Part shown: positions 1 through 64,000 of the stretch, piece after piece
Layout of the letters: each line of letters begins with the position of its first letter
Numbering within the stretch: position 1 is the first letter of the stretch
Assembly (NCBI RefSeq): GCF_005281475.1
Contig: NZ_CP040106.1
Location: 1,741,501 to 1,805,500 of the forward strand
Source of the DNA: Echinicola rosea
GTDB lineage: Bacteria > Bacteroidota > Bacteroidia > Cytophagales > Cyclobacteriaceae
Length of the DNA stretch: 64,000 nt
Direction: 5' to 3'
The notes under the pieces: generated by a model
Told to the model about the DNA's origin: nothing
Database searches by the model: none
Seen by the model: the letters and a program-made list of their open reading frames with translations, nothing else
Made by a program: the position numbers and the translations under genes

Positions 1-689
1 TGATGGAAAAAGACAGTGGCTTGATCAATGTGTCCCTGAACCATAAATCGGGACTGCAGCAGATGGTAGATGTCTCCTTTAAGGGAGATACGTTACACTA
101 TGACCATGCGGTGCGCTATTTGGATTATGATGCGGTGGATTTTCTGGAAGAAAATGAGGGCCTCGCTGTAGAGGATGTCGAAGCGTGGTTTGAGCTAGAG
201 GAGAATAGTCAAGTGGATGATTTCAGCTTGGAAAAGAGCATGAATGAAACATTGAGGGTGGAGAGCAAATTTGATCTGTACAAGACCTTTGATTATTCCA
301 CAGAGATGCTGCTGGTCAATCCCATTGTGATTGCCCGGCACAGAGAAAATCCCTTTAAGGTGGATGAGCGGAATTTTCCAGTGGATTTTAATTACCTCAT
401 ATCAGATAATTATATTGCTACTATCCATGTGCCGGAGGGTTACGTACTGGATGATTATCCAGAAAAATTGACCATATCCATGCCTGGCGGTTTGGCAAAA
501 TTCATGTACTTACCACAAGAGGATAAGGCCAACAAGCTGCTCCTTATCAATATGAAGTTTGATATCAACAGTGAAATCGTCCATGCCTCAGAATACCAAG
601 AACTCAAGACATTTATGGAATTTTTGGTCAATAAACTCCAAGAACCAGTGGTGTTGAAGAAGGCGGCGCTTATATCAGAAGCAGAATAG
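1..689 (+). CDS. DUF3857/transglutaminase-like protein, C-terminal part
   Basis: The reading frame is open at the left edge, so only the last ~228 codons are seen; the first ATG at base 3 is probably internal. The visible part matches the C-terminal beta-rich region of Bacteroidota proteins that carry DUF3857 followed by a transglutaminase-like core: an ENPF...R.FPVDF block near residue 115, then a P-G-Y region and a closing helix ending LKK. These are usually secreted or periplasmic proteins of unknown substrate. The catalytic transglutaminase-like core would lie upstream, outside the window, so activity cannot be judged. The gene converges on the helicase gene, with a strong hairpin between them. 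The family assignment is recognition by pattern and is moderately sure. Confidence 0.6.
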   Translation, partial: MEKDSGLINVSLNHKSGLQQMVDVSFKGDTLHYDHAVRYLDYDAVDFLEENEGLAVEDVEAWFELEENSQVDDFSLEKSMNETLRVESKFDLYKTFDYSTEMLLVNPIVIARHRENPFKVDERNFPVDFNYLISDNYIATIHVPEGYVLDDYPEKLTISMPGGLAKFMYLPQEDKANKLLLINMKFDINSEIVHASEYQELKTFMEFLVNKLQEPVVLKKAALISEAE

Positions 690-695
690 TCATCG

Positions 696-720
696 GCCGT
701 CTCGCTCAGCGCGAGACGGC
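696..720. terminator. Bidirectional hairpin between convergent genes
   Basis: A perfect 10-bp stem (gccgtctcgc with gcgagacggc) encloses a 5-nt loop, immediately between the stop codons of the convergent genes ending at 689 and 725. There is no long T run, so it may be a shared terminator or an mRNA end-stabilising hairpin. Confidence 0.6.
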
Positions 721-724
721 TATA

Positions 725-2041
725 TTAGTTTGCAAGGCTTACTTTGATTGCTTTTCTTTTGATGCGTTGGTTTTGTGAAGCAGAAATGGCCTGTGGATAC
801 TTTTCCCTTTTTATGGCTACATATGAGAAGAAGTCTTTTACTTCTATAAGGCCTAAGTCTTCTTTATCCATAAAATCAAATTGGAGGAAGAATCCCACCA
901 GGTCGATTTTATTGACTTTGTCCTTCTTGCCTTTGTTGATGTGCAAGGTGGCAAACTGCGGTTTTGGCGCTTGATTTTCCGGAGTGGGGATAAATTCTTC
1001 CGGGTCTTCTTGAAGATAGTTTGGGAGGTGGTCTTTTTCGGTCATCAATAAAATACAAGTGCCTGTCGCTTTCATCCTGGCTGTTCTCCCATTTCTGTGG
1101 AGGAAGGTTGTCTCTTGGGGAGGCAGCTGATAATGTACCACATAGTCCAGATCCGGAATATCTATCCCCCGAGCGGCGATATCGGTGGCGATCAGTACTT
1201 GGGCACTTCCGTTCCTGAATTTGGTCAGTTGGGATTCACGCTCGTCTTGTTCGAGTCCACCACGAAAGAGGGAAAAGATCACTTCGTGCTGGTCCAAAAA
1301 TTCTCCGATACGGTCACAAGCGTCCCGGTGATTGGCAAAGACGATGACATTTTGTCCTTTTCCAAGGCTTTTGATAAGGGCGAGCAGTCCGTCCAGTTTT
1401 CCCTCTTTTGGCGTGACTATTTTTTGGACCTTGAGGGATGTGGAGGTGGTTTGCTGGGTTTTAAGGGTAAAGTGGTCGTCAAAATCCAAATAATATGGGA
1501 GTTCAATAGAGCTGGTAGCGGACACCAATACCTTGTGGGTAACTTGATACAACTGCCCAGTGATGTATTTCATTTGTCCGGTAAATCCCATTTCGAGGGA
1601 TTTGTCAAACTCATCAAAAATAAGATGACGGATAGTGTCGGGAGAAAACGTTCCCCTTTCCAAGTGATCCTTGATCCTCCCGGGAGTGCCCACTAAAATG
1701 CTTGGTGGCACCGAAAAGTTTTTCCGCTCGATGCTGAACAAATGCCCGCCATAGCAGGCGTTTGTTTTGATGGGGAGCTTCATTTGCTTTAGGACACTTT
1801 CTATCTGGATGACGAGCTCCCTGGTGGGAGCTAGGATCATGGCTTGAATCCCGTCCTTTTCTTCGAGTTTTTCCAGCAAGCTGAGCAGGTAAGCCAAGGT
1901 TTTTCCACTGCCTGTAGGGGCGATGAGCATAAGGTTAGCGTGCTCCTTTGAAGCTTGTAGGGTGGCCTGCTGCATCTCGTTGAGTGATGAAATACCCAGG
2001 TTTTGGAGTATGTTTTGTGGATTTAGGTTGGAAAGTGTCAT
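725..2041 (-). CDS. DEAD-box ATP-dependent RNA helicase with DbpA-like RNA-binding tail
   Basis: This is a superfamily 2 RNA helicase of 438 residues. Walker A APTGSGKT lies at residues 41-48, PTREL at 72-76, GTPGR at 118-122, motif II at 143-146, SAT at 174-176, ARGID at 290-294 and HRNGRTAR at 315-322. Motif II reads DEFD instead of DEAD; Asp and Glu for Mg-ATP are kept. From about 365 to the end there is a basic RRM-like region (KGKKDKVNKIDLVGFF, then LGLIEVKDFFSYV) resembling the C-terminal domain of DbpA, which targets 23S rRNA. A role in ribosome assembly or RNA remodelling is therefore likely, but the true substrate is inference. Single gene, divergent from the VF530 gene at 2093. Confidence 0.92.
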   Translation of the reverse strand: MTLSNLNPQNILQNLGISSLNEMQQATLQASKEHANLMLIAPTGSGKTLAYLLSLLEKLEEKDGIQAMILAPTRELVIQIESVLKQMKLPIKTNACYGGHLFSIERKNFSVPPSILVGTPGRIKDHLERGTFSPDTIRHLIFDEFDKSLEMGFTGQMKYITGQLYQVTHKVLVSATSSIELPYYLDFDDHFTLKTQQTTSTSLKVQKIVTPKEGKLDGLLALIKSLGKGQNVIVFANHRDACDRIGEFLDQHEVIFSLFRGGLEQDERESQLTKFRNGSAQVLIATDIAARGIDIPDLDYVVHYQLPPQETTFLHRNGRTARMKATGTCILLMTEKDHLPNYLQEDPEEFIPTPENQAPKPQFATLHINKGKKDKVNKIDLVGFFLQFDFMDKEDLGLIEVKDFFSYVAIKREKYPQAISASQNQRIKRKAIKVSLAN

Positions 2042-2092
2042 GCCTCAAAGGTAATTCAAGTATCTTTATAAATCAGAAATTATTTCGATTCT

Positions 2093-2314
2093 ATGGAAAA
2101 ACAACCCAATAACCCCATGCACGGGGTGAAGCTAGAACAAATCGTGACCGTGTTGGTCAAATATTATGGCTGGGACAATCTAGCAGACAGCGTGCCGATC
2201 AATTGCTTTATTTCCAATCCCAGCATCAAGAGCAGCCTGAAGTTTCTCCGCCGTACACCATGGGCGCGTGCCAAAGTGGAGGCATTGTATATGGATCTAT
2301 TGAAAAAAAAGTAG
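2093..2314 (+). CDS. VF530 family DNA-binding protein
   Basis: A 73-residue protein with the recognisable VF530 (DUF2132) pattern: a core starting [13 protein letters not shown], then [16 protein letters not shown] and a terminal helix [16 protein letters not shown]. Members are small, all-alpha proteins thought to bind DNA. The length is typical of the family. It starts 51 bases from the divergent helicase start, so the two genes may share a promoter region. Cellular role unknown. Confidence 0.85.
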
Positions 2315-2583
2315 TTGCTTTAGCTTCAATGGGCCAGTAAAAGCACCTCAAGCAAAAATGATGCTTCCAACATTATGTTGTCAGCTGAAGCTATCAAGAT
2401 GGGGGATTAACGCTCCCATTTTTATTTAGCGTCTTCTTTTTATGACAAGACTATTCGTAGGATATTTTTCTTTTCGCATTGTAATTTGTGATTTTGCCCC
2501 TTCCATCACCGTGCTTTTTCTTCTTCGGTAAGACTGGCTTCAGGGTGCATTCCCAATGAGGTATATGACCTGAGTGGTATTTC

Positions 2584-2751
2584 TCATTTCTTTATGACCT
2601 CTATGATTTCCTCCAATTTGTGGTTTTGGCAGGTGATGGGAGCATCGGTGAAATCATCAAAGTTCAGGTGGTGCTTTCGGTCTTTGGTTTGGCCTTCAAG
2701 CCATCAGGTCACCAGTTGGAAGTGGACGTGCCAAGGGGGAAACCATGCCTC
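2584..2751 (-). pseudogene. Degenerate ORF remnant
   Basis: Within the otherwise empty 2315-2785 gap, the minus strand shows a protein-like frame of about 55 codons, interrupted by one TGA. It runs ...WHVHFQLVT, stop, WLEGQTKDRKHHLNFDDF... and ends EEIIEVIKK before a stop at 2584-2586. There is no complete start. I do not recognise the family. It could be a decayed gene or chance; the acidic/basic alternation and the clean C-terminal helix favour decay. The rest of the gap shows no gene. Confidence 0.25.
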
Positions 2752-2785
2752 CTAAAGATTAAAAACTAATTACTGTAAAGATAGC

Positions 2786-3712
2786 CTAGCAGGTTTTCTC
2801 GGAAATTAATTTATCCATTAGCAAATAGGCTTCCGTGTTGATGTGGGCTTTTCTGCCTTGCGCTATCACAAAATCAATGAACGTAGCTTTTTCTGTTTGA
2901 GGGGCTTCTTCCTCCACGTCAAGTTGCAGGGAGGACTTGGCACTGTATGGGAAATTGGATAGCATATTAAGAGCTTCTTCTATATCACTTTCCTGCAACA
3001 TGATGGTTTCGGTATTTGCTACGGCCTGAACTTCCAGCATAAGTTTTCGCAACCGCTTTAAAAGTTCGTCCCTTTTTGCCACTTCACCAAAAGTCACACC
3101 ATAAGCGGTGGTGATGGCTGCCAAGGGAGATACAAAAAGGAATTTTTTCCAGAGGATTTTTTTTATGTCCGAGGTATAGTTCGTATCAATCCCGGCCTTC
3201 TGGAGAATGGTGGTGACCCATGGGAAGTGACCATTACCATCTTTCCCATAAATCACCTTGCCGGGGCCTCCTAAATGATGGATCACACCGGGTTTTTCAA
3301 TGTTGGAAGCGATATAAATACAGCCTTCTAGAATGATGGGTGGGTTTTTAGGGAATTGGTGAAGGAGGGTTTCGGCAGCATCGATGCCGTTTTGGAGGGG
3401 GATGATTACAGTGTCGGGAGAAATGCAATCCTGAAATGCAGAGATCACTGATGGAAGCGAAAAGGCTTTCGTCGCAATGATCAACAGATCAAGGTAGCCT
3501 ATTTTTTCGGGTTCATCGCTTGCTAAACTTGGTTTGGCCAAGATGTGCTGGTCATTTGTGCGTAGGCAAAGGCCATGAGCGGAGATTTCTTGCTTGGTAG
3601 CTCCTCTGCAGATAAAGATAATTTCAGTAGTAGGATCGCTTTGGTAGGCATGGGCCAGTTTGGCGCCAATAAATCCTCCGACTCCTCCGATTCCTAGGAT
3701 ACCGATTTTCAT
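2786..3712 (-). CDS. 2-dehydropantoate 2-reductase-like protein (ketopantoate reductase family)
   Basis: A 308-residue NADPH-dependent oxidoreductase of the PanE/ApbA family. The N-terminus MKIGILGIGGVGGFIGAKLA is the GxGxxG Rossmann nucleotide-binding loop. A central PLQNGIDAAETL segment and a KKFLFVSPLAAITTAYG segment match the conserved Asn/Lys regions that bind the 2-keto acid. The family reduces ketopantoate to pantoate in coenzyme A synthesis, but several paralogues act on other 2-keto acids, so panE is not assigned. No pantothenate genes are near. Length is normal for the family. Confidence 0.85.
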   Translation of the reverse strand: MKIGILGIGGVGGFIGAKLAHAYQSDPTTEIIFICRGATKQEISAHGLCLRTNDQHILAKPSLASDEPEKIGYLDLLIIATKAFSLPSVISAFQDCISPDTVIIPLQNGIDAAETLLHQFPKNPPIILEGCIYIASNIEKPGVIHHLGGPGKVIYGKDGNGHFPWVTTILQKAGIDTNYTSDIKKILWKKFLFVSPLAAITTAYGVTFGEVAKRDELLKRLRKLMLEVQAVANTETIMLQESDIEEALNMLSNFPYSAKSSLQLDVEEEAPQTEKATFIDFVIAQGRKAHINTEAYLLMDKLISEKTC

Positions 3713-3869
3713 TTTTGGATGGGTTAAATGGGAAAATCATTCATGTTGAATATAAAGGAGGCTGCCACATAAACTTATCCAGTGCCATAAAGCAAAAAGC
3801 AACCAAATATCCATAATACTGCCTGAAAAGCACCAAGAGAATAGATTATGGAGCAGCTCCCTTGATAAA

Positions 3870-5396
3870 TCAGTTTAAGTTTTCGTCATCAAAATCATCT
3901 TCATCAGGAGCCTCCATGTCAAACATGCTGCTGAAGAGGTCTTTGAACTGCATGCCAGTGTCTAGCAGTTTTTTGCTGAGCTGACTGTATTCTGCGAGAC
4001 CATGGAGGGCAAACTCCATGTAAAATTCCTTTTCTTTTTCTGGCAGTTGTTTCACGAAGTCGGTAGTGACTTTTTCCAGTCCGGGCACTTCATGCAGGGA
4101 TTTTTTGTATTCCTTGTCACTTTGGGATGCGAGAATATCGATGTGGTTGCCTTCGCCAAACCAAGAAAGTGGCAGGACATAGGGGTTGCCTTCTTTGTCT
4201 TTTTTCTTCTGCTCAGGAGTAGGGAAATGTTCTGCAAATAACGTTCTGATGGCTTTTCCGATGAGGTTATAGGCCACTAGTCCAGCGCCTTCCTGTTCTC
4301 CCTCATAGACCAACTCTACCTTTCCTGTAATGGCTGGGATGATACCGATCAGATCGGCTATTCGCGTGACAGTTTCGTTTTCATCATTAAGGTAGATTCT
4401 TCGCTCTGCGGCCGAGAGCAGGTTTTCGTATGCCGATATGGTAAGCCTTGCGGATACACCACTTTTTTCGTCCACATACTCACTTGTACGAGCTTCCACA
4501 GCCACTTGCTCGATCAGGTTTTTCATCAGTTCTGGTATATGGATTTTATCCATGGGTTTACCATTGAGTTTTGCTTCTTGCGCCGTGATCTTTTTCCCTG
4601 TTTCGATGTTTTTGGGATAGTGGGTAATGATTTGGGATTCGATACGGTCTTTCAGTGGCGTTACGATGCTTCCCCGATTGGTATAGTCTTCGGGATTGGC
4701 AGTGAAGACAAATTGGATATCCAAGGGCAATCTTAGTTTGAATCCCCGAATCTGGATATCGCCTTCTTGCAGGGTGTTAAACAGGGCCACTTGGATCCTG
4801 GCTTGTAGATCTGGTAGCTCGTTGATCACGAAGATAGACCGGTGGGAGCGTGGCACTAGCCCATAGTGGATGACCCGTTCATCGTTATAGGAGAGTTTCA
4901 TCGTAGCGGCCTTGATCGGATCCACGTCACCGATAAGGTCGGCTACCGAGACATCGGGAGTGGCCAGTTTCTCGGTGTAGCGCTCATTTCTGTGCCACCA
5001 GCTGACAGGCGTGTCATCACCTTTTTCTTCAATTAGCTCCCTCGCAAAACTGGTTAGTGGCTGCAAGGGATCATCATTGAGTTCAGCACCATCTATGACG
5101 GGGACATATTCGTCCAAAAGTGCCGTCATTTGTCGTGCTATACGTGTTTTGGCCTGTCCACGGAGTCCCAGAAAGTTGATATTGTGCCGCGAAAGTATGG
5201 CCCGCTCGATGTCCGGGATGACGGTGTCTTCATAGCCCCAGATGCCCGCAAAGACATTTTCTTTGGCTTTGATCTTTAGGATCAGGTTTTGGCGAAGTTC
5301 TTCCTTGATGGATTTGGGCTGATAGCCACTGGCCTTTAGTTCGCCGAGTGTTTTTATCTTTAATAAATCTTTGCTCTTCAATTGCTGGTATGTCAT
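3870..5396 (-). CDS. MoxR/BchI-type AAA+ ATPase
   Basis: A 508-residue AAA+ ATPase resembling the I subunit of magnesium chelatase. The P-loop reads GLRGQAKT at 77-84. Further on come ISR...FVINELPDL (Walker B-like) and FTANPEDYTNRG around 235, followed by LKDRIESQI with the arginine finger. It starts 2 bases after the stop of the upstream VWA gene, so translation is very likely coupled. With no porphyrin or bacteriochlorophyll genes nearby, a true chelatase role is unlikely; such MoxR/VWA pairs usually act as chaperones that insert metals or remodel partner complexes. That role is inference. Confidence 0.85.
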   Translation of the reverse strand: MTYQQLKSKDLLKIKTLGELKASGYQPKSIKEELRQNLILKIKAKENVFAGIWGYEDTVIPDIERAILSRHNINFLGLRGQAKTRIARQMTALLDEYVPVIDGAELNDDPLQPLTSFARELIEEKGDDTPVSWWHRNERYTEKLATPDVSVADLIGDVDPIKAATMKLSYNDERVIHYGLVPRSHRSIFVINELPDLQARIQVALFNTLQEGDIQIRGFKLRLPLDIQFVFTANPEDYTNRGSIVTPLKDRIESQIITHYPKNIETGKKITAQEAKLNGKPMDKIHIPELMKNLIEQVAVEARTSEYVDEKSGVSARLTISAYENLLSAAERRIYLNDENETVTRIADLIGIIPAITGKVELVYEGEQEGAGLVAYNLIGKAIRTLFAEHFPTPEQKKKDKEGNPYVLPLSWFGEGNHIDILASQSDKEYKKSLHEVPGLEKVTTDFVKQLPEKEKEFYMEFALHGLAEYSQLSKKLLDTGMQFKDLFSSMFDMEAPDEDDFDDENLN

Positions 5397-5398
5397 GC

Positions 5399-6499
5399 TT
5401 AAAAACGTTTTGTTCTGTTTCTTCGGTAGTCTTCAAAAATGAGGTGCCCCAAACCTTTTAAATTACTGTAATAGGCGTTTCCGTTATTGGCTTTGGTAAA
5501 CTCCTGTACAAATTCCTTCAGATAAGGATCGGAGGCGATCATAAAGGTAGTTACCGGGATTTTAATTTTTCGGCATTGTGCGGCAAGTTTCAGGGTTTCG
5601 TTCAGGATTTTGCTGTCAATGCCAAAGCTATTTTTGTAATATTTGATTCCCACTTTTAGGCATGTAGGCTTCCCGTCAGTAATCATAAAGATCTGCTTAT
5701 TGGGGTTTTTTCGTCTCCTCAATAAATCCATGGCCAGCTGAAGTCCCGCTACAGTGTTGGTGTGATAGGGGCCTACTTGAAGATAGGGGAGGTCCTTTAT
5801 TTCGATCTGCCAGGCATCATTGCCAAATACGATGACATCAAGGGTGTCTTTTGGATAGCGGCTCTTGATCAGTTCGGCGAGTGCCATGGCCACCTTTTTG
5901 GCCGGAGTAATACGGTCTTCGCCATAAAGGATCATGGAATGGGAAATATCGATCATCAGGACCGTGCTGGTCTGGGTACGGTATTCATTTTCAGTGACCT
6001 CGAGGTCATCTTCAGTAAGCAGAAAATCACCGCCAAACCCATGGTTGATTTGGGCATTGCGGAGGGAGTCGGTCAGGGCGATCTGTTCGAGGTTGTCCCC
6101 AAACTCAAACGGCCTGCGGTCACTTCCCTTTTGGTCCCCTTGACCAGTATGAGTCGTTTGGTGCTGGCCTCCTTTGCCTCTCTTAAGTTTACCGAAGATT
6201 TCTTCTAGGGCACTTTTACGGATTTGCTGTTCTGATTTGGTGGTGATCTTGATTTCACCTTTTTGATTTTCTTCTGTAAGGTAGCCTTTGTCCTTGAGGT
6301 CATCGATAAAGTCACCTATCCCATATTGGGGATTGGTCATGCCATAGCGATTGTCCAAGTTTGTCAACCAGCTCAATGCTTCTCCTACATCTCCGCCAGT
6401 CATGGTGACCAACTGAAGAAATACTTCCAATAAATTGTCGAAAGTACTTTTGTTAGGTGCCTTTTGAGGGGTGTATTTAGTAAATCTAAATCCTTTCAT
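5399..6499 (-). CDS. von Willebrand factor A-domain protein, partner of the MoxR-type ATPase
   Basis: 366 residues, first gene of a two-gene operon with the ATPase. A helical N-terminal region (1-100) is followed by a Gly/Gln/His-rich linker (about 108-130) and a VWA domain from about 178. The metal-ion site motif DxSxS is present as DISHS at 184-188, and MITDGKPT at 272-279 supplies another conserved part. In chelatase-like systems the VWA subunit bridges the ATPase ring and the substrate protein. The substrate here is unknown. The arrangement corresponds to the D/I subunit pair without the H subunit. Confidence 0.82.
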   Translation of the reverse strand: MKGFRFTKYTPQKAPNKSTFDNLLEVFLQLVTMTGGDVGEALSWLTNLDNRYGMTNPQYGIGDFIDDLKDKGYLTEENQKGEIKITTKSEQQIRKSALEEIFGKLKRGKGGQHQTTHTGQGDQKGSDRRPFEFGDNLEQIALTDSLRNAQINHGFGGDFLLTEDDLEVTENEYRTQTSTVLMIDISHSMILYGEDRITPAKKVAMALAELIKSRYPKDTLDVIVFGNDAWQIEIKDLPYLQVGPYHTNTVAGLQLAMDLLRRRKNPNKQIFMITDGKPTCLKVGIKYYKNSFGIDSKILNETLKLAAQCRKIKIPVTTFMIASDPYLKEFVQEFTKANNGNAYYSNLKGLGHLIFEDYRRNRTKRF

Positions 6500-6714
6500 A
6501 TAGCAGTGATAACAAGATAGCGTGGTGAGTAGTTTGGAGAACGCTTGATTTTTATAAAATTCTCAGAAAAACAGCTGTTGCAGATGGTAATAGAATACTC
6601 ATTGGATGTGATGGTTGTCACGTTTAATTTACAAATAATTGTCCGAGAATGTAAAAGGGGTTTTAAAGAATTTGATCTTTGTTTAATTTGTAACTGTATT
6701 AATTTTTACCAAAA

Positions 6715-6984
6715 ATGAACAAAAAGTATAAGATAATAGGTAAGGTTCAAGGGGTGTTTTTTAGAAAAAGTACTCAAGAGAAAGCACAGGAAATAGGGAT
6801 AAAAGGCTGGGTCAAGAATGAATCCGACGGATCAGTGCTTACCGTTATACAAGGCAGTGAGGGCCAAGTAAAGCTGATGGAAAAGTGGCTAGAAAAGGGA
6901 CCTCCAAGGGCTGAAGTCAAGGAGATTTTGCTGTTGAATGAAGGGTATGACCTTAGGCTAGAAGGTTTCGAAATAATACATTGA
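6715..6984 (+). CDS. Acylphosphatase
   Basis: An 89-residue ferredoxin-like protein that hydrolyses acyl phosphates. The signature VQGVFFRKSTQEKA carries the phosphate-binding Arg, and GWVKNESDGSV carries the catalytic Asn; both are intact. A closing YDLRLEGFEII strand is typical. Length is normal. It stands alone with an AT-rich upstream region of about 200 bases and is convergent with the gene ending at 7007. Confidence 0.92.
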   Translation: MNKKYKIIGKVQGVFFRKSTQEKAQEIGIKGWVKNESDGSVLTVIQGSEGQVKLMEKWLEKGPPRAEVKEILLLNEGYDLRLEGFEIIH

Positions 6985-7006
6985 TGAATTATAAGGGAAG
7001 GCGGAA

Positions 7007-7510
7007 TTAAGCGATTTTAAGCTTCAGTTCTCCTTTCCTTTTCACGATTTTTAGTTTAAAAAACTCATTTACAAAACTTTTGCAGCGATTTTCAGAAAAT
7101 TCAGCCCTGCTTTCAGTGTCGAAAAGCACGGTCATTCGAAGCATGGTTTTTACATAAGATTCATGCGTGCCCAACTCCCTAAGCCAGTTGGTAAACTGTG
7201 CGCTCCAGTCTTCCTTGTACTTTTCAAAGTGACTTCGCCCGTCAAACAAAAATTCAAGTTGGTTTGAACCATATTTAAAGCGATAAATTCCACTTAGCTG
7301 TTCATAAATGACCTTGATACGGTCAGTTGGGTAAGTATGGGTTTCTATAATTTGCTGGAAGGTATTATCTACCAGCCCAAGGGGATTGTAAAGTAGGGTG
7401 TATGATTTTTTCAGCTCGATCACCATGGTTTCCAGCAGCTCTTCTTCCAGTACAGATTGAGCTTGTCTGAGGATATAATTCTTATCTAATGGAAATAACT
7501 TTTGAATCAT
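7007..7510 (-). CDS. Hypothetical protein
   Basis: About 167 residues starting MIQKLFPLD; a start nine codons further upstream (7537) is also possible. The sequence is mixed alpha/beta without signal peptide or membrane segment, with a central YRFKYGSNQLEFLFDGRSHFEKYKEDW stretch and a basic C-terminus (KLKIVKRKGELKLKIA). I do not recognise a family. It is probably a cytoplasmic protein found in Bacteroidota. It lies between acylphosphatase and the terminator of the carboxypeptidase gene. Confidence 0.6.
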   Translation of the reverse strand: MIQKLFPLDKNYILRQAQSVLEEELLETMVIELKKSYTLLYNPLGLVDNTFQQIIETHTYPTDRIKVIYEQLSGIYRFKYGSNQLEFLFDGRSHFEKYKEDWSAQFTNWLRELGTHESYVKTMLRMTVLFDTESRAEFSENRCKSFVNEFFKLKIVKRKGELKLKIA

Positions 7511-7608
7511 GATGAGGATTGCGCAATAATCCTGCAATTTACGCTTTTATCACCAAAATGGAAAGCGGGTGTCGAAGAATATTGATAGCGTTTGGTCTTC
7601 CGCAGGCC

Positions 7609-7653
7609 AAAAAAAAAGCCAGCCGAGCTATTTCAAAGGTCGACTGGCTTTTG
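7609..7653 (-). terminator. Rho-independent terminator of the carboxypeptidase gene
   Basis: The stem aaaagccag/ctggctttt is followed, read on the minus strand, by a run of about nine T. It lies just downstream of the stop at 7670. Confidence 0.85.
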
Positions 7654-7669
7654 GGCACTTGGATTGGCT

Positions 7670-10234
7670 TTACCGTGCAGAGCTACTGCTGATAGTTTGA
7701 CCAAAGAAAATACTGTTGTAAAACAGTTTGTTCGTCCCAAACCAAAAGGCCCTGAAATTCGGGTTGTCAACAAAGCCAATGATTTTCCCTCTGCCTTTAG
7801 CGGAAATGCTGATCATGGCGGTGTTTTTCATTTGTTCTAGGTTAAACGGGTAAACATAGCCGCTTGCCAATGGATCATCGGTATAAATGAGAGGATTGGC
7901 ATATGGGTTTTCGGAAGGAAGTAAAAACTGATTGCTGTTTCTAAATGTATAGAGCTCTTCATTTTCATATCCGTACCCCAGCGGGTGCGTAAGGTCTAGT
8001 TTGACATTGAAAATAGCCCCACCGGTGACTTTCGAGCCATAGTCATTGGATAGGTTAGCGTAGCTTTTCTGGATGGTACTGTCTTCCTCTGTTTTGTCTT
8101 TGAAGGAAAATTCACCCAGTTTGTGGTCATTTAGCCAATTTAGGGCGCGTCCTCTTGCGATAATCGTACCACCATCGCTTACCCATCGCTGCAAGGACTC
8201 CGTAGCGGTGTTGTTTAGGGAATGGTAACTGCCATTGGGCATTACGATCACATTGTATCGGTTAAGGTCAGCGCGGGAAACCATGTCCAGCGGCAGCAGG
8301 GTGATGGGGATTTCCAGTCGTTGATCCAGCAGGTGCCAGATTTCGCCAGCTTCGTAGCTGGATACCCCTCCGTCAACTAGCAATGCGATTTCCGGTTTTT
8401 CCAATACATCTATACTCGGAGATCCCATGTTGATACCACCAGTGTAGCCAGTATTGACAGCGTGGATGGTGATGCCGGTAGCTTTGGCCATTGCCTGAAG
8501 ATCTTCAAAAAAGGCTTGGTCCGAGGCTCCGGAGCGGCCTTTGTCTATCAAGATAGTCCCTCTGCCAAATTGCAGTTCGCCACTCACTTCAAACGGTTCG
8601 TGGGTTACACGGAGGTTATAGCCTTTGTCCATTAAATGGTAAGCAGCCTTCGGGGCATAATATTCTCCCCATTCAAAAGCATAGCTATAAGCGCCTGCTG
8701 CTCCCGCTACATTGCCTTCGGGCAGCGTAAGGCCTTTTTTGACTTCCTCTACATTGGCGAGGTTTAGGATACGGCTGTTCACCGCCATAAATTGCATGTC
8801 AAAAGCCATAGGCAATGTCCAGGCAGAAACATCGTAAAATAGGCTGTCCTGAAATTCAGTTCGGGTTTCAAACATCCCCTTCACCAAGCGGTATTGAGGT
8901 TGGTTCAGCGGCACGATGTACGATTTATTTGCTTTAAAATCAACACCGTTTACGGTGATGTCTTCTTTTAAGCTGTAAAGTTTGATTTGGTGCTGGAGAA
9001 TCATGTCGGCCAAATGGAAGGTCCTTCCATTGTCTTTTGCCACGCCAAAAATGTAGGCCTTGTTCGTGTCAGCGTCTGCATCAGACTTGGCGTCAATGTA
9101 AAAATCCCTCATGTAATTGTTTAGCTCTGTACGCATCGCCACGGCCGCTTCAAATGAAGAAAGTGAAGCGGTAAACTGGTTCCGAATGGTGAAGGCAAAG
9201 CTCAACGGGCCATTGACACTTTCTTGGAGGTGCCCACGGGAAGACGCCTGTTCAAACAGAATTCCGATTTGCCCTTGGACATCCGGGTAGGTGGAGCCTT
9301 TTCCATAATAAAAATCATCATAATTTTCTTGGGTGAAATACAGCGAGCCGATTTCGTCCAAGTATTTGGCATGGTACTGCGCGATTTTTTCTGTCAGCTC
9401 AAAGTTTTTCGTTGGCGTTAGCGGGTGGTTTCTGCTGGGAATACCTGGTTGGAAGAAAAAGGTGCTATTTGTGCCCATTTCATGAAAGTCCAATACCATG
9501 TTTGGTTTCCATTCCTGGATTTTGGTGATCCTGCTTCTGGACTCGGGATGCTGCACTGGCAGCCAGTCACGGTTTAGGTCAAACCAATAGTGATTGGTAC
9601 GGCCACGAGGCCAAGCTTCGTTCAGTTCGCGATTGTAAGGGTCGCCGTTCATATGGATGCTACGGTTGCTGTTTACCCAGCTGGCAAAGCGGTTGATGCC
9701 ATCAGGATTAATGCCGGGTTCCATGATGATGACGATATTTTTGAGGTCCTCCTCGACTTCATTGGCCGCGGCAAAATGATAGGCAGCTAAAAGGGAGGCA
9801 TTTACGCCACTGGCCTCATTTCCATGGACAGAATAGCCCATATAGACCACGGCGGGCATGTTTTCAGTATCCACATCCCTGGATTCAGCTGGATTCCGGA
9901 GCTGGGAGCGTTGGAATTTTAATGCGTTGAGTTTGCTAAGGTTATCCGGGTGGCTGATGGTGAGCATCATGAGCGGCCGTTGTTCGTAGGTGCGGCCAGT
10001 GATTTCTAGTTTTACGCGATCGGAAGCTTCGGCCAGTGCTTTCATGTACATATGCACTTGGTCATAGCTCACATGCCACTCCCCGATATTGTAGCCTAGT
10101 ACTGAGGCGGGAGTAGGAATGTCTTCATTGTATGAATAGCCGGGTTTAAGGAAGTATTCTAGCGGGACTTTCTCTTGGGAAAAGCCCTGAAATGCCGCCA
10201 GAAAGAGAATAAGGGATAATATTCTTTTCAACAT
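7670..10234 (-). CDS. Secreted M14 family zinc carboxypeptidase
   Basis: 854 residues with a signal peptide (MLKRILSLILFLAAFQGFSQ). The M14 metal site is visible: H137 and E140 in HGNEASG, and the third zinc ligand H251 in LDFHEMG. The NPDGINRF segment and the Arg-rich PRGRTNHYWFDLNRDW stretch are typical of the family. The catalytic domain spans roughly 45-400. A long C-terminal region contains an alpha/beta domain resembling a glutamine-amidotransferase-like fold (IALLVDGGVSSYEAGEIW..., NVIVMPNGSY). It likely trims peptides in the periplasm or outside the cell. This multi-domain length is common for Bacteroidota homologues. Single gene. Confidence 0.9.
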   Translation of the reverse strand: MLKRILSLILFLAAFQGFSQEKVPLEYFLKPGYSYNEDIPTPASVLGYNIGEWHVSYDQVHMYMKALAEASDRVKLEITGRTYEQRPLMMLTISHPDNLSKLNALKFQRSQLRNPAESRDVDTENMPAVVYMGYSVHGNEASGVNASLLAAYHFAAANEVEEDLKNIVIIMEPGINPDGINRFASWVNSNRSIHMNGDPYNRELNEAWPRGRTNHYWFDLNRDWLPVQHPESRSRITKIQEWKPNMVLDFHEMGTNSTFFFQPGIPSRNHPLTPTKNFELTEKIAQYHAKYLDEIGSLYFTQENYDDFYYGKGSTYPDVQGQIGILFEQASSRGHLQESVNGPLSFAFTIRNQFTASLSSFEAAVAMRTELNNYMRDFYIDAKSDADADTNKAYIFGVAKDNGRTFHLADMILQHQIKLYSLKEDITVNGVDFKANKSYIVPLNQPQYRLVKGMFETRTEFQDSLFYDVSAWTLPMAFDMQFMAVNSRILNLANVEEVKKGLTLPEGNVAGAAGAYSYAFEWGEYYAPKAAYHLMDKGYNLRVTHEPFEVSGELQFGRGTILIDKGRSGASDQAFFEDLQAMAKATGITIHAVNTGYTGGINMGSPSIDVLEKPEIALLVDGGVSSYEAGEIWHLLDQRLEIPITLLPLDMVSRADLNRYNVIVMPNGSYHSLNNTATESLQRWVSDGGTIIARGRALNWLNDHKLGEFSFKDKTEEDSTIQKSYANLSNDYGSKVTGGAIFNVKLDLTHPLGYGYENEELYTFRNSNQFLLPSENPYANPLIYTDDPLASGYVYPFNLEQMKNTAMISISAKGRGKIIGFVDNPNFRAFWFGTNKLFYNSIFFGQTISSSSAR

Positions 10235-10372
10235 CTTATTTCGTTTTACAGATTTTATTTATCATTATCCAAAGCTGCACAATATTTCTTAGGAAAATTA
10301 AGTAAATTAATTCCGAAGGTAAAATAAACTGATCGGATAGTATTTTTTATCCATCGAAAATCTAAAGACAAT

Positions 10373-10549
10373 ATGGGGAAGTTAGGAATCATCGGCACCA
10401 TCGTTTACATTTTGACCATAATAGATGTGGTACGGAGCAAATTTCACACCGATACGGATAAGGTGATTTGGGTACTGATCGTAGTATTGCTTCCCCTGGT
10501 AGGGAGTGTTCTTTGGTTTTTGATAGGTAGGGGCAAGGCGGTTTTGTAG
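10373..10549 (+). CDS. Small PLDc_N-type membrane protein
   Basis: A 58-residue ORF beginning MGKLGIIGTIVYILTIIDVV. It has two hydrophobic segments separated by a short polar loop (RSKFHTDTDKVIW), then LIVVLLPLVGSVLWFLIGRGK. This is the pattern of the N-terminal membrane hairpin of cardiolipin synthases (PLDc_N), here as a stand-alone protein as often seen in Bacteroidota. It is divergent from the carboxypeptidase gene. Function unknown; possibly an immunity-like or membrane-associated factor. Confidence 0.75.
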   Translation: MGKLGIIGTIVYILTIIDVVRSKFHTDTDKVIWVLIVVLLPLVGSVLWFLIGRGKAVL

Positions 10550-10641
10550 GTAAAGTGAAACCTTATTTTCTCACGGAAAAGGTCCGCCAAAGTGCCGTTA
10601 TCACTTGTTCAGGTATATGCCACGGAGTTGGAATAGCAGTT

Positions 10642-11541
10642 TCATTTTTTGAAGAGGTCCTCTAGGGCGTGGGCCAGCGTAGCATATTTGAACTGATATC
10701 CACCGCTAATAATTTTGTCACATGAAATTTTATTGCCTCCGAGGATCATCCCGGCCATTTCTCCCAGCATTAGTTTAAGCAAAAAATCTGGAACGGGGAT
10801 ATTGATAAAGGGCTTTCCTTTTGCAGCGGCCGCCTTTTGGGTGAGCACGCGATTGGTGACCGGTTGGGGAGCCACGGCATTATAGCTTCCGCTAATATGG
10901 GAGGCTTCTAGGGCATACATGTACATTTGGACCAAGTCTTGAAGATGAATCCAGCTCATGTACTGGTTTCCGTTTCCTAAGGGGGCGGCGACGGGAGGCT
11001 GTAGCATTTGGGGCAAAGCACCACCATCTTTGGACAGTACCACGCCGGTACGAAGGGCTGCGGTCCTGATGCCGAGGCTTTCGAACGTAAAAATTGATTT
11101 TTCCCATTCATCTACCACCATCGAAAGGAAATCATCACCCTTACGGCTTTGCTCGTTGAGCCATTCTTCGCCATTGTCCAGACCGTAATAGTTCGCTCCG
11201 CTGGCCGAGATGAAAGCTTGTGGCTTGTTTTCCAAGAGCCTAACTTGGTCAAAAAGCAGTTTGGAGGATTGGGTCCGGCTTTCCAAAATCAGCTTTTTGC
11301 GAGCAGGTGTCCATCTTTTCTCAGCCACACCTGCACCTGCCAAGTGAATAATGGCGTCAGCCCATTTCAGGGATTTTGTGTCCAAGGATTGTTTTTTGAT
11401 GTCCCAAGCAAAGCTTTTTTGTGGTTGCTTTTCGGGAGTACGGCTTAGCCAGGCTACCGCATAGCCGTTTGCTTCAAGGGTTTTGGTAAGTGCCTGTCCT
11501 ATCAGGCCAGATCCTCCGGAAATCAATATGTTTTTCATCAT
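10642..11541 (-). CDS. TIGR01777 family NAD-dependent epimerase-like protein
   Basis: 299 residues of the extended short-chain dehydrogenase fold. The dinucleotide site GGSGLIGQAL is at residues 8-17. ISASGANYYG carries the catalytic Ser/Tyr region, and RTGVVLSKDGGALPQM with SWIHLQDLV is typical of TIGR01777 proteins (SDR39U1/YfcH-like). The C-terminal DUF1731 motif region (VPDFLLKLMLGEMAGMILGG) is present. Substrate unknown. Monocistronic; divergent from the chloride channel gene with 150 bases between. Confidence 0.9.
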   Translation of the reverse strand: MMKNILISGGSGLIGQALTKTLEANGYAVAWLSRTPEKQPQKSFAWDIKKQSLDTKSLKWADAIIHLAGAGVAEKRWTPARKKLILESRTQSSKLLFDQVRLLENKPQAFISASGANYYGLDNGEEWLNEQSRKGDDFLSMVVDEWEKSIFTFESLGIRTAALRTGVVLSKDGGALPQMLQPPVAAPLGNGNQYMSWIHLQDLVQMYMYALEASHISGSYNAVAPQPVTNRVLTQKAAAAKGKPFINIPVPDFLLKLMLGEMAGMILGGNKISCDKIISGGYQFKYATLAHALEDLFKK

Positions 11542-11693
11542 GGCTTTTTATACAATAACTCGATCTTTCGGAATAAGTTAAGAAAAAGCCTATATTTGTC
11601 CTAGGTGATGGGGTACCACCTTTAACCGCCCTGATTTTTTTCAGTGCTGATGACTCCTGCTTCAACTTGTCTATTTAATTCCTATAAACTGCA

Positions 11694-12998
11694 ATGTCTA
11701 TGTTGGAGAGGGCGCGTGATTTGATTCATTTTAAGAGATTTGTATCCTCTGAATTTGTTCCCAGCTTACGCTATACTTTGAAATGGCTCTTTTTGGCCAT
11801 TTTTATTGGGCTTTTGATAGGGACGGCTTCTGCATTCTTTTTATTTGGACTGGAATGGGCTACTCATTTCAGGGAAGCTCACCTGTATATGATAGCCTTA
11901 CTTCCAGTGGGAGGTTTTATGATCGGTTGGGTGTATTATACCTATGGAGAATCCGTCGTAAGAGGCAATAATCAGCTTTTGGAGGAGTTTTATAACCCGT
12001 TGACCCCCATTCCGCTGCGGATGGCTCCTTTGGTGGTTTTTGGGACGATTGCTACACACCTTTTTGGTGGTTCAGCAGGACGAGAGGGTACAGCGGTGCA
12101 GATGGGGGGAGCCATTGCTGACCGGTTTACCAAGTGGTTCAAGCTTGGCGCGATTGATCGAAGGGCCATCATTACCCTTGGTGTGGCAGCAGGTTTTGCC
12201 TCGGTATTCGGAACACCACTGGCAGGGGCGATTTTTGCGCTTGAATGGTTGATCGTGGGAAGGGTTCGCTATGAAGCCATCCTGCCTGCGTTTCTCGGTG
12301 CATATGTTGCAGATTATGCCTGTGCAGATTATTGGCATGCCCATCATACGCCTTATGAAATCCCCTTTATTCCTGATTTGACCTTGGTAAATGTATTGTG
12401 GATCATTCCTGCAGGGATTTGCTTCGGCCTGGCGGCTCGGTTGTTTTCGAAGGCGACCCAGTTTTTTGGTGAGGCTTTTAGGAGTACGATCAAATACCCG
12501 CCACTGAGGCCGGTTTTAGGAGGAGCAATTGTAGCTGTGATGGTTTTTTTGATCGGAACGACGAAGTACATTGGCTTGGGGGTGCCGACTATTGTGGAGG
12601 CATTTGAAGCCCCATTGCCATGGTATGATTTTTTGGCAAAAACAGGCTTTACTTCGTTGACCCTTGGGGCAGGTTTTAAAGGTGGCGAAGTGACCCCGCT
12701 ATTTTATATTGGAGCCACTTTGGGCAATATGCTCTCTGGAGCAATTCCACTGCCAATGGCGCTTTTGGCGGGGATGGGGTTTGTAGCGGTTTTCTCGGGT
12801 GCTACCAATACCCCCTTGTCATGTACGTTGATGGGCATCGAGCTTTTTGGTGCTGAATCAGGAGTGTACGTGGGGCTTGCCTGTGTCGTAGCGTACCTGT
12901 TCAGTGGACATTCTGGTATCTACGGTTCCCAAGTGATTGGCTCTCCTAAACACGTCTCACTGGACCGTAACAAAGGGAAGAGGCTAGGTAAATTGTAA
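11694..12998 (+). CDS. ClC family chloride channel or transporter
   Basis: 434 residues with about ten to twelve hydrophobic segments. Conserved ClC ion-path motifs are visible: GGSAGREGTAVQMGGA (GxEGP-like), GVAAGFASVFGTPLAGAIFALE and GAGFKGGEVTPLFYIGATLGN (GxFxP-like). There is no C-terminal CBS pair. The Glu in GREGT is the position of the gating glutamate, so proton-coupled exchange is possible. The N-terminal 25 residues are soluble. It acts in the inner membrane, likely in anion or pH homeostasis. An alternative name would be fluoride/proton antiporter, but I see no feature that favours this. Confidence 0.9.
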   Translation: MSMLERARDLIHFKRFVSSEFVPSLRYTLKWLFLAIFIGLLIGTASAFFLFGLEWATHFREAHLYMIALLPVGGFMIGWVYYTYGESVVRGNNQLLEEFYNPLTPIPLRMAPLVVFGTIATHLFGGSAGREGTAVQMGGAIADRFTKWFKLGAIDRRAIITLGVAAGFASVFGTPLAGAIFALEWLIVGRVRYEAILPAFLGAYVADYACADYWHAHHTPYEIPFIPDLTLVNVLWIIPAGICFGLAARLFSKATQFFGEAFRSTIKYPPLRPVLGGAIVAVMVFLIGTTKYIGLGVPTIVEAFEAPLPWYDFLAKTGFTSLTLGAGFKGGEVTPLFYIGATLGNMLSGAIPLPMALLAGMGFVAVFSGATNTPLSCTLMGIELFGAESGVYVGLACVVAYLFSGHSGIYGSQVIGSPKHVSLDRNKGKRLGKL

Positions 12999-13156
12999 CC
13001 AATGTGAAGTATAGTTCCGTAAGAAGGGCAGATATAAATGCTCACTGACAACGGGATTTTTTGCTGTTCGGGATATGTTATCCCGAACCGGAATGATGGG
13101 GATTTGAAATCCCCCTATGCCCTGCCGTTGATTGCACTGAAACCGCATAAGTATAT

Positions 13157-13496
13157 ACCTCAGTTCGATTATAAAATCGTCACTGCGAGGCTTAGTGGGA
13201 GATTTGAGGGATGGAAGCCGTGGCAGTCTTAGTATTTGGGGATTGCCACACCCTTTTCCAGCCCACATCCTCCTGAAAAGGGTTCGCAATGACGGTTTTA
13301 ATATTAAACCCGCATTATGCACTAGCCTATCTATTGCGACCTGAAACTACTTCAAAATCAGTCGCTTCGCCGCTGTTTTCGATTTCACCATAGCGATGCT
13401 ATGATTCAATCTCCAAACAGCCTGATTTTCTTGTAGTTTCAGTTCTCATAACGATTCCTAATGCATAAAGCGGGTTAAAACAAGTCTAACTCAGGT
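13157..13496 (+). repeat. MITE-A copy 1, interrupted by MITE-B
   Basis: First and most diverged copy of a ~168-bp dispersed repeat (others at 33213, 49264, 61861). It begins ACCTCAGTTCGA and ends ACTCAGGT, an imperfect terminal inverted repeat. A 171-bp insertion (MITE-B) splits it near the right end. It lacks the central CTCGCCGCGGCGAG palindrome found in the other copies. The 5-bp flanks (tatat and taata) do not match, unlike the other three copies. Confidence 0.8.
13304..13478. repeat. MITE-B copy 1, nested in MITE-A
   Basis: Element bounded by TTAA on both sides, with ~19-bp terminal inverted repeats (aacccgcattatgcactag against ctaatgcataaagcgggtt). Removing it with one TTAA restores the MITE-A sequence seen in other copies, so TTAA is a target duplication. 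It contains internal hairpins such as catagc-gat-gctatg. No ORF for a transposase. Confidence 0.82.
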
Positions 13497-13552
13497 TAAT
13501 AAGGCTACTTTATTCACCATGCAATTGACGATTACTGATTACTAAATATTCC

Positions 13553-14608
13553 CTAAAGCGATCCCCTGTCAATAAAACTAAAGATATTGGGTACCACTTC
13601 CTGTTTGTGTTTCTTGATCATGTAGGCAGCAGACTCGCCCATTAGTTCAAAATCAGTGCTGATAACGGTGATATCGAATAGTTCTTTTAAAGGAGTGTCA
13701 TTATAGGATACCACACCAATGTCCTTGCCTATTTCGTAGTGCATGTCCCGTGTTTGTTTCACCAAGCTCACCAAGTCATTTTCATCAATGACGATATAGG
13801 CATCTTTTTTCTGAAGCTCCATGTCCGGATAGATCTTGTCCAGAACTTCTGCATCAAAATGATGGGTATTGCAAAAGTTCAAAAAGCCCTGTTTGATTTC
13901 TTTAGGGTAAGGATAAATTGGGTTGTTTGGAAAGGCGAGAATGAGTTTGTCATATTTGCTTAACTGGTCTTTGGCTTCTTCCAGTGCCCTGTATATGTCC
14001 ATTTTGAAATCCTGGTAAATGCAGGCAATATTATCTCCCATTTCCGGCAAATAGTTGTCCATGATCACCAGTCTGCCCTTGGGGATTTTCTTCAAGCAAG
14101 AGATGACCTCTTTATCGTAATTGGTGTGGGTGGCTTTTTGATCTTTAAAATGCGGCATGATGACAAAATTGTCATAAGCGCCCATGTTTTCTTCTAAAAT
14201 ATTGATCAACAGCTGCGGGTCACAGTGGTAAACCCTAAGGTCAACTTGGTTGTCTGAGCCCATGCTGTTTACAAAAGTGTTGTAAATCTCCAGCTTATAA
14301 TTGCTCAGCTTATTTAGGATGAATAGGATCCTGCTGTTGGAGCTGTTTACTGCTTTGTTTACATAAAATCCCTTGGAGACCACGGAGGTGATGATCTTCT
14401 TTTCCCTTAATAGGTTATATGCCCTCACGACCGTATCCCTGCTGAGGTAATATTCTTCAGAAATGTCATTGATGGAAGGTAATTTTTCTCCTACTTTAAG
14501 ATAGCCATTTTCGATGTTCTTGATAATGGAATCTACGATTTGTTGGTACTTGGGGATTCTGGACTTGCTGTCGATCTGTAAAAGAAGTCCTTCTGCTACT
14601 AATGTCAT
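13553..14608 (-). CDS. GntR-type transcriptional regulator with sugar-binding-like domain (paralogue 1)
   Basis: 351 residues. A winged HTH of GntR type occupies about 15-85 (SRIPKYQQIVDSIIKNIENG, SINDISEEYYLSRDTVVRAYNLL). The rest, 90-351, is a periplasmic-binding-protein-like ligand domain of the LacI type (IGVVSYNDTPLKELFDITVISTDF). It is clearly paralogous to the regulator at 17755. Both sit at the ends of a minus-strand group with a permease and an esterase. A sugar or sugar acid, possibly rhamnose- or uronate-derived, is the likely effector, given the rhamnosidase and rhamnose mutarotase nearby. That is inference. Confidence 0.88.
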   Translation of the reverse strand: MTLVAEGLLLQIDSKSRIPKYQQIVDSIIKNIENGYLKVGEKLPSINDISEEYYLSRDTVVRAYNLLREKKIITSVVSKGFYVNKAVNSSNSRILFILNKLSNYKLEIYNTFVNSMGSDNQVDLRVYHCDPQLLINILEENMGAYDNFVIMPHFKDQKATHTNYDKEVISCLKKIPKGRLVIMDNYLPEMGDNIACIYQDFKMDIYRALEEAKDQLSKYDKLILAFPNNPIYPYPKEIKQGFLNFCNTHHFDAEVLDKIYPDMELQKKDAYIVIDENDLVSLVKQTRDMHYEIGKDIGVVSYNDTPLKELFDITVISTDFELMGESAAYMIKKHKQEVVPNIFSFIDRGSL

Positions 14609-15051
14609 AACGCTATCGAGTTGGTTAATACTAAGGGTTTAATTGTTGCATATAGTTGGCCAATATTGGAGTGAAGACCAACAGTACAAACGGGCAATTA
14701 ATCTTATGCTTAGGGTTAACAACTCTTTTCGCGAAACAATCGGAAAAGTTGACTGGAAAGCCAATCAGTAGAAGTGAATGATGAAGAATATGACATCATA
14801 GAACTTCATATGCAATATAACTATTGCTGTCTAAAGTGCACAATTTTTAAAAGATTTTTTACAGAAAAAATAGGCGGTTATTTTTATAAAAACTACGTTT
14901 AGGCAAAAATAGGCTGGGTGAAATCCTAGGTATTGGTGCTCGTTATAGAGCAGTTTACTTTGCTCCTGATGGCCATTCGGCAAGTCAGGTCCTCGTTGCC
15001 ATGTGTTTTAGTATAACTCAGATTATGGCTGCTGATCAGTAGGACCGATCG
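14609..15051. other. Intergenic region without a gene; candidate operator
   Basis: No credible ORF or known repeat. The 10-bp palindrome tttcgcgaaa at 14727-14736 lies about 120 bases upstream of the GntR gene start and could be an operator, but no second copy was found. The right part (14940-15050) is the spacer downstream of the esterase stop. Confidence 0.3.
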
Positions 15052-15969
15052 TCACTCCTTTTTTATAAACAGGTCACGGATCCACCGATCGCTGAGTTCC
15101 AGCCAAGTGGCGGCGTTGCCGTGTTGCTCGAAATTGCCACTTCCGTATCCATGACCACCTTTTTGGAAAAGATGAAGTTCTACCGGGGTACCAAATTGAT
15201 GGAGGGCTTTAGCATACCGGATTGAGTTTTCTGCCGGCACGGCGCCATCGTCCCATGAATGGACCAAAAAAGCAGGTGGTGTCTCGGCATCTACCTGTGT
15301 TTCGTTCGAAAAATATTTTTCCCATTCGGTTCCCAGTTTTTTGCCCAGGAGGTTGTGTCTGGAACCTTGGTGCGTGATGGTAGTGTCCATGCTGATGACT
15401 GGATAAACCAATATGCTGAAATCAGGTTTGGAACTGGCTTTTTTCCCTTCTTCGGGATGATTGTGGACAGAAACGGACGAGGCCAAGTGTCCACCCGCAG
15501 AAAAGCCAAGGACGCCTATTTTGTCGGTATCGTAGCCCCATTTGCCAGCTTTATCTCTCAAGAAACGAATGCCTGTTTCAGCATCCATTAAAGGGACTTC
15601 CCATGAAGCATTCACCAATTTTTCCTCTGGTAATCTATACTTTAGGACCGCTGCGGTATATCCACGCTCGCTGTACCAACGTGCGATCTGATGACCTTCA
15701 TGCTGGATGGCAATGATTTTATATCCACCACCTGGGCAAATGAGGATGGCCTTGCCATTGGCTTCGTTTTTCTGGGGTCGATAAACCGTCAGCTGGGGGA
15801 TGGCCACTTCAGTAATCCTTCCTCCGTTGCCGATACCGTCCTTCGCAACAAGCTTTTCAGTGTTTGGTGCTTCATTTGGGTATAGCGGATAGGTTTTTTG
15901 CTGGGCTATGGTCACCATAGGTGTAGCGAATAGTATTAGGGCAATCAGTGCCTCTTTGCAGAAAGACAT
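15052..15969 (-). CDS. Secreted alpha/beta-hydrolase (acetylxylan esterase/BD-FAE-like)
   Basis: 305 residues with a signal peptide (MSFCKEALIALILFATPMVTIAQ). It is a serine hydrolase: the oxyanion region is CPGGGYKII, the nucleophile elbow GFSAGGHLAS, the Asp in SWDDGAVP and the His in KGGHGYG. This matches the BD-FAE/acetylxylan-esterase group that deacetylates plant polysaccharides. In this neighbourhood it probably removes acetyl groups from rhamnogalacturonan or hemicellulose. It is downstream of the 61-residue membrane protein, separated from it by a terminator, so it may have its own promoter. Confidence 0.85.
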   Translation of the reverse strand: MSFCKEALIALILFATPMVTIAQQKTYPLYPNEAPNTEKLVAKDGIGNGGRITEVAIPQLTVYRPQKNEANGKAILICPGGGYKIIAIQHEGHQIARWYSERGYTAAVLKYRLPEEKLVNASWEVPLMDAETGIRFLRDKAGKWGYDTDKIGVLGFSAGGHLASSVSVHNHPEEGKKASSKPDFSILVYPVISMDTTITHQGSRHNLLGKKLGTEWEKYFSNETQVDAETPPAFLVHSWDDGAVPAENSIRYAKALHQFGTPVELHLFQKGGHGYGSGNFEQHGNAATWLELSDRWIRDLFIKKE

Positions 15970-16007
15970 GCTATTGGGCTTTATTGAAAATTTAAATTAT
16001 ACAAAAT

Positions 16008-16039
16008 TAAAAAAAAAAGAGGCCTAAGATGAGGCCTCT
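16008..16039 (-). terminator. Terminator overlapping the stop of the small membrane protein gene
   Basis: Stem agaggcct/aggcctct with loop aagatg, followed on the minus strand by a long T run (the A run before 16018). The stem includes the last codons and stop of the 16024-16209 gene. Confidence 0.85.
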
Positions 16040-16209
16040 TTGGATTTTTTGTTCATCCACATGGGCGCGGTGATGAACCAAAGGACTGTGCCGACAAACA
16101 TCAGTGTCTTACATTGGTCGGAAGAAATAGTTCCTTGGAACACCAAAAAGGCAGGGATAAGGTTGAGGCCCAAGGCAATAAATGATATCAGTTTAATAAG
16201 CGTTTTCAT
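16024..16209 (-). CDS. Small two-segment membrane protein
   Basis: 61 residues: MKTLIKLISFIALGLNLIPAF starts the first hydrophobic segment, then a short polar loop (QGTISSDQCK) and a second segment LMFVGTVLWFITAPMW, ending in a Lys/Ser tail. It begins 12 bases after the permease stop and so is probably co-transcribed and translationally coupled with it. Similar small proteins accompany transporters in Bacteroidota; it may be an accessory subunit. No enzymatic motif. Confidence 0.7.
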   Translation of the reverse strand: MKTLIKLISFIALGLNLIPAFLVFQGTISSDQCKTLMFVGTVLWFITAPMWMNKKSKEASS

Positions 16210-16221
16210 GGTTGGTTTGGG

Positions 16222-17664
16222 TTAGGATACTGGGACTTCGCGTTTGGAAGAAGTACTGCTTAGGTCTGGTGCTGAGGTGTTTTTCTGGATGATTTTGCTG
16301 CTTGCGACGTACACGATTACGGCTACAAACCAGCCAGGCAATCCCAAGAAAAAGATTTCGACTCCTCCAAATAGATTGAGACCAAGACAGAAAATCAGTG
16401 TGATCAGCCAAGTGATGCCCACAGCAGGGTTGAAATTACGATTGGTCAATTCTGCGAAGTTGGATCTCATGCCCATTTTAGGCAATAGGAAAATGTCAAT
16501 AAATATGACGGCACCGAGTGGCATCAACACCAGTCCATAGAGTGCGACAAAGTCCAGCAGTTGCATCATCAAGGCGGGGAAACATGCGGCTATCGTGGTA
16601 ATCAATCCGACAAAGAGTGTGACTTTCCAGGTTTTCCAATTGGGGTTAATGGATTGGATGGCGAGTCCTGCACGGTAGAGGGTAGGATTGGCGGTCGTCC
16701 AGCCCGCGATGATCACACAGATCGCGCCTGCTATACCGACTGCTTCGTAGGCAATCGGGCCAGGGGCAAACACCAAGCTGCCGTCTGACTCCAGCAGGAA
16801 AAGTGAATACAAAATTCCGGAAGCTAGCCAAGCTACATAGTGTCCAAGGAAGACGCCTGTGGAAGTGGCGAAGCCTGCTGTCCACTTTTTGGCATATCTT
16901 AGGATGGACATGTCAGCCATTCCGATGTGCATGGCCATATTGCAAAACCAGGCGAAGAACATGATGTGCCAGAAGGTGAATTTGGTTTTGCCTTCCAAGG
17001 GCACTCCTGACCAAATGGTTTCTTGCGCGACTGGCCAGAAATCACTGATAGAATTGATCCCCATTCGCGGCAACACCGCTACTGCAGCTGCAACGAAGAT
17101 CATGATCATCCAAGGGGCGGCAATATTGGCAAATTTCACCACTTGGTTAAAGCCAAACATGGCGATGACCGTGGTGATGGCACCGACCACAAACACTGTA
17201 AGCACAAACCCAAAACTAGTAGGTAATGTGTCGTCCAGCGCCGGCATGGCCAAGTCAAAAGGAATGCCCACTGCTGTGGCTGCGACGGTGATCATGGCGC
17301 CTGCCAAAAAACAGAAGGCAACGGCATTGACCAAGTTATAGATCATGGTGAAGCGGCTTCCAGCTATTTTCTCTAATTGGAAGTACAACGTGTGTCGGGT
17401 TTTGGTAGCTGCTTTGCCTGTGAAATAAGCCCAACTGAGTACCGCGAGGATATTTCCTACCAGCAACCCGCTTACTAAGTCGATTGCACTGGCCCCGTGG
17501 GCGACAAACAGTGGGCCGAGGACAAACTCGGTTCCTGCAGTATGTTCGCCAGCATAGGTGCCTACAAACGATTTCCAGCTTTTAAGCTTGCTCTTAGGAA
17601 TAGCTTCCCTTTCATATTCGTTGACAGATTCTAATTTCTGTACGAGATTCTTTTTATCGGACAT
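16222..17664 (-). CDS. NCS1-like purine/cytosine permease family transporter
   Basis: 480 residues with about 12 hydrophobic segments. Conserved NCS1 features are visible: the N-terminal WKSFVGTYAGEHTAGTEFVLGPLFV region and central GWTTANPTLYRAGLAI, where a GWTxANPxxYRAG stretch is typical of the purine-cytosine permease group. It is an inner-membrane secondary transporter. The true substrate is uncertain: the family moves nucleobases and vitamins, but in this sugar-catabolic context a sugar, glycoside or uronate-derived compound is possible. It is followed by the small membrane protein and flanked by two GntR paralogues. Confidence 0.85.
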   Translation of the reverse strand: MSDKKNLVQKLESVNEYEREAIPKSKLKSWKSFVGTYAGEHTAGTEFVLGPLFVAHGASAIDLVSGLLVGNILAVLSWAYFTGKAATKTRHTLYFQLEKIAGSRFTMIYNLVNAVAFCFLAGAMITVAATAVGIPFDLAMPALDDTLPTSFGFVLTVFVVGAITTVIAMFGFNQVVKFANIAAPWMIMIFVAAAVAVLPRMGINSISDFWPVAQETIWSGVPLEGKTKFTFWHIMFFAWFCNMAMHIGMADMSILRYAKKWTAGFATSTGVFLGHYVAWLASGILYSLFLLESDGSLVFAPGPIAYEAVGIAGAICVIIAGWTTANPTLYRAGLAIQSINPNWKTWKVTLFVGLITTIAACFPALMMQLLDFVALYGLVLMPLGAVIFIDIFLLPKMGMRSNFAELTNRNFNPAVGITWLITLIFCLGLNLFGGVEIFFLGLPGWFVAVIVYVASSKIIQKNTSAPDLSSTSSKREVPVS

Positions 17665-17754
17665 GTTGTTAAATCGTATTTTGGGTAGCTGTGAAATTAA
17701 AAAAATATAGGATGAAAGCTATCCTGTACTGTTATGACGGAATGATATGGTGAT

Positions 17755-18804
17755 TTAGATGGAACCCCTGTCAATAAAATTAAAGACATTCTTCACCACC
17801 TCTTTTTTGCGTTTTTTGATCATGTACGCGGCTGTTTCCCCCATTACCTTAAAGTCAGTGGACATGACGGTAATGCCCAACAGTTCCTTTAAGGGAGTGT
17901 CGTTGTAGGAGATGACCCCTACGTCTTCGCCAAGCAAGTATTCTTCATCCCTGATTTGTCTCATGAGATTGACCAAGTCGTTTTCCTCAATAAGGATATA
18001 TGCATCATTGGGGCTCAGTTCCATCTCTGGGTAGATGGTGTTGATGATTTCAAATTCCAGTCCGAATTCCACACAAAATTTCTTGAATCCCTGTTTGATT
18101 TCTTTGGGGTAGGGGTAGATGACATTGTCCGGATAAACCAAAATCAACGTGTCGTATTTTTGCAAGCGGGCTTGTCCTTCTTTCAGTGCTTTGTAAATGT
18201 CCATTTTAAAGTCCTGATAGATGGAGGCCACTTCATCCCCAAGGTCGGGCATGTAGTTGTCCATGACGATCAGCTTATCGGGAGAGATTTTGCGCAGCGC
18301 ATCGATGACCTCTTGATTGTAGTTGTTGTGGTGTAAATCGCCATCCTTGAAGTGTGGCATGACGACATAGTAATCATAAGCTCCCGCATTTTCATTGAGC
18401 AGGTTCAGCAGGTTTTTGGGATCGCAATGATAGATGTGGAGATCTACCTGTGCGTCTGCTCCCAAGCTATTGACAAAGGAATTGTAGATGCGAAGTTTGT
18501 AGTTGGACAGTTTGTTCAGTAAGAAAAGCACCTTCACTTGGGATTGGGATACGTTTCTGGCGACATAATACCCCTTTCCTTTTACAGAAACGATAATTTT
18601 CTTTTTCTTAAGAAGATTATAGGCTTTTTCTACGGTGTCCCTCGACAGATAGTACTCTTCACTGATCTCATTGATAGAGGGGATTTTTTCGCCCACAGAA
18701 AGGCTGCCCTTTTCAATGTCCTCAATGATGGAATTGACGATTTGCTGGTATTTCGGAATCCTGGACTCCGAATCGATACGGATGGATGTTGGAGCTTCGA
18801 TCAT
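17755..18804 (-). CDS. GntR-type transcriptional regulator with sugar-binding-like domain (paralogue 2)
   Basis: About 349 residues, starting MIEAPTSIRIDSESR. A longer start at 18873 would read through an operator-like palindrome at 18820-18837, so the shorter start is preferred. Winged HTH at 14-80 (SRIPKYQQIVNSIIEDIEKG, EYYLSRDTVEKAYNLLKKKKI), then a LacI-like effector domain to the end (DVGVISYNDTPLKELLGITVMSTDF). It shares most of its sequence with the regulator at 13553. The operator sites upstream suggest autoregulation. The neighbouring permease, esterase and GH106 gene suggest control of rhamnose-containing glycan use. Confidence 0.88.
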   Translation of the reverse strand: MIEAPTSIRIDSESRIPKYQQIVNSIIEDIEKGSLSVGEKIPSINEISEEYYLSRDTVEKAYNLLKKKKIIVSVKGKGYYVARNVSQSQVKVLFLLNKLSNYKLRIYNSFVNSLGADAQVDLHIYHCDPKNLLNLLNENAGAYDYYVVMPHFKDGDLHHNNYNQEVIDALRKISPDKLIVMDNYMPDLGDEVASIYQDFKMDIYKALKEGQARLQKYDTLILVYPDNVIYPYPKEIKQGFKKFCVEFGLEFEIINTIYPEMELSPNDAYILIEENDLVNLMRQIRDEEYLLGEDVGVISYNDTPLKELLGITVMSTDFKVMGETAAYMIKKRKKEVVKNVFNFIDRGSI

Positions 18805-18819
18805 TTTGGGGGTTAGTCG

Positions 18820-18837
18820 TTTGCGCAATCGATTGTA
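18820..18837. promoter_or_regulatory. Operator-like palindrome, site 1
   Basis: tttgcgcaatcgattgta contains the perfect palindrome caatcgattg. It lies 16 bases before the preferred GntR start at 18804 and is the exact reverse complement of the site at 19102-19119. Likely regulator-binding site for the GntR paralogue. Confidence 0.6.
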
Positions 18838-19101
18838 ATATAAATAGAACTTGCTATACCAAGCAAGTTCCAACAGTAATTTTATGTGGGTGGTAGGCGC
18901 TTTTTATCAGTACTTCAATATTTGTTGGTTTATAATATTATCTTTTCGTTGTTTAAACGCTTTTTTTAAGGAAATATAATTTGGATAGCCTCCTCTGTTA
19001 ATTTAAGGGTTTTCTTGTAATTATGAAAGGCAACCGAAAGGTTCGAAATCGTTTGCTTTAAATATATATGGTTTGATTTAGCGATGTATAATACTATTTT
19101 G

Positions 19102-19119
19102 TACAATCGATTGCGCAAA
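19102..19119. promoter_or_regulatory. Operator-like palindrome, site 2
   Basis: tacaatcgattgcgcaaa is the exact reverse complement of site 1, 282 bases away. The two sites could allow loop formation, or the second could act on a transcript toward the other side. No gene starts next to it on the plus strand. Confidence 0.5.
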
Positions 19120-19481
19120 TTTGCAGAACGTCTATAAATGCGGAGTTTTGTGCCTTTTCGACAGCCTAAAAGGATCAAATGGAGCCAAGGTGTTAAATCC
19201 TTATGGTTTGGATAATATCTTGGATCAAGTGAAAAGTTGAGGATGGGTAATGGTTCGGATAGAATACTGATGGGGCGGATCCGCCACGGCGCGACAGGTT
19301 AATAAGATTTGCGGTGATTTTTTTCTTTTTTTATCGATAGTCTGCCCCTTGATCTTTCGGGGAAAAGCAGGAAAGCCCAATCCACCAAGGTGATCAGGTT
19401 TTCGTAGCCAAAGCCGATCAAAAAAGGGGGAAGACCTTTAACTAAACGGCATTGATTTCGGGTTAAAACCGGTGTGGGGAA

Positions 19482-19553
19482 AAAAATAGGCTGTCTCACC
19501 ACTCATATTGACGTGTTACTTAGGGTAACATTTCTACTTATGATGAGACAGCC
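19482..19553 (-). terminator. Large hairpin terminator of the GH106 gene
   Basis: Stem ggctgtctca/tgagacagcc with an inner gttac/gtaac stem and, on the minus strand, a T run (the A run at 19480-19486). It follows the stop at 19582. Confidence 0.75.
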
Positions 19554-19581
19554 AGTGCTGTGATGGACAGTCTTTTATCGC

Positions 19582-22371
19582 TCAAAAAACCTCCAATTCC
19601 ACCGGTCCTTCCAGCCCAGAAGGCATCACCTCCCAAGTGGAGGCGTCAAATGGCTTGTAATTGATGTTGACAAAATTGATTTCGTGGTAATTTCTCCACT
19701 CCAGCCCTTGCTGGTCCATGTAGCGGACACGGTTGGCCATCAGGTTGGCCACTTGGATCTTAATTTCATTTTTGCCGTCTTTCAGGTATTTTCCTACTTG
19801 AAGCTGGTATGGGATACTCCAGGCGTAGCCAGCTTCTTGGCCATTGATCCAGACTTTGGCACTTTCATATACTTTTCCGAGTTTTAGCAAGTAGTGCTTT
19901 CCTTCGGTTTTTTGGAGGTCAAATGTGGTGCTGTAAGTCGCCTGTCCCGAAAACTCATTGGCTTTTTTGTCACCATTGGCCGTCCAAGGTTGGATGGTTT
20001 CGAAGGCCTGGTCTTGGGGAAGATCCGGTCCTCCACCGTCAAAATGAAGCATCCATGGACCTTTCACAGGGACGGTTTGAGCAGCTTCTGCCCGGTATGT
20101 CCAGTGATCTGCCGAAGTGGTCTCCGCTGCCGAAGCTTGCAGCAAAAGGCTTTCACCGGATTCCAAACGTACTTTGACGACTGTTTTAGCTTCTTGGCGG
20201 TGGCTCTTTGCCAAGCCGCTTTCTCCTGTGAGCGGATTCATTAGGAATACAGAAGAAGCTGCTACATTTAGCGTGATTTCCTCATCGATGGTATTGGCAG
20301 TATGGTTAACCAAAAAGTAATACTTGTCATCCCCAACTGCCCGACGGATGAATTGCAGCCCGCTGTCCGTAAGGGATTCTCTTTCGATCGCTTCATTTTT
20401 CAGGGCATGCTGGAATTGAGCGTTCAGGACGATTTTTCCTTTGCCGATAGCCGCTTCTCCTTGATCATTAAATTGGAGTTGACTCCAGGTTTCGGCCAGC
20501 TGCTTTTCGCGTTTTTCCACTTCAAAGTGACCAGGCACATGTTCGGGAACTGCCTCAAAGATCACCGTGGCACCTTCATTGGCCAACTGGATGGCACCTT
20601 CCAAGGTTTTGACAGGGAAATACTCCATCTTGGGGATCAGTAAGGCTTTGGCCGGTGAGGCCTCCCCATGGGTAAGGATTTTTCCATCCTTAACGCTAGC
20701 TTCACGGATCAGTTTATCCGATGCAAAATCAAGTGAATAGCCCTGCTCCATCAGCTCGGTAGTCTGTGCATAGAAGGCAGTAGGGTGTAGCCAGTCATCG
20801 ATATGGTGGACAGAAATCATCTTGAACATATTGCCCTCTTCAGCCCATACGTCATAGACAGGCCAGTACACGATCAGCTCATTGTCAGGCTTGCCGGCCT
20901 GTAGGACAGATTGGCAGCGGGCAATGTAGTCGTTGAAGCTTTTGAAATGTGGCCATAGGCTGTTTTGCTGCGTGAGGTTAAGGGAGGCGTAAAAAAGCCA
21001 TCCCGGAAATTCAATGTCCTTGGGGGAATAGGTGACGCCGTGGTAAAAAACATGGTTGATGCCGGCAAGGAATGCTTGGTCCACCTCAGGTTTCATCTGG
21101 GAGAATGAAGACTTAAAGTGTTCGCCCAGCCACGTGAAGGTCTCACAGGATATCAATGGCTTTCCGGCCAAGTGACCTGCCGAGGATGCAAATTTCAGCA
21201 TGATCGGATCAGGATCCACATTTCGGATATCGGCACTGTCCCTTCTGAGTCCCGGAATAGGGAAGTAGCTAGAGCCAAAGGTCTCGCACTCCGGGATGTC
21301 CACCGTGGCGTACAGGTCTATCAGATTGCCAGGAGAGCCGTGTGCTTGGTTTTTGGTTTTTTTGCCTTTACGGTGCGCCCATTCCGTCCAGTTTTCCGTA
21401 AAATGCTCCAAAAGTAGTTCGTGGAGCGTCTGGCGGTAATCCGATTTGATGCGGGCGGTTTCTTCGTTATTTTCCTCGCCAAGAAGCTGTGGCAAGTAAG
21501 CTTTTAGGTCATAGCCCCTTCGCTGCTGAAATTCGTCCAGGAACTTCTTCGTGAAGTTGGCCCCATACACCTCAAAGCTGTCATTGTAAAAGGCCCTTAT
21601 TCCGGGGGTGTCCTCTCCGAAAGCTCTTGCGAATACATCCAAGTAGCTGTTGACCGCTTCTGTGGAAAAATGATCCAAGGTATAGCCTTGACCTCCTGGG
21701 GCAGCCCTTTTGACCTTTTGGCCTGTTTTTCCGTTATAGAGGGCCATGATTTTCCAGTTTCCCTCGGCTTCCCAGCTAAGTTGTCCTTGTGTGGAGACTT
21801 GGTCGGTGATTTCTTCTACCTGTCCATTGTCTCCGTAAGCCATGACGGCGATAAGCTCGGGGCTGAGTTCAGGGCGCTTTTTATCCTCCCAGGTCAGGTC
21901 TTGGGCGAAAGCCCCTTGTCCCATATAGTCAAATTCCTTTGTGACCAGTTTAGATGCGGCATGGTCGGCATCGACAAAGGGCCCGCCAAAAGGCCAGCCC
22001 GTTCCTTGGGTCAGGTCCACTTGCATGTCCAAGCTGTCTGCCACATCGATGGTGTACCTGAGCATGTCCAGCCACTCCTCAGACAAGAATTCCAGGTAGC
22101 GGTCTTCATACCCTTTTGCCCCGTAAATAGGGGCTATTTCTACGCCACCAAGGCCTGCGTCTGCATATTCGTACATCAGGTAGCTGAGGTTTTCTTTGTC
22201 CACGGCATTGCCCATCCACCACCATCGTGTCCAAGGTTTGGACTGGTTGGTGATTTCGGGCCAGGAATTCGGTGTTATCGATGGTTTATTGGCCGGTTGT
22301 TCAGAAGGGGGCTGACATGAAATGGCGAATAAGCCAACAGCTGGAAGGAAAGACTTTAGGGTAAGTTTCAT
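19582..22371 (-). CDS. GH106-type alpha-L-rhamnosidase-like lipoprotein
   Basis: 929 residues with a lipoprotein signal (LFAISC near residue 19). The N-terminal hallmark block WWWMGNAVDKENLSYLM...GGVEIAPIYGAKGYEDR, then DLTQGTGWPFGGPFVD, identifies the GH106 family. The C-terminal region from about 790 is a beta-sandwich (KVWINGQEAGYAWSIPYQL) like the carbohydrate-binding domain of GH2 enzymes. GH106 enzymes release alpha-L-rhamnose from rhamnogalacturonan or similar glycans. The protein is attached to the outer-membrane or periplasmic side. L-rhamnose mutarotase is just upstream (22432), supporting rhamnose as product. Confidence 0.88.
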   Translation of the reverse strand: MKLTLKSFLPAVGLFAISCQPPSEQPANKPSITPNSWPEITNQSKPWTRWWWMGNAVDKENLSYLMYEYADAGLGGVEIAPIYGAKGYEDRYLEFLSEEWLDMLRYTIDVADSLDMQVDLTQGTGWPFGGPFVDADHAASKLVTKEFDYMGQGAFAQDLTWEDKKRPELSPELIAVMAYGDNGQVEEITDQVSTQGQLSWEAEGNWKIMALYNGKTGQKVKRAAPGGQGYTLDHFSTEAVNSYLDVFARAFGEDTPGIRAFYNDSFEVYGANFTKKFLDEFQQRRGYDLKAYLPQLLGEENNEETARIKSDYRQTLHELLLEHFTENWTEWAHRKGKKTKNQAHGSPGNLIDLYATVDIPECETFGSSYFPIPGLRRDSADIRNVDPDPIMLKFASSAGHLAGKPLISCETFTWLGEHFKSSFSQMKPEVDQAFLAGINHVFYHGVTYSPKDIEFPGWLFYASLNLTQQNSLWPHFKSFNDYIARCQSVLQAGKPDNELIVYWPVYDVWAEEGNMFKMISVHHIDDWLHPTAFYAQTTELMEQGYSLDFASDKLIREASVKDGKILTHGEASPAKALLIPKMEYFPVKTLEGAIQLANEGATVIFEAVPEHVPGHFEVEKREKQLAETWSQLQFNDQGEAAIGKGKIVLNAQFQHALKNEAIERESLTDSGLQFIRRAVGDDKYYFLVNHTANTIDEEITLNVAASSVFLMNPLTGESGLAKSHRQEAKTVVKVRLESGESLLLQASAAETTSADHWTYRAEAAQTVPVKGPWMLHFDGGGPDLPQDQAFETIQPWTANGDKKANEFSGQATYSTTFDLQKTEGKHYLLKLGKVYESAKVWINGQEAGYAWSIPYQLQVGKYLKDGKNEIKIQVANLMANRVRYMDQQGLEWRNYHEINFVNINYKPFDASTWEVMPSGLEGPVELEVF

Positions 22372-22431
22372 AGGTTTTAAATGCTAATTGAAATAGTGGG
22401 CTTCCGTTTTCTTTTTGAACGGGAGCAGCCT

Positions 22432-22746
22432 TTACAAGGTGAAAACCTCTTTTAGCGGAATGCTTATGGGCGACTGGTCGGGATTGGTTTCCATGATATC
22501 GGCCATGTATGCCCACCATTTTTGTACGATTTCTGTAGTGCCCAAATCCTGGGAGGAACTGCCGCCTGCCACGGTTTGTACCGCAAATAGGGTGGAGGAT
22601 TCCTGATCCAGGTATATACTGTAATCCTGCACACCATTTTCCTTTAGCAAGGTCACCAGTTCAGGCCATATTTCACGATGTCGTTTTTCGTATTCTGCCT
22701 CATGTCCAGGCAGTAGTTTCATCTTGAAGGCAATTTGTTTTGTCAT
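22432..22746 (-). CDS. rhaM: L-rhamnose mutarotase
   Basis: 104 residues of the RhaM (DUF718) family: MTKQIAFKMKLLPGHEAEYEKRHREIWPEL, DYSIYLDQESSTLFAV and QKWWAYMADIM are characteristic. The enzyme interconverts alpha and beta anomers of L-rhamnose; the conserved His near residue 23 lies in KRHREIWPEL. Typical length. It lies 60 bases upstream of the GH106 gene on the same strand, so the two are probably co-transcribed. No rhamnose isomerase or kinase is in the window. Confidence 0.93.
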   Translation of the reverse strand: MTKQIAFKMKLLPGHEAEYEKRHREIWPELVTLLKENGVQDYSIYLDQESSTLFAVQTVAGGSSSQDLGTTEIVQKWWAYMADIMETNPDQSPISIPLKEVFTL

Positions 22747-22857
22747 TTTTTAAGCGGAATTATTGTCCTAGCTCCTAAGAAACATAATAATGCTGAAATA
22801 ACTGTTATGATCTGACGGGTAAGCGGGGAAATCGTTTTAAACTATTCGTAAAGAGAT

Positions 22858-22933
22858 GTCAGCCTGAGCGGAGTCGAAGCCTAGACGTTACACCCCGACG
22901 CTACTTGGAGGATGGACAGGTTCACTCGGTCTG
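22858..22933. repeat. Dispersed palindromic repeat of the CTGAGCGGAGTCGAAG type
   Basis: Starts gtcagcctgagcggagtcg and ends cactcggtctgac, an imperfect inverted repeat. This type of unit is frequent between genes in Bacteroidota. It sits between RhaM and PUL 1. Confidence 0.55.
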
Positions 22934-23011
22934 ACGCTTTTTGCCTGAATTAAATAACTCCGTGGGGTTAAAAGCAATTTCCCTGGACGGGTATGGGGTG
23001 TGATACAGGAA

Positions 23012-23059
23012 TTCAAACGTTTGAAAAATGGATGACACGGGATACTACAGCACAAGAAT
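23012..23059 (+). promoter_or_regulatory. Candidate control region of PUL 1
   Basis: Contains the perfect 14-bp palindrome ttcaaacgtttgaa (23012-23025), which includes the 11-mer AACGTTTGAAA found twice upstream of the GH28 gene at 50443. It is followed by actacagcacaagaat (23044-23059), which resembles motifs upstream of the SusC gene at 44052 and the GH105 gene at 40356. About 180 bases before the SusC start. Confidence 0.5.
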
Positions 23060-23229
23060 CAAGGACTTTTCCACTACTTTAGGAGGAAAAGGAGCAATGC
23101 TTGTTTTCTTGATCGATCGACAAGTAAGCTCTCCAGTATGCTAAATGGTGGCTTTTATAGAAAAGCAGATGTAATGAAAGGATCGGAAACGGAATGTTTT
23201 CCGGTATGACAAACCCTAAAAAATAACCA

Positions 23230-26200
23230 ATGAAAAGACAATTAACCCTTAAGAATCCATGGCAAAAGCGAGCGCTTTTGTTCATGTCCATGGCCTATGG
23301 TGCTGTTGCAAATGCAGAGGAAACCCCCTTTCCTTCAGGTCATTTAGCCCATAATGACGTAGAAATCACGATTAATAACTTGGAAAAGCAGATCTCAGGC
23401 ACTGTGATCTCTAGCGAAGACAATCTACCGCTTCCTGGTGTAAGTATTCTACTTAAAGGTACTGGACGAGGAACTGTTACAGATATAGACGGTAAGTTTA
23501 CCTTGGAAGTACCTGATGATGGAGCTGTGCTGACCTTTAGCTCCATTGGATTTGAGACACAAGAAGTAGCAGTGGGCAACCAGACTACCTTGAATGTAAC
23601 CCTGCAAGTGGACATGCAGCAGCTGGGAGAAGTGGTAGTGGTAGGTTATGGTACCCAGAAAAAAGCCAATATCACGGGAGCTATTGCGCAGATGGAGCCA
23701 GAAAACCTAACCGAACGGCCCATTCAGCGGGTTGATCAGGCCTTGGTTGGCCAAATGGCCGGTGTCCGTGTGAAGCAGACTACCGGGGTTCCCGGTCAGG
23801 GATTTGATATCCAGATCCGGGGTGTGGGCTCCATTACGGCGAATAGTCAGCCCCTTTATGTGATCGATGGCTTCCCCTTGGAAGCTGCAGGTGGCAATCC
23901 CATGGACAATATCAGTCCCAATGACATCGAGTCCATCCAAGTGCTAAAAGATGCGGCAGCGGCTGCCATCTACGGATCCCGTGCCGCCAACGGTGTGGTC
24001 ATGATCAATACTAAAAGCGGTAAATCCGGAAAAGCACAGATCAGTCTAAACTCTTATATAGGCTTTAACGAAACTGTCAAGAAGCTGGACGTCCTCAGTC
24101 CTACCGAGTGGATCGACCGGGCCACTGAGATGATCAATACCCAGTGGGAGCAGTCGGGTGAGGGCCGCAGCGCATCACAAAGCTTGGCAGAAAGGGAGGC
24201 CATCCTCGGCGGCTTTGACCGAAACTATATGTACGATGAGCGTTGGATGATGGAAGGCTATCCCGGACTAACACTGGTAGATTGGCAGGATCACCTTTTC
24301 CGAAAGGGATTGGTTCAGAATTACCAGCTCAATGCATCCGGTGGTAACGAGAGCGTGAAATATTTCATCTCTGGAGATTACCTCGACCAGGAGGGAATTG
24401 CCATTGGATTGGATTATAAACGCTATTCTGCCCGGGCCAATGTAGAAGTACAGGCAAATAACAAACTTAAATTTGGACTGAACCTGAATCCTTCCTATTC
24501 CACCTTAAATGATCCAGGTGTGGAAGGGAAGGACGCCATTACGCACACCACAGTGGGCATGGCACCAGTGGTGGAGGCTGATGCAGGACTTAATACAGGC
24601 GTGGGGGATACTCCGCTTTACACTTGGGCAAGTTCTCGCTTGAGCCCGATCGCTTACGCCAATGCAAGGCTAAATGAAACCACGATTTTCCGAAACTTGG
24701 CTACCGCCTACGGACAATACGATTTTATTGAAGGGCTCGCATTTAAGACCACGCTAAACGTGGACAATGTGGACCAGCAGAACAAAAATTATACGCCAGC
24801 TGCGGTGACCAGAAATAAGCAGACTACAGGAGGTTTTAATGGGTATCGGAAATTGACGTTTGTCAATGAGAATACGCTGACCTATAACAGGTCCTTTGAT
24901 GAGGCGCATAACCTGAATGCGGTCATCGGGATGTCGTACAATTTCAATAAGCGAAATACCTATACCATGGGCGGTAACTTTGATGTAGAAGGCATCACCA
25001 CCCTTAATGCCGCTGTGATCAATGCAGGCAGTACCAATACCACCGAAACACAGAGCACCTTGCTGTCTTATTTTGGACGGGTGCAATACGACTATAAAGG
25101 TAAATACCTGGTGTCGGCATCTGCCAGAAGGGACGGTTCTTCCCGTTTTGGTGATGAAACCAAATGGGGCTTTTTCCCTTCTGTGTCCTTGGGTTGGAGG
25201 CTTTCTGATGAGGAATTTATGAAAGATGTGTCCTTGATCAGCGACCTGAAATTAAGAGGGAGCTGGGGACTTTCCGGAAATAATGGCATCGGGGATTATT
25301 CCCATATTGCCACTTTGGATTTTGCCAATTACTCCTATGGAGGAGCCCTGAACAATGGCTTGATTCCCGGGAACTTTCCCAATCCCCAACTCGGCTGGGA
25401 AGAGTCTGAGATGATGAACGTGGGCTTGGACTTGGGCGTGCTCCAAAACAGGATATATGCTTCCTTTGATTACTATACCCGGAAGAATACCAACCTGCTA
25501 TTGAATATTCCTGTGCCCTCTGCGACAGGATTCACTACCGCACTGACCAACATCGGCGAAGTGATGAACAAAGGCTGGGAGCTGGAACTGACTTCCCGAA
25601 ATATCACGGGGCAATTCGAGTGGACAACCAATGTCAACCTCAGTCATAATAACAATGAGGTAAGGCAGTTGGGACCAAACAATACGCCAATTTTGGGCGG
25701 TAGCTTTGACATCAACCACCGCATTACCATGGTGGGCCAACAGATGAATACACTGTTTTTGGTACAGAATATTGGTATCCTGACCCAAGAGGAGATCGAT
25801 AATGGAGCAGCTCTTTATGGCAATCAGGAAGAAGGCGATCCACAATATTTGGATGCCAACAACGATGGAGTGATAGACCCTGATGACAGGATTTTGTCAG
25901 GTAATCCTAATCCGGATTATATCTGGGGCATTACTAATAATTTTAGGTACAAGGGTTTTGACCTCAACATCCTTGTCCAAGGACAATGGGGAGGTTTGAT
26001 CTATTCCACCTTTGGTCGTGCGATGGATCGTCCGGGCATGGGCTATGTGGAAAATACCCTTGGAAGGCACCGCAACAGGTGGAGATCTCCTGAAAACCCC
26101 GGAGATGGTGAGACCGGAAAGGCCGTTTCGAGCTTTGGTAGGATCAAAAATACCGACTGGCTGTACCCATCCGATTATTGGAGAATCCGAAACATTACAC

Positions 26201-26400
26201 TGGGCTACGACCTGGGTAGGATCATTGCCAATGAAAAATTGCTTTCAGCAGCGAGGGTTTATGTGACTGCTGAGAACTTCTTTGGTGGGGATAAGTACAC
26301 GGGTGGATTTAATCCCGAGGCAGTAAATAGTGATGGGGATGATTATGGTGCATTTCCGCTGTCCAAATCCATTGTATTTGGTGTCAACCTGAAGTTTTAA
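23230..26400 (+). CDS. SusC/RagA-type TonB-dependent outer-membrane transporter (PUL 1)
   Basis: 1056 residues. An N-terminal signal sequence (MKRQLTLKNPWQKRALLFMSMAYG...) is followed by a CarboxypepD-regulatory-like beta-sandwich (ISGTVISSEDNLPLPGVSILLKG..., 55-130). The plug (GEVVVVGYGTQKK, IRGVGSI, YVIDGFPL, DAAAAAIYGSRAANGVVMI) and a large beta-barrel follow, ending with an aromatic FGVNLKF. It imports glycan fragments across the outer membrane with its SusD partner, powered by TonB. First gene of PUL 1. Confidence 0.95.
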   Translation: MKRQLTLKNPWQKRALLFMSMAYGAVANAEETPFPSGHLAHNDVEITINNLEKQISGTVISSEDNLPLPGVSILLKGTGRGTVTDIDGKFTLEVPDDGAVLTFSSIGFETQEVAVGNQTTLNVTLQVDMQQLGEVVVVGYGTQKKANITGAIAQMEPENLTERPIQRVDQALVGQMAGVRVKQTTGVPGQGFDIQIRGVGSITANSQPLYVIDGFPLEAAGGNPMDNISPNDIESIQVLKDAAAAAIYGSRAANGVVMINTKSGKSGKAQISLNSYIGFNETVKKLDVLSPTEWIDRATEMINTQWEQSGEGRSASQSLAEREAILGGFDRNYMYDERWMMEGYPGLTLVDWQDHLFRKGLVQNYQLNASGGNESVKYFISGDYLDQEGIAIGLDYKRYSARANVEVQANNKLKFGLNLNPSYSTLNDPGVEGKDAITHTTVGMAPVVEADAGLNTGVGDTPLYTWASSRLSPIAYANARLNETTIFRNLATAYGQYDFIEGLAFKTTLNVDNVDQQNKNYTPAAVTRNKQTTGGFNGYRKLTFVNENTLTYNRSFDEAHNLNAVIGMSYNFNKRNTYTMGGNFDVEGITTLNAAVINAGSTNTTETQSTLLSYFGRVQYDYKGKYLVSASARRDGSSRFGDETKWGFFPSVSLGWRLSDEEFMKDVSLISDLKLRGSWGLSGNNGIGDYSHIATLDFANYSYGGALNNGLIPGNFPNPQLGWEESEMMNVGLDLGVLQNRIYASFDYYTRKNTNLLLNIPVPSATGFTTALTNIGEVMNKGWELELTSRNITGQFEWTTNVNLSHNNNEVRQLGPNNTPILGGSFDINHRITMVGQQMNTLFLVQNIGILTQEEIDNGAALYGNQEEGDPQYLDANNDGVIDPDDRILSGNPNPDYIWGITNNFRYKGFDLNILVQGQWGGLIYSTFGRAMDRPGMGYVENTLGRHRNRWRSPENPGDGETGKAVSSFGRIKNTDWLYPSDYWRIRNITLGYDLGRIIANEKLLSAARVYVTAENFFGGDKYTGGFNPEAVNSDGDDYGAFPLSKSIVFGVNLKF

Positions 26401-26418
26401 CCCAAAATAACAAGAACA

Positions 26419-27933
26419 ATGAAAAAGTTGAATAAACTATATATCACGCTGATCGGTCTGGCCACAGGAGCAATGGTGTCCTGTGAAAGTAAACTAGACC
26501 AGTCACCAATATCTTCTATCGGCTCCAATGCTTTTTATCAGAATGAATCAGATTTTCTGAAGGGGCTGACAGGCGCTTATAATGGGCTGAATTCCTATCC
26601 CATTAATCACTTCGAACTGAGTGAAGTGCGCTCGGACAATATCTATTCTCCAGGAACCGCAGGCGTCAGGGATTATAACCTGATCAATAATTTCAATACG
26701 AATTTGGCGACAGCGGGGATCATGAATTCCACATGGAATGGCCTGTACAATAATATCATGCGCGCCAATACCATTTTGGACAACCTGAGTGCAGATGTCC
26801 TGCCGGATGAGGCTATTCGGACACGGATCGAGGGAGAAGCGAAATTTTTGAGGGCGCTCTATTACTTTGATTTGATCAGGTTTTATGGCAGGGTGCCGCT
26901 TTTCGACCGGCCGGTGACCCCGCTGGAGGCATTGGAGATTCCACGCAGTCCTGTGGCGGATGTTTATGGACTGATCATATCAGATTTGGAATTTGCGATC
27001 AGCAATTTGCCTGATGAATTTACCAGTGCAGGCGATTTGGGACGTGCCACTTCACATGCTGCCAGAGGTTTGTTGGCACGGGTGTATATGACCCGTTCTG
27101 GTACGCAGTTACATCCTGATGGTCCAGTACTTGGCACCAATGAATGGAGTGAAGCCCTTGGCTTGCTAAATGAGATCATCGATAGTGGCCAGTTTGATTT
27201 AGTGGATAGCTATGCCAATATATTTGCTTACGACAACGAAAACAATGAGGAGATCATTTTTGATGTTCAGTTTTTGAGCGGCGGACTTGGTGTAGGTGGA
27301 GAGTATGTGCAGTACCACTACCCAGAAGCCTTTGCCCGTTCCAATGGGATCCCATTTGCAGGTGGCACCTTCCCGGATGCGCCCAAGACTGTGTCGGCCG
27401 ATTTGATGGCTTCCTATGCGACGGATGACGTGAGAGACGACTTCTCGGTATGGGTAAATTATACAGATGCCAATGGCAATACCGTGCAGGACAGGTTTAT
27501 CAAAAAATACCTGGACTTGGACAACCTGGGTGTGGACCGCTTTGATTTTGAGCTGAACTATCCTGTCATCCGCTATGCCGATATCCTGTTGATGAAAGCC
27601 GAAGCGCTGAGCAAAAGCGGCGGTTCGCAAGCAGAAATCGACGAGATCGTAAACGACATCCGGGAGCGGGCAGGTGTCAGCACCACCCTTTCGAATGTGA
27701 CGTATGAGCAGATTATGGAAGAGCGAAGAAGGGAGTTTATTGGTGAGGGGCTAAGATGGCATGATTTGGTCCGCTCAGGAATGGCCATCGATGTGATGCT
27801 GGATTGGATCGCTACGGATGACTCCGGCAACAAGATTTCTACCGACATCACCTCAGACGACCTGATCTACGCCGTGCCGATCAACCAATTGGATGTGAAG
27901 GAAGGGCTGTATGAGCAGAATCCGGGTTATTAG
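26419..27933 (+). CDS. SusD/RagB-type surface glycan-binding lipoprotein (PUL 1)
   Basis: 504 residues, 18 bases after SusC. Lipoprotein signal with TGAMVSCES. The SusD tetratricopeptide-like scaffold and the C-terminal motif EERRREFIGEGLRWHDLVRSG are clear, with the usual closing YAVPINQLDV...LYEQNPGY. It binds polysaccharide and forms a lid on the SusC channel. Confidence 0.95.
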   Translation: MKKLNKLYITLIGLATGAMVSCESKLDQSPISSIGSNAFYQNESDFLKGLTGAYNGLNSYPINHFELSEVRSDNIYSPGTAGVRDYNLINNFNTNLATAGIMNSTWNGLYNNIMRANTILDNLSADVLPDEAIRTRIEGEAKFLRALYYFDLIRFYGRVPLFDRPVTPLEALEIPRSPVADVYGLIISDLEFAISNLPDEFTSAGDLGRATSHAARGLLARVYMTRSGTQLHPDGPVLGTNEWSEALGLLNEIIDSGQFDLVDSYANIFAYDNENNEEIIFDVQFLSGGLGVGGEYVQYHYPEAFARSNGIPFAGGTFPDAPKTVSADLMASYATDDVRDDFSVWVNYTDANGNTVQDRFIKKYLDLDNLGVDRFDFELNYPVIRYADILLMKAEALSKSGGSQAEIDEIVNDIRERAGVSTTLSNVTYEQIMEERRREFIGEGLRWHDLVRSGMAIDVMLDWIATDDSGNKISTDITSDDLIYAVPINQLDVKEGLYEQNPGY

Positions 27934-28003
27934 AAGTACAAGGTATGAGGACAGTATTAAGATAGATAAAAGAGTCAAGAAGAAAGATAAAGGACAAATG
28001 AAG

Positions 28004-28030
28004 GCCATCCGCCAACGGCGGGTGGCTTTT
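28004..28030 (+). terminator. Probable terminator after SusD
   Basis: Stem gccatccgcc/ggcgggtggc (one G-T pair) with a 3-nt loop and then four T. Similar GCC/GGC palindromes recur in other places in the window. Confidence 0.55.
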
Positions 28031-28113
28031 CAATGAAACGAATAGCCTTAGCGTATTCAATAGGAACTGCATTCGTCAGCTTGACACATATTTTGGATTA
28101 AAATAAAACAGAT

Positions 28114-29187
28114 ATGAAACGAAGGGATTTTCTGGGATATACGGCCATGATGCCGGTGATGGGGCTTTTCCCGTCATCGTTGGAGCCATTGCTCCATAAG
28201 GACCCGGAATCTGCATTTGCCAGCCGGTTGGAGCCATTACATCGTTTATTGGAGACGGAAGGGTATTATGTTTGGGGGACTAGTCCCATCTATGATGCGG
28301 CGGGTAAGGTTCACGTGTTCTATTCACGCTGGAAGGCGGAGTACGGCATGGGAGGCTGGATTCATCAATCGGAGATTGCCCATGCAGTGGCTGATCGTCC
28401 GGAAGGGCCCTATACTTTTCAGGAAGTAGTAATTGCACCAAGGGGAGGTGAGCACTGGGACGCCACGACCTGCCATAATCCCCATATCAAGGAGGTGAAT
28501 GGTAAATATTACCTTTTTTATATGGGCAACCATAATAAGCGGACCAATACCAAGCGGATTGGCTTGGCGATGGCAGATTCTCTGGATGGTCCATGGAGAC
28601 GGCCGGACAAGCCACTTTTAGAAGCCGGAGAAGAAGGGGACTGGGATGATCATTGTACCACCAATCCGTCCTTTGTACAGCATCCCGATGGGCGGTGTTT
28701 TCTTTATTACAAATCTTGGAACACTTACGAATACGAGCATTATACTGATCCCAAAATCCGGGGCAATAGAAAATATGGACTGGCCATCGCTGATCAGCCA
28801 GAAGGGCCGTACCGTAAATACGAAGAAAACCCGATCATCAATTACGCCGATAAAGGCGATAACATCCAAGCGGAAGATGGTTTTGTCTGGTACGAGGATG
28901 GCAAGTTCAGGATGCTGATGCGGGACATGGGAATTTATAACCATCAGTATGGATTATACTTGGAGTCCGAAGACGGGATTCATTTCAGCGATCCGCCAGA
29001 GATTGCCTATTACGAAACCGATCATTATTTTAGCCAACCGCCAAAACCTGGTCATTTGTCAAAATATGGAAGGTTTGAACGGCCACAGATTCTCTTTAAA
29101 GACGACAAACCGGACTATCTATTTTTGGCCAGTCAGGGCGGTGAGTTCATGACATCTAGTACCTATCTCTTCAATATTAAAAACTAA
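28114..29187 (+). CDS. Tat-exported beta-propeller glycoside hydrolase (GH43/GH-F-like)
   Basis: 357 residues with a twin-arginine signal (MKRRDFLGYTAMMPVMGL). The repeating blade pattern (GYYVWGTSPIYDAAGKVHVFYSRW; NPHIKEVNGKYYLFYMGNH; NPSFVQHPDGRCFLYYKSW; EDGFVWYEDGKFRMLMRDM) is that of five-bladed beta-propeller glycosidases such as GH43, GH32 or GH117. Asp in SPIYD and Glu in the EDGF region are candidates for the catalytic pair. I cannot assign the exact family. Between SusD and the DUF4450 gene, so a PUL 1 enzyme. Confidence 0.75.
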   Translation: MKRRDFLGYTAMMPVMGLFPSSLEPLLHKDPESAFASRLEPLHRLLETEGYYVWGTSPIYDAAGKVHVFYSRWKAEYGMGGWIHQSEIAHAVADRPEGPYTFQEVVIAPRGGEHWDATTCHNPHIKEVNGKYYLFYMGNHNKRTNTKRIGLAMADSLDGPWRRPDKPLLEAGEEGDWDDHCTTNPSFVQHPDGRCFLYYKSWNTYEYEHYTDPKIRGNRKYGLAIADQPEGPYRKYEENPIINYADKGDNIQAEDGFVWYEDGKFRMLMRDMGIYNHQYGLYLESEDGIHFSDPPEIAYYETDHYFSQPPKPGHLSKYGRFERPQILFKDDKPDYLFLASQGGEFMTSSTYLFNIKN

Positions 29188-29193
29188 ACCATC

Positions 29194-32100
29194 ATGGATC
29201 AGTTAAAAGCTGACAGAGCATTATTTACCTTAGTACTTATTGGCCTTTTGATTGGCAATTTCCATCAAGGGATGGGGCAGGAATATTGGCATGACATCCC
29301 CAGAAAGCTACGTTACTCACCGAGTGGGCAGGATTTTGAGATCGAAAATGGTGAGCGCAGGTTTAATCGTGCTCTGTACGGGTATCACTCCGACTTTCGT
29401 ACAGAAGCGGGCGATCAGCCATTGTTTTCTTTTTACTTGCCCGGCATGGGAGGGCATTTTAGGATCGGTGTCCAAGTAGATGGACAATCCAAATGGCTCC
29501 ATGAGGCCGAGCAGGTAAAATCTAGCTATAGGGCCGGCATGATGATGTATGCCATCACCGATCCACTCTGGGGCAATGCTACAGTCCGCGTCAACGTGAT
29601 GCCCTTGCGTGCGCAAGAGGGTGCCATTTTTAGAACAGAAACGGAGGGATTGCCCGAAAGAGCTGAATTGATTTTTGTCTATGGTGGTGTGACGGGCAAG
29701 CGTTTCAGGAGAATGGGGGACCTTGGTGCAGATCCACCATCTGTATTTGACCTGACGGTCGAAAAGTGCCAAGGCAATGATATTGAAATCAATAGCCAAA
29801 ATGAAATGGTATTGGCTTATGGTGAGGCCAAAGATGGGGCAGATCGCCCAAGGATGTTGGCCACCTTTCCCTCTAGGGCACAACTAAAACGTGCAGCACC
29901 GGAAAAGATGGTCAGTCCCGCGGCTTTATGGGGATCAACAGTGGTAGAAGCGCCAGTATTGGTGGGAAAGGTCCCCGCGGGAGATGGGGAGCATTATTTT
30001 GCCATTTACCGACCAGGGTTTCAGGAATTACCATATGAAGAATTATCGGCAGCTTATGCCCGAGCAGATGAGGCAAGAAGCCAATTGGCCAATCGCATCC
30101 AGGTAGCGACTCCTGATCCATACATCAATACCATTGGAGGAGCCTTGGGCATCGCCGCAGATGCGATTTATGATGAGCCTGCTTATGTGCACGGAGCCGT
30201 GGCATGGCGGATGCCCCTTCCGGGCTGGCGGGGAGCTTATGTGGCCGACTGGATGGGCTGGCATGATCGAGCCAAAACGCATTTTGACGGCTACTTGGCA
30301 TCACAATATTTGGAGCCAATGGGAACCAGAAATGATCCGGATACTGCGAAGCATCTGGCCAGACAAGTGGAGAAAACAGGTAAATCTATCTTTAACAGCG
30401 GCTATATCAGTCGTCGTCCAGGGGAGCCATCTTCCCCACACCACTATGACATGAACCAAGTGTTTTTTGACCAGTTGATCCGTCATTTTGATTGGACAGG
30501 AGATGTGGACTACCTGAAAAAAGTGTGGCCTTCCATTGAGCGGCATTTGGCGTGGGAGAAGCGTAATTTTGATCCGGACGGTGATGGGCTTTACAATGCC
30601 TATGCCAGCATCTGGGCCAGCGATGCGCTTCAATATAATAGTGGAGGCGTGGCCCATGCATCGGCCTATAATTATTTTGCCCATAAAAAAGCGGCTGAGC
30701 TGGCATCGTTTATTGGCGAAGATGGAGGAAAGTATGAGGCCGAGGCAGACCGCATCCTTCAGGCAATGAACGGAATACTTTGGTTACCGGATGGCTGGTA
30801 TGCCGAATACAAGGATTTTTTGGGACCAGAGAATGTACACCCTCAAGCAGGGGTGTGGTCTATTTATCATACCATTGACAGTGAGGTGCCCGATCCTTTT
30901 CAGGCCTGGCAGATGACCCGATACGTGGATACGCAAATTCCACATATTCCCTTGACAGCAGATGGCTTGGAAGCAGGGAAGTACCACACCCTTTCGACTA
31001 CCAACTGGATGCCTTATACATGGTCGGTGAATAATGTGGCCTTGGCCGAAGTGTTGCACACGAGTTTGGCCTATTGGCAAGCAGGGAATTCCGATGAAGC
31101 GTTCAGGTTGTGGAAAAGTGCCCTGCTGGAAAGTATGTACCTGGGCGGAAGCCCCGGCAATTTTCAGCAGCTGTCCTTTTTAGATGCGATGAGAAGTGAG
31201 CTTTACCGCGATTTTGCGGATGCAGTAGGTATGGGGGCTCGGTCGCTCATCGAAGGGCTCTTTGGGATAAAACCCGACTTGATGAACGATCGGTTGGAGA
31301 TCGCCCCAGGATTTCCTGCCAAATGGAAGTATGCCTCCATTAACACGCCGGATGTGGCCATCGACTTCAAGCAAAAGGGAGAGGTAGATACCTATGAGAT
31401 CACCAATCGATTTGGGAAGGAGCTTTTATTGGAATTGGCCCTAAGGGCAAAAAGAGCAGGTGTCAAGGAGGTGAAAGTCAATGGTAAGCCGGTAGCGTGG
31501 AGGCTTCGGGAAAACCAGGTAGGGAGACCGATCATGGTGATCAAAGCGCCTTTGGGAGAAAAGAACCTTATCTCAGTAGTGTGGCAAGGAGGTGCTTTGG
31601 AGGCCGTACAAACCCCTAAGGAAGTGACCGTGGGCGAAAGCCTGAGCCTGGATGAAAATGAAGTGGAAGTACAGAAATTGAAGGATCCGGAGCAAGTGTT
31701 GGCGGCCAAGGAAATGGTAGAAGGTGAAGTAATGGTCAAGTTTGGCCATCAAACGGGTGACAAAACTTTCTTCGCTAAACTGAAGCAAGGGGAAATGACC
31801 TGGTGGGAGCCAATTGCCGTTAAGGTACTGCCAAGGCTGGAAATTACGCCGGTCGATAAGCAATCGCCTTCAGCGTTGGCCTTTTCGGTCACGAATCATC
31901 AAAAGGAAACCGTGCCCGTTTCCATTTTGGTGAACGGAAAGCCTTGGAAAGCAAACGTTAGCCTAGTTTCAAATAAGGCCCGGGAATTTACCATCGAAGC
32001 ACTATCCCTGCTCCAAACAGGTACTAATTTGATAGAAGTGTATCACGGTGATGAGCTGGTGGCTCAGCAGGAGGTGATCAATTGGGAATTGGACGCTTCA

Positions 32101-32835
32101 TCAAAAAGCCTTGAAACCGTGGAAATTTCTGCGGCTATGAATGATAAGGTGACTGCCATTTTCAGGAACAAATACCACAGTCCACGATCGCCATATCCCA
32201 CTTTGCAAATTCCCGTTCAGGGAATGGGCGACTGGGCATCACATGGCGCTTATATGGATATCAATGATGCGGGGTTACGTAAACTGGCCGGAGAGCAGAA
32301 TCAGTTTGTTTTGCCGCAGGGAATTCCTTTCAGCACTCCAGGAGATGCAGCTAAAAACAACATCCTGTTTGCCTCATTATGGGATAATTATCCGGAGCAG
32401 GCAAAGGTATCCCTATCCGGAAAGGCAAGCCACGCTTACCTCTTGATGGCGGGTTCTACTAATCACATGCAGAGCAGGATGGAAAATGGCCAAGTGATCG
32501 TGCACTATAAAGATGGTAGCGAAGACATCTTGTCACTGCGGAATCCCGAAAGCTGGTGGCCGATCGAGCAGGACTATTATATCGATGGCCATGCGTTTGA
32601 TATTGCTGTTCCCAGGCCTATCCGGGTGCACTTGAAAACGGGTAAGATCAGCAGAAAAGCGCATGATGATTATGAGGCCATTGACCATTTTACCGAATAT
32701 GCCATAGATGGCGGAGCGGCGACAGTGCTGGATTTGCCCTTAGATCCTGAAAAAGAATTGGCTTCGCTCGAAGTAAAAGCGACGACCATCGAAGTAGTAA
32801 TCGGGTTGATGGCGGTTACCTTGGAAAGGGAGTGA
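29194..32835 (+). CDS. DUF4450-type (alpha/alpha)6 glycosidase-like protein
   Basis: 1213 residues, starting 6 bases after the propeller gene and so likely coupled to it. An N-terminal signal (LVLIGLLIGNFHQGMGQ) is followed by a DUF4450-like region (YWHDIPRKLRYSPSGQDFEI). A six-hairpin toroid-like region spans about 290-700: DWTGDVDYLKKVWPSIERHLAWE, DPDGDGLYNAYASIWASDAL and SVNNVALAEVLHT resemble GH78/GH15/GH94 catalytic cores. The C-terminal 700-1213 consists of beta-rich accessory domains. A secreted or periplasmic glycosidase acting on the PUL 1 substrate is likely; the substrate is not known. The DUF name is from memory of the N-terminal pattern. Confidence 0.72.
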   Translation: MDQLKADRALFTLVLIGLLIGNFHQGMGQEYWHDIPRKLRYSPSGQDFEIENGERRFNRALYGYHSDFRTEAGDQPLFSFYLPGMGGHFRIGVQVDGQSKWLHEAEQVKSSYRAGMMMYAITDPLWGNATVRVNVMPLRAQEGAIFRTETEGLPERAELIFVYGGVTGKRFRRMGDLGADPPSVFDLTVEKCQGNDIEINSQNEMVLAYGEAKDGADRPRMLATFPSRAQLKRAAPEKMVSPAALWGSTVVEAPVLVGKVPAGDGEHYFAIYRPGFQELPYEELSAAYARADEARSQLANRIQVATPDPYINTIGGALGIAADAIYDEPAYVHGAVAWRMPLPGWRGAYVADWMGWHDRAKTHFDGYLASQYLEPMGTRNDPDTAKHLARQVEKTGKSIFNSGYISRRPGEPSSPHHYDMNQVFFDQLIRHFDWTGDVDYLKKVWPSIERHLAWEKRNFDPDGDGLYNAYASIWASDALQYNSGGVAHASAYNYFAHKKAAELASFIGEDGGKYEAEADRILQAMNGILWLPDGWYAEYKDFLGPENVHPQAGVWSIYHTIDSEVPDPFQAWQMTRYVDTQIPHIPLTADGLEAGKYHTLSTTNWMPYTWSVNNVALAEVLHTSLAYWQAGNSDEAFRLWKSALLESMYLGGSPGNFQQLSFLDAMRSELYRDFADAVGMGARSLIEGLFGIKPDLMNDRLEIAPGFPAKWKYASINTPDVAIDFKQKGEVDTYEITNRFGKELLLELALRAKRAGVKEVKVNGKPVAWRLRENQVGRPIMVIKAPLGEKNLISVVWQGGALEAVQTPKEVTVGESLSLDENEVEVQKLKDPEQVLAAKEMVEGEVMVKFGHQTGDKTFFAKLKQGEMTWWEPIAVKVLPRLEITPVDKQSPSALAFSVTNHQKETVPVSILVNGKPWKANVSLVSNKAREFTIEALSLLQTGTNLIEVYHGDELVAQQEVINWELDASSKSLETVEISAAMNDKVTAIFRNKYHSPRSPYPTLQIPVQGMGDWASHGAYMDINDAGLRKLAGEQNQFVLPQGIPFSTPGDAAKNNILFASLWDNYPEQAKVSLSGKASHAYLLMAGSTNHMQSRMENGQVIVHYKDGSEDILSLRNPESWWPIEQDYYIDGHAFDIAVPRPIRVHLKTGKISRKAHDDYEAIDHFTEYAIDGGAATVLDLPLDPEKELASLEVKATTIEVVIGLMAVTLERE

Positions 32836-32879
32836 AACATGAGATTTGATATATGAGATGTGAGTAGTGAGACGTGAGA

Positions 32880-32905
32880 AACCTCCCCGCCACGGCGGGG
32901 AGGTT
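32880..32905. repeat. GC-rich palindrome after PUL 1
   Basis: Perfect 12-bp stem aacctccccgcc/ggcggggaggtt with a 2-base loop and no T run. Belongs to the CCGCC(N)GGCGG palindrome group described in the findings. Confidence 0.6.
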
Positions 32906-33046
32906 ACGTGGGGTTGTTATGAAGCAAAGAGAAACACAATATGATTTTAGTAAATGACTAGCGATTACAATAATTGATAATGAAAACTAATTATAATCCG
33001 GTCAACACTAATCAGGGAAGTACACTGTGCCCTCAGTACAATGACC

Positions 33047-33071
33047 GGGTTGTGCTGGGGCTCTGCCCCAG
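33047..33071 (+). repeat. 25-bp repeat with hairpin, copy 1
   Basis: Identical 25 bp to 40029-40053; includes the hairpin ctggggctctgccccag. Upstream sequence (from aatccggtcaa at about 32996) also resembles bases near 40143, so both may be pieces of a larger rearranged repeat. Confidence 0.5.
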
Positions 33072-33212
33072 GACAGTCAAGCTTGGAGTAGGCGTGGGCG
33101 GCCTTCGACTACATAAAGGCATCCATCGCGGTAGGGATGAAAATGGGAAAATGCCGACCAGGTTCAGGACCTGACATCCAACCTTGAATCCTTTGAACCT
33201 TCCAACCTAATA

Positions 33213-33377
33213 ACCTCAGTTCGATTATAAAACCGTCACTGCGAGGCTTAGAGGGAGATATGAGGGGTGGAAGCCGTGGCAGCTCGCCGCGGCGAGTTGC
33301 CACACCCTTTTCCAACCCACATCCTCCTTAAAAGGGTTCGCAACGCTTTTAATACTAAAATTAAGTCGAGCTCAGGT
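33213..33377 (+). repeat. MITE-A copy 2
   Basis: Begins ACCTCAGTTCGA, ends TCGAGCTCAGGT; 10 of 12 terminal bases match as inverted repeats. Flanked by exact 5-bp direct repeats taata (33208-33212 and 33378-33382). Contains the central palindrome ctcgccgcggcgag. Its right end touches the stop codon of the MocR-type gene (33377-33379). Confidence 0.85.
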
Positions 33378-34801
33378 TAATAATTAACCAGTTGGTGCTG
33401 CAAAAGTAGGCCCAGCCTGGTCAGGGCAGTGGCTGTCTGCTCGTTCCAGTCGAGGCCAAAGCTTAGGCGGAGGCAGTTTTTGTATTGGTCGCGCAGGGTG
33501 AATATCCTCCCAGGAGCATATTTGATGCCCAAGTTTAATGCCGGCTCATACAGCTGTAAGGTATCTATCCTCGGATCCAACTCGATCCATAGGAGGAATC
33601 CCCCATTGGGAAAGGTGGTTTTGGTGTTTTCGGGAAAATATTCCTGGATGATCTGCAGGTATTTGAGCAGGTTATGGTGGAGTGCAATTCGTAATTGTCG
33701 GAGATGGTTGTCATAGCGGCCTTTGTCCATAAACCTTGCCACCACCTCATGAGAAAGTGAAGGGCTGGCGACCTGGTGGTAAAGCTTGGTTTTGAGTATG
33801 CTGTCCTTGTATTTTCCCGGCGCTATCCAGCCCACCCGATAGCCTGGGGCCAAGGTTTTGGACACCGAGCTGCACCAAAGGACGATGCCGTCACGGTCAT
33901 GGCTTTTGCAGGGCAGCGGCCTTTCCGAACCAAAATACACGTCACTATACAAGTCTTCTTCTATCAGCGGCACTTGATGGTTGGTGCAGATTTTTACCAG
34001 TGCCCTTTTGCTTTGTGCCGACATGCAGTAACCTAAGGGATTGCTGAAATTGCTGACCAGGACAATGGCAGCAATTTGGTCATGTTTGATGGTGTTTTTG
34101 ATTTCTTCCAAGTCCAGCCCATATTCCCCATGGGTAGGCATCTCCTGTACTTTTAGCCCCAGGCTTTTGGCCAGCTGTAAGGTCCCAAAATAAACAGGGC
34201 TTTCGGTGAGGATACAATCGCCTTTCTTGGTGATGGACATGAGGGCAATGGCCACAGCATTCATACAGCCGGTGGTAGTAACCAAGTCATCGGGAGAAAG
34301 TCCATTGCCCCACAGGGACGTGCGCTGGGCCACTTGCCGACGGAGGTAGGCATTGCCCGAAATGGATTCGTAATGGACGCAGGCATCAGGGAGTGCAAGC
34401 ATGGTTTCACGTACCATTTTTTTCAGACGGGCAATGGGCAACATCTTAGCAGAAGGAACACCCACAGCGAAATTTATGTGCTGATCCTCCCGGTCACTTT
34501 GGCCATAGACTTGCTGGATCACTTCCTCGATATCTTCGCTGCCTTCCTTGTTGGTGGGATGGTATATGACGGGAGATGCTGCGGACTGTTTGGGGTGATA
34601 GGTGACAAAGTACCCACGCTTTGGCCGGGCTTCCACCAGTCCTTTTGCTTCCAGAAGGTACATGGCTTGGAGCACTGTGCTGATGCTCAGGCCGGTTTCA
34701 CGATGCAATTTCCGTACGGAAGGAAGCCTATCCCCAAAACGGTACGTACCGTTTTTGATTTGCTTTTCCAGTTCGGTGGCGATTTTTTGGTATAGGTTCA
34801 T
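33377..34801 (-). CDS. MocR/PdxR-type regulator (GntR HTH fused to aminotransferase-like domain)
   Basis: About 474 residues, starting MNLYQKIATELEKQIKNGTY; a longer start at 34921 has no support. An N-terminal GntR winged HTH (FGDRLPSVRKLHRETGLSISTVLQAMYLLEAKGLV) is fused to a class I aminotransferase fold with NFAVGVPSAKMLP, VSNFSNPLGYCMS, IEEDLYSDVYFG and the PLP lysine region SSVSKTLAPGYRVGW. Such proteins use PLP or an amino-acid adduct as signal. It is divergent from the aminotransferase gene at 35032, a classic regulator/target pair. Confidence 0.9.
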   Translation of the reverse strand: MNLYQKIATELEKQIKNGTYRFGDRLPSVRKLHRETGLSISTVLQAMYLLEAKGLVEARPKRGYFVTYHPKQSAASPVIYHPTNKEGSEDIEEVIQQVYGQSDREDQHINFAVGVPSAKMLPIARLKKMVRETMLALPDACVHYESISGNAYLRRQVAQRTSLWGNGLSPDDLVTTTGCMNAVAIALMSITKKGDCILTESPVYFGTLQLAKSLGLKVQEMPTHGEYGLDLEEIKNTIKHDQIAAIVLVSNFSNPLGYCMSAQSKRALVKICTNHQVPLIEEDLYSDVYFGSERPLPCKSHDRDGIVLWCSSVSKTLAPGYRVGWIAPGKYKDSILKTKLYHQVASPSLSHEVVARFMDKGRYDNHLRQLRIALHHNLLKYLQIIQEYFPENTKTTFPNGGFLLWIELDPRIDTLQLYEPALNLGIKYAPGRIFTLRDQYKNCLRLSFGLDWNEQTATALTRLGLLLQHQLVNY

Positions 34802-34939
34802 ATATGTGTGGTAGATATGAGACTTGAGATGTGAGAAATGAGACAATGCCGATAGCCATCCAAGGAAAGGGCCGTCCGACACACATCGAACATCGGTAAT
34901 CGGTAATCGGACCTCCGACACCCAACATCTCCATCTGTT

Positions 34940-34976
34940 ATGGTTGAAATTACAAAAACTGTAACTGTAATGGTTG
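34940..34976 (+). promoter_or_regulatory. Candidate MocR-type operator region
   Basis: Direct repeat actgtaactgta (34958-34969) and two atggttg units 30 bases apart (34940 and 34970) lie between the divergent MocR-type and aminotransferase genes. MocR/PdxR proteins are known to bind direct repeats. Inference. Confidence 0.4.
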
Positions 34977-35031
34977 GTTTTAGTTCTTAATTTTGGGGTA
35001 AATCAAAATAATAACCTGAAATCAAGCGGGT

Positions 35032-36099
35032 ATGGAAATCAAAAAACAGCTAACATCTCAATGTTCCATCGAACAGTTTAATTTTAACCAATTTCAGTTT
35101 GGTGTGGAAGCCACCGATCACATGCTTGTGGCCAAGTACAGCGAAGGAGCGTGGCATTCGGCAGCTATTCAGCCCTATGAAAACCTGACCTTGTCTCCAT
35201 TGGCCATGTGCCTGCACTATGGCCAGACAGTTTTTGAGGGACTCAAAGCTTACCGGCAAGTGGATGATGGTGTCAGTATATTCCGGTTGGACCGCCATCA
35301 CGAGCGGATCAATCAATCCTTGCGTAGGATGGCCATGCCAGAAGTGCCCAAGGAGCTTTTTGAAAATGGAATCAAGGGATTGGTGGAGGTGGAGCAAGGT
35401 TGGATTAAGGAAGGTGAGGGAAATTCCCTTTATATCCGGCCTTTTGTCATTGCCACAGAAGAGCGATTGGGTGTAAGCATTTCCACAGATTATTTGTTTG
35501 TGGTAGTGTGTACCCCAATGGCAGCGTATTATGCAAGGCCGCTAAAGGTCAAAGTGGAAAGGTACTATACCCGTGCCACCTCAGGAGGTGTAGGAGCAGC
35601 CAAAAATGGCGGGAACTATGGCGCGGCCTATTACCCGGCAAAGCTGGCCCAGCAAGAGGGATTTGATCAGGTGATCTGGACGGACAGTCGTGACCATGAA
35701 TATGTGGAAGAATCAGGGACGATGAATTTGATGTTTATCATTGGAGATAAGTTGTTGACACCACCGGCAGGAGAAACGATTTTGGCAGGAGTAACGCGGG
35801 ACTCCTTATTGCAAATTGCGAGGGATATGGGCTGGCCAGTGGAAGAACGCCCGATCAGCTTGGTGGAGCTGCAGGAGGCTTTTGAAGCTGGGAAGAAAGT
35901 GGAGGCCTTTGGTGCCGGTACAGCTGCTGTGGTGGCTCCCTTTGCGCTCATCCATTTGGATGGAAATGATTACAAGCCCTACATTGCTGATGATGCCAAA
36001 ATGTTTCAATTAAAAGCGCAGTTAACCGCTGTGCGATCAGGGAAAGTAAAAGATCCCTATGCGTGGAATACGGTTCTGGAAAAAGTCTTGACAAAGTAA
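35032..36099 (+). CDS. ilvE: Branched-chain amino-acid aminotransferase
   Basis: 355 residues of the class IV PLP aminotransferase family. Motifs are LHYGQTVFEGLKAYR, RLDRHHERINQSLRRMAMP, GGNYGAAYYPAKLAQQEGFDQVIWTD (the Lys in PAK is the likely Schiff-base residue) and ESGTMNLMFII, followed by AFGAGTAAVVAP. The eukaryote-like BCAT subgroup is suggested by GVGAAKNGGNYGA. It transfers amino groups between branched-chain 2-keto acids and glutamate. Regulated probably by the divergent MocR-type gene. Confidence 0.93.
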   Translation: MEIKKQLTSQCSIEQFNFNQFQFGVEATDHMLVAKYSEGAWHSAAIQPYENLTLSPLAMCLHYGQTVFEGLKAYRQVDDGVSIFRLDRHHERINQSLRRMAMPEVPKELFENGIKGLVEVEQGWIKEGEGNSLYIRPFVIATEERLGVSISTDYLFVVVCTPMAAYYARPLKVKVERYYTRATSGGVGAAKNGGNYGAAYYPAKLAQQEGFDQVIWTDSRDHEYVEESGTMNLMFIIGDKLLTPPAGETILAGVTRDSLLQIARDMGWPVEERPISLVELQEAFEAGKKVEAFGAGTAAVVAPFALIHLDGNDYKPYIADDAKMFQLKAQLTAVRSGKVKDPYAWNTVLEKVLTK

Positions 36100-36104
36100 G
36101 GGGG

Positions 36105-36152
36105 AGTCCGGAAACTTTTAAGCGTCCTGGTCCAAGTCGGGAGACTTGGACC
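36105..36152 (+). repeat. 48-bp direct repeat, left copy (hairpin)
   Basis: 47 of 48 bases equal the copy at 38175-38222. Its right half is a perfect hairpin gtccaagtc-ggga-gacttggac. It lies 5 bases after the ilvE stop and could be its terminator-like structure. The two copies flank the nuclease gene. Confidence 0.9.
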
Positions 36153-36303
36153 TGAATGATTAGTCATGACGAAAAGTATGTAAGTCTCATGTGAAGTGTT
36201 TTTGGTGTTTTTAGCCTTAAATTAGTTTGTTTGATTCGGTAAAATTTATAATATTAGGTTAATTCATTTTTAAATTTTATCCTCTACCAAAATAACAGAA
36301 TAA

Positions 36304-38154
36304 ATGAAACTAGAAAAGGTTTTAGGAAACCTCAATTCATTTGAGAAAAATTCATTTTTAAAGATTGTAGATAATCTCATCTCTGGTAATCCTGCCAATA
36401 TCAAAGAAGTTGAAAAAATTCTTTCTGACAACAGGAATGACTTAAAAAGCGCAGACAATACTATTATCGTAGAGGTATTTTCACTTTTAGAAAATGAATT
36501 TAAGGAATTTGTGAAATCCGAATTTATAAATACAAGTTCCCAATTGGATATTTTAATAGATATTATCTCAAGAGAAGGAAATGCTATAATCAAACAGGAT
36601 TGGTTTTCTAGATTGTACGAGAATGAAATATCTATAATGAAAGGAAAAGTCAGGAGGTTTAAAAAAGATTTAGAAGAGGGAGTTGGAGATATATCATACT
36701 ATAGAAAAAGAGATTATAAAATATATCAAGCATGTTTACATACTAGCTATCACAATGACGAAGAAAATAATTTAGAAAAGAAAATTACCACAGACGAACA
36801 ATCTATCCTTCTAACTTTGTCAAATAATCTCGGGCTATCTCAAGAAGAGATAAAACTGATTAATTACCTGATATTGCCAATTCAAAAACTTGAAGTGGAA
36901 TCGGTTATTAATGATTTAAAATCAATAGGTGTAATTTTTTATTCAAAAAAGTCCAATACTATATACGTTGCTGATGAGATTGCAAGGATTTTACGTAAAA
37001 TAAGGGGGAAAGAAGTTTCAGCGAAATTTTATAGAAGGGTATTACTTTGCCTCAGGGAACCGCTTATTAACCTAATATGTAGGAGTCATGGAATTGATTG
37101 GAAAAAGCCATTGGATCAAAAAATTAAAAGTATAATTAGTGAGGGGATCTCGTTTAAAGGGATATTGTCAGAAGACATATTTAAAGAGGATACAACGTTA
37201 ACCGAAAAAAAGAAATTTTTTAATGATCTGGTTGAGAAAAAGCTCAAAATTAGTTCCACAATTAGGGGGTCAGTTTTGGAAGAGAAAATACAGAACCTGA
37301 TAAATTATTTTGAGGAGGTAGAGAGAGATGAGAAAGTTGGGATATCTATCGATGGATATGAAAAATTAGTATCTGATTTATCAACCTTATTACCTCAATT
37401 TGAAAGTCAAATAGCACACGAATATCAATTTCAAGATGGTACCCTTCTCACTAGCGAATTTTTGCTTGATTTTAACATTAAGCCTAGAGATATTCTAGAA
37501 ATAATTAAGCAAGAGGACTTGTTGAAGTTTTGTGAGCATACTGGAGTAAAGACAAGAGGTGATGTTGTGTTGAACATTTTGGAGGCATATAAAGATTCTG
37601 ATAATTTGTACTTGGAAAATTATGAAAATATTGGACTTAGAAACCTTAATTTATTAAAGGAAAATGGAATAGTTATTAAAGAGGCGGAAGTAGGGCTTAA
37701 GTTTGAAGAACTGACTAAAGTTATTTTTGAAAAATTAAGTTTTAGTGTCAATGAGGAATTAAGAAAAAAACTAAACACTAGCAAAGACAAAGCGGATATT
37801 ATCCTAGATATGGGTAAGAATGAAATCATCATTGTAGAGTGTAAATCAGTTAAAGAGAGTGGGTATAATAAATTTAGTTCAGTATCAAGGCAATTAAAAT
37901 CATATGCAAAGCAAGCAGAGTTGAATGGTTTTAAAGTGATCAAATCTTTATTGATAAGCCCAGATTTTTCAGATGAATTTATTAAAGAATGTGGCTTAGA
38001 ATATGAGTTGAACCTATCATTAATAAAGGCATCATCTTTATTGAAAATTATGGAGGGTTATAAGGATTCAAAACATAAAAAATTTCCGCATAACTTACTA
38101 ATGAGAGATGTTTTGATACTGGAGGATAGGGTGCTTAAGGCAATTGGTAAGTAA
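36304..38154 (+). CDS. PD-(D/E)XK nuclease-like protein with SAP-like region; candidate defence gene
   Basis: 616 residues, AT-rich and visibly different from neighbouring genes in base and codon use (many AAA, ATA and TTA codons). A mainly helical N-terminal part of about 400 residues is of no family I recognise. At about 405-430, ILEIIKQEDLLKFCEHTGVKTRGDVVLNILEAY resembles a SAP-type DNA-binding helix pair. The C-terminus from about 470 has an Mrr-like nuclease pattern: KFEELTKVIF, D498 in KADIIL, then E512-C-K514 in IIIVECKS, i.e. D-x13-E-x-K. A restriction-endonuclease fold is likely. No methyltransferase is adjacent, so this is not a standard restriction-modification system. A 48-bp direct repeat lies on each side, suggesting insertion as a cassette. 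Confidence 0.75.
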   Translation: MKLEKVLGNLNSFEKNSFLKIVDNLISGNPANIKEVEKILSDNRNDLKSADNTIIVEVFSLLENEFKEFVKSEFINTSSQLDILIDIISREGNAIIKQDWFSRLYENEISIMKGKVRRFKKDLEEGVGDISYYRKRDYKIYQACLHTSYHNDEENNLEKKITTDEQSILLTLSNNLGLSQEEIKLINYLILPIQKLEVESVINDLKSIGVIFYSKKSNTIYVADEIARILRKIRGKEVSAKFYRRVLLCLREPLINLICRSHGIDWKKPLDQKIKSIISEGISFKGILSEDIFKEDTTLTEKKKFFNDLVEKKLKISSTIRGSVLEEKIQNLINYFEEVERDEKVGISIDGYEKLVSDLSTLLPQFESQIAHEYQFQDGTLLTSEFLLDFNIKPRDILEIIKQEDLLKFCEHTGVKTRGDVVLNILEAYKDSDNLYLENYENIGLRNLNLLKENGIVIKEAEVGLKFEELTKVIFEKLSFSVNEELRKKLNTSKDKADIILDMGKNEIIIVECKSVKESGYNKFSSVSRQLKSYAKQAELNGFKVIKSLLISPDFSDEFIKECGLEYELNLSLIKASSLLKIMEGYKDSKHKKFPHNLLMRDVLILEDRVLKAIGK

Positions 38155-38174
38155 AAGGTTTATTCGATAGGCAA

Positions 38175-38222
38175 AGTCCGGAGACTTTTAAGCGTCCTGG
38201 TCCAAGTCGGGAGACTTGGACC
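38175..38222 (+). repeat. 48-bp direct repeat, right copy (hairpin)
   Basis: One mismatch to 36105-36152. With the left copy it brackets the nuclease gene; a recombination between them would remove the gene cleanly and leave one repeat. Confidence 0.9.
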
Positions 38223-38229
38223 AGGGGCT

Positions 38230-38357
38230 CAATCATACAATCTTCCAATCATACAATCTTCCAATCATACAATCTTCCAATCATACAATCTTCCAATCAT
38301 ACAATCTTCCAATCATACAATCTTCCAATCATACAATCTTCCAATCTTTCAATCTTC
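38230..38357 (+). repeat. 16-bp tandem repeat, eight units
   Basis: Unit caatcatacaatcttc repeated seven times perfectly (38230-38341) and once in a changed form (38342-38357). The last unit includes the stop codon (38349-38351) and last codons of the minus-strand SGNH gene. Not a CRISPR array: no spacers. Confidence 0.95.
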
Positions 38358-39851
38358 CACCAAATACTCCTTCAAGTCACAATCCTCCAGTCCTTGGATG
38401 CCCTTGACCACAGCTTTCGCATTGTATTTGGCACCGTCGAGGATGGTGTGGGTGTGGTCAGTGTCATTGAAGAAATGGGCTTTGACATAGTCCTCACCGA
38501 GTTCGTCATAGCCATCGGCGATGATGTTGTTCAGGTCGATAAAGCAAGCCTTTCTGGCTTCTGCGGCCTGTTTTGCCCATAAGCCATAGCTGTCATTGGC
38601 ACGATTTACCTTGCCCTCTTTCCAGTTGTTTCTTGGGATCAGCGAACAGACGATCGGTGTGGCTCCGGCGGCTTTGGTGGCCGTGACCATCTGCTTGAGG
38701 TACTGGCCATAGCTATAGACTGTTTCATATTGCTCGGTGATGGGATTATAGATTTCTTCTGCTTCCGTGCCGGCACTTCTGATGGTGCCGCGTGCGCGGT
38801 GGCTATCGTCCAGCGGACTGCTATCATTATGGCCAAACTGCATGATGACATAGTCTCCCGGTTCGAGTTGTTCACGGACTTTTTCCCACAGGCCATACGT
38901 TTGGTAGGTCCGACTACTGGTCCCGCCCAGCGCATGATTTTGTACTTTTATCCTGTCCAGGTCAAAATAAGGAGCCATATAATCGCCCCAGCCCCAAAGT
39001 CCTCCAGCACCATCGCCTTGGCCATTTTTGACAGTAGAGTCACCGATAAGGTAGAGCGTGGGCTTGTCCTTGGAGAGATAGGCTTTTAGTTTGCAATCTT
39101 CCAGTGATTTGATGCCCTGCACTACAGACCAAGCATTGATGCGTGCACCTGCTTCATTGGTGTGGGTGTGGTCTTTCTCGAAGAGTGAAGGTACCACGTG
39201 GGGACCCCATTGGTCGTATTGGTCAGCCACGATGCTGTTAAGATCCACGAAATAGGCTCCGGTTTTGCGGGCGACTTCCTTGGCCCACTTTCCATAATCT
39301 TGGTTGGCACGCTCCACTTCGCCGTCTTGGAATTTATTTCTGGGGATCATCGAACAGATGATGGGAGTGGCTCCTTTTTCCTTGGCTTCGGTGACAAATT
39401 TTTTCAGGTACCAGCCATAGGTATGGACTGTTTCTTCGGTGCCGTCAGGCCACGTCAGCTCGACGGTTTCATCACCAGTGCCACGAAGTACTCCCCTGTA
39501 GCCAGCCCTTGTCGTATCAGGCTTGCTGCCTTCATTATGGCCAAATTGCATCATGACAAAATCCCCTGGCTTAAGGTCGTCCAGTACCCGCTGCCACCGA
39601 CCTTCCTTGACAAAGGTCCGCGTGCTTCTGCCGGCCATGGCCTGATTGCTTACCTCCAGTTTGGTACTGTCAAAGAAATCGTCGATAAACGTTCCCCAGC
39701 CCCATTGCCCCGGTCCACCATCGCCACGGCTATTGCGAACAGTGCTGTCTCCGATGATGTAGAGGGTGTGTTTTTCCTCTTTGGGCGTAAAGGCCATCAG
39801 TAAGGTGATCAATGCGATGATCGCTGAAAGCCCATATTTTACGTTTTTCAT
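38349..39851 (-). CDS. Tandem SGNH esterase, rhamnogalacturonan acetylesterase-like
   Basis: 500 residues with a signal peptide (MKNVKYGLSAIIALITLLMAF). Two homologous SGNH/CE12 domains lie end to end, about 28-262 and 263-500. Each has the block I GDST (YIIGDSTVRN and YLIGDSTVKN), the block III GHN (MQFGHNEG and MQFGHNDS) and the block V DHTH (KDHTHTNEAG and TDHTHTILDG), so Ser, Gly, Asn and His are intact in both. Such enzymes remove acetyl groups from rhamnogalacturonan I. The duplication in one chain is unusual. It sits in the pectin region, next to a GH105 gene. Confidence 0.9.
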   Translation of the reverse strand: MKNVKYGLSAIIALITLLMAFTPKEEKHTLYIIGDSTVRNSRGDGGPGQWGWGTFIDDFFDSTKLEVSNQAMAGRSTRTFVKEGRWQRVLDDLKPGDFVMMQFGHNEGSKPDTTRAGYRGVLRGTGDETVELTWPDGTEETVHTYGWYLKKFVTEAKEKGATPIICSMIPRNKFQDGEVERANQDYGKWAKEVARKTGAYFVDLNSIVADQYDQWGPHVVPSLFEKDHTHTNEAGARINAWSVVQGIKSLEDCKLKAYLSKDKPTLYLIGDSTVKNGQGDGAGGLWGWGDYMAPYFDLDRIKVQNHALGGTSSRTYQTYGLWEKVREQLEPGDYVIMQFGHNDSSPLDDSHRARGTIRSAGTEAEEIYNPITEQYETVYSYGQYLKQMVTATKAAGATPIVCSLIPRNNWKEGKVNRANDSYGLWAKQAAEARKACFIDLNNIIADGYDELGEDYVKAHFFNDTDHTHTILDGAKYNAKAVVKGIQGLEDCDLKEYLVED

Positions 39852-40028
39852 GGTTATGATATCATTTGATTTGGGTTTGTACTATTGGCTGGTCGATGTA
39901 GCCAAAAGATAAATCTATATAATTGGAAACAAAATCCCGTGCTGTAGTATGTGGTTGGTTTGGGGAGGGGTTAGAAGTGAGTAGTGAGACTTGTGTCATG
40001 GGCATTGAGTTGTGAGGTACCGTACACA

Positions 40029-40053
40029 GGGTTGTGCTGGGGCTCTGCCCCAG
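40029..40053 (+). repeat. 25-bp repeat with hairpin, copy 2
   Basis: Exactly equals 33047-33071. The surrounding 39852-40355 region has no gene. It also holds a TGAGA/GTGAG-rich low-complexity stretch (39968-40000) similar to ones at 32850-32878 and 34805-34850. Confidence 0.5.
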
Positions 40054-40267
40054 CAATGGCAAGCTTTGAGTCTCTGACTCAATTAAGCTGTTCCAGATTT
40101 GTACCCCCCCAGTTATTACCCTATATAATAATGAAAACGAAATATTAATCCGGTCAATCCCATTCAAGGAAGCACAATCACGGATGCGCCGTTGACCTGC
40201 ACATAGCCCATGACATGATCACTTTATGCCCAAGCCAAAGCAAAGGTTTGCATAGCCGTATCCCTAC

Positions 40268-40283
40268 AGTACAGCACAGAAAT
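40268..40283 (+). promoter_or_regulatory. TACAGCACA motif upstream of GH105
   Basis: agtacagcacagaaat, 73 bases before the GH105 start. Shares agtacagcaca with 43909-43919 (SusC, PUL 2) and tacagcaca with 23046-23054 (SusC, PUL 1). Confidence 0.45.
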
Positions 40284-40355
40284 TTTTTGGTAATGCTTAA
40301 TTTTATATTTTTAAAGTCTGTCATTTAAGAAGACCCAAATTTTACCAATTAATTT

Positions 40356-41741
40356 ATGAACGTCCTAAAATTACTCAAGCCAGGAATGATAGGGGCATTG
40401 GGCCTCGCGATTGCCTGCTCTCCTCAATCAGAAACAGACCAAGCCAGTACAGAAACCAAAGAAGTGCTTACGGATACCAACACGCCATTGCACCTTTTGC
40501 AGCCTGATTATCCTGTTCCGTATGGCTTTCCGGAAGAAAAAGAAGTGAAGGCCGTAATCGATCGGGTATATGAATACCTTGATTCGACTACTCCCACGGA
40601 AGTATTGACCGAGGAAGACGGTTCGGCGATTACTGATTTTAATAAAGTGGATGGGAAAAGTGTCCTAAAGCAAGGGGATTTCAGGCTATTGAGCTACGAA
40701 TGGGGCGTGACCTATTCTTCCATGTTGCTGGCAGGGGAAGTAACAGGGGATGAGCGCTATACCGATTATACCAAAAAGCGAGTGAAGTTCATCGCTGACC
40801 TTTATCCGCATTTCCAAAAAGTGGATGGGAAGGATCATGCTTTGCATTCGGTGTTGTACCCGGGAGCCTTGGATGATGCCGGAGCGCTTTGTGCTTCCTT
40901 TATCAAAACCTCCATGACGGGAGTAGATACCGATGTGCGCCCCGTGGTGGACAATTTCATGAACTATATCATGAATAGTCAGTTCCGCTTGGAAGATGGA
41001 ACTTTGGCCAGAAATCGGCCATTGAAAAACACCCTTTGGCTGGATGATCTTTATATGAGCGTTCCGGCGATTGTACAAATGGGGAAGCTGACAGGAGAGC
41101 AGAAATATTTTGACGAGGCAGTCCGTCAGATCAAACTCTTTTCTGGACGGATGTTCAATGAAGAAAAGGGACTTTACATGCACGGATGGGTGCAGGGCAT
41201 GGAAGAGCATCCACAGTTTCACTGGGGACGTGCCAATGGCTGGGCGATCCTGACCAAAGTAGAGGTACTCAATGCCTTGCCGGAAGACCACCCGGGGAGG
41301 CCGTTTGTTTTGGACCTTCTGCAGAAACATATCAAGGGACTTGCAAAACTGCAGTCTGGATCGGGTTTTTGGCATCAATTGCTCGACAAGAATGATTCCT
41401 ACCTGGAGACTTCGGCCACGGCGATTTATACTTATTGTATAGCTAAAGCGGTAAACGAAGGCTGGGTGGATGACCAAGCCTATGCCCCAATGACTTTATT
41501 GGCTTGGAATGCCGTTAGTACCAAGGTGAGTGACAAAGGTCAAGTGGAAGGTACCTGCGTGGGAACTGGAATGGGCTTTGACCCGGCATTTTATTACCAC
41601 CGTCCGATTAATCCGTATGCCGCACATGGCTATGGCCCGGTGATAGCTGCCGGAGCAGAGATCATAAGGATGCTTCAAATGCATGACTTTGAGATCAATG
41701 ATAGCTCAGTCCAATTGCTTGATGAGTCTTCCAAAGGCTAG
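40356..41741 (+). CDS. GH105 unsaturated rhamnogalacturonyl hydrolase, lipoprotein
   Basis: 461 residues with a lipobox (LAIACSPQ). The (alpha/alpha)6 barrel of GH88/GH105 is recognised by HSVLYPGALDDAGALCASF, LWLDDLYMSVPAIVQMGKLTGEQKYFDEA, FHWGRANGWAILTKVEVLNALPEDHPGR and GFWHQLLDKNDSYLETSATAIYTYCIA. It removes the unsaturated galacturonyl residue left by rhamnogalacturonan lyases by hydrating the double bond. The Asp in LDD and the Asp near the N-terminal blocks are the usual catalytic positions. Monocistronic with its own terminator; has the shared TACAGCACA motif upstream. Confidence 0.9.
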   Translation: MNVLKLLKPGMIGALGLAIACSPQSETDQASTETKEVLTDTNTPLHLLQPDYPVPYGFPEEKEVKAVIDRVYEYLDSTTPTEVLTEEDGSAITDFNKVDGKSVLKQGDFRLLSYEWGVTYSSMLLAGEVTGDERYTDYTKKRVKFIADLYPHFQKVDGKDHALHSVLYPGALDDAGALCASFIKTSMTGVDTDVRPVVDNFMNYIMNSQFRLEDGTLARNRPLKNTLWLDDLYMSVPAIVQMGKLTGEQKYFDEAVRQIKLFSGRMFNEEKGLYMHGWVQGMEEHPQFHWGRANGWAILTKVEVLNALPEDHPGRPFVLDLLQKHIKGLAKLQSGSGFWHQLLDKNDSYLETSATAIYTYCIAKAVNEGWVDDQAYAPMTLLAWNAVSTKVSDKGQVEGTCVGTGMGFDPAFYYHRPINPYAAHGYGPVIAAGAEIIRMLQMHDFEINDSSVQLLDESSKG

Positions 41742-41837
41742 TGTCACGACAACCCTTACATGACGGGTAAGGCATGCCTGCCGGCAATGGCAGGTTTGAC
41801 TTGATACTATTGATATACGAACGTTACTATACTGTTG

Positions 41838-41865
41838 AGCCCCCCGAATTACGAGGGGCTTTTTT
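41838..41865 (+). terminator. Terminator after GH105
   Basis: Stem agcccc/ggggct (with further CG pairs) and a run of six T. Confidence 0.85.
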
Positions 41866-42014
41866 CATTTCAAAGTAAAATGATGGCGGATGTGGCTGGA
41901 GAACAAATGGCACGCTTATCAAATCCGCTACCAATTTTAAACATTCAAACGCCTAGGAGGTGGGATTTGTGCTTTATTTTTGACTTAAGATCAATCTAAT
42001 AAACCCAATTTCCT

Positions 42015-43004
42015 ATGTTCAAATCAATTTACATCCTATTATTATTGTTGTTTGCCTGTAATACCGGGGGCAATAGCCACCCCGCCCCCACTACCACCAT
42101 AGTGGATAGCCTGAGTCCGCTGTCAGTGGAGGGGACTCAGCTGGTAGATAAACAAGGCGATCCTGTTGTACTCCGGGGAGTGAGTTTTGGTTGGCACAAT
42201 TGGTGGCCGCGCTTTTATAATGCCGGTGCGGTAAAATGGCTCAAGGAGGATTGGAATGCCAATGTCGTCCGGGCAGCCATGGGAGTGGAGCCGGAAGGCG
42301 CCTATTTGGACAATTCCGATTGGTCCATCGAGAAAGTAGAAGCGGTGGTGGAGGCAGCCATCAAATCGGAAATGTATGTGATCATTGACTGGCACAGTCA
42401 TCATATTCATTTGGAAGAGGCCAAGGATTTTTTTAAAAAAATGGCCACTAAATATGGAAGCTATCCAAATGTGATCTATGAAATTTACAATGAGCCCGAG
42501 TCAGATACATGGCAGGAAGTGAAGACATATAGTGAGGAAGTGATCAAGGTGATCAGGGAGAGTGATCCCGATAATTTGATTTTGGTGGGCTCTCCCCATT
42601 GGGATCAAGATGTACATTTGGCTGCTGATGATCCCGTTACTGGTTATGACAACTTGATGTACACACTTCACTTCTATGCGGCTACACATAAAGATTTTCT
42701 CCGAAAACGTGCCGATTATGCATTGGCGAAAGGCTTGCCATTATTTGTCTCCGAATGCGCTTCGATGGAAGCTTCCGGTGATGGAGAGATTGATCTGGAG
42801 TCATGGCAGGCCTGGTATGAGTGGATGGAAAGCAACCAAATCAGCTGGCTGGCATGGTCCATTTCTGACAAAGATGAAACTTGCTCCATGCTCCATCCTT
42901 CTGCATCATCTGCTGGAAAGTGGCAAGAAGGGGATTTGAAGAAGTGGGCCCAGCTGGTCAAGGCTTACTTGAAAAATGATGTGAAAAGCACAAAAACAAA
43001 CTGA
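42015..43004 (+). CDS. GH5 endoglucanase-like lipoprotein
   Basis: 329 residues with a lipobox (LFACNTGG). The GH5 subfamily-2-like fold is shown by GTQLVDKQGDPVVLRGVSFGWHNWW, MYVIIDWHSHH, YEIYNEPES (acid/base Glu in NEP) and LFVSECASMEASG (nucleophile Glu), then ISWLAWSISDKDETCSML. It hydrolyses beta-1,4-glucan. Its place between pectin genes suggests plant cell-wall breakdown. A TATTTTTG box at 41975-41982 fits the Bacteroidota -7 element, and ttcaaacg at 41944 resembles half of the PUL motif. Confidence 0.9.
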   Translation: MFKSIYILLLLLFACNTGGNSHPAPTTTIVDSLSPLSVEGTQLVDKQGDPVVLRGVSFGWHNWWPRFYNAGAVKWLKEDWNANVVRAAMGVEPEGAYLDNSDWSIEKVEAVVEAAIKSEMYVIIDWHSHHIHLEEAKDFFKKMATKYGSYPNVIYEIYNEPESDTWQEVKTYSEEVIKVIRESDPDNLILVGSPHWDQDVHLAADDPVTGYDNLMYTLHFYAATHKDFLRKRADYALAKGLPLFVSECASMEASGDGEIDLESWQAWYEWMESNQISWLAWSISDKDETCSMLHPSASSAGKWQEGDLKKWAQLVKAYLKNDVKSTKTN

Positions 43005-43159
43005 AAAAATATTAAGTGTAAATTTTACATTTTAAAAATTCATCTTTAAATTGCTGTTGATTTTAGAAATTTGGTTCATGAATATACGATGTACTTTTTT
43101 CAGCAAATCATTGAAATAAGCACTGTCAAACCTATTACATAAACCCCCGATTAAAGTAG

Positions 43160-43194
43160 CCTCCTAAACGGATTTCCGGGCAGGAGGTTTTTTT
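43160..43194 (+). terminator. Terminator after GH5
   Basis: Stem cctcct/aggagg with an inner cgg/ccg pair, followed by seven T. Confidence 0.85.
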
Positions 43195-43220
43195 GTATCC
43201 GAATAGTCTTACGACAACGC

Positions 43221-43404
43221 TTAAACCCGGAATATGCATTAGCCTATCTGTTGCGACCTGATCCGCCGCGGCGGACAAAATCAGTTGCTTCGCTGCTGTT
43301 TTCGATTTCACCATCCGCCGCGGCGGATGATTCAATCTCCAAACAACCTGATTTTCTTGTAGTTTCAGCTCTCATAACGATTCCTAATGCATAAAGCGGG
43401 TTAA
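43221..43404. repeat. MITE-B copy 2
   Basis: Bounded by TTAA on both sides; ends aaacccgg...atgcattag and ctaatgcataaagcggg are inverted. Differs from copy 1 by two blocks where ccgccgcggcgg replaces unrelated bases (43260 and 43316 regions). No transposase ORF. Confidence 0.8.
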
Positions 43405-43537
43405 ATGACGGGTAAGGCGGTAGTGTATTTTGGACGAAATCAAGGCAAAAAAGAAACGAGCGTAGCAAAGGAAGTCTTTTTGCAACTTAATAGATAGGTC
43501 AAAAGACAAACCGGATTATGCATAGGGTAGGTTTGAA

Positions 43538-43672
43538 ATGACACTTGAACAAGACAGCTCTACTGCAGATGGCCATCGGATACATGAATTGATTAACAGA
43601 CTTGATCACCTAGAGTGGGCGATTGCGAAAGTATGTAAGCTTAGGGTTACCTGCCGCAGCAATATGGCTTGA
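43538..43672 (+). other. Short ORF of 44 codons; rest of gap empty
   Basis: An ORF beginning MTLEQDSSTADGHRIHELIN and ending CRSNMA. Unrecognised, possibly a remnant or chance. Otherwise the 43005-44051 gap holds the GH5 terminator, MITE-B copy 2 and the SusC control region. Confidence 0.2.
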
Positions 43673-43908
43673 TGGCCTCAAAGGCTAATAATTAAGAAGA
43701 TTATAATGCGTTCATAAAAAGTTCCCGGTTTTTAGGTGTATGCAGGACACTTCATAACAGTTGGCTTAGCGCTGCATAATGGGATTTTTAGAAACTATAT
43801 ATGAAGTTTTGGGTTTACTGCCTAATGGTGAAATATGATTTTAGTTTTTATGTGATTTACTGATTTTATATTTTTTGTTGCGTTTTAAAGCCTATTTATT
43901 ACCAGTAT

Positions 43909-43924
43909 AGTACAGCACAAGGAT
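43909..43924 (+). promoter_or_regulatory. TACAGCACA motif upstream of SusC (PUL 2)
   Basis: agtacagcacaaggat, about 140 bases before the SusC start at 44052; see 23044 and 40268. Confidence 0.45.
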
Positions 43925-44051
43925 ATTTTTAGCCAAGGGTACATTCGTCTTCAGCTTGCCCATATCGGGCTAAGTAGTGATTTGAGATTCACATGCGCAG
44001 GAAGTGTCCGTTTTCTGCGGAGTTCGAAACGTTTTTAATCAAAAACATACA

Positions 44052-47000
44052 ATGAAAAAAAAGCAAACCCCAAAAAACCGCATTGACCCCAAAAAGTGGG
44101 CGTTGATGGCAATGGCTTTAGGAGCTGTGGGAGTGAGTGGAGCGTGGTCGTCCCATGCCCTAGCTTCCAGTGCTTCAAGGAGCCTGGAGATGAGCGTTGA
44201 TCAGATGGATAAGACCATCACGGGAACAGTGACCGCTGCGGCTACTGGAGAAACCCTTCCTGGTGTCAATATCCTGATCAAAGGTACTGGTTCTGGTACA
44301 GTGACAGACTTGGACGGTAAATTTACGTTAGAAGTCCCAAGCGATGAGACCGTGTTGGTGGTGAGCTCCATCGGGTATGTAAAACAAGAGATTACCGTGG
44401 GTTCACGTACATCGATCGACATCGCCATGGAGGAGGATCTCCAGCAATTGGGCGAAGTGGTCGTGGTGGGCTATGGTACCCAAAAGAAGAGTGACATTAC
44501 CGGAGCCATCTCGCAGGTATCTTCAGAAGAATTAGAGGCGACTCCTATCCAAAATGCCCTCCAAGGGATCCAAGGTCGGGCTGCAGGTGTGGATATCGCT
44601 AGCAACGCCCGTCCTGGAGAAGTAGGATCGATCCGGATTCGTGGTAGCCGTTCCATTGCAGGTGGCAATGACCCCTTGTATGTATTGGATGGTGTGCCTT
44701 TGCAATCCGGGGGCATTGAAATGCTCAACCCCAATGATATAGAATCCATTGAGGTGCTTAAAGATGCCTCTGCATCGGCCATTTATGGTTCGCGTGCAGC
44801 GAACGGCGTAGTGCTGATTACGACCAAAAAAGGAAAAGACGGTCGTGCTCAAATCAACTTTGATGCTTCCACGATGGTGCAAAGCCTCAGGAATTTGGCA
44901 GATTATTATGATGCTGCAGGCTATGCCAATTACCGTAGGGATGCTGCGAGAGGCGCTGGTGCTTACAGCACCGCATACCCAAATCCCGAAGATGATTATG
45001 ACTTTTTTGGAGCCGATGCCACAGCATGGAACAATATTGCCAATGGCTATGACTGGGTGGACAGGGAAAACCTGATTCCTGCCATGCGTCCAACTACTGC
45101 TGCTGAGCAGGAAATGTGGGGTGTTTCGGAAGTCCCTGCCTATGATCCTAGCAGACTGCAAACGACTGATTGGACTGATTATGTGGAGCAGACGGGAATT
45201 ACCCAGAATTATAACCTTAGCTCAAACTGGGGTAATGAGAAAACCAAAGCATTTATCTCCGGAGGATACTTGGATCAGTCCGGCACCAATGTAGGCCAAG
45301 ATTATAAGCGATACAATGCACTGGTAAACTTGGAAATCCAAGCAGTGGACTGGCTAAAGCTTGGCGGTTCTATTAACGCCAGTTACAGCATCCAGAATTA
45401 TGGATATTCTGCCGGTGGGTCCCGTGGGAGCAGGACCATTTATGAAGCAGCATTGGGTCAGTTGCCATATGCCAAACCCTATGATGCCAATGGCAATTAC
45501 ATCTTTAACCCGGGAGGAGATCCAAATATCGTCAATCCGATCCAGGATGGTGAGTATGTGATCAATGAGCGAACCACTTTGCGGGCATTCGGTAGCTTCT
45601 TTGCGGAGGCAAAATTGGCCGAAGGCTTAAGGGTAAAAACCATCTTCGGGCCGGATATCAGAAACTACCGAAATGGACAATTCCAGGCGGCGCAGTCCAG
45701 TTTACGAGGAGGGGGATCCGCATCTTCCACCAATTACGCCAGACTGAGCCAGAGCCAAGCATTTTCTTGGACTTGGGAGAATCTGGTGTACTATGACAAG
45801 ACTTTTGGCGACCATACCTTAAACGCCACCTTCTTGCAGAGTTCTTCTTACTGGAAGAGTGAAAATTCCGACATGACCGCCTCTGACCTGCCTTATGACA
45901 GTCAGTTGTGGTACAATTTAGGTTCTACAAACCGCGGATCATTGGATGGTTGGGGATCAGGATTTTCCCAATATACCTTGATGTCCTATATGGCCAGGTT
46001 CAATTATTCTTATAAAGACCGTTACCTGCTGACGTTAACAGGCCGTTCAGATGGAGCATCGGTACTCAGTGAAGGGAATAAATGGGATTTCTTCCCTTCG
46101 TTCTCCTTGGGTTGGAAGATCCATGATGAAGCATTTATGAGCGACGTCGATTGGGTGAACCAATTGAAATTGCGAATCGGTATGGGTACCGTAGGTAATC
46201 AGGCCGTAGCACCATACAATACCGCTGGTGGTTTGGTTCAGGTTCCTTATGTTTTTGGCAGCGATCCTGCCAATGGCTATGTGACCGGAAATCCAAAAGG
46301 TTCTTCTCAGGGAGCACTGCCAAACAGAAACCTTGGATGGGAAAAGACCAGACAATGGAACTTTGGATTGGATTTTGGGCTGTGGAGAGACCGCCTTTAC
46401 GGTAGTATCGAATACTATAATGCTGATACATATGACCTGCTTTTGGACAAGACGCCAAACTCTGTAACGGGATACAGCAATATCACCGTCAATGCCGGTA
46501 AAACACGTAACAAAGGCGTGGAGCTGACACTATCCTCAGTCAATATCGACAAGAATGATTTTAGCTGGATTACGGATTTCACTTTTTCCAGTAACCGCAC
46601 CGAAATCGTGGAGCTGGAAAATGGCGCAGTGGATGATGTAAACAACCAGTGGTTTATCGGCCGGCCCATCAGTGTTTTCTATGACTACAACAAAATCGGT
46701 ATTTGGCAGCAAGCTGATGCTGATCTGCTCGCCCAGTACAGCGAAAATGGTTCTGATTACGAGCCCGGAGATATCCGCGTCCAGGATGTGAATGGCGATA
46801 ACAGAATCGATCCTAACAATGACCGGGTAATTCTTGGTCAGACCGCACCAAAATGGACAGGTGGTATCACCAATACCTTTAATTATAAAAACTTCGAGTT
46901 GTCTGCCTTTGTCTATGCCCGATGGGGCAATTTGGTCCAAGGTGGTGCAGTGGATATGTCCGGTAGGTACGCTTCCAGAATCATCGACTACTGGACACCG

Positions 47001-47318
47001 ACCAATCCTACCAACGCCTATCCGAGGGCCGATTACAATAACGGTGGCCAGCCGATACACTACAGTGCGATGAATTACCAAGATGGATCATTTGTAAAAG
47101 TCCGCTTTATCTCATTGGGCTATACCTTCCCACAGGACATTATTGGGAAATGGGGCATGAGCAACCTGAAGCTGTACACGCAGGTACAGAATCCATTCCT
47201 ATATTCCAAAACGGATTTTCTGGATCCGGACAGCAGCTATCAAATCGGCGGTTCCAACCCAAGTGCATCAAGTCTTACGACAAGGAGTTTTGTATTTGGT
47301 CTGAACTTGACTTTCTAA
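44052..47318 (+). CDS. SusC/RagA-type TonB-dependent transporter (PUL 2)
   Basis: About 1088 residues from the ATG at 44052 (MKKKQTPKNRIDPKKWALMA); an in-frame ATG at 44004 adds 16 unlikely residues. Signal segment, then a CarboxypepD-regulatory-like domain (ITGTVTAAATGETLPGVNILIKG). A TonB-dependent plug (GEVVVVGYGTQKKSD, YVLDGVPL, DASASAIYGSRAANGVVLI) and a C-terminal barrel follow, ending SFVFGLNLTF. Outer-membrane importer of pectic oligosaccharides, by context. SusD follows 20 bases later. Confidence 0.95.
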   Translation: MKKKQTPKNRIDPKKWALMAMALGAVGVSGAWSSHALASSASRSLEMSVDQMDKTITGTVTAAATGETLPGVNILIKGTGSGTVTDLDGKFTLEVPSDETVLVVSSIGYVKQEITVGSRTSIDIAMEEDLQQLGEVVVVGYGTQKKSDITGAISQVSSEELEATPIQNALQGIQGRAAGVDIASNARPGEVGSIRIRGSRSIAGGNDPLYVLDGVPLQSGGIEMLNPNDIESIEVLKDASASAIYGSRAANGVVLITTKKGKDGRAQINFDASTMVQSLRNLADYYDAAGYANYRRDAARGAGAYSTAYPNPEDDYDFFGADATAWNNIANGYDWVDRENLIPAMRPTTAAEQEMWGVSEVPAYDPSRLQTTDWTDYVEQTGITQNYNLSSNWGNEKTKAFISGGYLDQSGTNVGQDYKRYNALVNLEIQAVDWLKLGGSINASYSIQNYGYSAGGSRGSRTIYEAALGQLPYAKPYDANGNYIFNPGGDPNIVNPIQDGEYVINERTTLRAFGSFFAEAKLAEGLRVKTIFGPDIRNYRNGQFQAAQSSLRGGGSASSTNYARLSQSQAFSWTWENLVYYDKTFGDHTLNATFLQSSSYWKSENSDMTASDLPYDSQLWYNLGSTNRGSLDGWGSGFSQYTLMSYMARFNYSYKDRYLLTLTGRSDGASVLSEGNKWDFFPSFSLGWKIHDEAFMSDVDWVNQLKLRIGMGTVGNQAVAPYNTAGGLVQVPYVFGSDPANGYVTGNPKGSSQGALPNRNLGWEKTRQWNFGLDFGLWRDRLYGSIEYYNADTYDLLLDKTPNSVTGYSNITVNAGKTRNKGVELTLSSVNIDKNDFSWITDFTFSSNRTEIVELENGAVDDVNNQWFIGRPISVFYDYNKIGIWQQADADLLAQYSENGSDYEPGDIRVQDVNGDNRIDPNNDRVILGQTAPKWTGGITNTFNYKNFELSAFVYARWGNLVQGGAVDMSGRYASRIIDYWTPTNPTNAYPRADYNNGGQPIHYSAMNYQDGSFVKVRFISLGYTFPQDIIGKWGMSNLKLYTQVQNPFLYSKTDFLDPDSSYQIGGSNPSASSLTTRSFVFGLNLTF

Positions 47319-47338
47319 ACCCCTAAAACCTGAACATT

Positions 47339-49207
47339 ATGAAAAAGAATATCTTAATCATAGCATTGGCAGCCGGTAGCCTTTTCTCTTGCCAGGATTT
47401 CCTGCAGGAGGAGATGGTCGCTACCCTGACCCAAGAGCGGTATAACTCTCCGGAAGGAATTGAGGAATTGGTGAACGGCGCCTATGAAGGCCTTCGCTTT
47501 CACCATAACTACGAATGGTCCTACGCCCTGACCAACTACGGCACGGATGAATTTACCAATGGTGGTGGTGTAAACCACGTGATGTACAACACATACACTG
47601 GATTGCTCAATCCAGCAGAGAGCATGGACCTAAGGCCTCTATGGGACAATATGTACGCACAGATCAACGTGTGTAATATCGGCATTCAAAATATCCCAGA
47701 GGTATTTTCCGATCCCAATTCGGCCACTACCCGTGATACCCGCTTGGGCGAAGTGTTGTTTCTAAGGGGCTTCAATTACCTGAAGCTGGTAGAGCAATTT
47801 GGAGCAGTACCGATGAAGCTGACCCCTACGGAAGGAGACGAGGCCAATTTTCCCCGTGCCACCGTGGCCGAAAATATGGCGCAGATCATCAGTGACCTGA
47901 GAAGGGCCGAGCAGCTATTGCCACCTACGGCTTCGCAGGTGGGGAGGATTACTCAATCTGCCGCCCAGCATTTCCTGGCCAAAGCCTATCTGTTCAGGGC
48001 CAGTGAGCGAAATGCCGACATTGCCCAAGCCAATGATTTGGACAGCGCGGCCTATTTTGCTGACGAGGTGATCAATAATTCCGGCAGGTCTTTGGCGCCA
48101 GATTATCAGGATATCTTCGAATATACTGCTGTAAATGGGCCAAACGAAAGCTTGTCAGAGATCATCCTTTCTTCCCAATTTGATAATAACCAAGCATTGT
48201 TGGGAAGGTATGGAAACCAGACGCACATGTACTTCCTGTCCATTTACCGTAACTTCCCCGGCATGACCAGGGATTTGGAGAATGGACGGGAGTTTGACCG
48301 GTTGAAGCCTACTGATTTTGCCTTGGACAATTTTGACCGAGTGAATGACTCCAGGTTTTACAAGAGCATCAAGACGGCTTACATAGCCTCTCAAAGCAGC
48401 GATAACATTCCTGAATGGTCAGCAGAAAATGCTCCAAGTCCTGACTTGGTAGGGCAGCCAAAATTTGCGGAGGGAGATACCGCAATCATTTATTTGGTGA
48501 ATGAGGCCGACGATCAGCGTTTTACCGAGGATCATAAGGATACTTTTGCTCCTTTGATGCTGGTAAGGAATACACCTGATGGAACGGATTGGGGATTGAG
48601 CACCTATCCTTCCTTATCTAAATACCTCGACCCTTTCCGTACCAATTTCAACGATGCCAAAGGTACGCGGGACGGTATTCTGGCGAGACTTTCCGATACG
48701 TATTTGATCGCTGCAGAAGCCTATGGCCGCATGGAAAATTATGGCCAGGCCCTCCAGTATATCAATGAAGTGCGTGAAAGGGCCGCCTATCAGGAAGGTG
48801 AAGACAGGGGCAGGGTGTACCACCTTGCCGAGCAGGTGCCTTACGATGAGAATAGCAGCACTGCCGCTGATATGACAGTTACCGAGGCGGTATTTACCCC
48901 AGGTACTTCGGAAGCAGCCACAGAGATCTATCCTGAGGGTGTAGCCTCTAAGGCAGACATGTTTGTGCATTTTATCCTCAATGAGCGTGCGAGAGAACTT
49001 CTGGGGGAATTTCATCGGTGGGTGGACCTTTCCCGTACCGGTACTTTGCTGCAGCGTGCTCGGGCATTTAATCCAGAAGCAGCAGCCAATATTGCAGAAC
49101 GGCATATTCTGAGACCTATTCCGCAAAGTTACTTGGATGCGCTCATCATCGATGGGCAGCCATTGACGGCAGCTGAAAAAGATGCCATACAAAACCCAGG
49201 ATACTAA
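47339..49207 (+). CDS. SusD/RagB-type surface glycan-binding lipoprotein (PUL 2)
   Basis: 622 residues, longer than typical 500-550. Lipobox LFSCQDF. SusD signatures include LRALYY-like [35 protein letters not shown] and the terminal [25 protein letters not shown] and [12 protein letters not shown]...NPGY. Partner of the preceding SusC for binding and uptake of glycan. Confidence 0.95.
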
Positions 49208-49263
49208 GCCACCATTCAATGCCGTTTAGTTAAGGGGATTTCCTTCTTTTCATATACCTAAAA

Positions 49264-49431
49264 ACCTCAGTTCGATTATAAAATCGTCACTGCGAGGCTC
49301 AGAGGGAGATATGAGGGGTGGAAGCCGTGGCAGCTCGCCGCGGCGAGTTGCCACACCCTTTTCCAACCCACATCCTCCTTAAAAGGGTTCGCTATGACGC
49401 TTTTAATACAAAAATTAAGTCGAGCTCAGGT
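49264..49431 (+). repeat. MITE-A copy 3
   Basis: Flanked by exact 5-bp direct repeats taaaa (49259-49263 and 49432-49436). Same ends and central palindrome as copy 2. It lies 56 bases after the SusD stop. Confidence 0.88.
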
Positions 49432-49600
49432 TAAAAGTCCTTTTTTTGATTGACTTTGACTGGGGAAGCCTGATCATCCTGGAAAACAGGCATACCAAGG
49501 GCCAGAATAAGAAAGCTAATTATAAGTATCCGCTTTCTTTAATAAGATTTATGCTCACATTATTGTGGAGATATATAAAGGCAAATCCATGATTTGATCC

Positions 49601-49635
49601 AATAAAGCCAACTCGTTACTAGGGTTGGCTTTATT
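49601..49635. terminator. Bidirectional terminator-like hairpin
   Basis: Perfect 11-bp stem aataaagccaa/ttggctttatt between the SusD gene and the convergent gene ending at 49670. Confidence 0.65.
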
Positions 49636-49669
49636 ATTTGATCTGTGGCGCAATGTTCAAGTCAATTGC

Positions 49670-50065
49670 TCATTTTTCTTGTTTGACCAAGGGATGTCTA
49701 AACATTAACCAACCAAAAAGAAGGGCAAAGATCACGTAGATGATGGTGGCAGCAATTAACAAAGAAGAGGAAGTTGTTTTTAAGATCACGGTTTTCAGGA
49801 GGGGCAGCCCGCCAATCATAAAGTGAGAGAAATTGGCCAAAACCAAAGGCCGGTTGTAAATACCACCTATGAGGCTGTTTTTTTGGGTCCAGTTCAGAAT
49901 GGCAAATCCAATATACATGGCTCCCATCACTTGCGACAATAGCGTGGTGTGGGAGGCATTGTCAGGGACTATCTGCATGGTCAGTTCATGGGGGAAAAAG
50001 GTGAATCCTACGCCCATGGCCAGCATAAAAATAGCACTTCCGGTGGCGATAAATTTAGTCGTCAT
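49670..50065 (-). CDS. Small four-segment membrane protein
   Basis: About 131 residues starting MTTKFIATGSAIF; an in-frame ATG nine codons upstream is possible, but AAAGGAAAA lies just before 50065. Four hydrophobic segments are visible (near 5-25, 45-60, 75-95, 100-120). No motif. I do not recognise the family; DUF4345-like or other small membrane families are possible. Confidence 0.6.
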   Translation of the reverse strand: MTTKFIATGSAIFMLAMGVGFTFFPHELTMQIVPDNASHTTLLSQVMGAMYIGFAILNWTQKNSLIGGIYNRPLVLANFSHFMIGGLPLLKTVILKTTSSSLLIAATIIYVIFALLFGWLMFRHPLVKQEK

Positions 50066-50289
50066 TTTTTCCTTTATTGAGTGGCGAGCCAAAAGATAAT
50101 AAAACAGCGATAAGTTAAAAAATCCAAATTGAATTTGTCCATGATCTCCGGATATCAGTTTGAAATGATTGTTAGGTGTGAAGCTACTGAAAATGGAGAA
50201 GGGTTACCTTGTCCATGCTTAGATTACTGTTCAGCATGAATCAGAACACTTTTCAGGGGCTTTGATATTATCTTTGTTTAAGCATTAAG

Positions 50290-50314
50290 CGGACAGCTTG
50301 CTGTCTGTTTTTTT
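50290..50314 (+). terminator. Orphan terminator upstream of GH28
   Basis: Stem gacag/ctgtc with loop cttg and outer pairs, followed by seven T. No upstream plus-strand gene, so a small RNA or leader attenuator is possible. Confidence 0.7.
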
Positions 50315-50353
50315 CCAAGCTAACGAATGTGTTAATACAAATGGGTTTATTTT

Positions 50354-50388
50354 AACGTTTGAAATAGGAGTGTTTTGAACGTTTGAAA
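50354..50388 (+). promoter_or_regulatory. Direct repeat AACGTTTGAAA upstream of GH28
   Basis: Two identical 11-mers (50354-50364 and 50378-50388), 24 bases apart, also found at 23016-23026 in the palindrome upstream of SusC of PUL 1. Likely binding site for a PUL regulator. Confidence 0.55.
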
Positions 50389-50389
50389 G

Positions 50390-50415
50390 CCCCGGAATCT
50401 TCTCCGGGGTTTTTT
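50390..50415 (+). terminator. Second hairpin plus T run before GH28
   Basis: Stem ccccgga/tccgggg followed by six T, ending 28 bases before the GH28 start. It could stop a leader transcript. Confidence 0.75.
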
Positions 50416-50442
50416 GTTTTAGTTTTAATAATAAAAGCATAT

Positions 50443-51813
50443 ATGATGCATAAAGAAATCCCGGTATTCCTGTTGGCCATAATTTTGCTGGCCTCTTGCG
50501 ATCAAAAGAAGGTAGATGTTCCAATCAACGAGGTGTCTGTTGAGGCTCCTTTTGAAATGCCCATGATCAAGGTTCCTGATTTTAGTGATATACAACGATT
50601 TGTAATCACGGATTTTGGTGCTGAGGAAGATGATCAGCAAGCGACTACACAAGCTATTGTGGCGGCCATTTCTGCTGCAGTCGAGGCGGGTGGTGGTCGT
50701 ATAGTGATTCCCGCAGGAGAATGGCCAACTGGAAAGATCCACCTTAAAAGCAATATTAATCTACATCTTGAGGAGGGGGCTACACTATTGTTTTCCGAGG
50801 ATCCAAAAGATTATCTTCCAGCTGTAAAGACTACATGGGAAGGAATGGAGTGTTTTAACTATTCTCCGCTAATCTATGCATTTGATTGTGAGAATATTGC
50901 CATTACAGGTAAAGGTGAATTGAAGGCGAAAATGAATACGTGGAAATTATGGTTTGCCAGGCCTAAAGCTCACATGGAAAGTCTCAAGAGGCTTTATAAC
51001 TTGGCCGCAAAGGACGTGCCGGTAGAGGAGCGTGATTTTGTGAATGATTCCTCTAATTTTCGCCCTCAATTTATTCAGTTTAATCGCTGCGAAAAGGTAT
51101 TGTTGGAGGGGGTGAAGATTACCAATAGCCCTTTTTGGGTAATTCATCCTTTTATGTCAAAAGATGTGGTCATCAGGGACGTACAAGTCTTTGCCCATGG
51201 CCATAACAATGATGGGGTAGATCCAGAAATGAGCCAAAATATGCTGATCGAAAACTGTGTTTTTGATCAAGGTGACGATGCTATTGCGGTAAAATCAGGT
51301 AGAAACCAAGATGCATGGAGGCTGAACATGCCCACTAAAAATATCGTCATTAGAAATAGCTTGGTGAAGAATGGTCATCAGTTATTGGCTATTGGAAGTG
51401 AGCTTTCTGGTGGAGTAGAAAATGTATATATGGAAAATTGTGAAGTCGAGGAGGGAGCCAAGCTCAACCACTTGCTATATGTTAAAACAAATGAAAGAAG
51501 GGGAGGCTATGTCCGTAATGTTCATATGAAGAATATCCAATGCGGGAAAATTGATAAAGGGGTATTAGGTATTGAGACTGATGTGCTTTATCAATGGAGA
51601 GACTTGGTACCAACTTATGAGCGGAGGTTGACCCCAATTGAGAATATTTATATGGAAAACGTCCGAGCTGCTGATGTGGCGTTTGTTTCTCGCATAAAAG
51701 CTGATCCTGAAAGTCCCGTAGAGGTAGTCCAATTAAAAAATATACAAGTCGAATCAGTTCGTGACCAAAAAGTCATCAATGAAAATGTCAACGGCTTCTC
51801 TATGAAAGATTAA
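50443..51813 (+). CDS. GH28 polygalacturonase-like lipoprotein
   Basis: About 456 residues from the ATG at 50443 (MMHKEIPVFLLAIILLASCDQ, lipobox LLASC). The longer ORF start at 50383 would cross a terminator hairpin and is rejected. GH28 parallel beta-helix motifs: NNDGVDPEMS (first Asp), DQGDDAIAVKSG (catalytic Asp pair), NGHQLLAIGSE (GHG-like with His) and YVKTNERRGG (RxK-like). It hydrolyses galacturonic acid linkages of pectin; exo or rhamnogalacturonan specificity is not resolved. Confidence 0.9.
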   Translation: MMHKEIPVFLLAIILLASCDQKKVDVPINEVSVEAPFEMPMIKVPDFSDIQRFVITDFGAEEDDQQATTQAIVAAISAAVEAGGGRIVIPAGEWPTGKIHLKSNINLHLEEGATLLFSEDPKDYLPAVKTTWEGMECFNYSPLIYAFDCENIAITGKGELKAKMNTWKLWFARPKAHMESLKRLYNLAAKDVPVEERDFVNDSSNFRPQFIQFNRCEKVLLEGVKITNSPFWVIHPFMSKDVVIRDVQVFAHGHNNDGVDPEMSQNMLIENCVFDQGDDAIAVKSGRNQDAWRLNMPTKNIVIRNSLVKNGHQLLAIGSELSGGVENVYMENCEVEEGAKLNHLLYVKTNERRGGYVRNVHMKNIQCGKIDKGVLGIETDVLYQWRDLVPTYERRLTPIENIYMENVRAADVAFVSRIKADPESPVEVVQLKNIQVESVRDQKVINENVNGFSMKD

Positions 51814-51819
51814 AAACAT

Positions 51820-52707
51820 TTAAGCAAGCTTTTCCTGAAAGAAGTCAATTGTTCGTTTCCAAGCCAATGTGGCCGCCTCGGCATCATACCTAGGGGTGGT
51901 GTCATTGTGGAACCCATGGTTGGCATCAGGATAGGTATAAGCTTGATATTCTTTTCCATTGGCTTTTAGAGCCGTTTCGTATGCGGGCCAGCCGGCATTG
52001 ACCCGTGTGTCAAGTTCACCGAAATGTAGTAAAAGTGGAGCTTCGATCTGCGGTACCAGTTCCTCCGGCGGTTGGCTGCCATAAAAGGGGACTGCAGCCT
52101 TTAGATCAGGGACTTTTACGGCCATCATGTTTGATATCCATCCTCCAAAGCAAAACCCTACCACGCCGATTTTGCCACTGCATTTAGGATGTGCCTTCAG
52201 GTAGTCGAAGGCAGCAATGAAATCCTCCAGCATTTCATCACGGTCTCGTTTACGCTGCAATTCCCTGCCGTCATCATCATTGCCGGGATATCCTCCTAAG
52301 GGTGATAAGGCATCAGGAGCTATGCTGATAAAACCTGCTTTGGCAGCCCTTCTGCCCACATCGGCAATATACGGGTTCAGGCCCCTGTTTTCATGTACTA
52401 CGACTATGCCCGGAAGTTTATCGTCTGCATCTGCCGGTTGGGAGAGCTGGCCGGAGATGTCGCCACCGCCTTTTGGGGATGAGTAGGTCACCGTTTCGGT
52501 TTTTAGCGAGGGATCATTTTGCTTGATTTGGATATTGTCCCGGTAATTGGGCATCAAAAAGCTGGTCAGTGCACTTAGGCTAATTCCTCCTACAGCGTAA
52601 GCAGAAAGTTTCTCAATAAATTCGCGGCGATCGAGCTTATTATGGGCATATGCATCATATAGGTCAAATACTTCCTGTTTGATGTCTTTCTTGCGCAGCT
52701 TTTTCAT
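51820..52707 (-). CDS. Dienelactone hydrolase-family protein, Tat-like signal
   Basis: About 295 residues from MKKLRKKDIKQEVF (the 52764 start is less likely). A DRREFIEKLSAYAVGGISL segment is Tat-like. The hydrolase domain has HENRGLNPYI, the nucleophile GFCFGGW (Cys instead of Ser, as in dienelactone hydrolases), Asp in HFGELDTRVN and His in DANHGFHND. It may act on lactones or esters from pectin breakdown, or be general. Last of a minus-strand group, 195 bases after the NodB gene. Confidence 0.85.
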   Translation of the reverse strand: MKKLRKKDIKQEVFDLYDAYAHNKLDRREFIEKLSAYAVGGISLSALTSFLMPNYRDNIQIKQNDPSLKTETVTYSSPKGGGDISGQLSQPADADDKLPGIVVVHENRGLNPYIADVGRRAAKAGFISIAPDALSPLGGYPGNDDDGRELQRKRDRDEMLEDFIAAFDYLKAHPKCSGKIGVVGFCFGGWISNMMAVKVPDLKAAVPFYGSQPPEELVPQIEAPLLLHFGELDTRVNAGWPAYETALKANGKEYQAYTYPDANHGFHNDTTPRYDAEAATLAWKRTIDFFQEKLA

Positions 52708-52902
52708 AAAGGCAAAAGAGGTTGGTTGAAACTTGGTGAAGTGATGTTGGATTTTAGTAGTCAATAAGTTACATAAAAAACTCGTGACAAATCATAAAGC
52801 GGCAGAAAATGTAAGGTGTTAAATGTATTGCAGTAGCATGCTACCAAAAAAAACACTCCTGGCAGGCCCTGTTCATTGCCCCAAAAACCATGTCCTGCCG
52901 CC

Positions 52903-53706
52903 TCAATTCTTATACGGCTTGCTCAGGTCAATGGAAAGTGACTTCTTGGCTCTTTTGGGATGGATATACTGCTTTAAGTCTCGGAGGGAAATTACTTGGT
53001 ACTGGTTTTCTTTTAAGTATTTCAAGTATTTTTCAAAAAGGGGAATAGGTGTGTTTACCCATGGGTGTTCGAGGTCTGGCACACCATGAATCGTCAGGAC
53101 GACAATTTTCCCATCTTTGGCCTGGCCAAGTGCCGCCATGATTTCTTTCTCGTTTTCCGAAGTGGTAGCCCAACTCGGAATCAGAAAGGGATGATCGCTC
53201 AGTGGGTCATAGGCCCTTTTCCCGCCTGCCCTGGCGAATTCATATCCCCTTTCTTCCAGCACCTCAAAACACGTTTCACTGATGTCATAGGCAGGGTATG
53301 CAAAGCTTTTAGGGCTGGGGATTTCCAGGGAATCACAAGTGTCTTCAATATAACCGAGCTGGGCGATAGTTTGGGACCTGTCCAATTTGTCCATATGGGC
53401 ATGTGTGCGCGTATGGTTGGCCACTTCGAATCCCATTTTGTCCAGTGCGGCCATTTGTCTCCAATTCATGTATTTGGTACTGTCTGCAAAATTGGGAGGG
53501 AATTCGCATACAAAGAACGTCGCACCGAACCCATATTCTTGCAGCAAAGGAGCTACGACACTATAATGGCTGGCAGGGGCATCATCAAAAGTAAGGATGA
53601 CCAACTTGTCCGGGATGGGCTGTTTCAGGTTTTGGCCTTGTGCATGTGCGCACAAGGATACTATCATTGCAAAAAGTAGTACGGTTTTATCTAATGATTG
53701 TGTCAT
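52903..53706 (-). CDS. Secreted polysaccharide deacetylase (NodB-type)
   Basis: 267 residues with a signal peptide (VLLFAMIVSLCAHAQG). The NodB fold: TFDDAPASHY with the metal-binding Asp pair, HTRTHAHMD with the two His ligands, RAGGKRAYD and the IHGVPD segment. CE4 enzymes remove N- or O-acetyl groups from polysaccharides. Within the pectin group, 36 bases downstream of the CE7 gene. Confidence 0.85.
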   Translation of the reverse strand: MTQSLDKTVLLFAMIVSLCAHAQGQNLKQPIPDKLVILTFDDAPASHYSVVAPLLQEYGFGATFFVCEFPPNFADSTKYMNWRQMAALDKMGFEVANHTRTHAHMDKLDRSQTIAQLGYIEDTCDSLEIPSPKSFAYPAYDISETCFEVLEERGYEFARAGGKRAYDPLSDHPFLIPSWATTSENEKEIMAALGQAKDGKIVVLTIHGVPDLEHPWVNTPIPLFEKYLKYLKENQYQVISLRDLKQYIHPKRAKKSLSIDLSKPYKN

Positions 53707-53742
53707 GCTCTGATATGTTGAATTTTCTGACTACCGACCTTT

Positions 53743-55044
53743 TTATTGCAGCCTTGTTTTGATCCAGTCGAGGATGACCCTCCTGGTATGTTCAGATACC
53801 CAGTGCTCATTTATAGGGGTAATATAGGCCTCCTTTTCGGTGTTCAAGGAGTTATAGACGATATAGCTCGTCGTGGGTGGACAAGTGTTGTCGTTATAGC
53901 CCCATGTCATAAATACCGGCACATCGATCAGTTTGGCGAAATTGACCACATCATAGTATTCGAGGGTTTTGAGTTTTTGGGGCGTGTCCATTCCATCAAC
54001 CTTTTTATACAGATGAGGATATCCACCTGCTCTTCCAGCCTTATAGCCGGCCATATCGCTGAGGGTAGGGTGGTTTGCGGCACAGGCGGTGATCCGGTCA
54101 TCGAGCCCGGCAGTGACCAAGGCAAGCGCACCGCCTTGGCTGCCCCCCTGGGCAATGAGGTTTTTGCCATCCCATTCGGGCAAGGTGGTCAGGAAATCCA
54201 GCGCGCGTACACAGGACAGGTAAACTTTTTTCATGTAATAATTGTCCCTGTCATCCAAGCCATTGACCAAATAACTATTATTGTGCTGGCCAAAAGCATT
54301 ACTTATTTCTTTGTATGTTTTGGCATCCAAGTCTGGACGGATACCATGGATTTCCATATCGAAACGAATGACTCCATTTTCTGCATAAAAAAGGTGCTTC
54401 AGTGGGTTCATTGGTTTGATGCCAGCCCCTGGCGGTGCAAAGACCACAGGGAATTGGCCGTCTTTTTTGGGGATGGTCAGGTATCCGTACACCTGTTGGC
54501 CTTTTTTATAGGCTTGGAGCTTTACCAAGTAGCAGTCCACTTTTTCATTGGAGTATTCCGGAACAAACACTTTCTCTACTTCCATTGGGGTCTGGGCAGC
54601 TTCCCGTTTGGCCTGCTCCCAAAAGGCTTCAAAATCAGCTGGAAAGGCCGTGTATGGCTTGAGTTTTTCCGGTTCAAAGCCTACTTTCACATGGTGTTTA
54701 TACGGCTGGCCATGGAGTGTGGCCGTAAGCCAGCAATCCCGGAAGCCAGGAGCTGTAGCAGTGCCCAGTGAGATGATTCCTTTTCCTTGATCCAAGGTAA
54801 TGGTTCCTTCTGAATCAGGCTCGAGCATTTCTGGGCCCACAGAATAATGAACCGTTACTTTATCTGCCGGTATCCCAAATTCAAAAAGTGATATGGCAAC
54901 TTTTGCTTCTTCCCCGACTTGGTACAGCCAGTCGGTATGATCCGGTTCGGTGACCCAAAGTACATTGCTGCGGGACGGGTAATTCTGGGCGGTGACCGAA
55001 GAGGTAAGTACTATGAAAAAAAGTAATGAACAGTAGGCTTTCAT
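53743..55044 (-). CDS. CE7 acetylxylan/cephalosporin-C deacetylase-like esterase
   Basis: 433 residues, signal peptide (LLFFIVLTSSVTAQN). An N-terminal Ig-like part (30-140) precedes the alpha/beta hydrolase domain with GGSQGGALALVTAGLDDRI (nucleophile Ser), YNDNTCPPT (Asp region) and NEHWVSEH (His), which fit the AXE1/CE7 family. It likely deacetylates pectic or xylo-oligosaccharides. Downstream of the GH105 gene, with a terminator-like hairpin between. Confidence 0.85.
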   Translation of the reverse strand: MKAYCSLLFFIVLTSSVTAQNYPSRSNVLWVTEPDHTDWLYQVGEEAKVAISLFEFGIPADKVTVHYSVGPEMLEPDSEGTITLDQGKGIISLGTATAPGFRDCWLTATLHGQPYKHHVKVGFEPEKLKPYTAFPADFEAFWEQAKREAAQTPMEVEKVFVPEYSNEKVDCYLVKLQAYKKGQQVYGYLTIPKKDGQFPVVFAPPGAGIKPMNPLKHLFYAENGVIRFDMEIHGIRPDLDAKTYKEISNAFGQHNNSYLVNGLDDRDNYYMKKVYLSCVRALDFLTTLPEWDGKNLIAQGGSQGGALALVTAGLDDRITACAANHPTLSDMAGYKAGRAGGYPHLYKKVDGMDTPQKLKTLEYYDVVNFAKLIDVPVFMTWGYNDNTCPPTTSYIVYNSLNTEKEAYITPINEHWVSEHTRRVILDWIKTRLQ

Positions 55045-55070
55045 GGGGTTTTGGTGTTTTGATCATGGAA

Positions 55071-55113
55071 ATCAAAAAAGTCACCTTAAGTACGCCAAAG
55101 GTGACTTTTTGAT
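55071..55113. terminator. Hairpin terminator between GH105 and CE7 genes
   Basis: Long stem atcaaaaaagtcacctt/aaggtgactttttgat with T runs in both directions. Confidence 0.8.
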
Positions 55114-55162
55114 TCAATGTTATGCCGTTTTAGCAGTCATTTTTCAAGTTTATAACAAGGAG

Positions 55163-56287
55163 TTAATCCACTAATTTATACATTTCCGTAGCGGCCAGTA
55201 GAAAACACCCTAAGCCATAATCTTCAAAATCCGGCTTACTGGTAAACGTGACCGGCTGTCCATCTTTGGGTTCTTTGCCCGTTCCTTGGAGATAGCCAAG
55301 GAATCCATTGTCATGGATGGCTTCAGAAGAAATGGCGTTCCACGCTTTTTTGATGGCGGGCATATATACTTCTTTTTCAAGCAAGCCATTGTTTACTCCC
55401 CATGCCATGCCATAAAGGAAAAGTGCGGTGCCAGAGGTTTCTTTGCCTTCAAAGTGTGTAGGGTCATGCAGGCTGACATTCCAGAAGCCATCTGTACGCT
55501 GTACGGGCAAGACGGCCTTTAGCATGCGCTGGAGCATTTGTACATATTCAAAGCGATGAGGATCATCGGCAGGCAAAAATTCCAAGGTCCTCACCATTGC
55601 TGCTACTACCCAGCCATTTCCACGGGACCAGTAGCAGTCGTTGCCGTTTGGCTCTTCATAGGGCGGACGGAAATCACTGTCCCTCCACCAGAGGTCATCG
55701 TGTGGATTGAACAGGCCTTGGGTCACTTTGGTGTCCATGTACATTTGGTACATGCGCTCAGAATACTTGGCGTCACCCGTAAGACTGGTCAGCTGGGCAA
55801 AAACCGGCATGGCCATCTGCAGGGCATCGATCCAGTCCCAGTCGTTGATCTTGTAGGTGTCCATCATGCCATCGATGGAAGCTTGAATATGCTCGATTCG
55901 CTCAGGCTTTTGGTCGATCTCATAGAGCATGATATAGGTTTGCCCTGCGCAGTGGTTGTCGGCATGGCGGGTTTGGGTGCCATTTCTCAGGTCCCAGCCG
56001 TGGGATTCTCCCCATTTTACGGCATAGTCGTAATATGCTTGATCATCTTTAAGCCCATAGAGTGCCATTAGCCCTTCATAGTAAACAGCCCTCGTCCAGA
56101 GGTTGCTGCTGCGTTCTTTATTGGTAATGACATTTTGGCCCGGATCAGGCCATTTTTCCATAAAATACTTGTTCGTGAGGACCATCTGGTCCATCACCGT
56201 TGCTTTGGAAGGAAGCTCTTGGGCTTCGGTAATGCTCGCTAGAAGCATAATTGTAGCAAGCATGGCAGTTATTCGTCGGAATTGCAT
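55163..56287 (-). CDS. GH105 unsaturated rhamnogalacturonyl hydrolase
   Basis: 374 residues, signal peptide (ITAMLATIMLLASITEAQ). Shares the GH88/GH105 fold: RNGTQTRHADNHCAGQTY, DWDWIDALQMAMPVFAQL, NDCYWSRGNGWVVAAMVRTLEFLPADDPHRF, GFWNVSLHDPTHFEGKETSGTALFLYGMAWG. A second GH105 in the window besides 40356. Second gene of the minus-strand group after GH28. Confidence 0.9.
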   Translation of the reverse strand: MQFRRITAMLATIMLLASITEAQELPSKATVMDQMVLTNKYFMEKWPDPGQNVITNKERSSNLWTRAVYYEGLMALYGLKDDQAYYDYAVKWGESHGWDLRNGTQTRHADNHCAGQTYIMLYEIDQKPERIEHIQASIDGMMDTYKINDWDWIDALQMAMPVFAQLTSLTGDAKYSERMYQMYMDTKVTQGLFNPHDDLWWRDSDFRPPYEEPNGNDCYWSRGNGWVVAAMVRTLEFLPADDPHRFEYVQMLQRMLKAVLPVQRTDGFWNVSLHDPTHFEGKETSGTALFLYGMAWGVNNGLLEKEVYMPAIKKAWNAISSEAIHDNGFLGYLQGTGKEPKDGQPVTFTSKPDFEDYGLGCFLLAATEMYKLVD

Positions 56288-56372
56288 TTCTATAGATTAT
56301 GATTTGTTGAATTTTTCCAAATGGTCAATACCTTTCCCTCAGAAAGGCTTCTGTCTGCTCCCTAAAAAGGGC

Positions 56373-57704
56373 TTATTGCTGTATCTTTTTACCGTTAAGG
56401 GAGACGTCCTTTAACTGCAAATTTTCGATATAGTCCAATCGGATGTCCTGGTCCTTGGATGTCGATAGCTTCATTTGTTCTAAGGTGACCTCCGAGACCT
56501 TGTACTGGTCCGACGCGGTGGTGTTGAAGACCAGGTCGCAGTCAAGTGTAATGTTGTGAAAGGTGATATGGTCGGCCTTGGAGTGTTTGATGCCCTTTTC
56601 TCCTTTTAGGTCAAAGAACTGTGTCCAAGGTTTGATGTAGAGCATGTTTTTGGCACTGCCCACGATGTCTTCCACACGGATGTGCTCATAATGCTGAGGG
56701 GTGTCTGGCCGCATTTTTAGCCACAACAAGCGCGTGGCATGAGATACAGTGGTCCTGCGCAAAATGATGTTTTTATTATGGATGGATTCACTGCCGCAGG
56801 TAAGGGCGCTATGGCAATAGCCAAATTCGCAGTCTTCTACAATGATATTGTAGTTTCCACCGTTATTTGGATCCTTATCTGCATTGGGACCTTTTCCGCC
56901 TTTCAGGGCAATGGCGTCATCGTTCACCGACATGTAGCAGTTTTTGACCAGCACATTTTTGCATACATCCAAGTCGATGGCATCCGAACTTGGTGCCTTT
57001 TCCTTCGCGGGTTTGTGCGGAGCAAAGATGTAAAGTCCTAGAATTTTTACGTTTTCACACTTATAATAATGGGAAGTCCAAAAGGGGGAGTTGATTAAGC
57101 GGATTCCTGAAACTTGGACGTTCTTACTATTGGAAATAAACAGAAGTCGTGGCCGCATTTCATCCAAGTTGGTGCAGTCTGGATTAAACTCCCTCCGTAA
57201 CCAGAACGATCTCCAGAAACGGAGCCCATTGCCATTTAGGGTGCCTTTCCCGGATATTGTAAATCCGTCAAGATGATCTGCATTTACCAGCGCGGCAAAG
57301 TACTTCCTGTTTTGTCCCTCTATTCGGGTATCCAGTAGCTTGAAATGGCTAATATCATCACTGCCTTTTAAAACGGCATTTTCTTCCAGGTATAAGTGGG
57401 TTCCTTGTTTGAAAAACAAGGAACCGCTTAGAAAGGTACCTTCGGGAACTATGATGACTCCTCCTCCCGCTTCATGGGCTTGGTCGATGACCGTCTGGAT
57501 GGCTTCCGTTTGCAATACGGTACTGTCCCGCACCACACCAAAATCCGTGAGTCGGTATTTTTTGCCCAGTTGATCGATGTCTGTAGGAGTGGTGTCCCTG
57601 AACCATTCTGGTACGGGAGTACCGTCAGGAAAACGGTCCTGCTGGGCATAGAGGGATATGGAAACAAGAAAGCAAAGAAAAGATAAAGCGAAGTTTTTTT
57701 TCAT
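56373..57704 (-). CDS. GH28 pectinase-like protein
   Basis: 443 residues, signal peptide (MKKNFALSFLCFLVSISLYAQ). Parallel beta-helix with SSDAIDLDVCKN, YMSVNDDAIALKGGKGPN (catalytic Asp pair), FGYCHSALTCGSE (His in a GHG-like position) and RLLWLKMRPDT (RxK-like). It attacks galacturonan or rhamnogalacturonan. First gene of the minus-strand group, 85 bases before the GH105 gene. Confidence 0.9.
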   Translation of the reverse strand: MKKNFALSFLCFLVSISLYAQQDRFPDGTPVPEWFRDTTPTDIDQLGKKYRLTDFGVVRDSTVLQTEAIQTVIDQAHEAGGGVIIVPEGTFLSGSLFFKQGTHLYLEENAVLKGSDDISHFKLLDTRIEGQNRKYFAALVNADHLDGFTISGKGTLNGNGLRFWRSFWLRREFNPDCTNLDEMRPRLLFISNSKNVQVSGIRLINSPFWTSHYYKCENVKILGLYIFAPHKPAKEKAPSSDAIDLDVCKNVLVKNCYMSVNDDAIALKGGKGPNADKDPNNGGNYNIIVEDCEFGYCHSALTCGSESIHNKNIILRRTTVSHATRLLWLKMRPDTPQHYEHIRVEDIVGSAKNMLYIKPWTQFFDLKGEKGIKHSKADHITFHNITLDCDLVFNTTASDQYKVSEVTLEQMKLSTSKDQDIRLDYIENLQLKDVSLNGKKIQQ

Positions 57705-57863
57705 GGTATATTGTTAATTAGACATTTGACTTGTCTGGGAGTCGGTTCAGGTCACGTTATCCCTGATGCACCCCAAAGTCACCTGAAAAATAATCAATAT
57801 TGTAATGGGAACAATCCTGTATTGTTATGGTTGGGAATGGATGGGCAAGCATAAAAAAATAAA

Positions 57864-57959
57864 GTCTCCATGGTAGTGGCCGATGCGATGGTTTGATTGA
57901 GTTTAATGAGCACATTGAACGTGGCAAACCGTAGGCAATCGGTCTCCAACCATGGAGAC
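57864..57959. repeat. Short element with gtctccatgg inverted ends
   Basis: gtctccatgg (57864-57873) and ccatggagac (57950-57959) are perfect inverted repeats 96 bases apart in total. Possible MITE or folded RNA in the 57705-58116 gap. The rest of that gap shows no gene. Confidence 0.45.
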
Positions 57960-58116
57960 ATTACTGATGTAATTAACCCTAAGCTTAGTTTCTTACTAAA
58001 CTGATGTAAAGATCGCTGATTCCCCGTTATCAGGCTTATCATTATCGTTCAAAAACCTATCATTTTTAGTATGATAAGAGAGGGGGTGTTTTTGTAATGC
58101 GTTTGTATTCAGTGAT

Positions 58117-61100
58117 TTAAGATCGGTTATTTTTTTTCTTGATATATTGGCTGGGGGATAGTCCAAAGTGTTTGATAAAGGCCCGGGAAAAATTATTGGG
58201 CAGGTTATAGCCTACTTTATAGGCGGTCTCAGAGACGTTAAATTCACCACTGAGCAATAATGAGGAAGCCTTTTCCATTCGGAAGCTAGTGATGAATTCG
58301 GCCGCAGACTTGTCAGTCAGGCCCTTGATTTTTCGATAAAATTGGGGGCGGCTCATGTTCAGGCTTTGAGCAAGGGAATCGACATCCAGATCTTCAGAAT
58401 CCAGGTGAGCTTCGATATACTGGCGTGCATTTTCCAAGAAGGTTTTGTCCACGGGATTTGATCCAAACGTGTCCAAGGCTTTGGTGTCTCCAGCGGAGAA
58501 TTTGGCCTGTAAATGGCTGCGCTGTTCGAGCAGGTTTTTCACCCTGGCCATGAGGACCTGGGTGCTAAAGGGCTTGGTGACATAAGAGTCAGCACCCATT
58601 CCGTAGCCTTCCGTTTTGGCCGTGTCCGATTGTCTTGCCGTTAGGAGAATGATGGGAATGTGACTGGTGCGCATGTCCGCTTTGAGCTGTCGGCAGAGCT
58701 GTAGCCCATCCATATCCGGCATCATGACATCACTGATGATCAAGTCCGGGATTTGGTCAAATGCCTTGGACATGCCTTCCTCGCCATTTGCGGCTGTGCT
58801 GACGGCGAAATGATCCTGGAAGTGTTTTACGATATAGTTTCTGATTTCCTCATTATCGTCCACTACTAACAGTACAGGTATATTGTTGCGGTGTGGGGAA
58901 GGAGTGTTTTGTTCAGCGGGAGCAGGAAATGGCTGCAGGTCATCAACAGGCATAGGAGATGATGCAGGCTCATTCGATGGTGATGGAGTGTCAGGTAGGA
59001 AAAAGCCAAGTTTAGTACCTTTGCCCAAATGGCTTTCCAGGGATATTTTACCACCATGAAGGGCGATCAGCTCTCTTGTAAGGGCCAGACCTATTCCTGA
59101 ACCTTCCGATTTTGGCTTACCGTTCTTTACCTGATAGAAGATTTCAAAAACCTTTTCTTGTTCTGATTTGGGAATGCCCGGGCCCGTGTCCTTTACTTCT
59201 ATAAACACCCCTTTTTTTGAGTGTGTACTCGGGTGGATGGCTACCTGGACTTTCCCCTTGCGTGGGGTGTATTTCAGAGCGTTGGATAGGAGATTGTTGA
59301 GTACCATCGTTATTTTGTCCTGATCAAAGAAAAGCGGATGCGATGGGATGGATGTTTCTATGCTTAGCAAAATGTCCTGCTTCTCAGCCAAGTGCTCGAA
59401 GGAGGCAACGGTCTTTTTCACAAAAGCGACCATATCGGTTTGTTCTAAGCGAAGCTGGAGTTTTCCCGCTTCCAGTTTTCGGAAATCCAGTAATTGATTG
59501 ACGAGCATGAGCAATTGTTGGGCATTATTTCGCATCAGCTGGTAATAATACTCGGCAAGCTGCTTTTTGGGTTTTTCGTGGATCAGCCTTTCCAGCGGAT
59601 CGATGATCAGTGTCAGAGGTGTTCTGAATTCATGTGATATTTCCGTAAAAAACTGAAGCTTTGACTGGTGGATGGCTTCTTTTTTACGGAGTTGGATTTT
59701 GGAATCCAGGTAGCGATAAACCAGCCATACAACACATCCTGCAGCCATTAGGTAGAGGCAAATGGCCCACCAGCTGAGCCACCAAGGGCTGAGCATGACG
59801 ATATGCAAAGTAGCAGGAGTCTTGCTCCATACGCCGTCACTATTGGCACCCATGACTTTGAAAATGTACTTTCCGGCGGGCAGGTTGGCATAGGAAGCGA
59901 TCCTTCTGGTGGCATCCGTGGTAATCCATTCATCATCATATCCTTCGAGTATGTATTTGTATTTATTGCTCAAGGGATTGGAGAAATGAATGGCCGCAAA
60001 CTCCACTTGGAAGGATTTGTCCCACCAGGTAAGGGTGATTTCATCGGTGGCTTGCAATGAACTTTTCAGAATGGCACGGTTCCGCACCTTAGTGCCGATG
60101 TTGAGTTCTTGGTGCATTACGCTGAGCCTTGTAAGCACCATTTTGGGTGGGTTGGGATTGGTTTTGATATGGGAGGGGATGAAGGTGGTCAGGCCATTGG
60201 AGCCACCAAAGTATAGTTTGTTGTCTGAGGGGTTTTTGAAGACGGCACTTTGCTTAAATTCATTTCCTTGCAAGCCATCTTTCCGGTTGAAATGCTGGAT
60301 TTTTTGCGTGGAAAGATCCAGTCTGGAAAGTCCTTTGGTGTGACTGGCCCAAATGGAATGCTCTCCATCAAACGCCACTGCCATGATCAGATCATCTATG
60401 AGGCCATTTTGTGTACTGTAATGCTGAATGGACTGTCGGTCAGGAAGGATAGCATTTAGTCCCGCATCAGAGGCGGCCCATATGTAGCCATTGCTGTCTT
60501 CCGTTAACGAAAAGATCCGATTGCTGAGCAATCCATTGGTATCGGAAGTTTGATGGGTATAATTGGTGATCTCCAATTCCTTTGAATCGGCCAATGGGGG
60601 GCGGATACAGCTCACCCCGCCATCTTCGGTGGCGGCCCATAGCTTGCCTTTCTGATCCACCATCAAGTCCATGATTTGGTTTCCTGCCAGTCCATCTTCC
60701 TTAAAAATGCAATGAAACTTGTCAGCGGCTTGGTCGTATTTGGCGAGTCCAAAAAAGGTGCCTACCCAAATGGTGCCATTTTGGTCCTCTGTGATGGCAA
60801 AGACACTAGGATGGCACATGTCCATGGTGCATTGCGTGAAAGTTTTCTTGTTTGGCTCATAATAAAACAGCCCCTTTTTGGTGCCGATCCACACGGTTCC
60901 CTTTGAATCACAAAAAATGGCCCTGATACGAAGATCGGTAAGGTGCTTACTGTCCACATAGCGATATTGCGGATCTGCTGAATCTGGGGATAGAATCGTA
61001 ATGCCCTGATTTTCGGAGCCTATCCACAGTCTCCCGGCCCTGTCAAGGCACATGGCGCGGGCCACATTATCGATAAGTCCCTCGCCCCTTCTGCCTTTAT

Positions 61101-61776
61101 AGTAGTTTCTGAAGGCTTTGTCATAGAGATCGGCATGGTCCACGCCTCCAGATTGGGTCCCCACCCATAAGTGGCCACTGTCATCGAGGTAAACATCTTT
61201 TAGCAAATTATCTGAAAGTGACATTGGATTACGGACATCGGCATGATACACCAGCGTATCATGTGTGGTTTTGTTGATTTGGATCAATCCATAGTCAGAT
61301 GTCTGCCATTCAAATTGCTGGTTGGAAGCGTATTTGGTATGATATCCGTAGCGCTTGATCAACTTATCCCGAAGATAGTCGGGCACCTGTTCCTTTTCCG
61401 CCTTTTGGAAGCTTTCTGTTTTATAATCGTATTTAAACAGTTCTCCACGAGGCTCCACCTCGATCCAGATATTGTCAAGCGAATCCGTGGTAATGCCACT
61501 GATCCGGTTATCTGAAAGGGCGGTACTGTCTTTTTCATTTGCCCGAAAGACCTGCACATTGTACCCGTCGTATCGGACCGCTCCACCCCAAGTGCCAAAC
61601 CACATAAAACCATACTTATCTTTGGCGATAGAATATACCGAATTTTGCGGTAATCCATTGTCCACGGTGAGTTGGTCAAACTTCAAGTGGAGTTGTTGTC
61701 CATAAGTGCCTTCCGCTGTCAAAGCCCACAGCAGGACATAAAGGATGAGGAGGTATGTAGAAGACGCCTTGGGCAT
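58117..61776 (-). CDS. Hybrid two-component system regulator (sensor, kinase, receiver, AraC HTH in one protein)
   Basis: About 1219 residues from MPKASSTYLLILYVLL; the 61848 start would add 24 residues. Signal peptide, then a periplasmic propeller sensor with repeated WFGTWGGAVRY/WIGTKKGLFYY blades, a Y_Y_Y-type domain and a membrane segment (WWLSWWAICLYLMAAGCVVWLVYRY). A HisKA domain with phospho-His in EISHEFRTPL (about residue 715), HATPase (NNLLSNALKYT, DTGPGIP), a receiver (VDDNEEIR, SDVMMPDMDG, LTARQ, TKPF) and a C-terminal AraC HTH follow. It senses oligosaccharides and activates PUL genes. Ordered next to the GH28-GH105-CE7 group, so it is likely the regulator of pectin genes. Confidence 0.95.
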   Translation of the reverse strand: MPKASSTYLLILYVLLWALTAEGTYGQQLHLKFDQLTVDNGLPQNSVYSIAKDKYGFMWFGTWGGAVRYDGYNVQVFRANEKDSTALSDNRISGITTDSLDNIWIEVEPRGELFKYDYKTESFQKAEKEQVPDYLRDKLIKRYGYHTKYASNQQFEWQTSDYGLIQINKTTHDTLVYHADVRNPMSLSDNLLKDVYLDDSGHLWVGTQSGGVDHADLYDKAFRNYYKGRRGEGLIDNVARAMCLDRAGRLWIGSENQGITILSPDSADPQYRYVDSKHLTDLRIRAIFCDSKGTVWIGTKKGLFYYEPNKKTFTQCTMDMCHPSVFAITEDQNGTIWVGTFFGLAKYDQAADKFHCIFKEDGLAGNQIMDLMVDQKGKLWAATEDGGVSCIRPPLADSKELEITNYTHQTSDTNGLLSNRIFSLTEDSNGYIWAASDAGLNAILPDRQSIQHYSTQNGLIDDLIMAVAFDGEHSIWASHTKGLSRLDLSTQKIQHFNRKDGLQGNEFKQSAVFKNPSDNKLYFGGSNGLTTFIPSHIKTNPNPPKMVLTRLSVMHQELNIGTKVRNRAILKSSLQATDEITLTWWDKSFQVEFAAIHFSNPLSNKYKYILEGYDDEWITTDATRRIASYANLPAGKYIFKVMGANSDGVWSKTPATLHIVMLSPWWLSWWAICLYLMAAGCVVWLVYRYLDSKIQLRKKEAIHQSKLQFFTEISHEFRTPLTLIIDPLERLIHEKPKKQLAEYYYQLMRNNAQQLLMLVNQLLDFRKLEAGKLQLRLEQTDMVAFVKKTVASFEHLAEKQDILLSIETSIPSHPLFFDQDKITMVLNNLLSNALKYTPRKGKVQVAIHPSTHSKKGVFIEVKDTGPGIPKSEQEKVFEIFYQVKNGKPKSEGSGIGLALTRELIALHGGKISLESHLGKGTKLGFFLPDTPSPSNEPASSPMPVDDLQPFPAPAEQNTPSPHRNNIPVLLVVDDNEEIRNYIVKHFQDHFAVSTAANGEEGMSKAFDQIPDLIISDVMMPDMDGLQLCRQLKADMRTSHIPIILLTARQSDTAKTEGYGMGADSYVTKPFSTQVLMARVKNLLEQRSHLQAKFSAGDTKALDTFGSNPVDKTFLENARQYIEAHLDSEDLDVDSLAQSLNMSRPQFYRKIKGLTDKSAAEFITSFRMEKASSLLLSGEFNVSETAYKVGYNLPNNFSRAFIKHFGLSPSQYIKKKNNRS

Positions 61777-61860
61777 TGCGCTTAGGTTGTAGTGAGTGCC
61801 TGAGCGAAAATAGCGTAATTTTTGCTTTTTTACTATGGATATAGGCATTGTTTGCTTTTT

Positions 61861-62029
61861 ACCTCAGTTCGATTATAAAACCGTCACTGCGAGGCTTAAA
61901 GGTAGGCCTGAGCGGGTGAAAGCCGTGGCAGCTCGCCGCGGCGAGTTGCCACACCCTTTTCCAACCCACATCCTCCTAAAAAGGGTTCGCTATGACGCTT
62001 TTTATACTAAAAATAAGTCGAGCTAAGGT
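61861..62029 (+). repeat. MITE-A copy 4
   Basis: Flanked by ttttt on both sides (61856-61860 and 62030-62034). It lies 84 bases upstream of the hybrid regulator start, in the intergenic region shared with the PKD lipoprotein gene. Confidence 0.85.
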
Positions 62030-62386
62030 TTTTTGGTTTTGCCCTTATTGCCGATATCACAGGAGCTTGGCAAGCCAGCCTTTCGACGGTCCCAAACACG
62101 AAGCTTCCAAGGGGGGAAATTGGGAAGTGATGGTGGATGTTTTCAAACCTCAATTGCTACAAATATTATATTGTAATAGTGGTAAAATCATTTCTTTCAT
62201 AACAGTCCATAACGGTTTTGCTTTTATTTAATTATAAATTGATTTGAAATTTGTCATTTTAATTTAATGAGTGGCAAATATTACGGGTTCCCAGTATAAA
62301 GGAGAAGCACCAGCGGTTATTGAAATCGTTGATACCCACTGGTTTATTAAAAGTTAAAATTCAATTCAATCCCAAAATAATCAATT
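62030..62386. other. Upstream region of the PKD lipoprotein, no gene
   Basis: AT-rich toward the right with no ORF, repeat or clear hairpin; presumably contains the promoter of the gene at 62387. Confidence 0.5.
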
Positions 62387-63871
62387 ATGAAAAACCATTA
62401 TGGAAAATTAAGGTATTTAGCGATCCTCGTGTTATCGTTTGTACTTTTCACATCTTGTAAAGAGGATGATACGGAGCCGGTCAGACCAACAGCAAGCTTC
62501 ACCACCGCTACGAATGAGTTGGTGGCTACTTTTACCAACGCCTCGGAAAATGTGGCGTCATATTCCTGGAATTTTGGCGATGGCAATACTTCCACAGAGG
62601 AAAGCCCCAACCATGCTTATGAGGCTGCGGGTATTTATACCGTCGTTTTGACCGGTGAAGGAGCTGACGGAACCATTGTGGAAGCCGATATGGATATTAC
62701 GATTGTTGAAAACCTAAAGGCCGATTTTGGGTTTGAAAGTGAATATCTAACCGTAAACTTTACCAATTCATCCGAAAATTCTGTCTCCTATTCTTGGGAT
62801 TTTGGTGATGGTAATACCGCTACAGAGGAAAACCCTACCCATGTCTATGAGGAGGGGGGAACTTACGAGGTAATATTGTACAGTACTGCTCCCGGCGGAA
62901 CTACCGTGCAGATCACCAAAGAGGTGACCGTGGTAGGACCACCGATGGCTGACTTTATCGCTGAGGATGATGGCCTGACCGTAAACTTTACCAATACCTC
63001 TGAAAATGTAGTCACATATTCCTGGGATTTTGGTGATGGCAGTACATCTACCGAGGAGAGCCCTAGCCATACTTATGCGGATGCCGGGACCTATACTGTA
63101 ATGCTGACAGCCACGGATGAAGATGGTATAGTGGTAGAGACGAGTCAGGAAATTACCGTAGAAGTGCCGATTGATACTTCTCTATATACGATTGTGTTTG
63201 TTACGGACGATTCAAATGACGACGCACAAATAGAATGGCTACGGGAAAAAGGCTTCAACATAAGCACGTATTATAACGCATCATTTAATACAGCTCCACA
63301 AGAAGATATCGATATGCTTAATGCTGCCGATTTGGTCATCATTGGGCGTAGTGGTGGCTCTGCGGATTTTGCTGGAGACAATAAAGTGGTATGGAATTCA
63401 TTAACGGTGCCTGTAATTCTAAACTCCCAATGGATGGGCAGGAATAACCGTCTAAACTGGTTTGACAATAACGGAAATCCAGCGGCCTTTAACCCTACAG
63501 GTGGTGAAGTGGTGACCGCCCAAATTTCAGATGCCATGGATGAGGTGTTTGATGATGTGACCATTGCCGAGGATAATACCCTCCCTTGGGTAAATCCTCC
63601 AGCAAACCTTCTTTATATCAATACCGCTTCCAATGGAGAGGTAATGGCTGCGACTGCGCCGGGCAGTGGCGGCAGTGATGAAGGTGGTGCCGTGCTCTAC
63701 GTCCGTTTTGATGCAGGGGTGGAGTTCTACTCTGGCGCTGGGGAATCTCCTGCTGGACCGAGGACATACTTTGGCTTCGGTGCTGATGAGGGTGAATCCT
63801 ACTATTGGCAGCTTACAGAGGAGGCCAAGTCGGTATATTTTGAGGAAATTCTCAGGTTGGTTTTGATGTAA
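62387..63871 (+). CDS. Lipoprotein with three PKD domains and a C-terminal ThuA-like domain
   Basis: 494 residues, lipobox LFTSCKED. Three PKD repeats (about 30-105, 110-190 and 190-265), each with SYSW(N/D)FGDG and a terminal Y...G.Y.V, are followed by an alpha/beta domain: IVFVTDDSNDDAQIEWLREKGFNIS, DLVIIGRSGGSAD, PVILNSQWMGR, resembling the ThuA or glutamine-amidotransferase-like fold. Catalytic residues are not obvious. Probably a surface adhesion or glycan-binding protein of the pectin region. Divergent from the hybrid regulator. Confidence 0.82.
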   Translation: MKNHYGKLRYLAILVLSFVLFTSCKEDDTEPVRPTASFTTATNELVATFTNASENVASYSWNFGDGNTSTEESPNHAYEAAGIYTVVLTGEGADGTIVEADMDITIVENLKADFGFESEYLTVNFTNSSENSVSYSWDFGDGNTATEENPTHVYEEGGTYEVILYSTAPGGTTVQITKEVTVVGPPMADFIAEDDGLTVNFTNTSENVVTYSWDFGDGSTSTEESPSHTYADAGTYTVMLTATDEDGIVVETSQEITVEVPIDTSLYTIVFVTDDSNDDAQIEWLREKGFNISTYYNASFNTAPQEDIDMLNAADLVIIGRSGGSADFAGDNKVVWNSLTVPVILNSQWMGRNNRLNWFDNNGNPAAFNPTGGEVVTAQISDAMDEVFDDVTIAEDNTLPWVNPPANLLYINTASNGEVMAATAPGSGGSDEGGAVLYVRFDAGVEFYSGAGESPAGPRTYFGFGADEGESYYWQLTEEAKSVYFEEILRLVLM

Positions 63872-63924
63872 GCCAAGAATATAATTCTGCTGTCAGCCCA
63901 ACAGTAGGCAATCATATAAACTGG

Positions 63925-63962
63925 AAACCAGCTGCAAAAATGAATTGTGCAGCTGGTTTTTT
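63925..63962 (+). terminator. Terminator of the PKD lipoprotein gene
   Basis: Perfect 12-bp stem aaaccagctgca/tgcagctggttt then a run of T. Confidence 0.9.
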
Positions 63963-64000
63963 CATTTCTAAAAACCTTAGGTTCCTAGCGCCTTTGTGGC

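Follow-up and report, generated by a model that had tools for sequence, protein, structure and literature searches.

What is a gene of 0.30 GC doing between two near-identical hairpin repeats, in a setting of 45–50% GC? The window, a stretch of 64,000 nucleotides from Echinicola rosea, carries at 36304..38154 (plus strand) an open reading frame of 616 aa that we describe here as a PD-(D/E)XK nuclease gene; its family has no significant library match, and the domain matches come from relatives. A sequence-only reading had noticed this frame as the one gene between two direct repeats, rich in A and T, without an adjacent methyltransferase, and had proposed a phage or plasmid restriction module inserted by recombination at the repeat. 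The descriptive part of that reading held up. The repeats (36105..36152 and 38175..38222) are identical at 47 of 48 bases, and both copies contain the hairpin gtccaagtc/gacttggac, at 36130..36151 and 38200..38221. GC is 0.31 at 36–38 kb of the window, against 0.49 just before and 0.46 just after; gene by gene, it is 0.45 upstream and 0.50 downstream of the nuclease gene.

The upstream neighbour (35032..36099, plus strand) is a class IV aminotransferase (PF01063), ilvE-like by reading, with a relative at E ≤ 1e-100 in all 11 genomes of the genus, the window's own included. Downstream, a GDSL-lipase-like gene (38349..39851, minus strand; PF13472) is convergent to the nuclease gene. Neither a methyltransferase nor a cas gene was found among the six neighbouring open reading frames scanned, and no tRNA that might serve as an attachment site was found in the window.

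The C-terminal nuclease domain

The evidence for a nuclease lies in residues 455–616 (37666..38151, plus strand). In an alignment of 65 proteins (the window protein and 64 relatives), E468, D498, E512, K514, K523, Q530 and Y534 never vary. The D498...E512-x-K514 pattern reported earlier is thus present in 65/65 proteins, and together with E468 as the preceding acidic residue it gives the PD-(D/E)XK core arrangement, D-(x~13)-E-x-K, in every one of them. Searches with isolated C-terminal domains returned, at E ≤ 1, Mrr_cat in 18/24 (best 4.3e-6), HSDR_N_2 in 13, NucS_C in 9 and Card1_endonuc in 7/24 (best 4.5e-6), and Mrr_cat also matched 15/65 full-length members at E ≤ 0.01. For the window protein itself no Mrr_cat match was listed up to E = 10; its C-terminal domain matched PDDEXK_3 at 0.0034, short of the cut-off. 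Relatives also gave weak NucS and Cas4-like matches. A sequence search of the PDB with the full and the C-terminal alignments gave nothing significant, the best matches being nephrocystin-1 (0.21) and a 'DUF1887 family protein' (1.1), the latter Card1-like. PD-(D/E)XK is, as a fold class, a well-supported prediction for the C-terminus; the sub-family may be of the Mrr/Card1 kind, and the enzyme probably cuts DNA.

The N-terminal part

As the earlier reading had indicated, the ~450 residues before this domain match nothing above the cut-off. A profile search with the whole window protein likewise gave no family above the cut-off. Similarity to TerB, a domain of stress systems, appeared in a weak, helical region at residues 78–187 (36535..36864, plus strand). 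Using a TerB alignment drawn from 21 loci in related genomes, hhalign paired TerB with residues 158–187 at 57% probability for the full alignment of the nuclease family and at 83–88% for three sub-regions holding that stretch; a forced global alignment covered residues 78–187 at 54%. Three sub-regions elsewhere gave ≤1.5%, and controls (the TerB alignment reversed, plus 60 shuffles of its columns per query, with two queries) ≤1.7%. TerB was absent from the 25 of 99 Pfam families listed for the 65 members at E ≤ 10. TerB models also matched open frames of ~1,000–1,080 aa in many related genomes (L093, L094, L096, L098 and others).

A SAP-like stretch had also been suggested ahead of the nuclease domain. 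Placed by eye at residues 403–430 (37510..37593, plus strand), it agrees with SAP_new25 matches in 6/65 members, and to that extent the suggestion stands; the matches are weak, the best at E 0.049. The TerB-like and SAP-like similarities are leads, not assignments. The N-terminus also matched TraH of Pfam (E 0.00049, short of the cut-off, in 1–2 of 65 members), which was taken as chance helical similarity. The window protein had one CARF-type PADLOC match, at E = 0.03 over residues 6–89, and CARF_PDDEXK-type PADLOC models matched 2/65 members, best 7.4e-5. No CARF domain was found before the nuclease in Pfam up to E = 10, by a type of profile search that can miss a distant CARF.

Family size, distribution and phylogeny

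The family is large: when 5.8 billion proteins were searched and 7,997 candidates scored, 2,915 protein clusters, from genomes and metagenomes, matched; the best 120 of these are 608–642 aa long, 61–84% identical (the query apart) and free of precomputed Pfam domains. P0002, a protein named from Echinicola strongylocentroti, shares 84% identity with the window protein, and source names among the matches are mostly 'hypothetical protein'. When the search was repeated from a homologue in Pseudoalteromonas, which shares 32% identity with the window protein, 375 of 7,999 scored candidates matched, and the two match lists were kept separate. The best 120 of the 375 include Pseudoalteromonas, Psychromonas, Colwellia, Shewanella and Agarivorans, mostly at 613–615 aa; marine Gammaproteobacteria have a ~32%-identical branch of 614 aa. 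Several of these listed matches carry a precomputed PF09254, a FokI C-terminal model. The family had no significant match in the Pfam, NCBIfam and PADLOC libraries used: PADLOC-DB 2.0.0 gave no family for the window protein at E ≤ 0.01, and relatives gave scattered weak Cas4 and CARF_PDDEXK matches. Nor did we find the family described in the titles and abstract openings searched, although it could still be in print.

The gene is patchily distributed. Its own genome counted, it occurs in 2/11 genomes of the genus (a comparison that bears out the presence-or-absence between congeners expected from the earlier reading), in 15/196 of the family (two as fragments), in 12/390 of an order sample (one a fragment at a contig edge) and in 11/395 of a class sample; a profile search of the phylum sample found 2/395, both in its own family. 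These genome samples overlap. A scan of genome contigs with the window protein alone, by short exact peptides, found only two relatives, and E. coli genomes gave no DNA match, a test of little weight given the protein's distance. In another genus, the gene lies directly after dnaK in 3 of 10 genomes, and there is none within 1,500 bp of that place in the other 7. Its GC is below that of both flanks in 23/28 loci, the exceptions being L005, L011, L014, L041 and L044.

On a tree of 32 rows, built without the prophage row L125, families are intermixed: the own-family label has to change 7 times, starred branches forcing 5 of the changes. The label is still clustered, only 8 of 500 shuffles being as low. 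The two copies from Echinicola form a fully supported sister pair, and a single acquisition in their common ancestor is therefore the simplest history. On sequence evidence, the gene spreads horizontally between bacteria.

Plasmid and prophage carriage

The gene is occasionally carried by large plasmids and by some prophages, a result in line with the earlier reading. Three of 72,556 plasmid records have it. Its neighbours were read on three large Pseudoalteromonas plasmids. An HNH endonuclease precedes the nuclease in two; the genes that follow it are SIR2, ATP-binding and SLATT genes in one, metallophosphoesterase and EutP-family genes in another and a histone deacetylase gene in the third. 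None of 50,697 phage records matched the window protein or the N-terminal part of the Pseudoalteromonas homologue, and a scan of viral contigs with the window protein alone gave no match.

Four IMG/VR contigs carry the gene. In one, L125, it is clearly internal to a Mu-like prophage, between a virion-morphogenesis protein (42%) and a head protease (53%). Homologues of these flanking genes stand 243 bp apart in Vibrio phage ZX4290. The same slot holds a two-helix protein, a regulator, a reverse transcriptase and two small open reading frames in Shewanella phage MuM16-1 (MZ568827.1 18697-21970, L127), and an SGNH hydrolase among small genes in Pseudoalteromonas phage HS6. In L123 the nuclease lies between a head-protease-like gene, with partial phage matches, and a large gene that is primase-helicase-like by eye. 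There, at L123:4091-5814, two open reading frames, one of 230 aa and membrane-protein-like, the other of 341 aa and metallo-beta-lactamase-like (both by eye), stand ahead of the nuclease; they share its strand, which is opposite to that of the prophage-like genes. In L124 and L126 it stands at a contig or prophage edge beside P2-type tail genes, and this position leaves its membership of a prophage there unsure.

Neighbours and ends

Had the gene a fixed partner or fixed ends, these should recur between loci. We clustered the 207 mechanically called open reading frames within four of the gene in 27 loci and found no conserved operon partner: no neighbour family is common to more than 4/27 loci, consistent with the single-gene unit first proposed. 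The clusters that reach beyond close kin are a four-member set in which two of the four were identified as ABC ATPases; a three-member set of 941–1136 aa, comprising two same-genus loci and the window's +4 gene; a sigma-factor-like pair (L035/L081); a pair L070/L081; and an Ion_trans pair. Among these common neighbours only the Ion_trans gene is directly adjacent, 7–8 bp downstream in two families and 53% identical between them; these cation-channel-like genes (L058:10475-11263 and L078:8218-8973) could mark a two-gene version. The 350-bp flanks of loci from different families share no similarity, the coding ion-channel neighbour excepted, so that they lack the conserved ends of a transposon or integron cassette, and an attC-like pattern occurs in one locus only.

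Among 121 neighbours in 22 loci, the commonest Pfam families are transporters and other non-defence types (25 of 141 families listed). At E ≤ 1e-10, PADLOC matched PDC-S66, ThsB, PD-T4-2_B, PDC-M66A and PDC-M66B in one protein each, with loci pooled and no background rate set beside them; it also matched subtilase and generic ATPase models. The commonest PADLOC matches of these neighbours were mad3, AriA and mad8; two of the proteins were checked, and both turned out to be generic ABC ATPases.

A candidate defence nuclease

The nuclease is conserved and has spread horizontally, it fills a cargo slot in a Mu-like prophage, and its neighbours in Pseudoalteromonas are of defence type; a role in defence explains this best, and a gene that sometimes rides in dormant viruses and spreads between bacteria suggests protection against other viruses. 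We consider it probable that the gene encodes a defence nuclease that forms a single-gene system, moves horizontally and has chromosomes, large plasmids and some prophages as carriers of this cargo. Its N-terminal helical part, with the TerB-like and SAP-like stretches, would recognise a sign of invading phage or plasmid DNA; recognition would unleash the C-terminal PD-(D/E)XK domain to cut DNA, which would destroy the invader or kill the infected cell. The defence role, the trigger and the DNA target are what we infer. We counted in favour of defence the patchy, horizontal distribution, the low GC, the invariance of the catalytic motif, the lack of a partner and the one clear prophage cargo position. 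Counted against it were the 0/50,697 phage records and 3/72,556 plasmids, the mostly non-defence neighbour families, and a protein more conserved than we had expected of a fast-evolving defence gene.

A more specific proposal is offered tentatively. The family might be a widespread immune system, absent from the catalogues, of Bacteroidota and marine Gammaproteobacteria; it would consist of one protein, a PD-(D/E)XK effector fused to a TerB-like/SAP-like sensor. It would move as a bare gene, with neither fixed ends nor a fixed partner, and at times leave behind a duplicate of the upstream gene's terminator. If it is a one-gene immune system, it would be a sizeable and easily tested gap in defence catalogues (~2,900 clusters of near-constant length) and would show how solitary defence genes travel without a visible mobility module.

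Among known systems, the type IV restriction endonucleases of the Mrr/Mrr_cat kind (PF04471) are similar in having a C-terminal PD-(D/E)XK domain with the same core motif, encoded by a single gene with no methyltransferase in the six scanned neighbours. Unlike them, the family matches Mrr weakly, the window protein itself does not, and its ~450-aa N-terminal part has no family match above the cut-off. The CARF-nuclease effectors Card1 and Can2 (PF09002) likewise resemble it in their endonuclease domain, matched up to 4.5e-6 in relatives, and in an N-terminal part that could sense; they differ in that the window protein has no significant CARF match and the six scanned neighbours include no cas gene. 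TerB-domain proteins (PF05099) share a profile similarity over ~30 residues and, in forced global register, residues 78–187, yet TerB is missing from the Pfam families listed at E ≤ 10 (25 of 99, 65 members). According to PMC9122126, P2-like phages and P4-like satellites have slots of ~1–5 kb, set between conserved genes, that serve as anti-phage reservoirs. The prophage position described above resembles that hotspot cargo in being a small slot between conserved phage genes with alternative fillings, including a reverse transcriptase in a related phage. It differs from those hotspots in that the slot is Mu-like, possibly with a P2-like edge, and in that the nuclease has no significant match in PADLOC-DB 2.0.0.

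The rival with most in its favour is a nuclease of stress response or DNA repair that would process damaged host DNA and spread horizontally through a benefit under genotoxic stress, not through anti-phage action. High conservation and near-constant length, the weak matches to NucS and Cas4-like models, the presence of housekeeping genes (dnaK and ilvE, for instance) next to it and the weak TerB-like region all agree with such a role; genus-level patchiness, the prophage cargo slot and the defence-type neighbours in Pseudoalteromonas do not, and we regard it as unlikely.

History of the Echinicola site

If the gene is a mobile defence nuclease, how did it come to lie between two hairpins? The first 28 bases of the 48-bp element (≤3 mismatches) occur at only two places in the 6.06-Mb genome, and its hairpin core is dispersed over 11 distinct places at ≤3 mismatches (8 matches per strand; 0 for the reversed control). 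The congener G010, which has no nuclease gene, carries in order ilvE, a hairpin element, a sigma factor, a small open reading frame, a second clpP, another hairpin and the GDSL gene. The window's left repeat (36105..36152, unstranded), a terminator-like hairpin downstream of ilvE, aligns with the first of these hairpins, ilvE flank included, and is homologous to that post-ilvE element. The right repeat (38175..38222, unstranded) aligns with the second together with its own flank, which is homologous to the clpP–GDSL gap of G010. The core of the right copy scores 64 against the ilvE hairpin of G010 and 52 against the counterpart at its own position, which makes recombination or conversion between the window copies probable. 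The flanking hairpins look like older resident elements, not ends of the nuclease gene.

The second clpP is present in 6/11 genomes of the genus and missing from the window genome, so the nuclease stands where G007, G009 and G010 have sigma factor–orf–clpP. That operon, which follows ilvE in those three genomes, is missing at window positions 36100–38230. In the sister species G009 a different repeat, of 57 bp, brackets the nuclease, which has clpP on one side and the GDSL gene on the other; in G176 the bracketing repeat is 72 bp long and reaches into the end of dnaK. The 48-, 57- and 72-bp repeats are three different sequences, all terminator-like.

Bracketing repeats thus occur in 3/27 loci, compared with 1/139 control open reading frames of the same loci (Fisher p = 0.014) and with 0/27 control frames in the two Echinicola loci; L123 has a weaker, 34-bp repeat below the threshold. 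The excess around the nuclease is modest, and two of the three loci belong to sister species. It may reflect terminators duplicated on insertion, or hairpins at both ends homogenised later. A selfish single-gene mobile element, whose nuclease would cut at or near the 3′ ends of genes, promote its own spread and duplicate terminator sequence on both sides, would account for this excess, for the 34-bp repeat and for the lack of conserved ends and partner. We think it improbable, since 24/27 loci have no repeats, two of the three that do are from sister species, a congener that lacks the gene has counterparts of both window hairpins, and no common target or end sequence was found.

Insertion of a cassette by homologous recombination between two 48-bp repeats that belong to the mobile unit, as the sequence-only reading had pictured it, accords with the 47/48 identity around the gene and with right and left copies that have probably recombined or been converted, and is nonetheless very improbable, as G010 has both hairpins around sigma–orf–clpP with no nuclease between them, in G009 the gene precedes that GDSL gene too but is flanked by another repeat, and the element's first 28 bases occur nowhere else in the genome.

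Other repeats were noted nearby. A dispersed repeat of ~185 bp lies at window positions 43220–43405, with congener copies at L035 9460–9634 and 13499–13674 and at L040 7142–7337; one copy adjoins the nuclease in G009. A 46-bp near-repeat with a CTGGGGCTCTGCCCCAG palindrome occurs at 33044–33089 and 40026–40071 (87% identical), with similar sequence in congener locus L037. Just past the right hairpin, at 38230–38350, stand tandem 16-bp units (caatcatacaatcttc).
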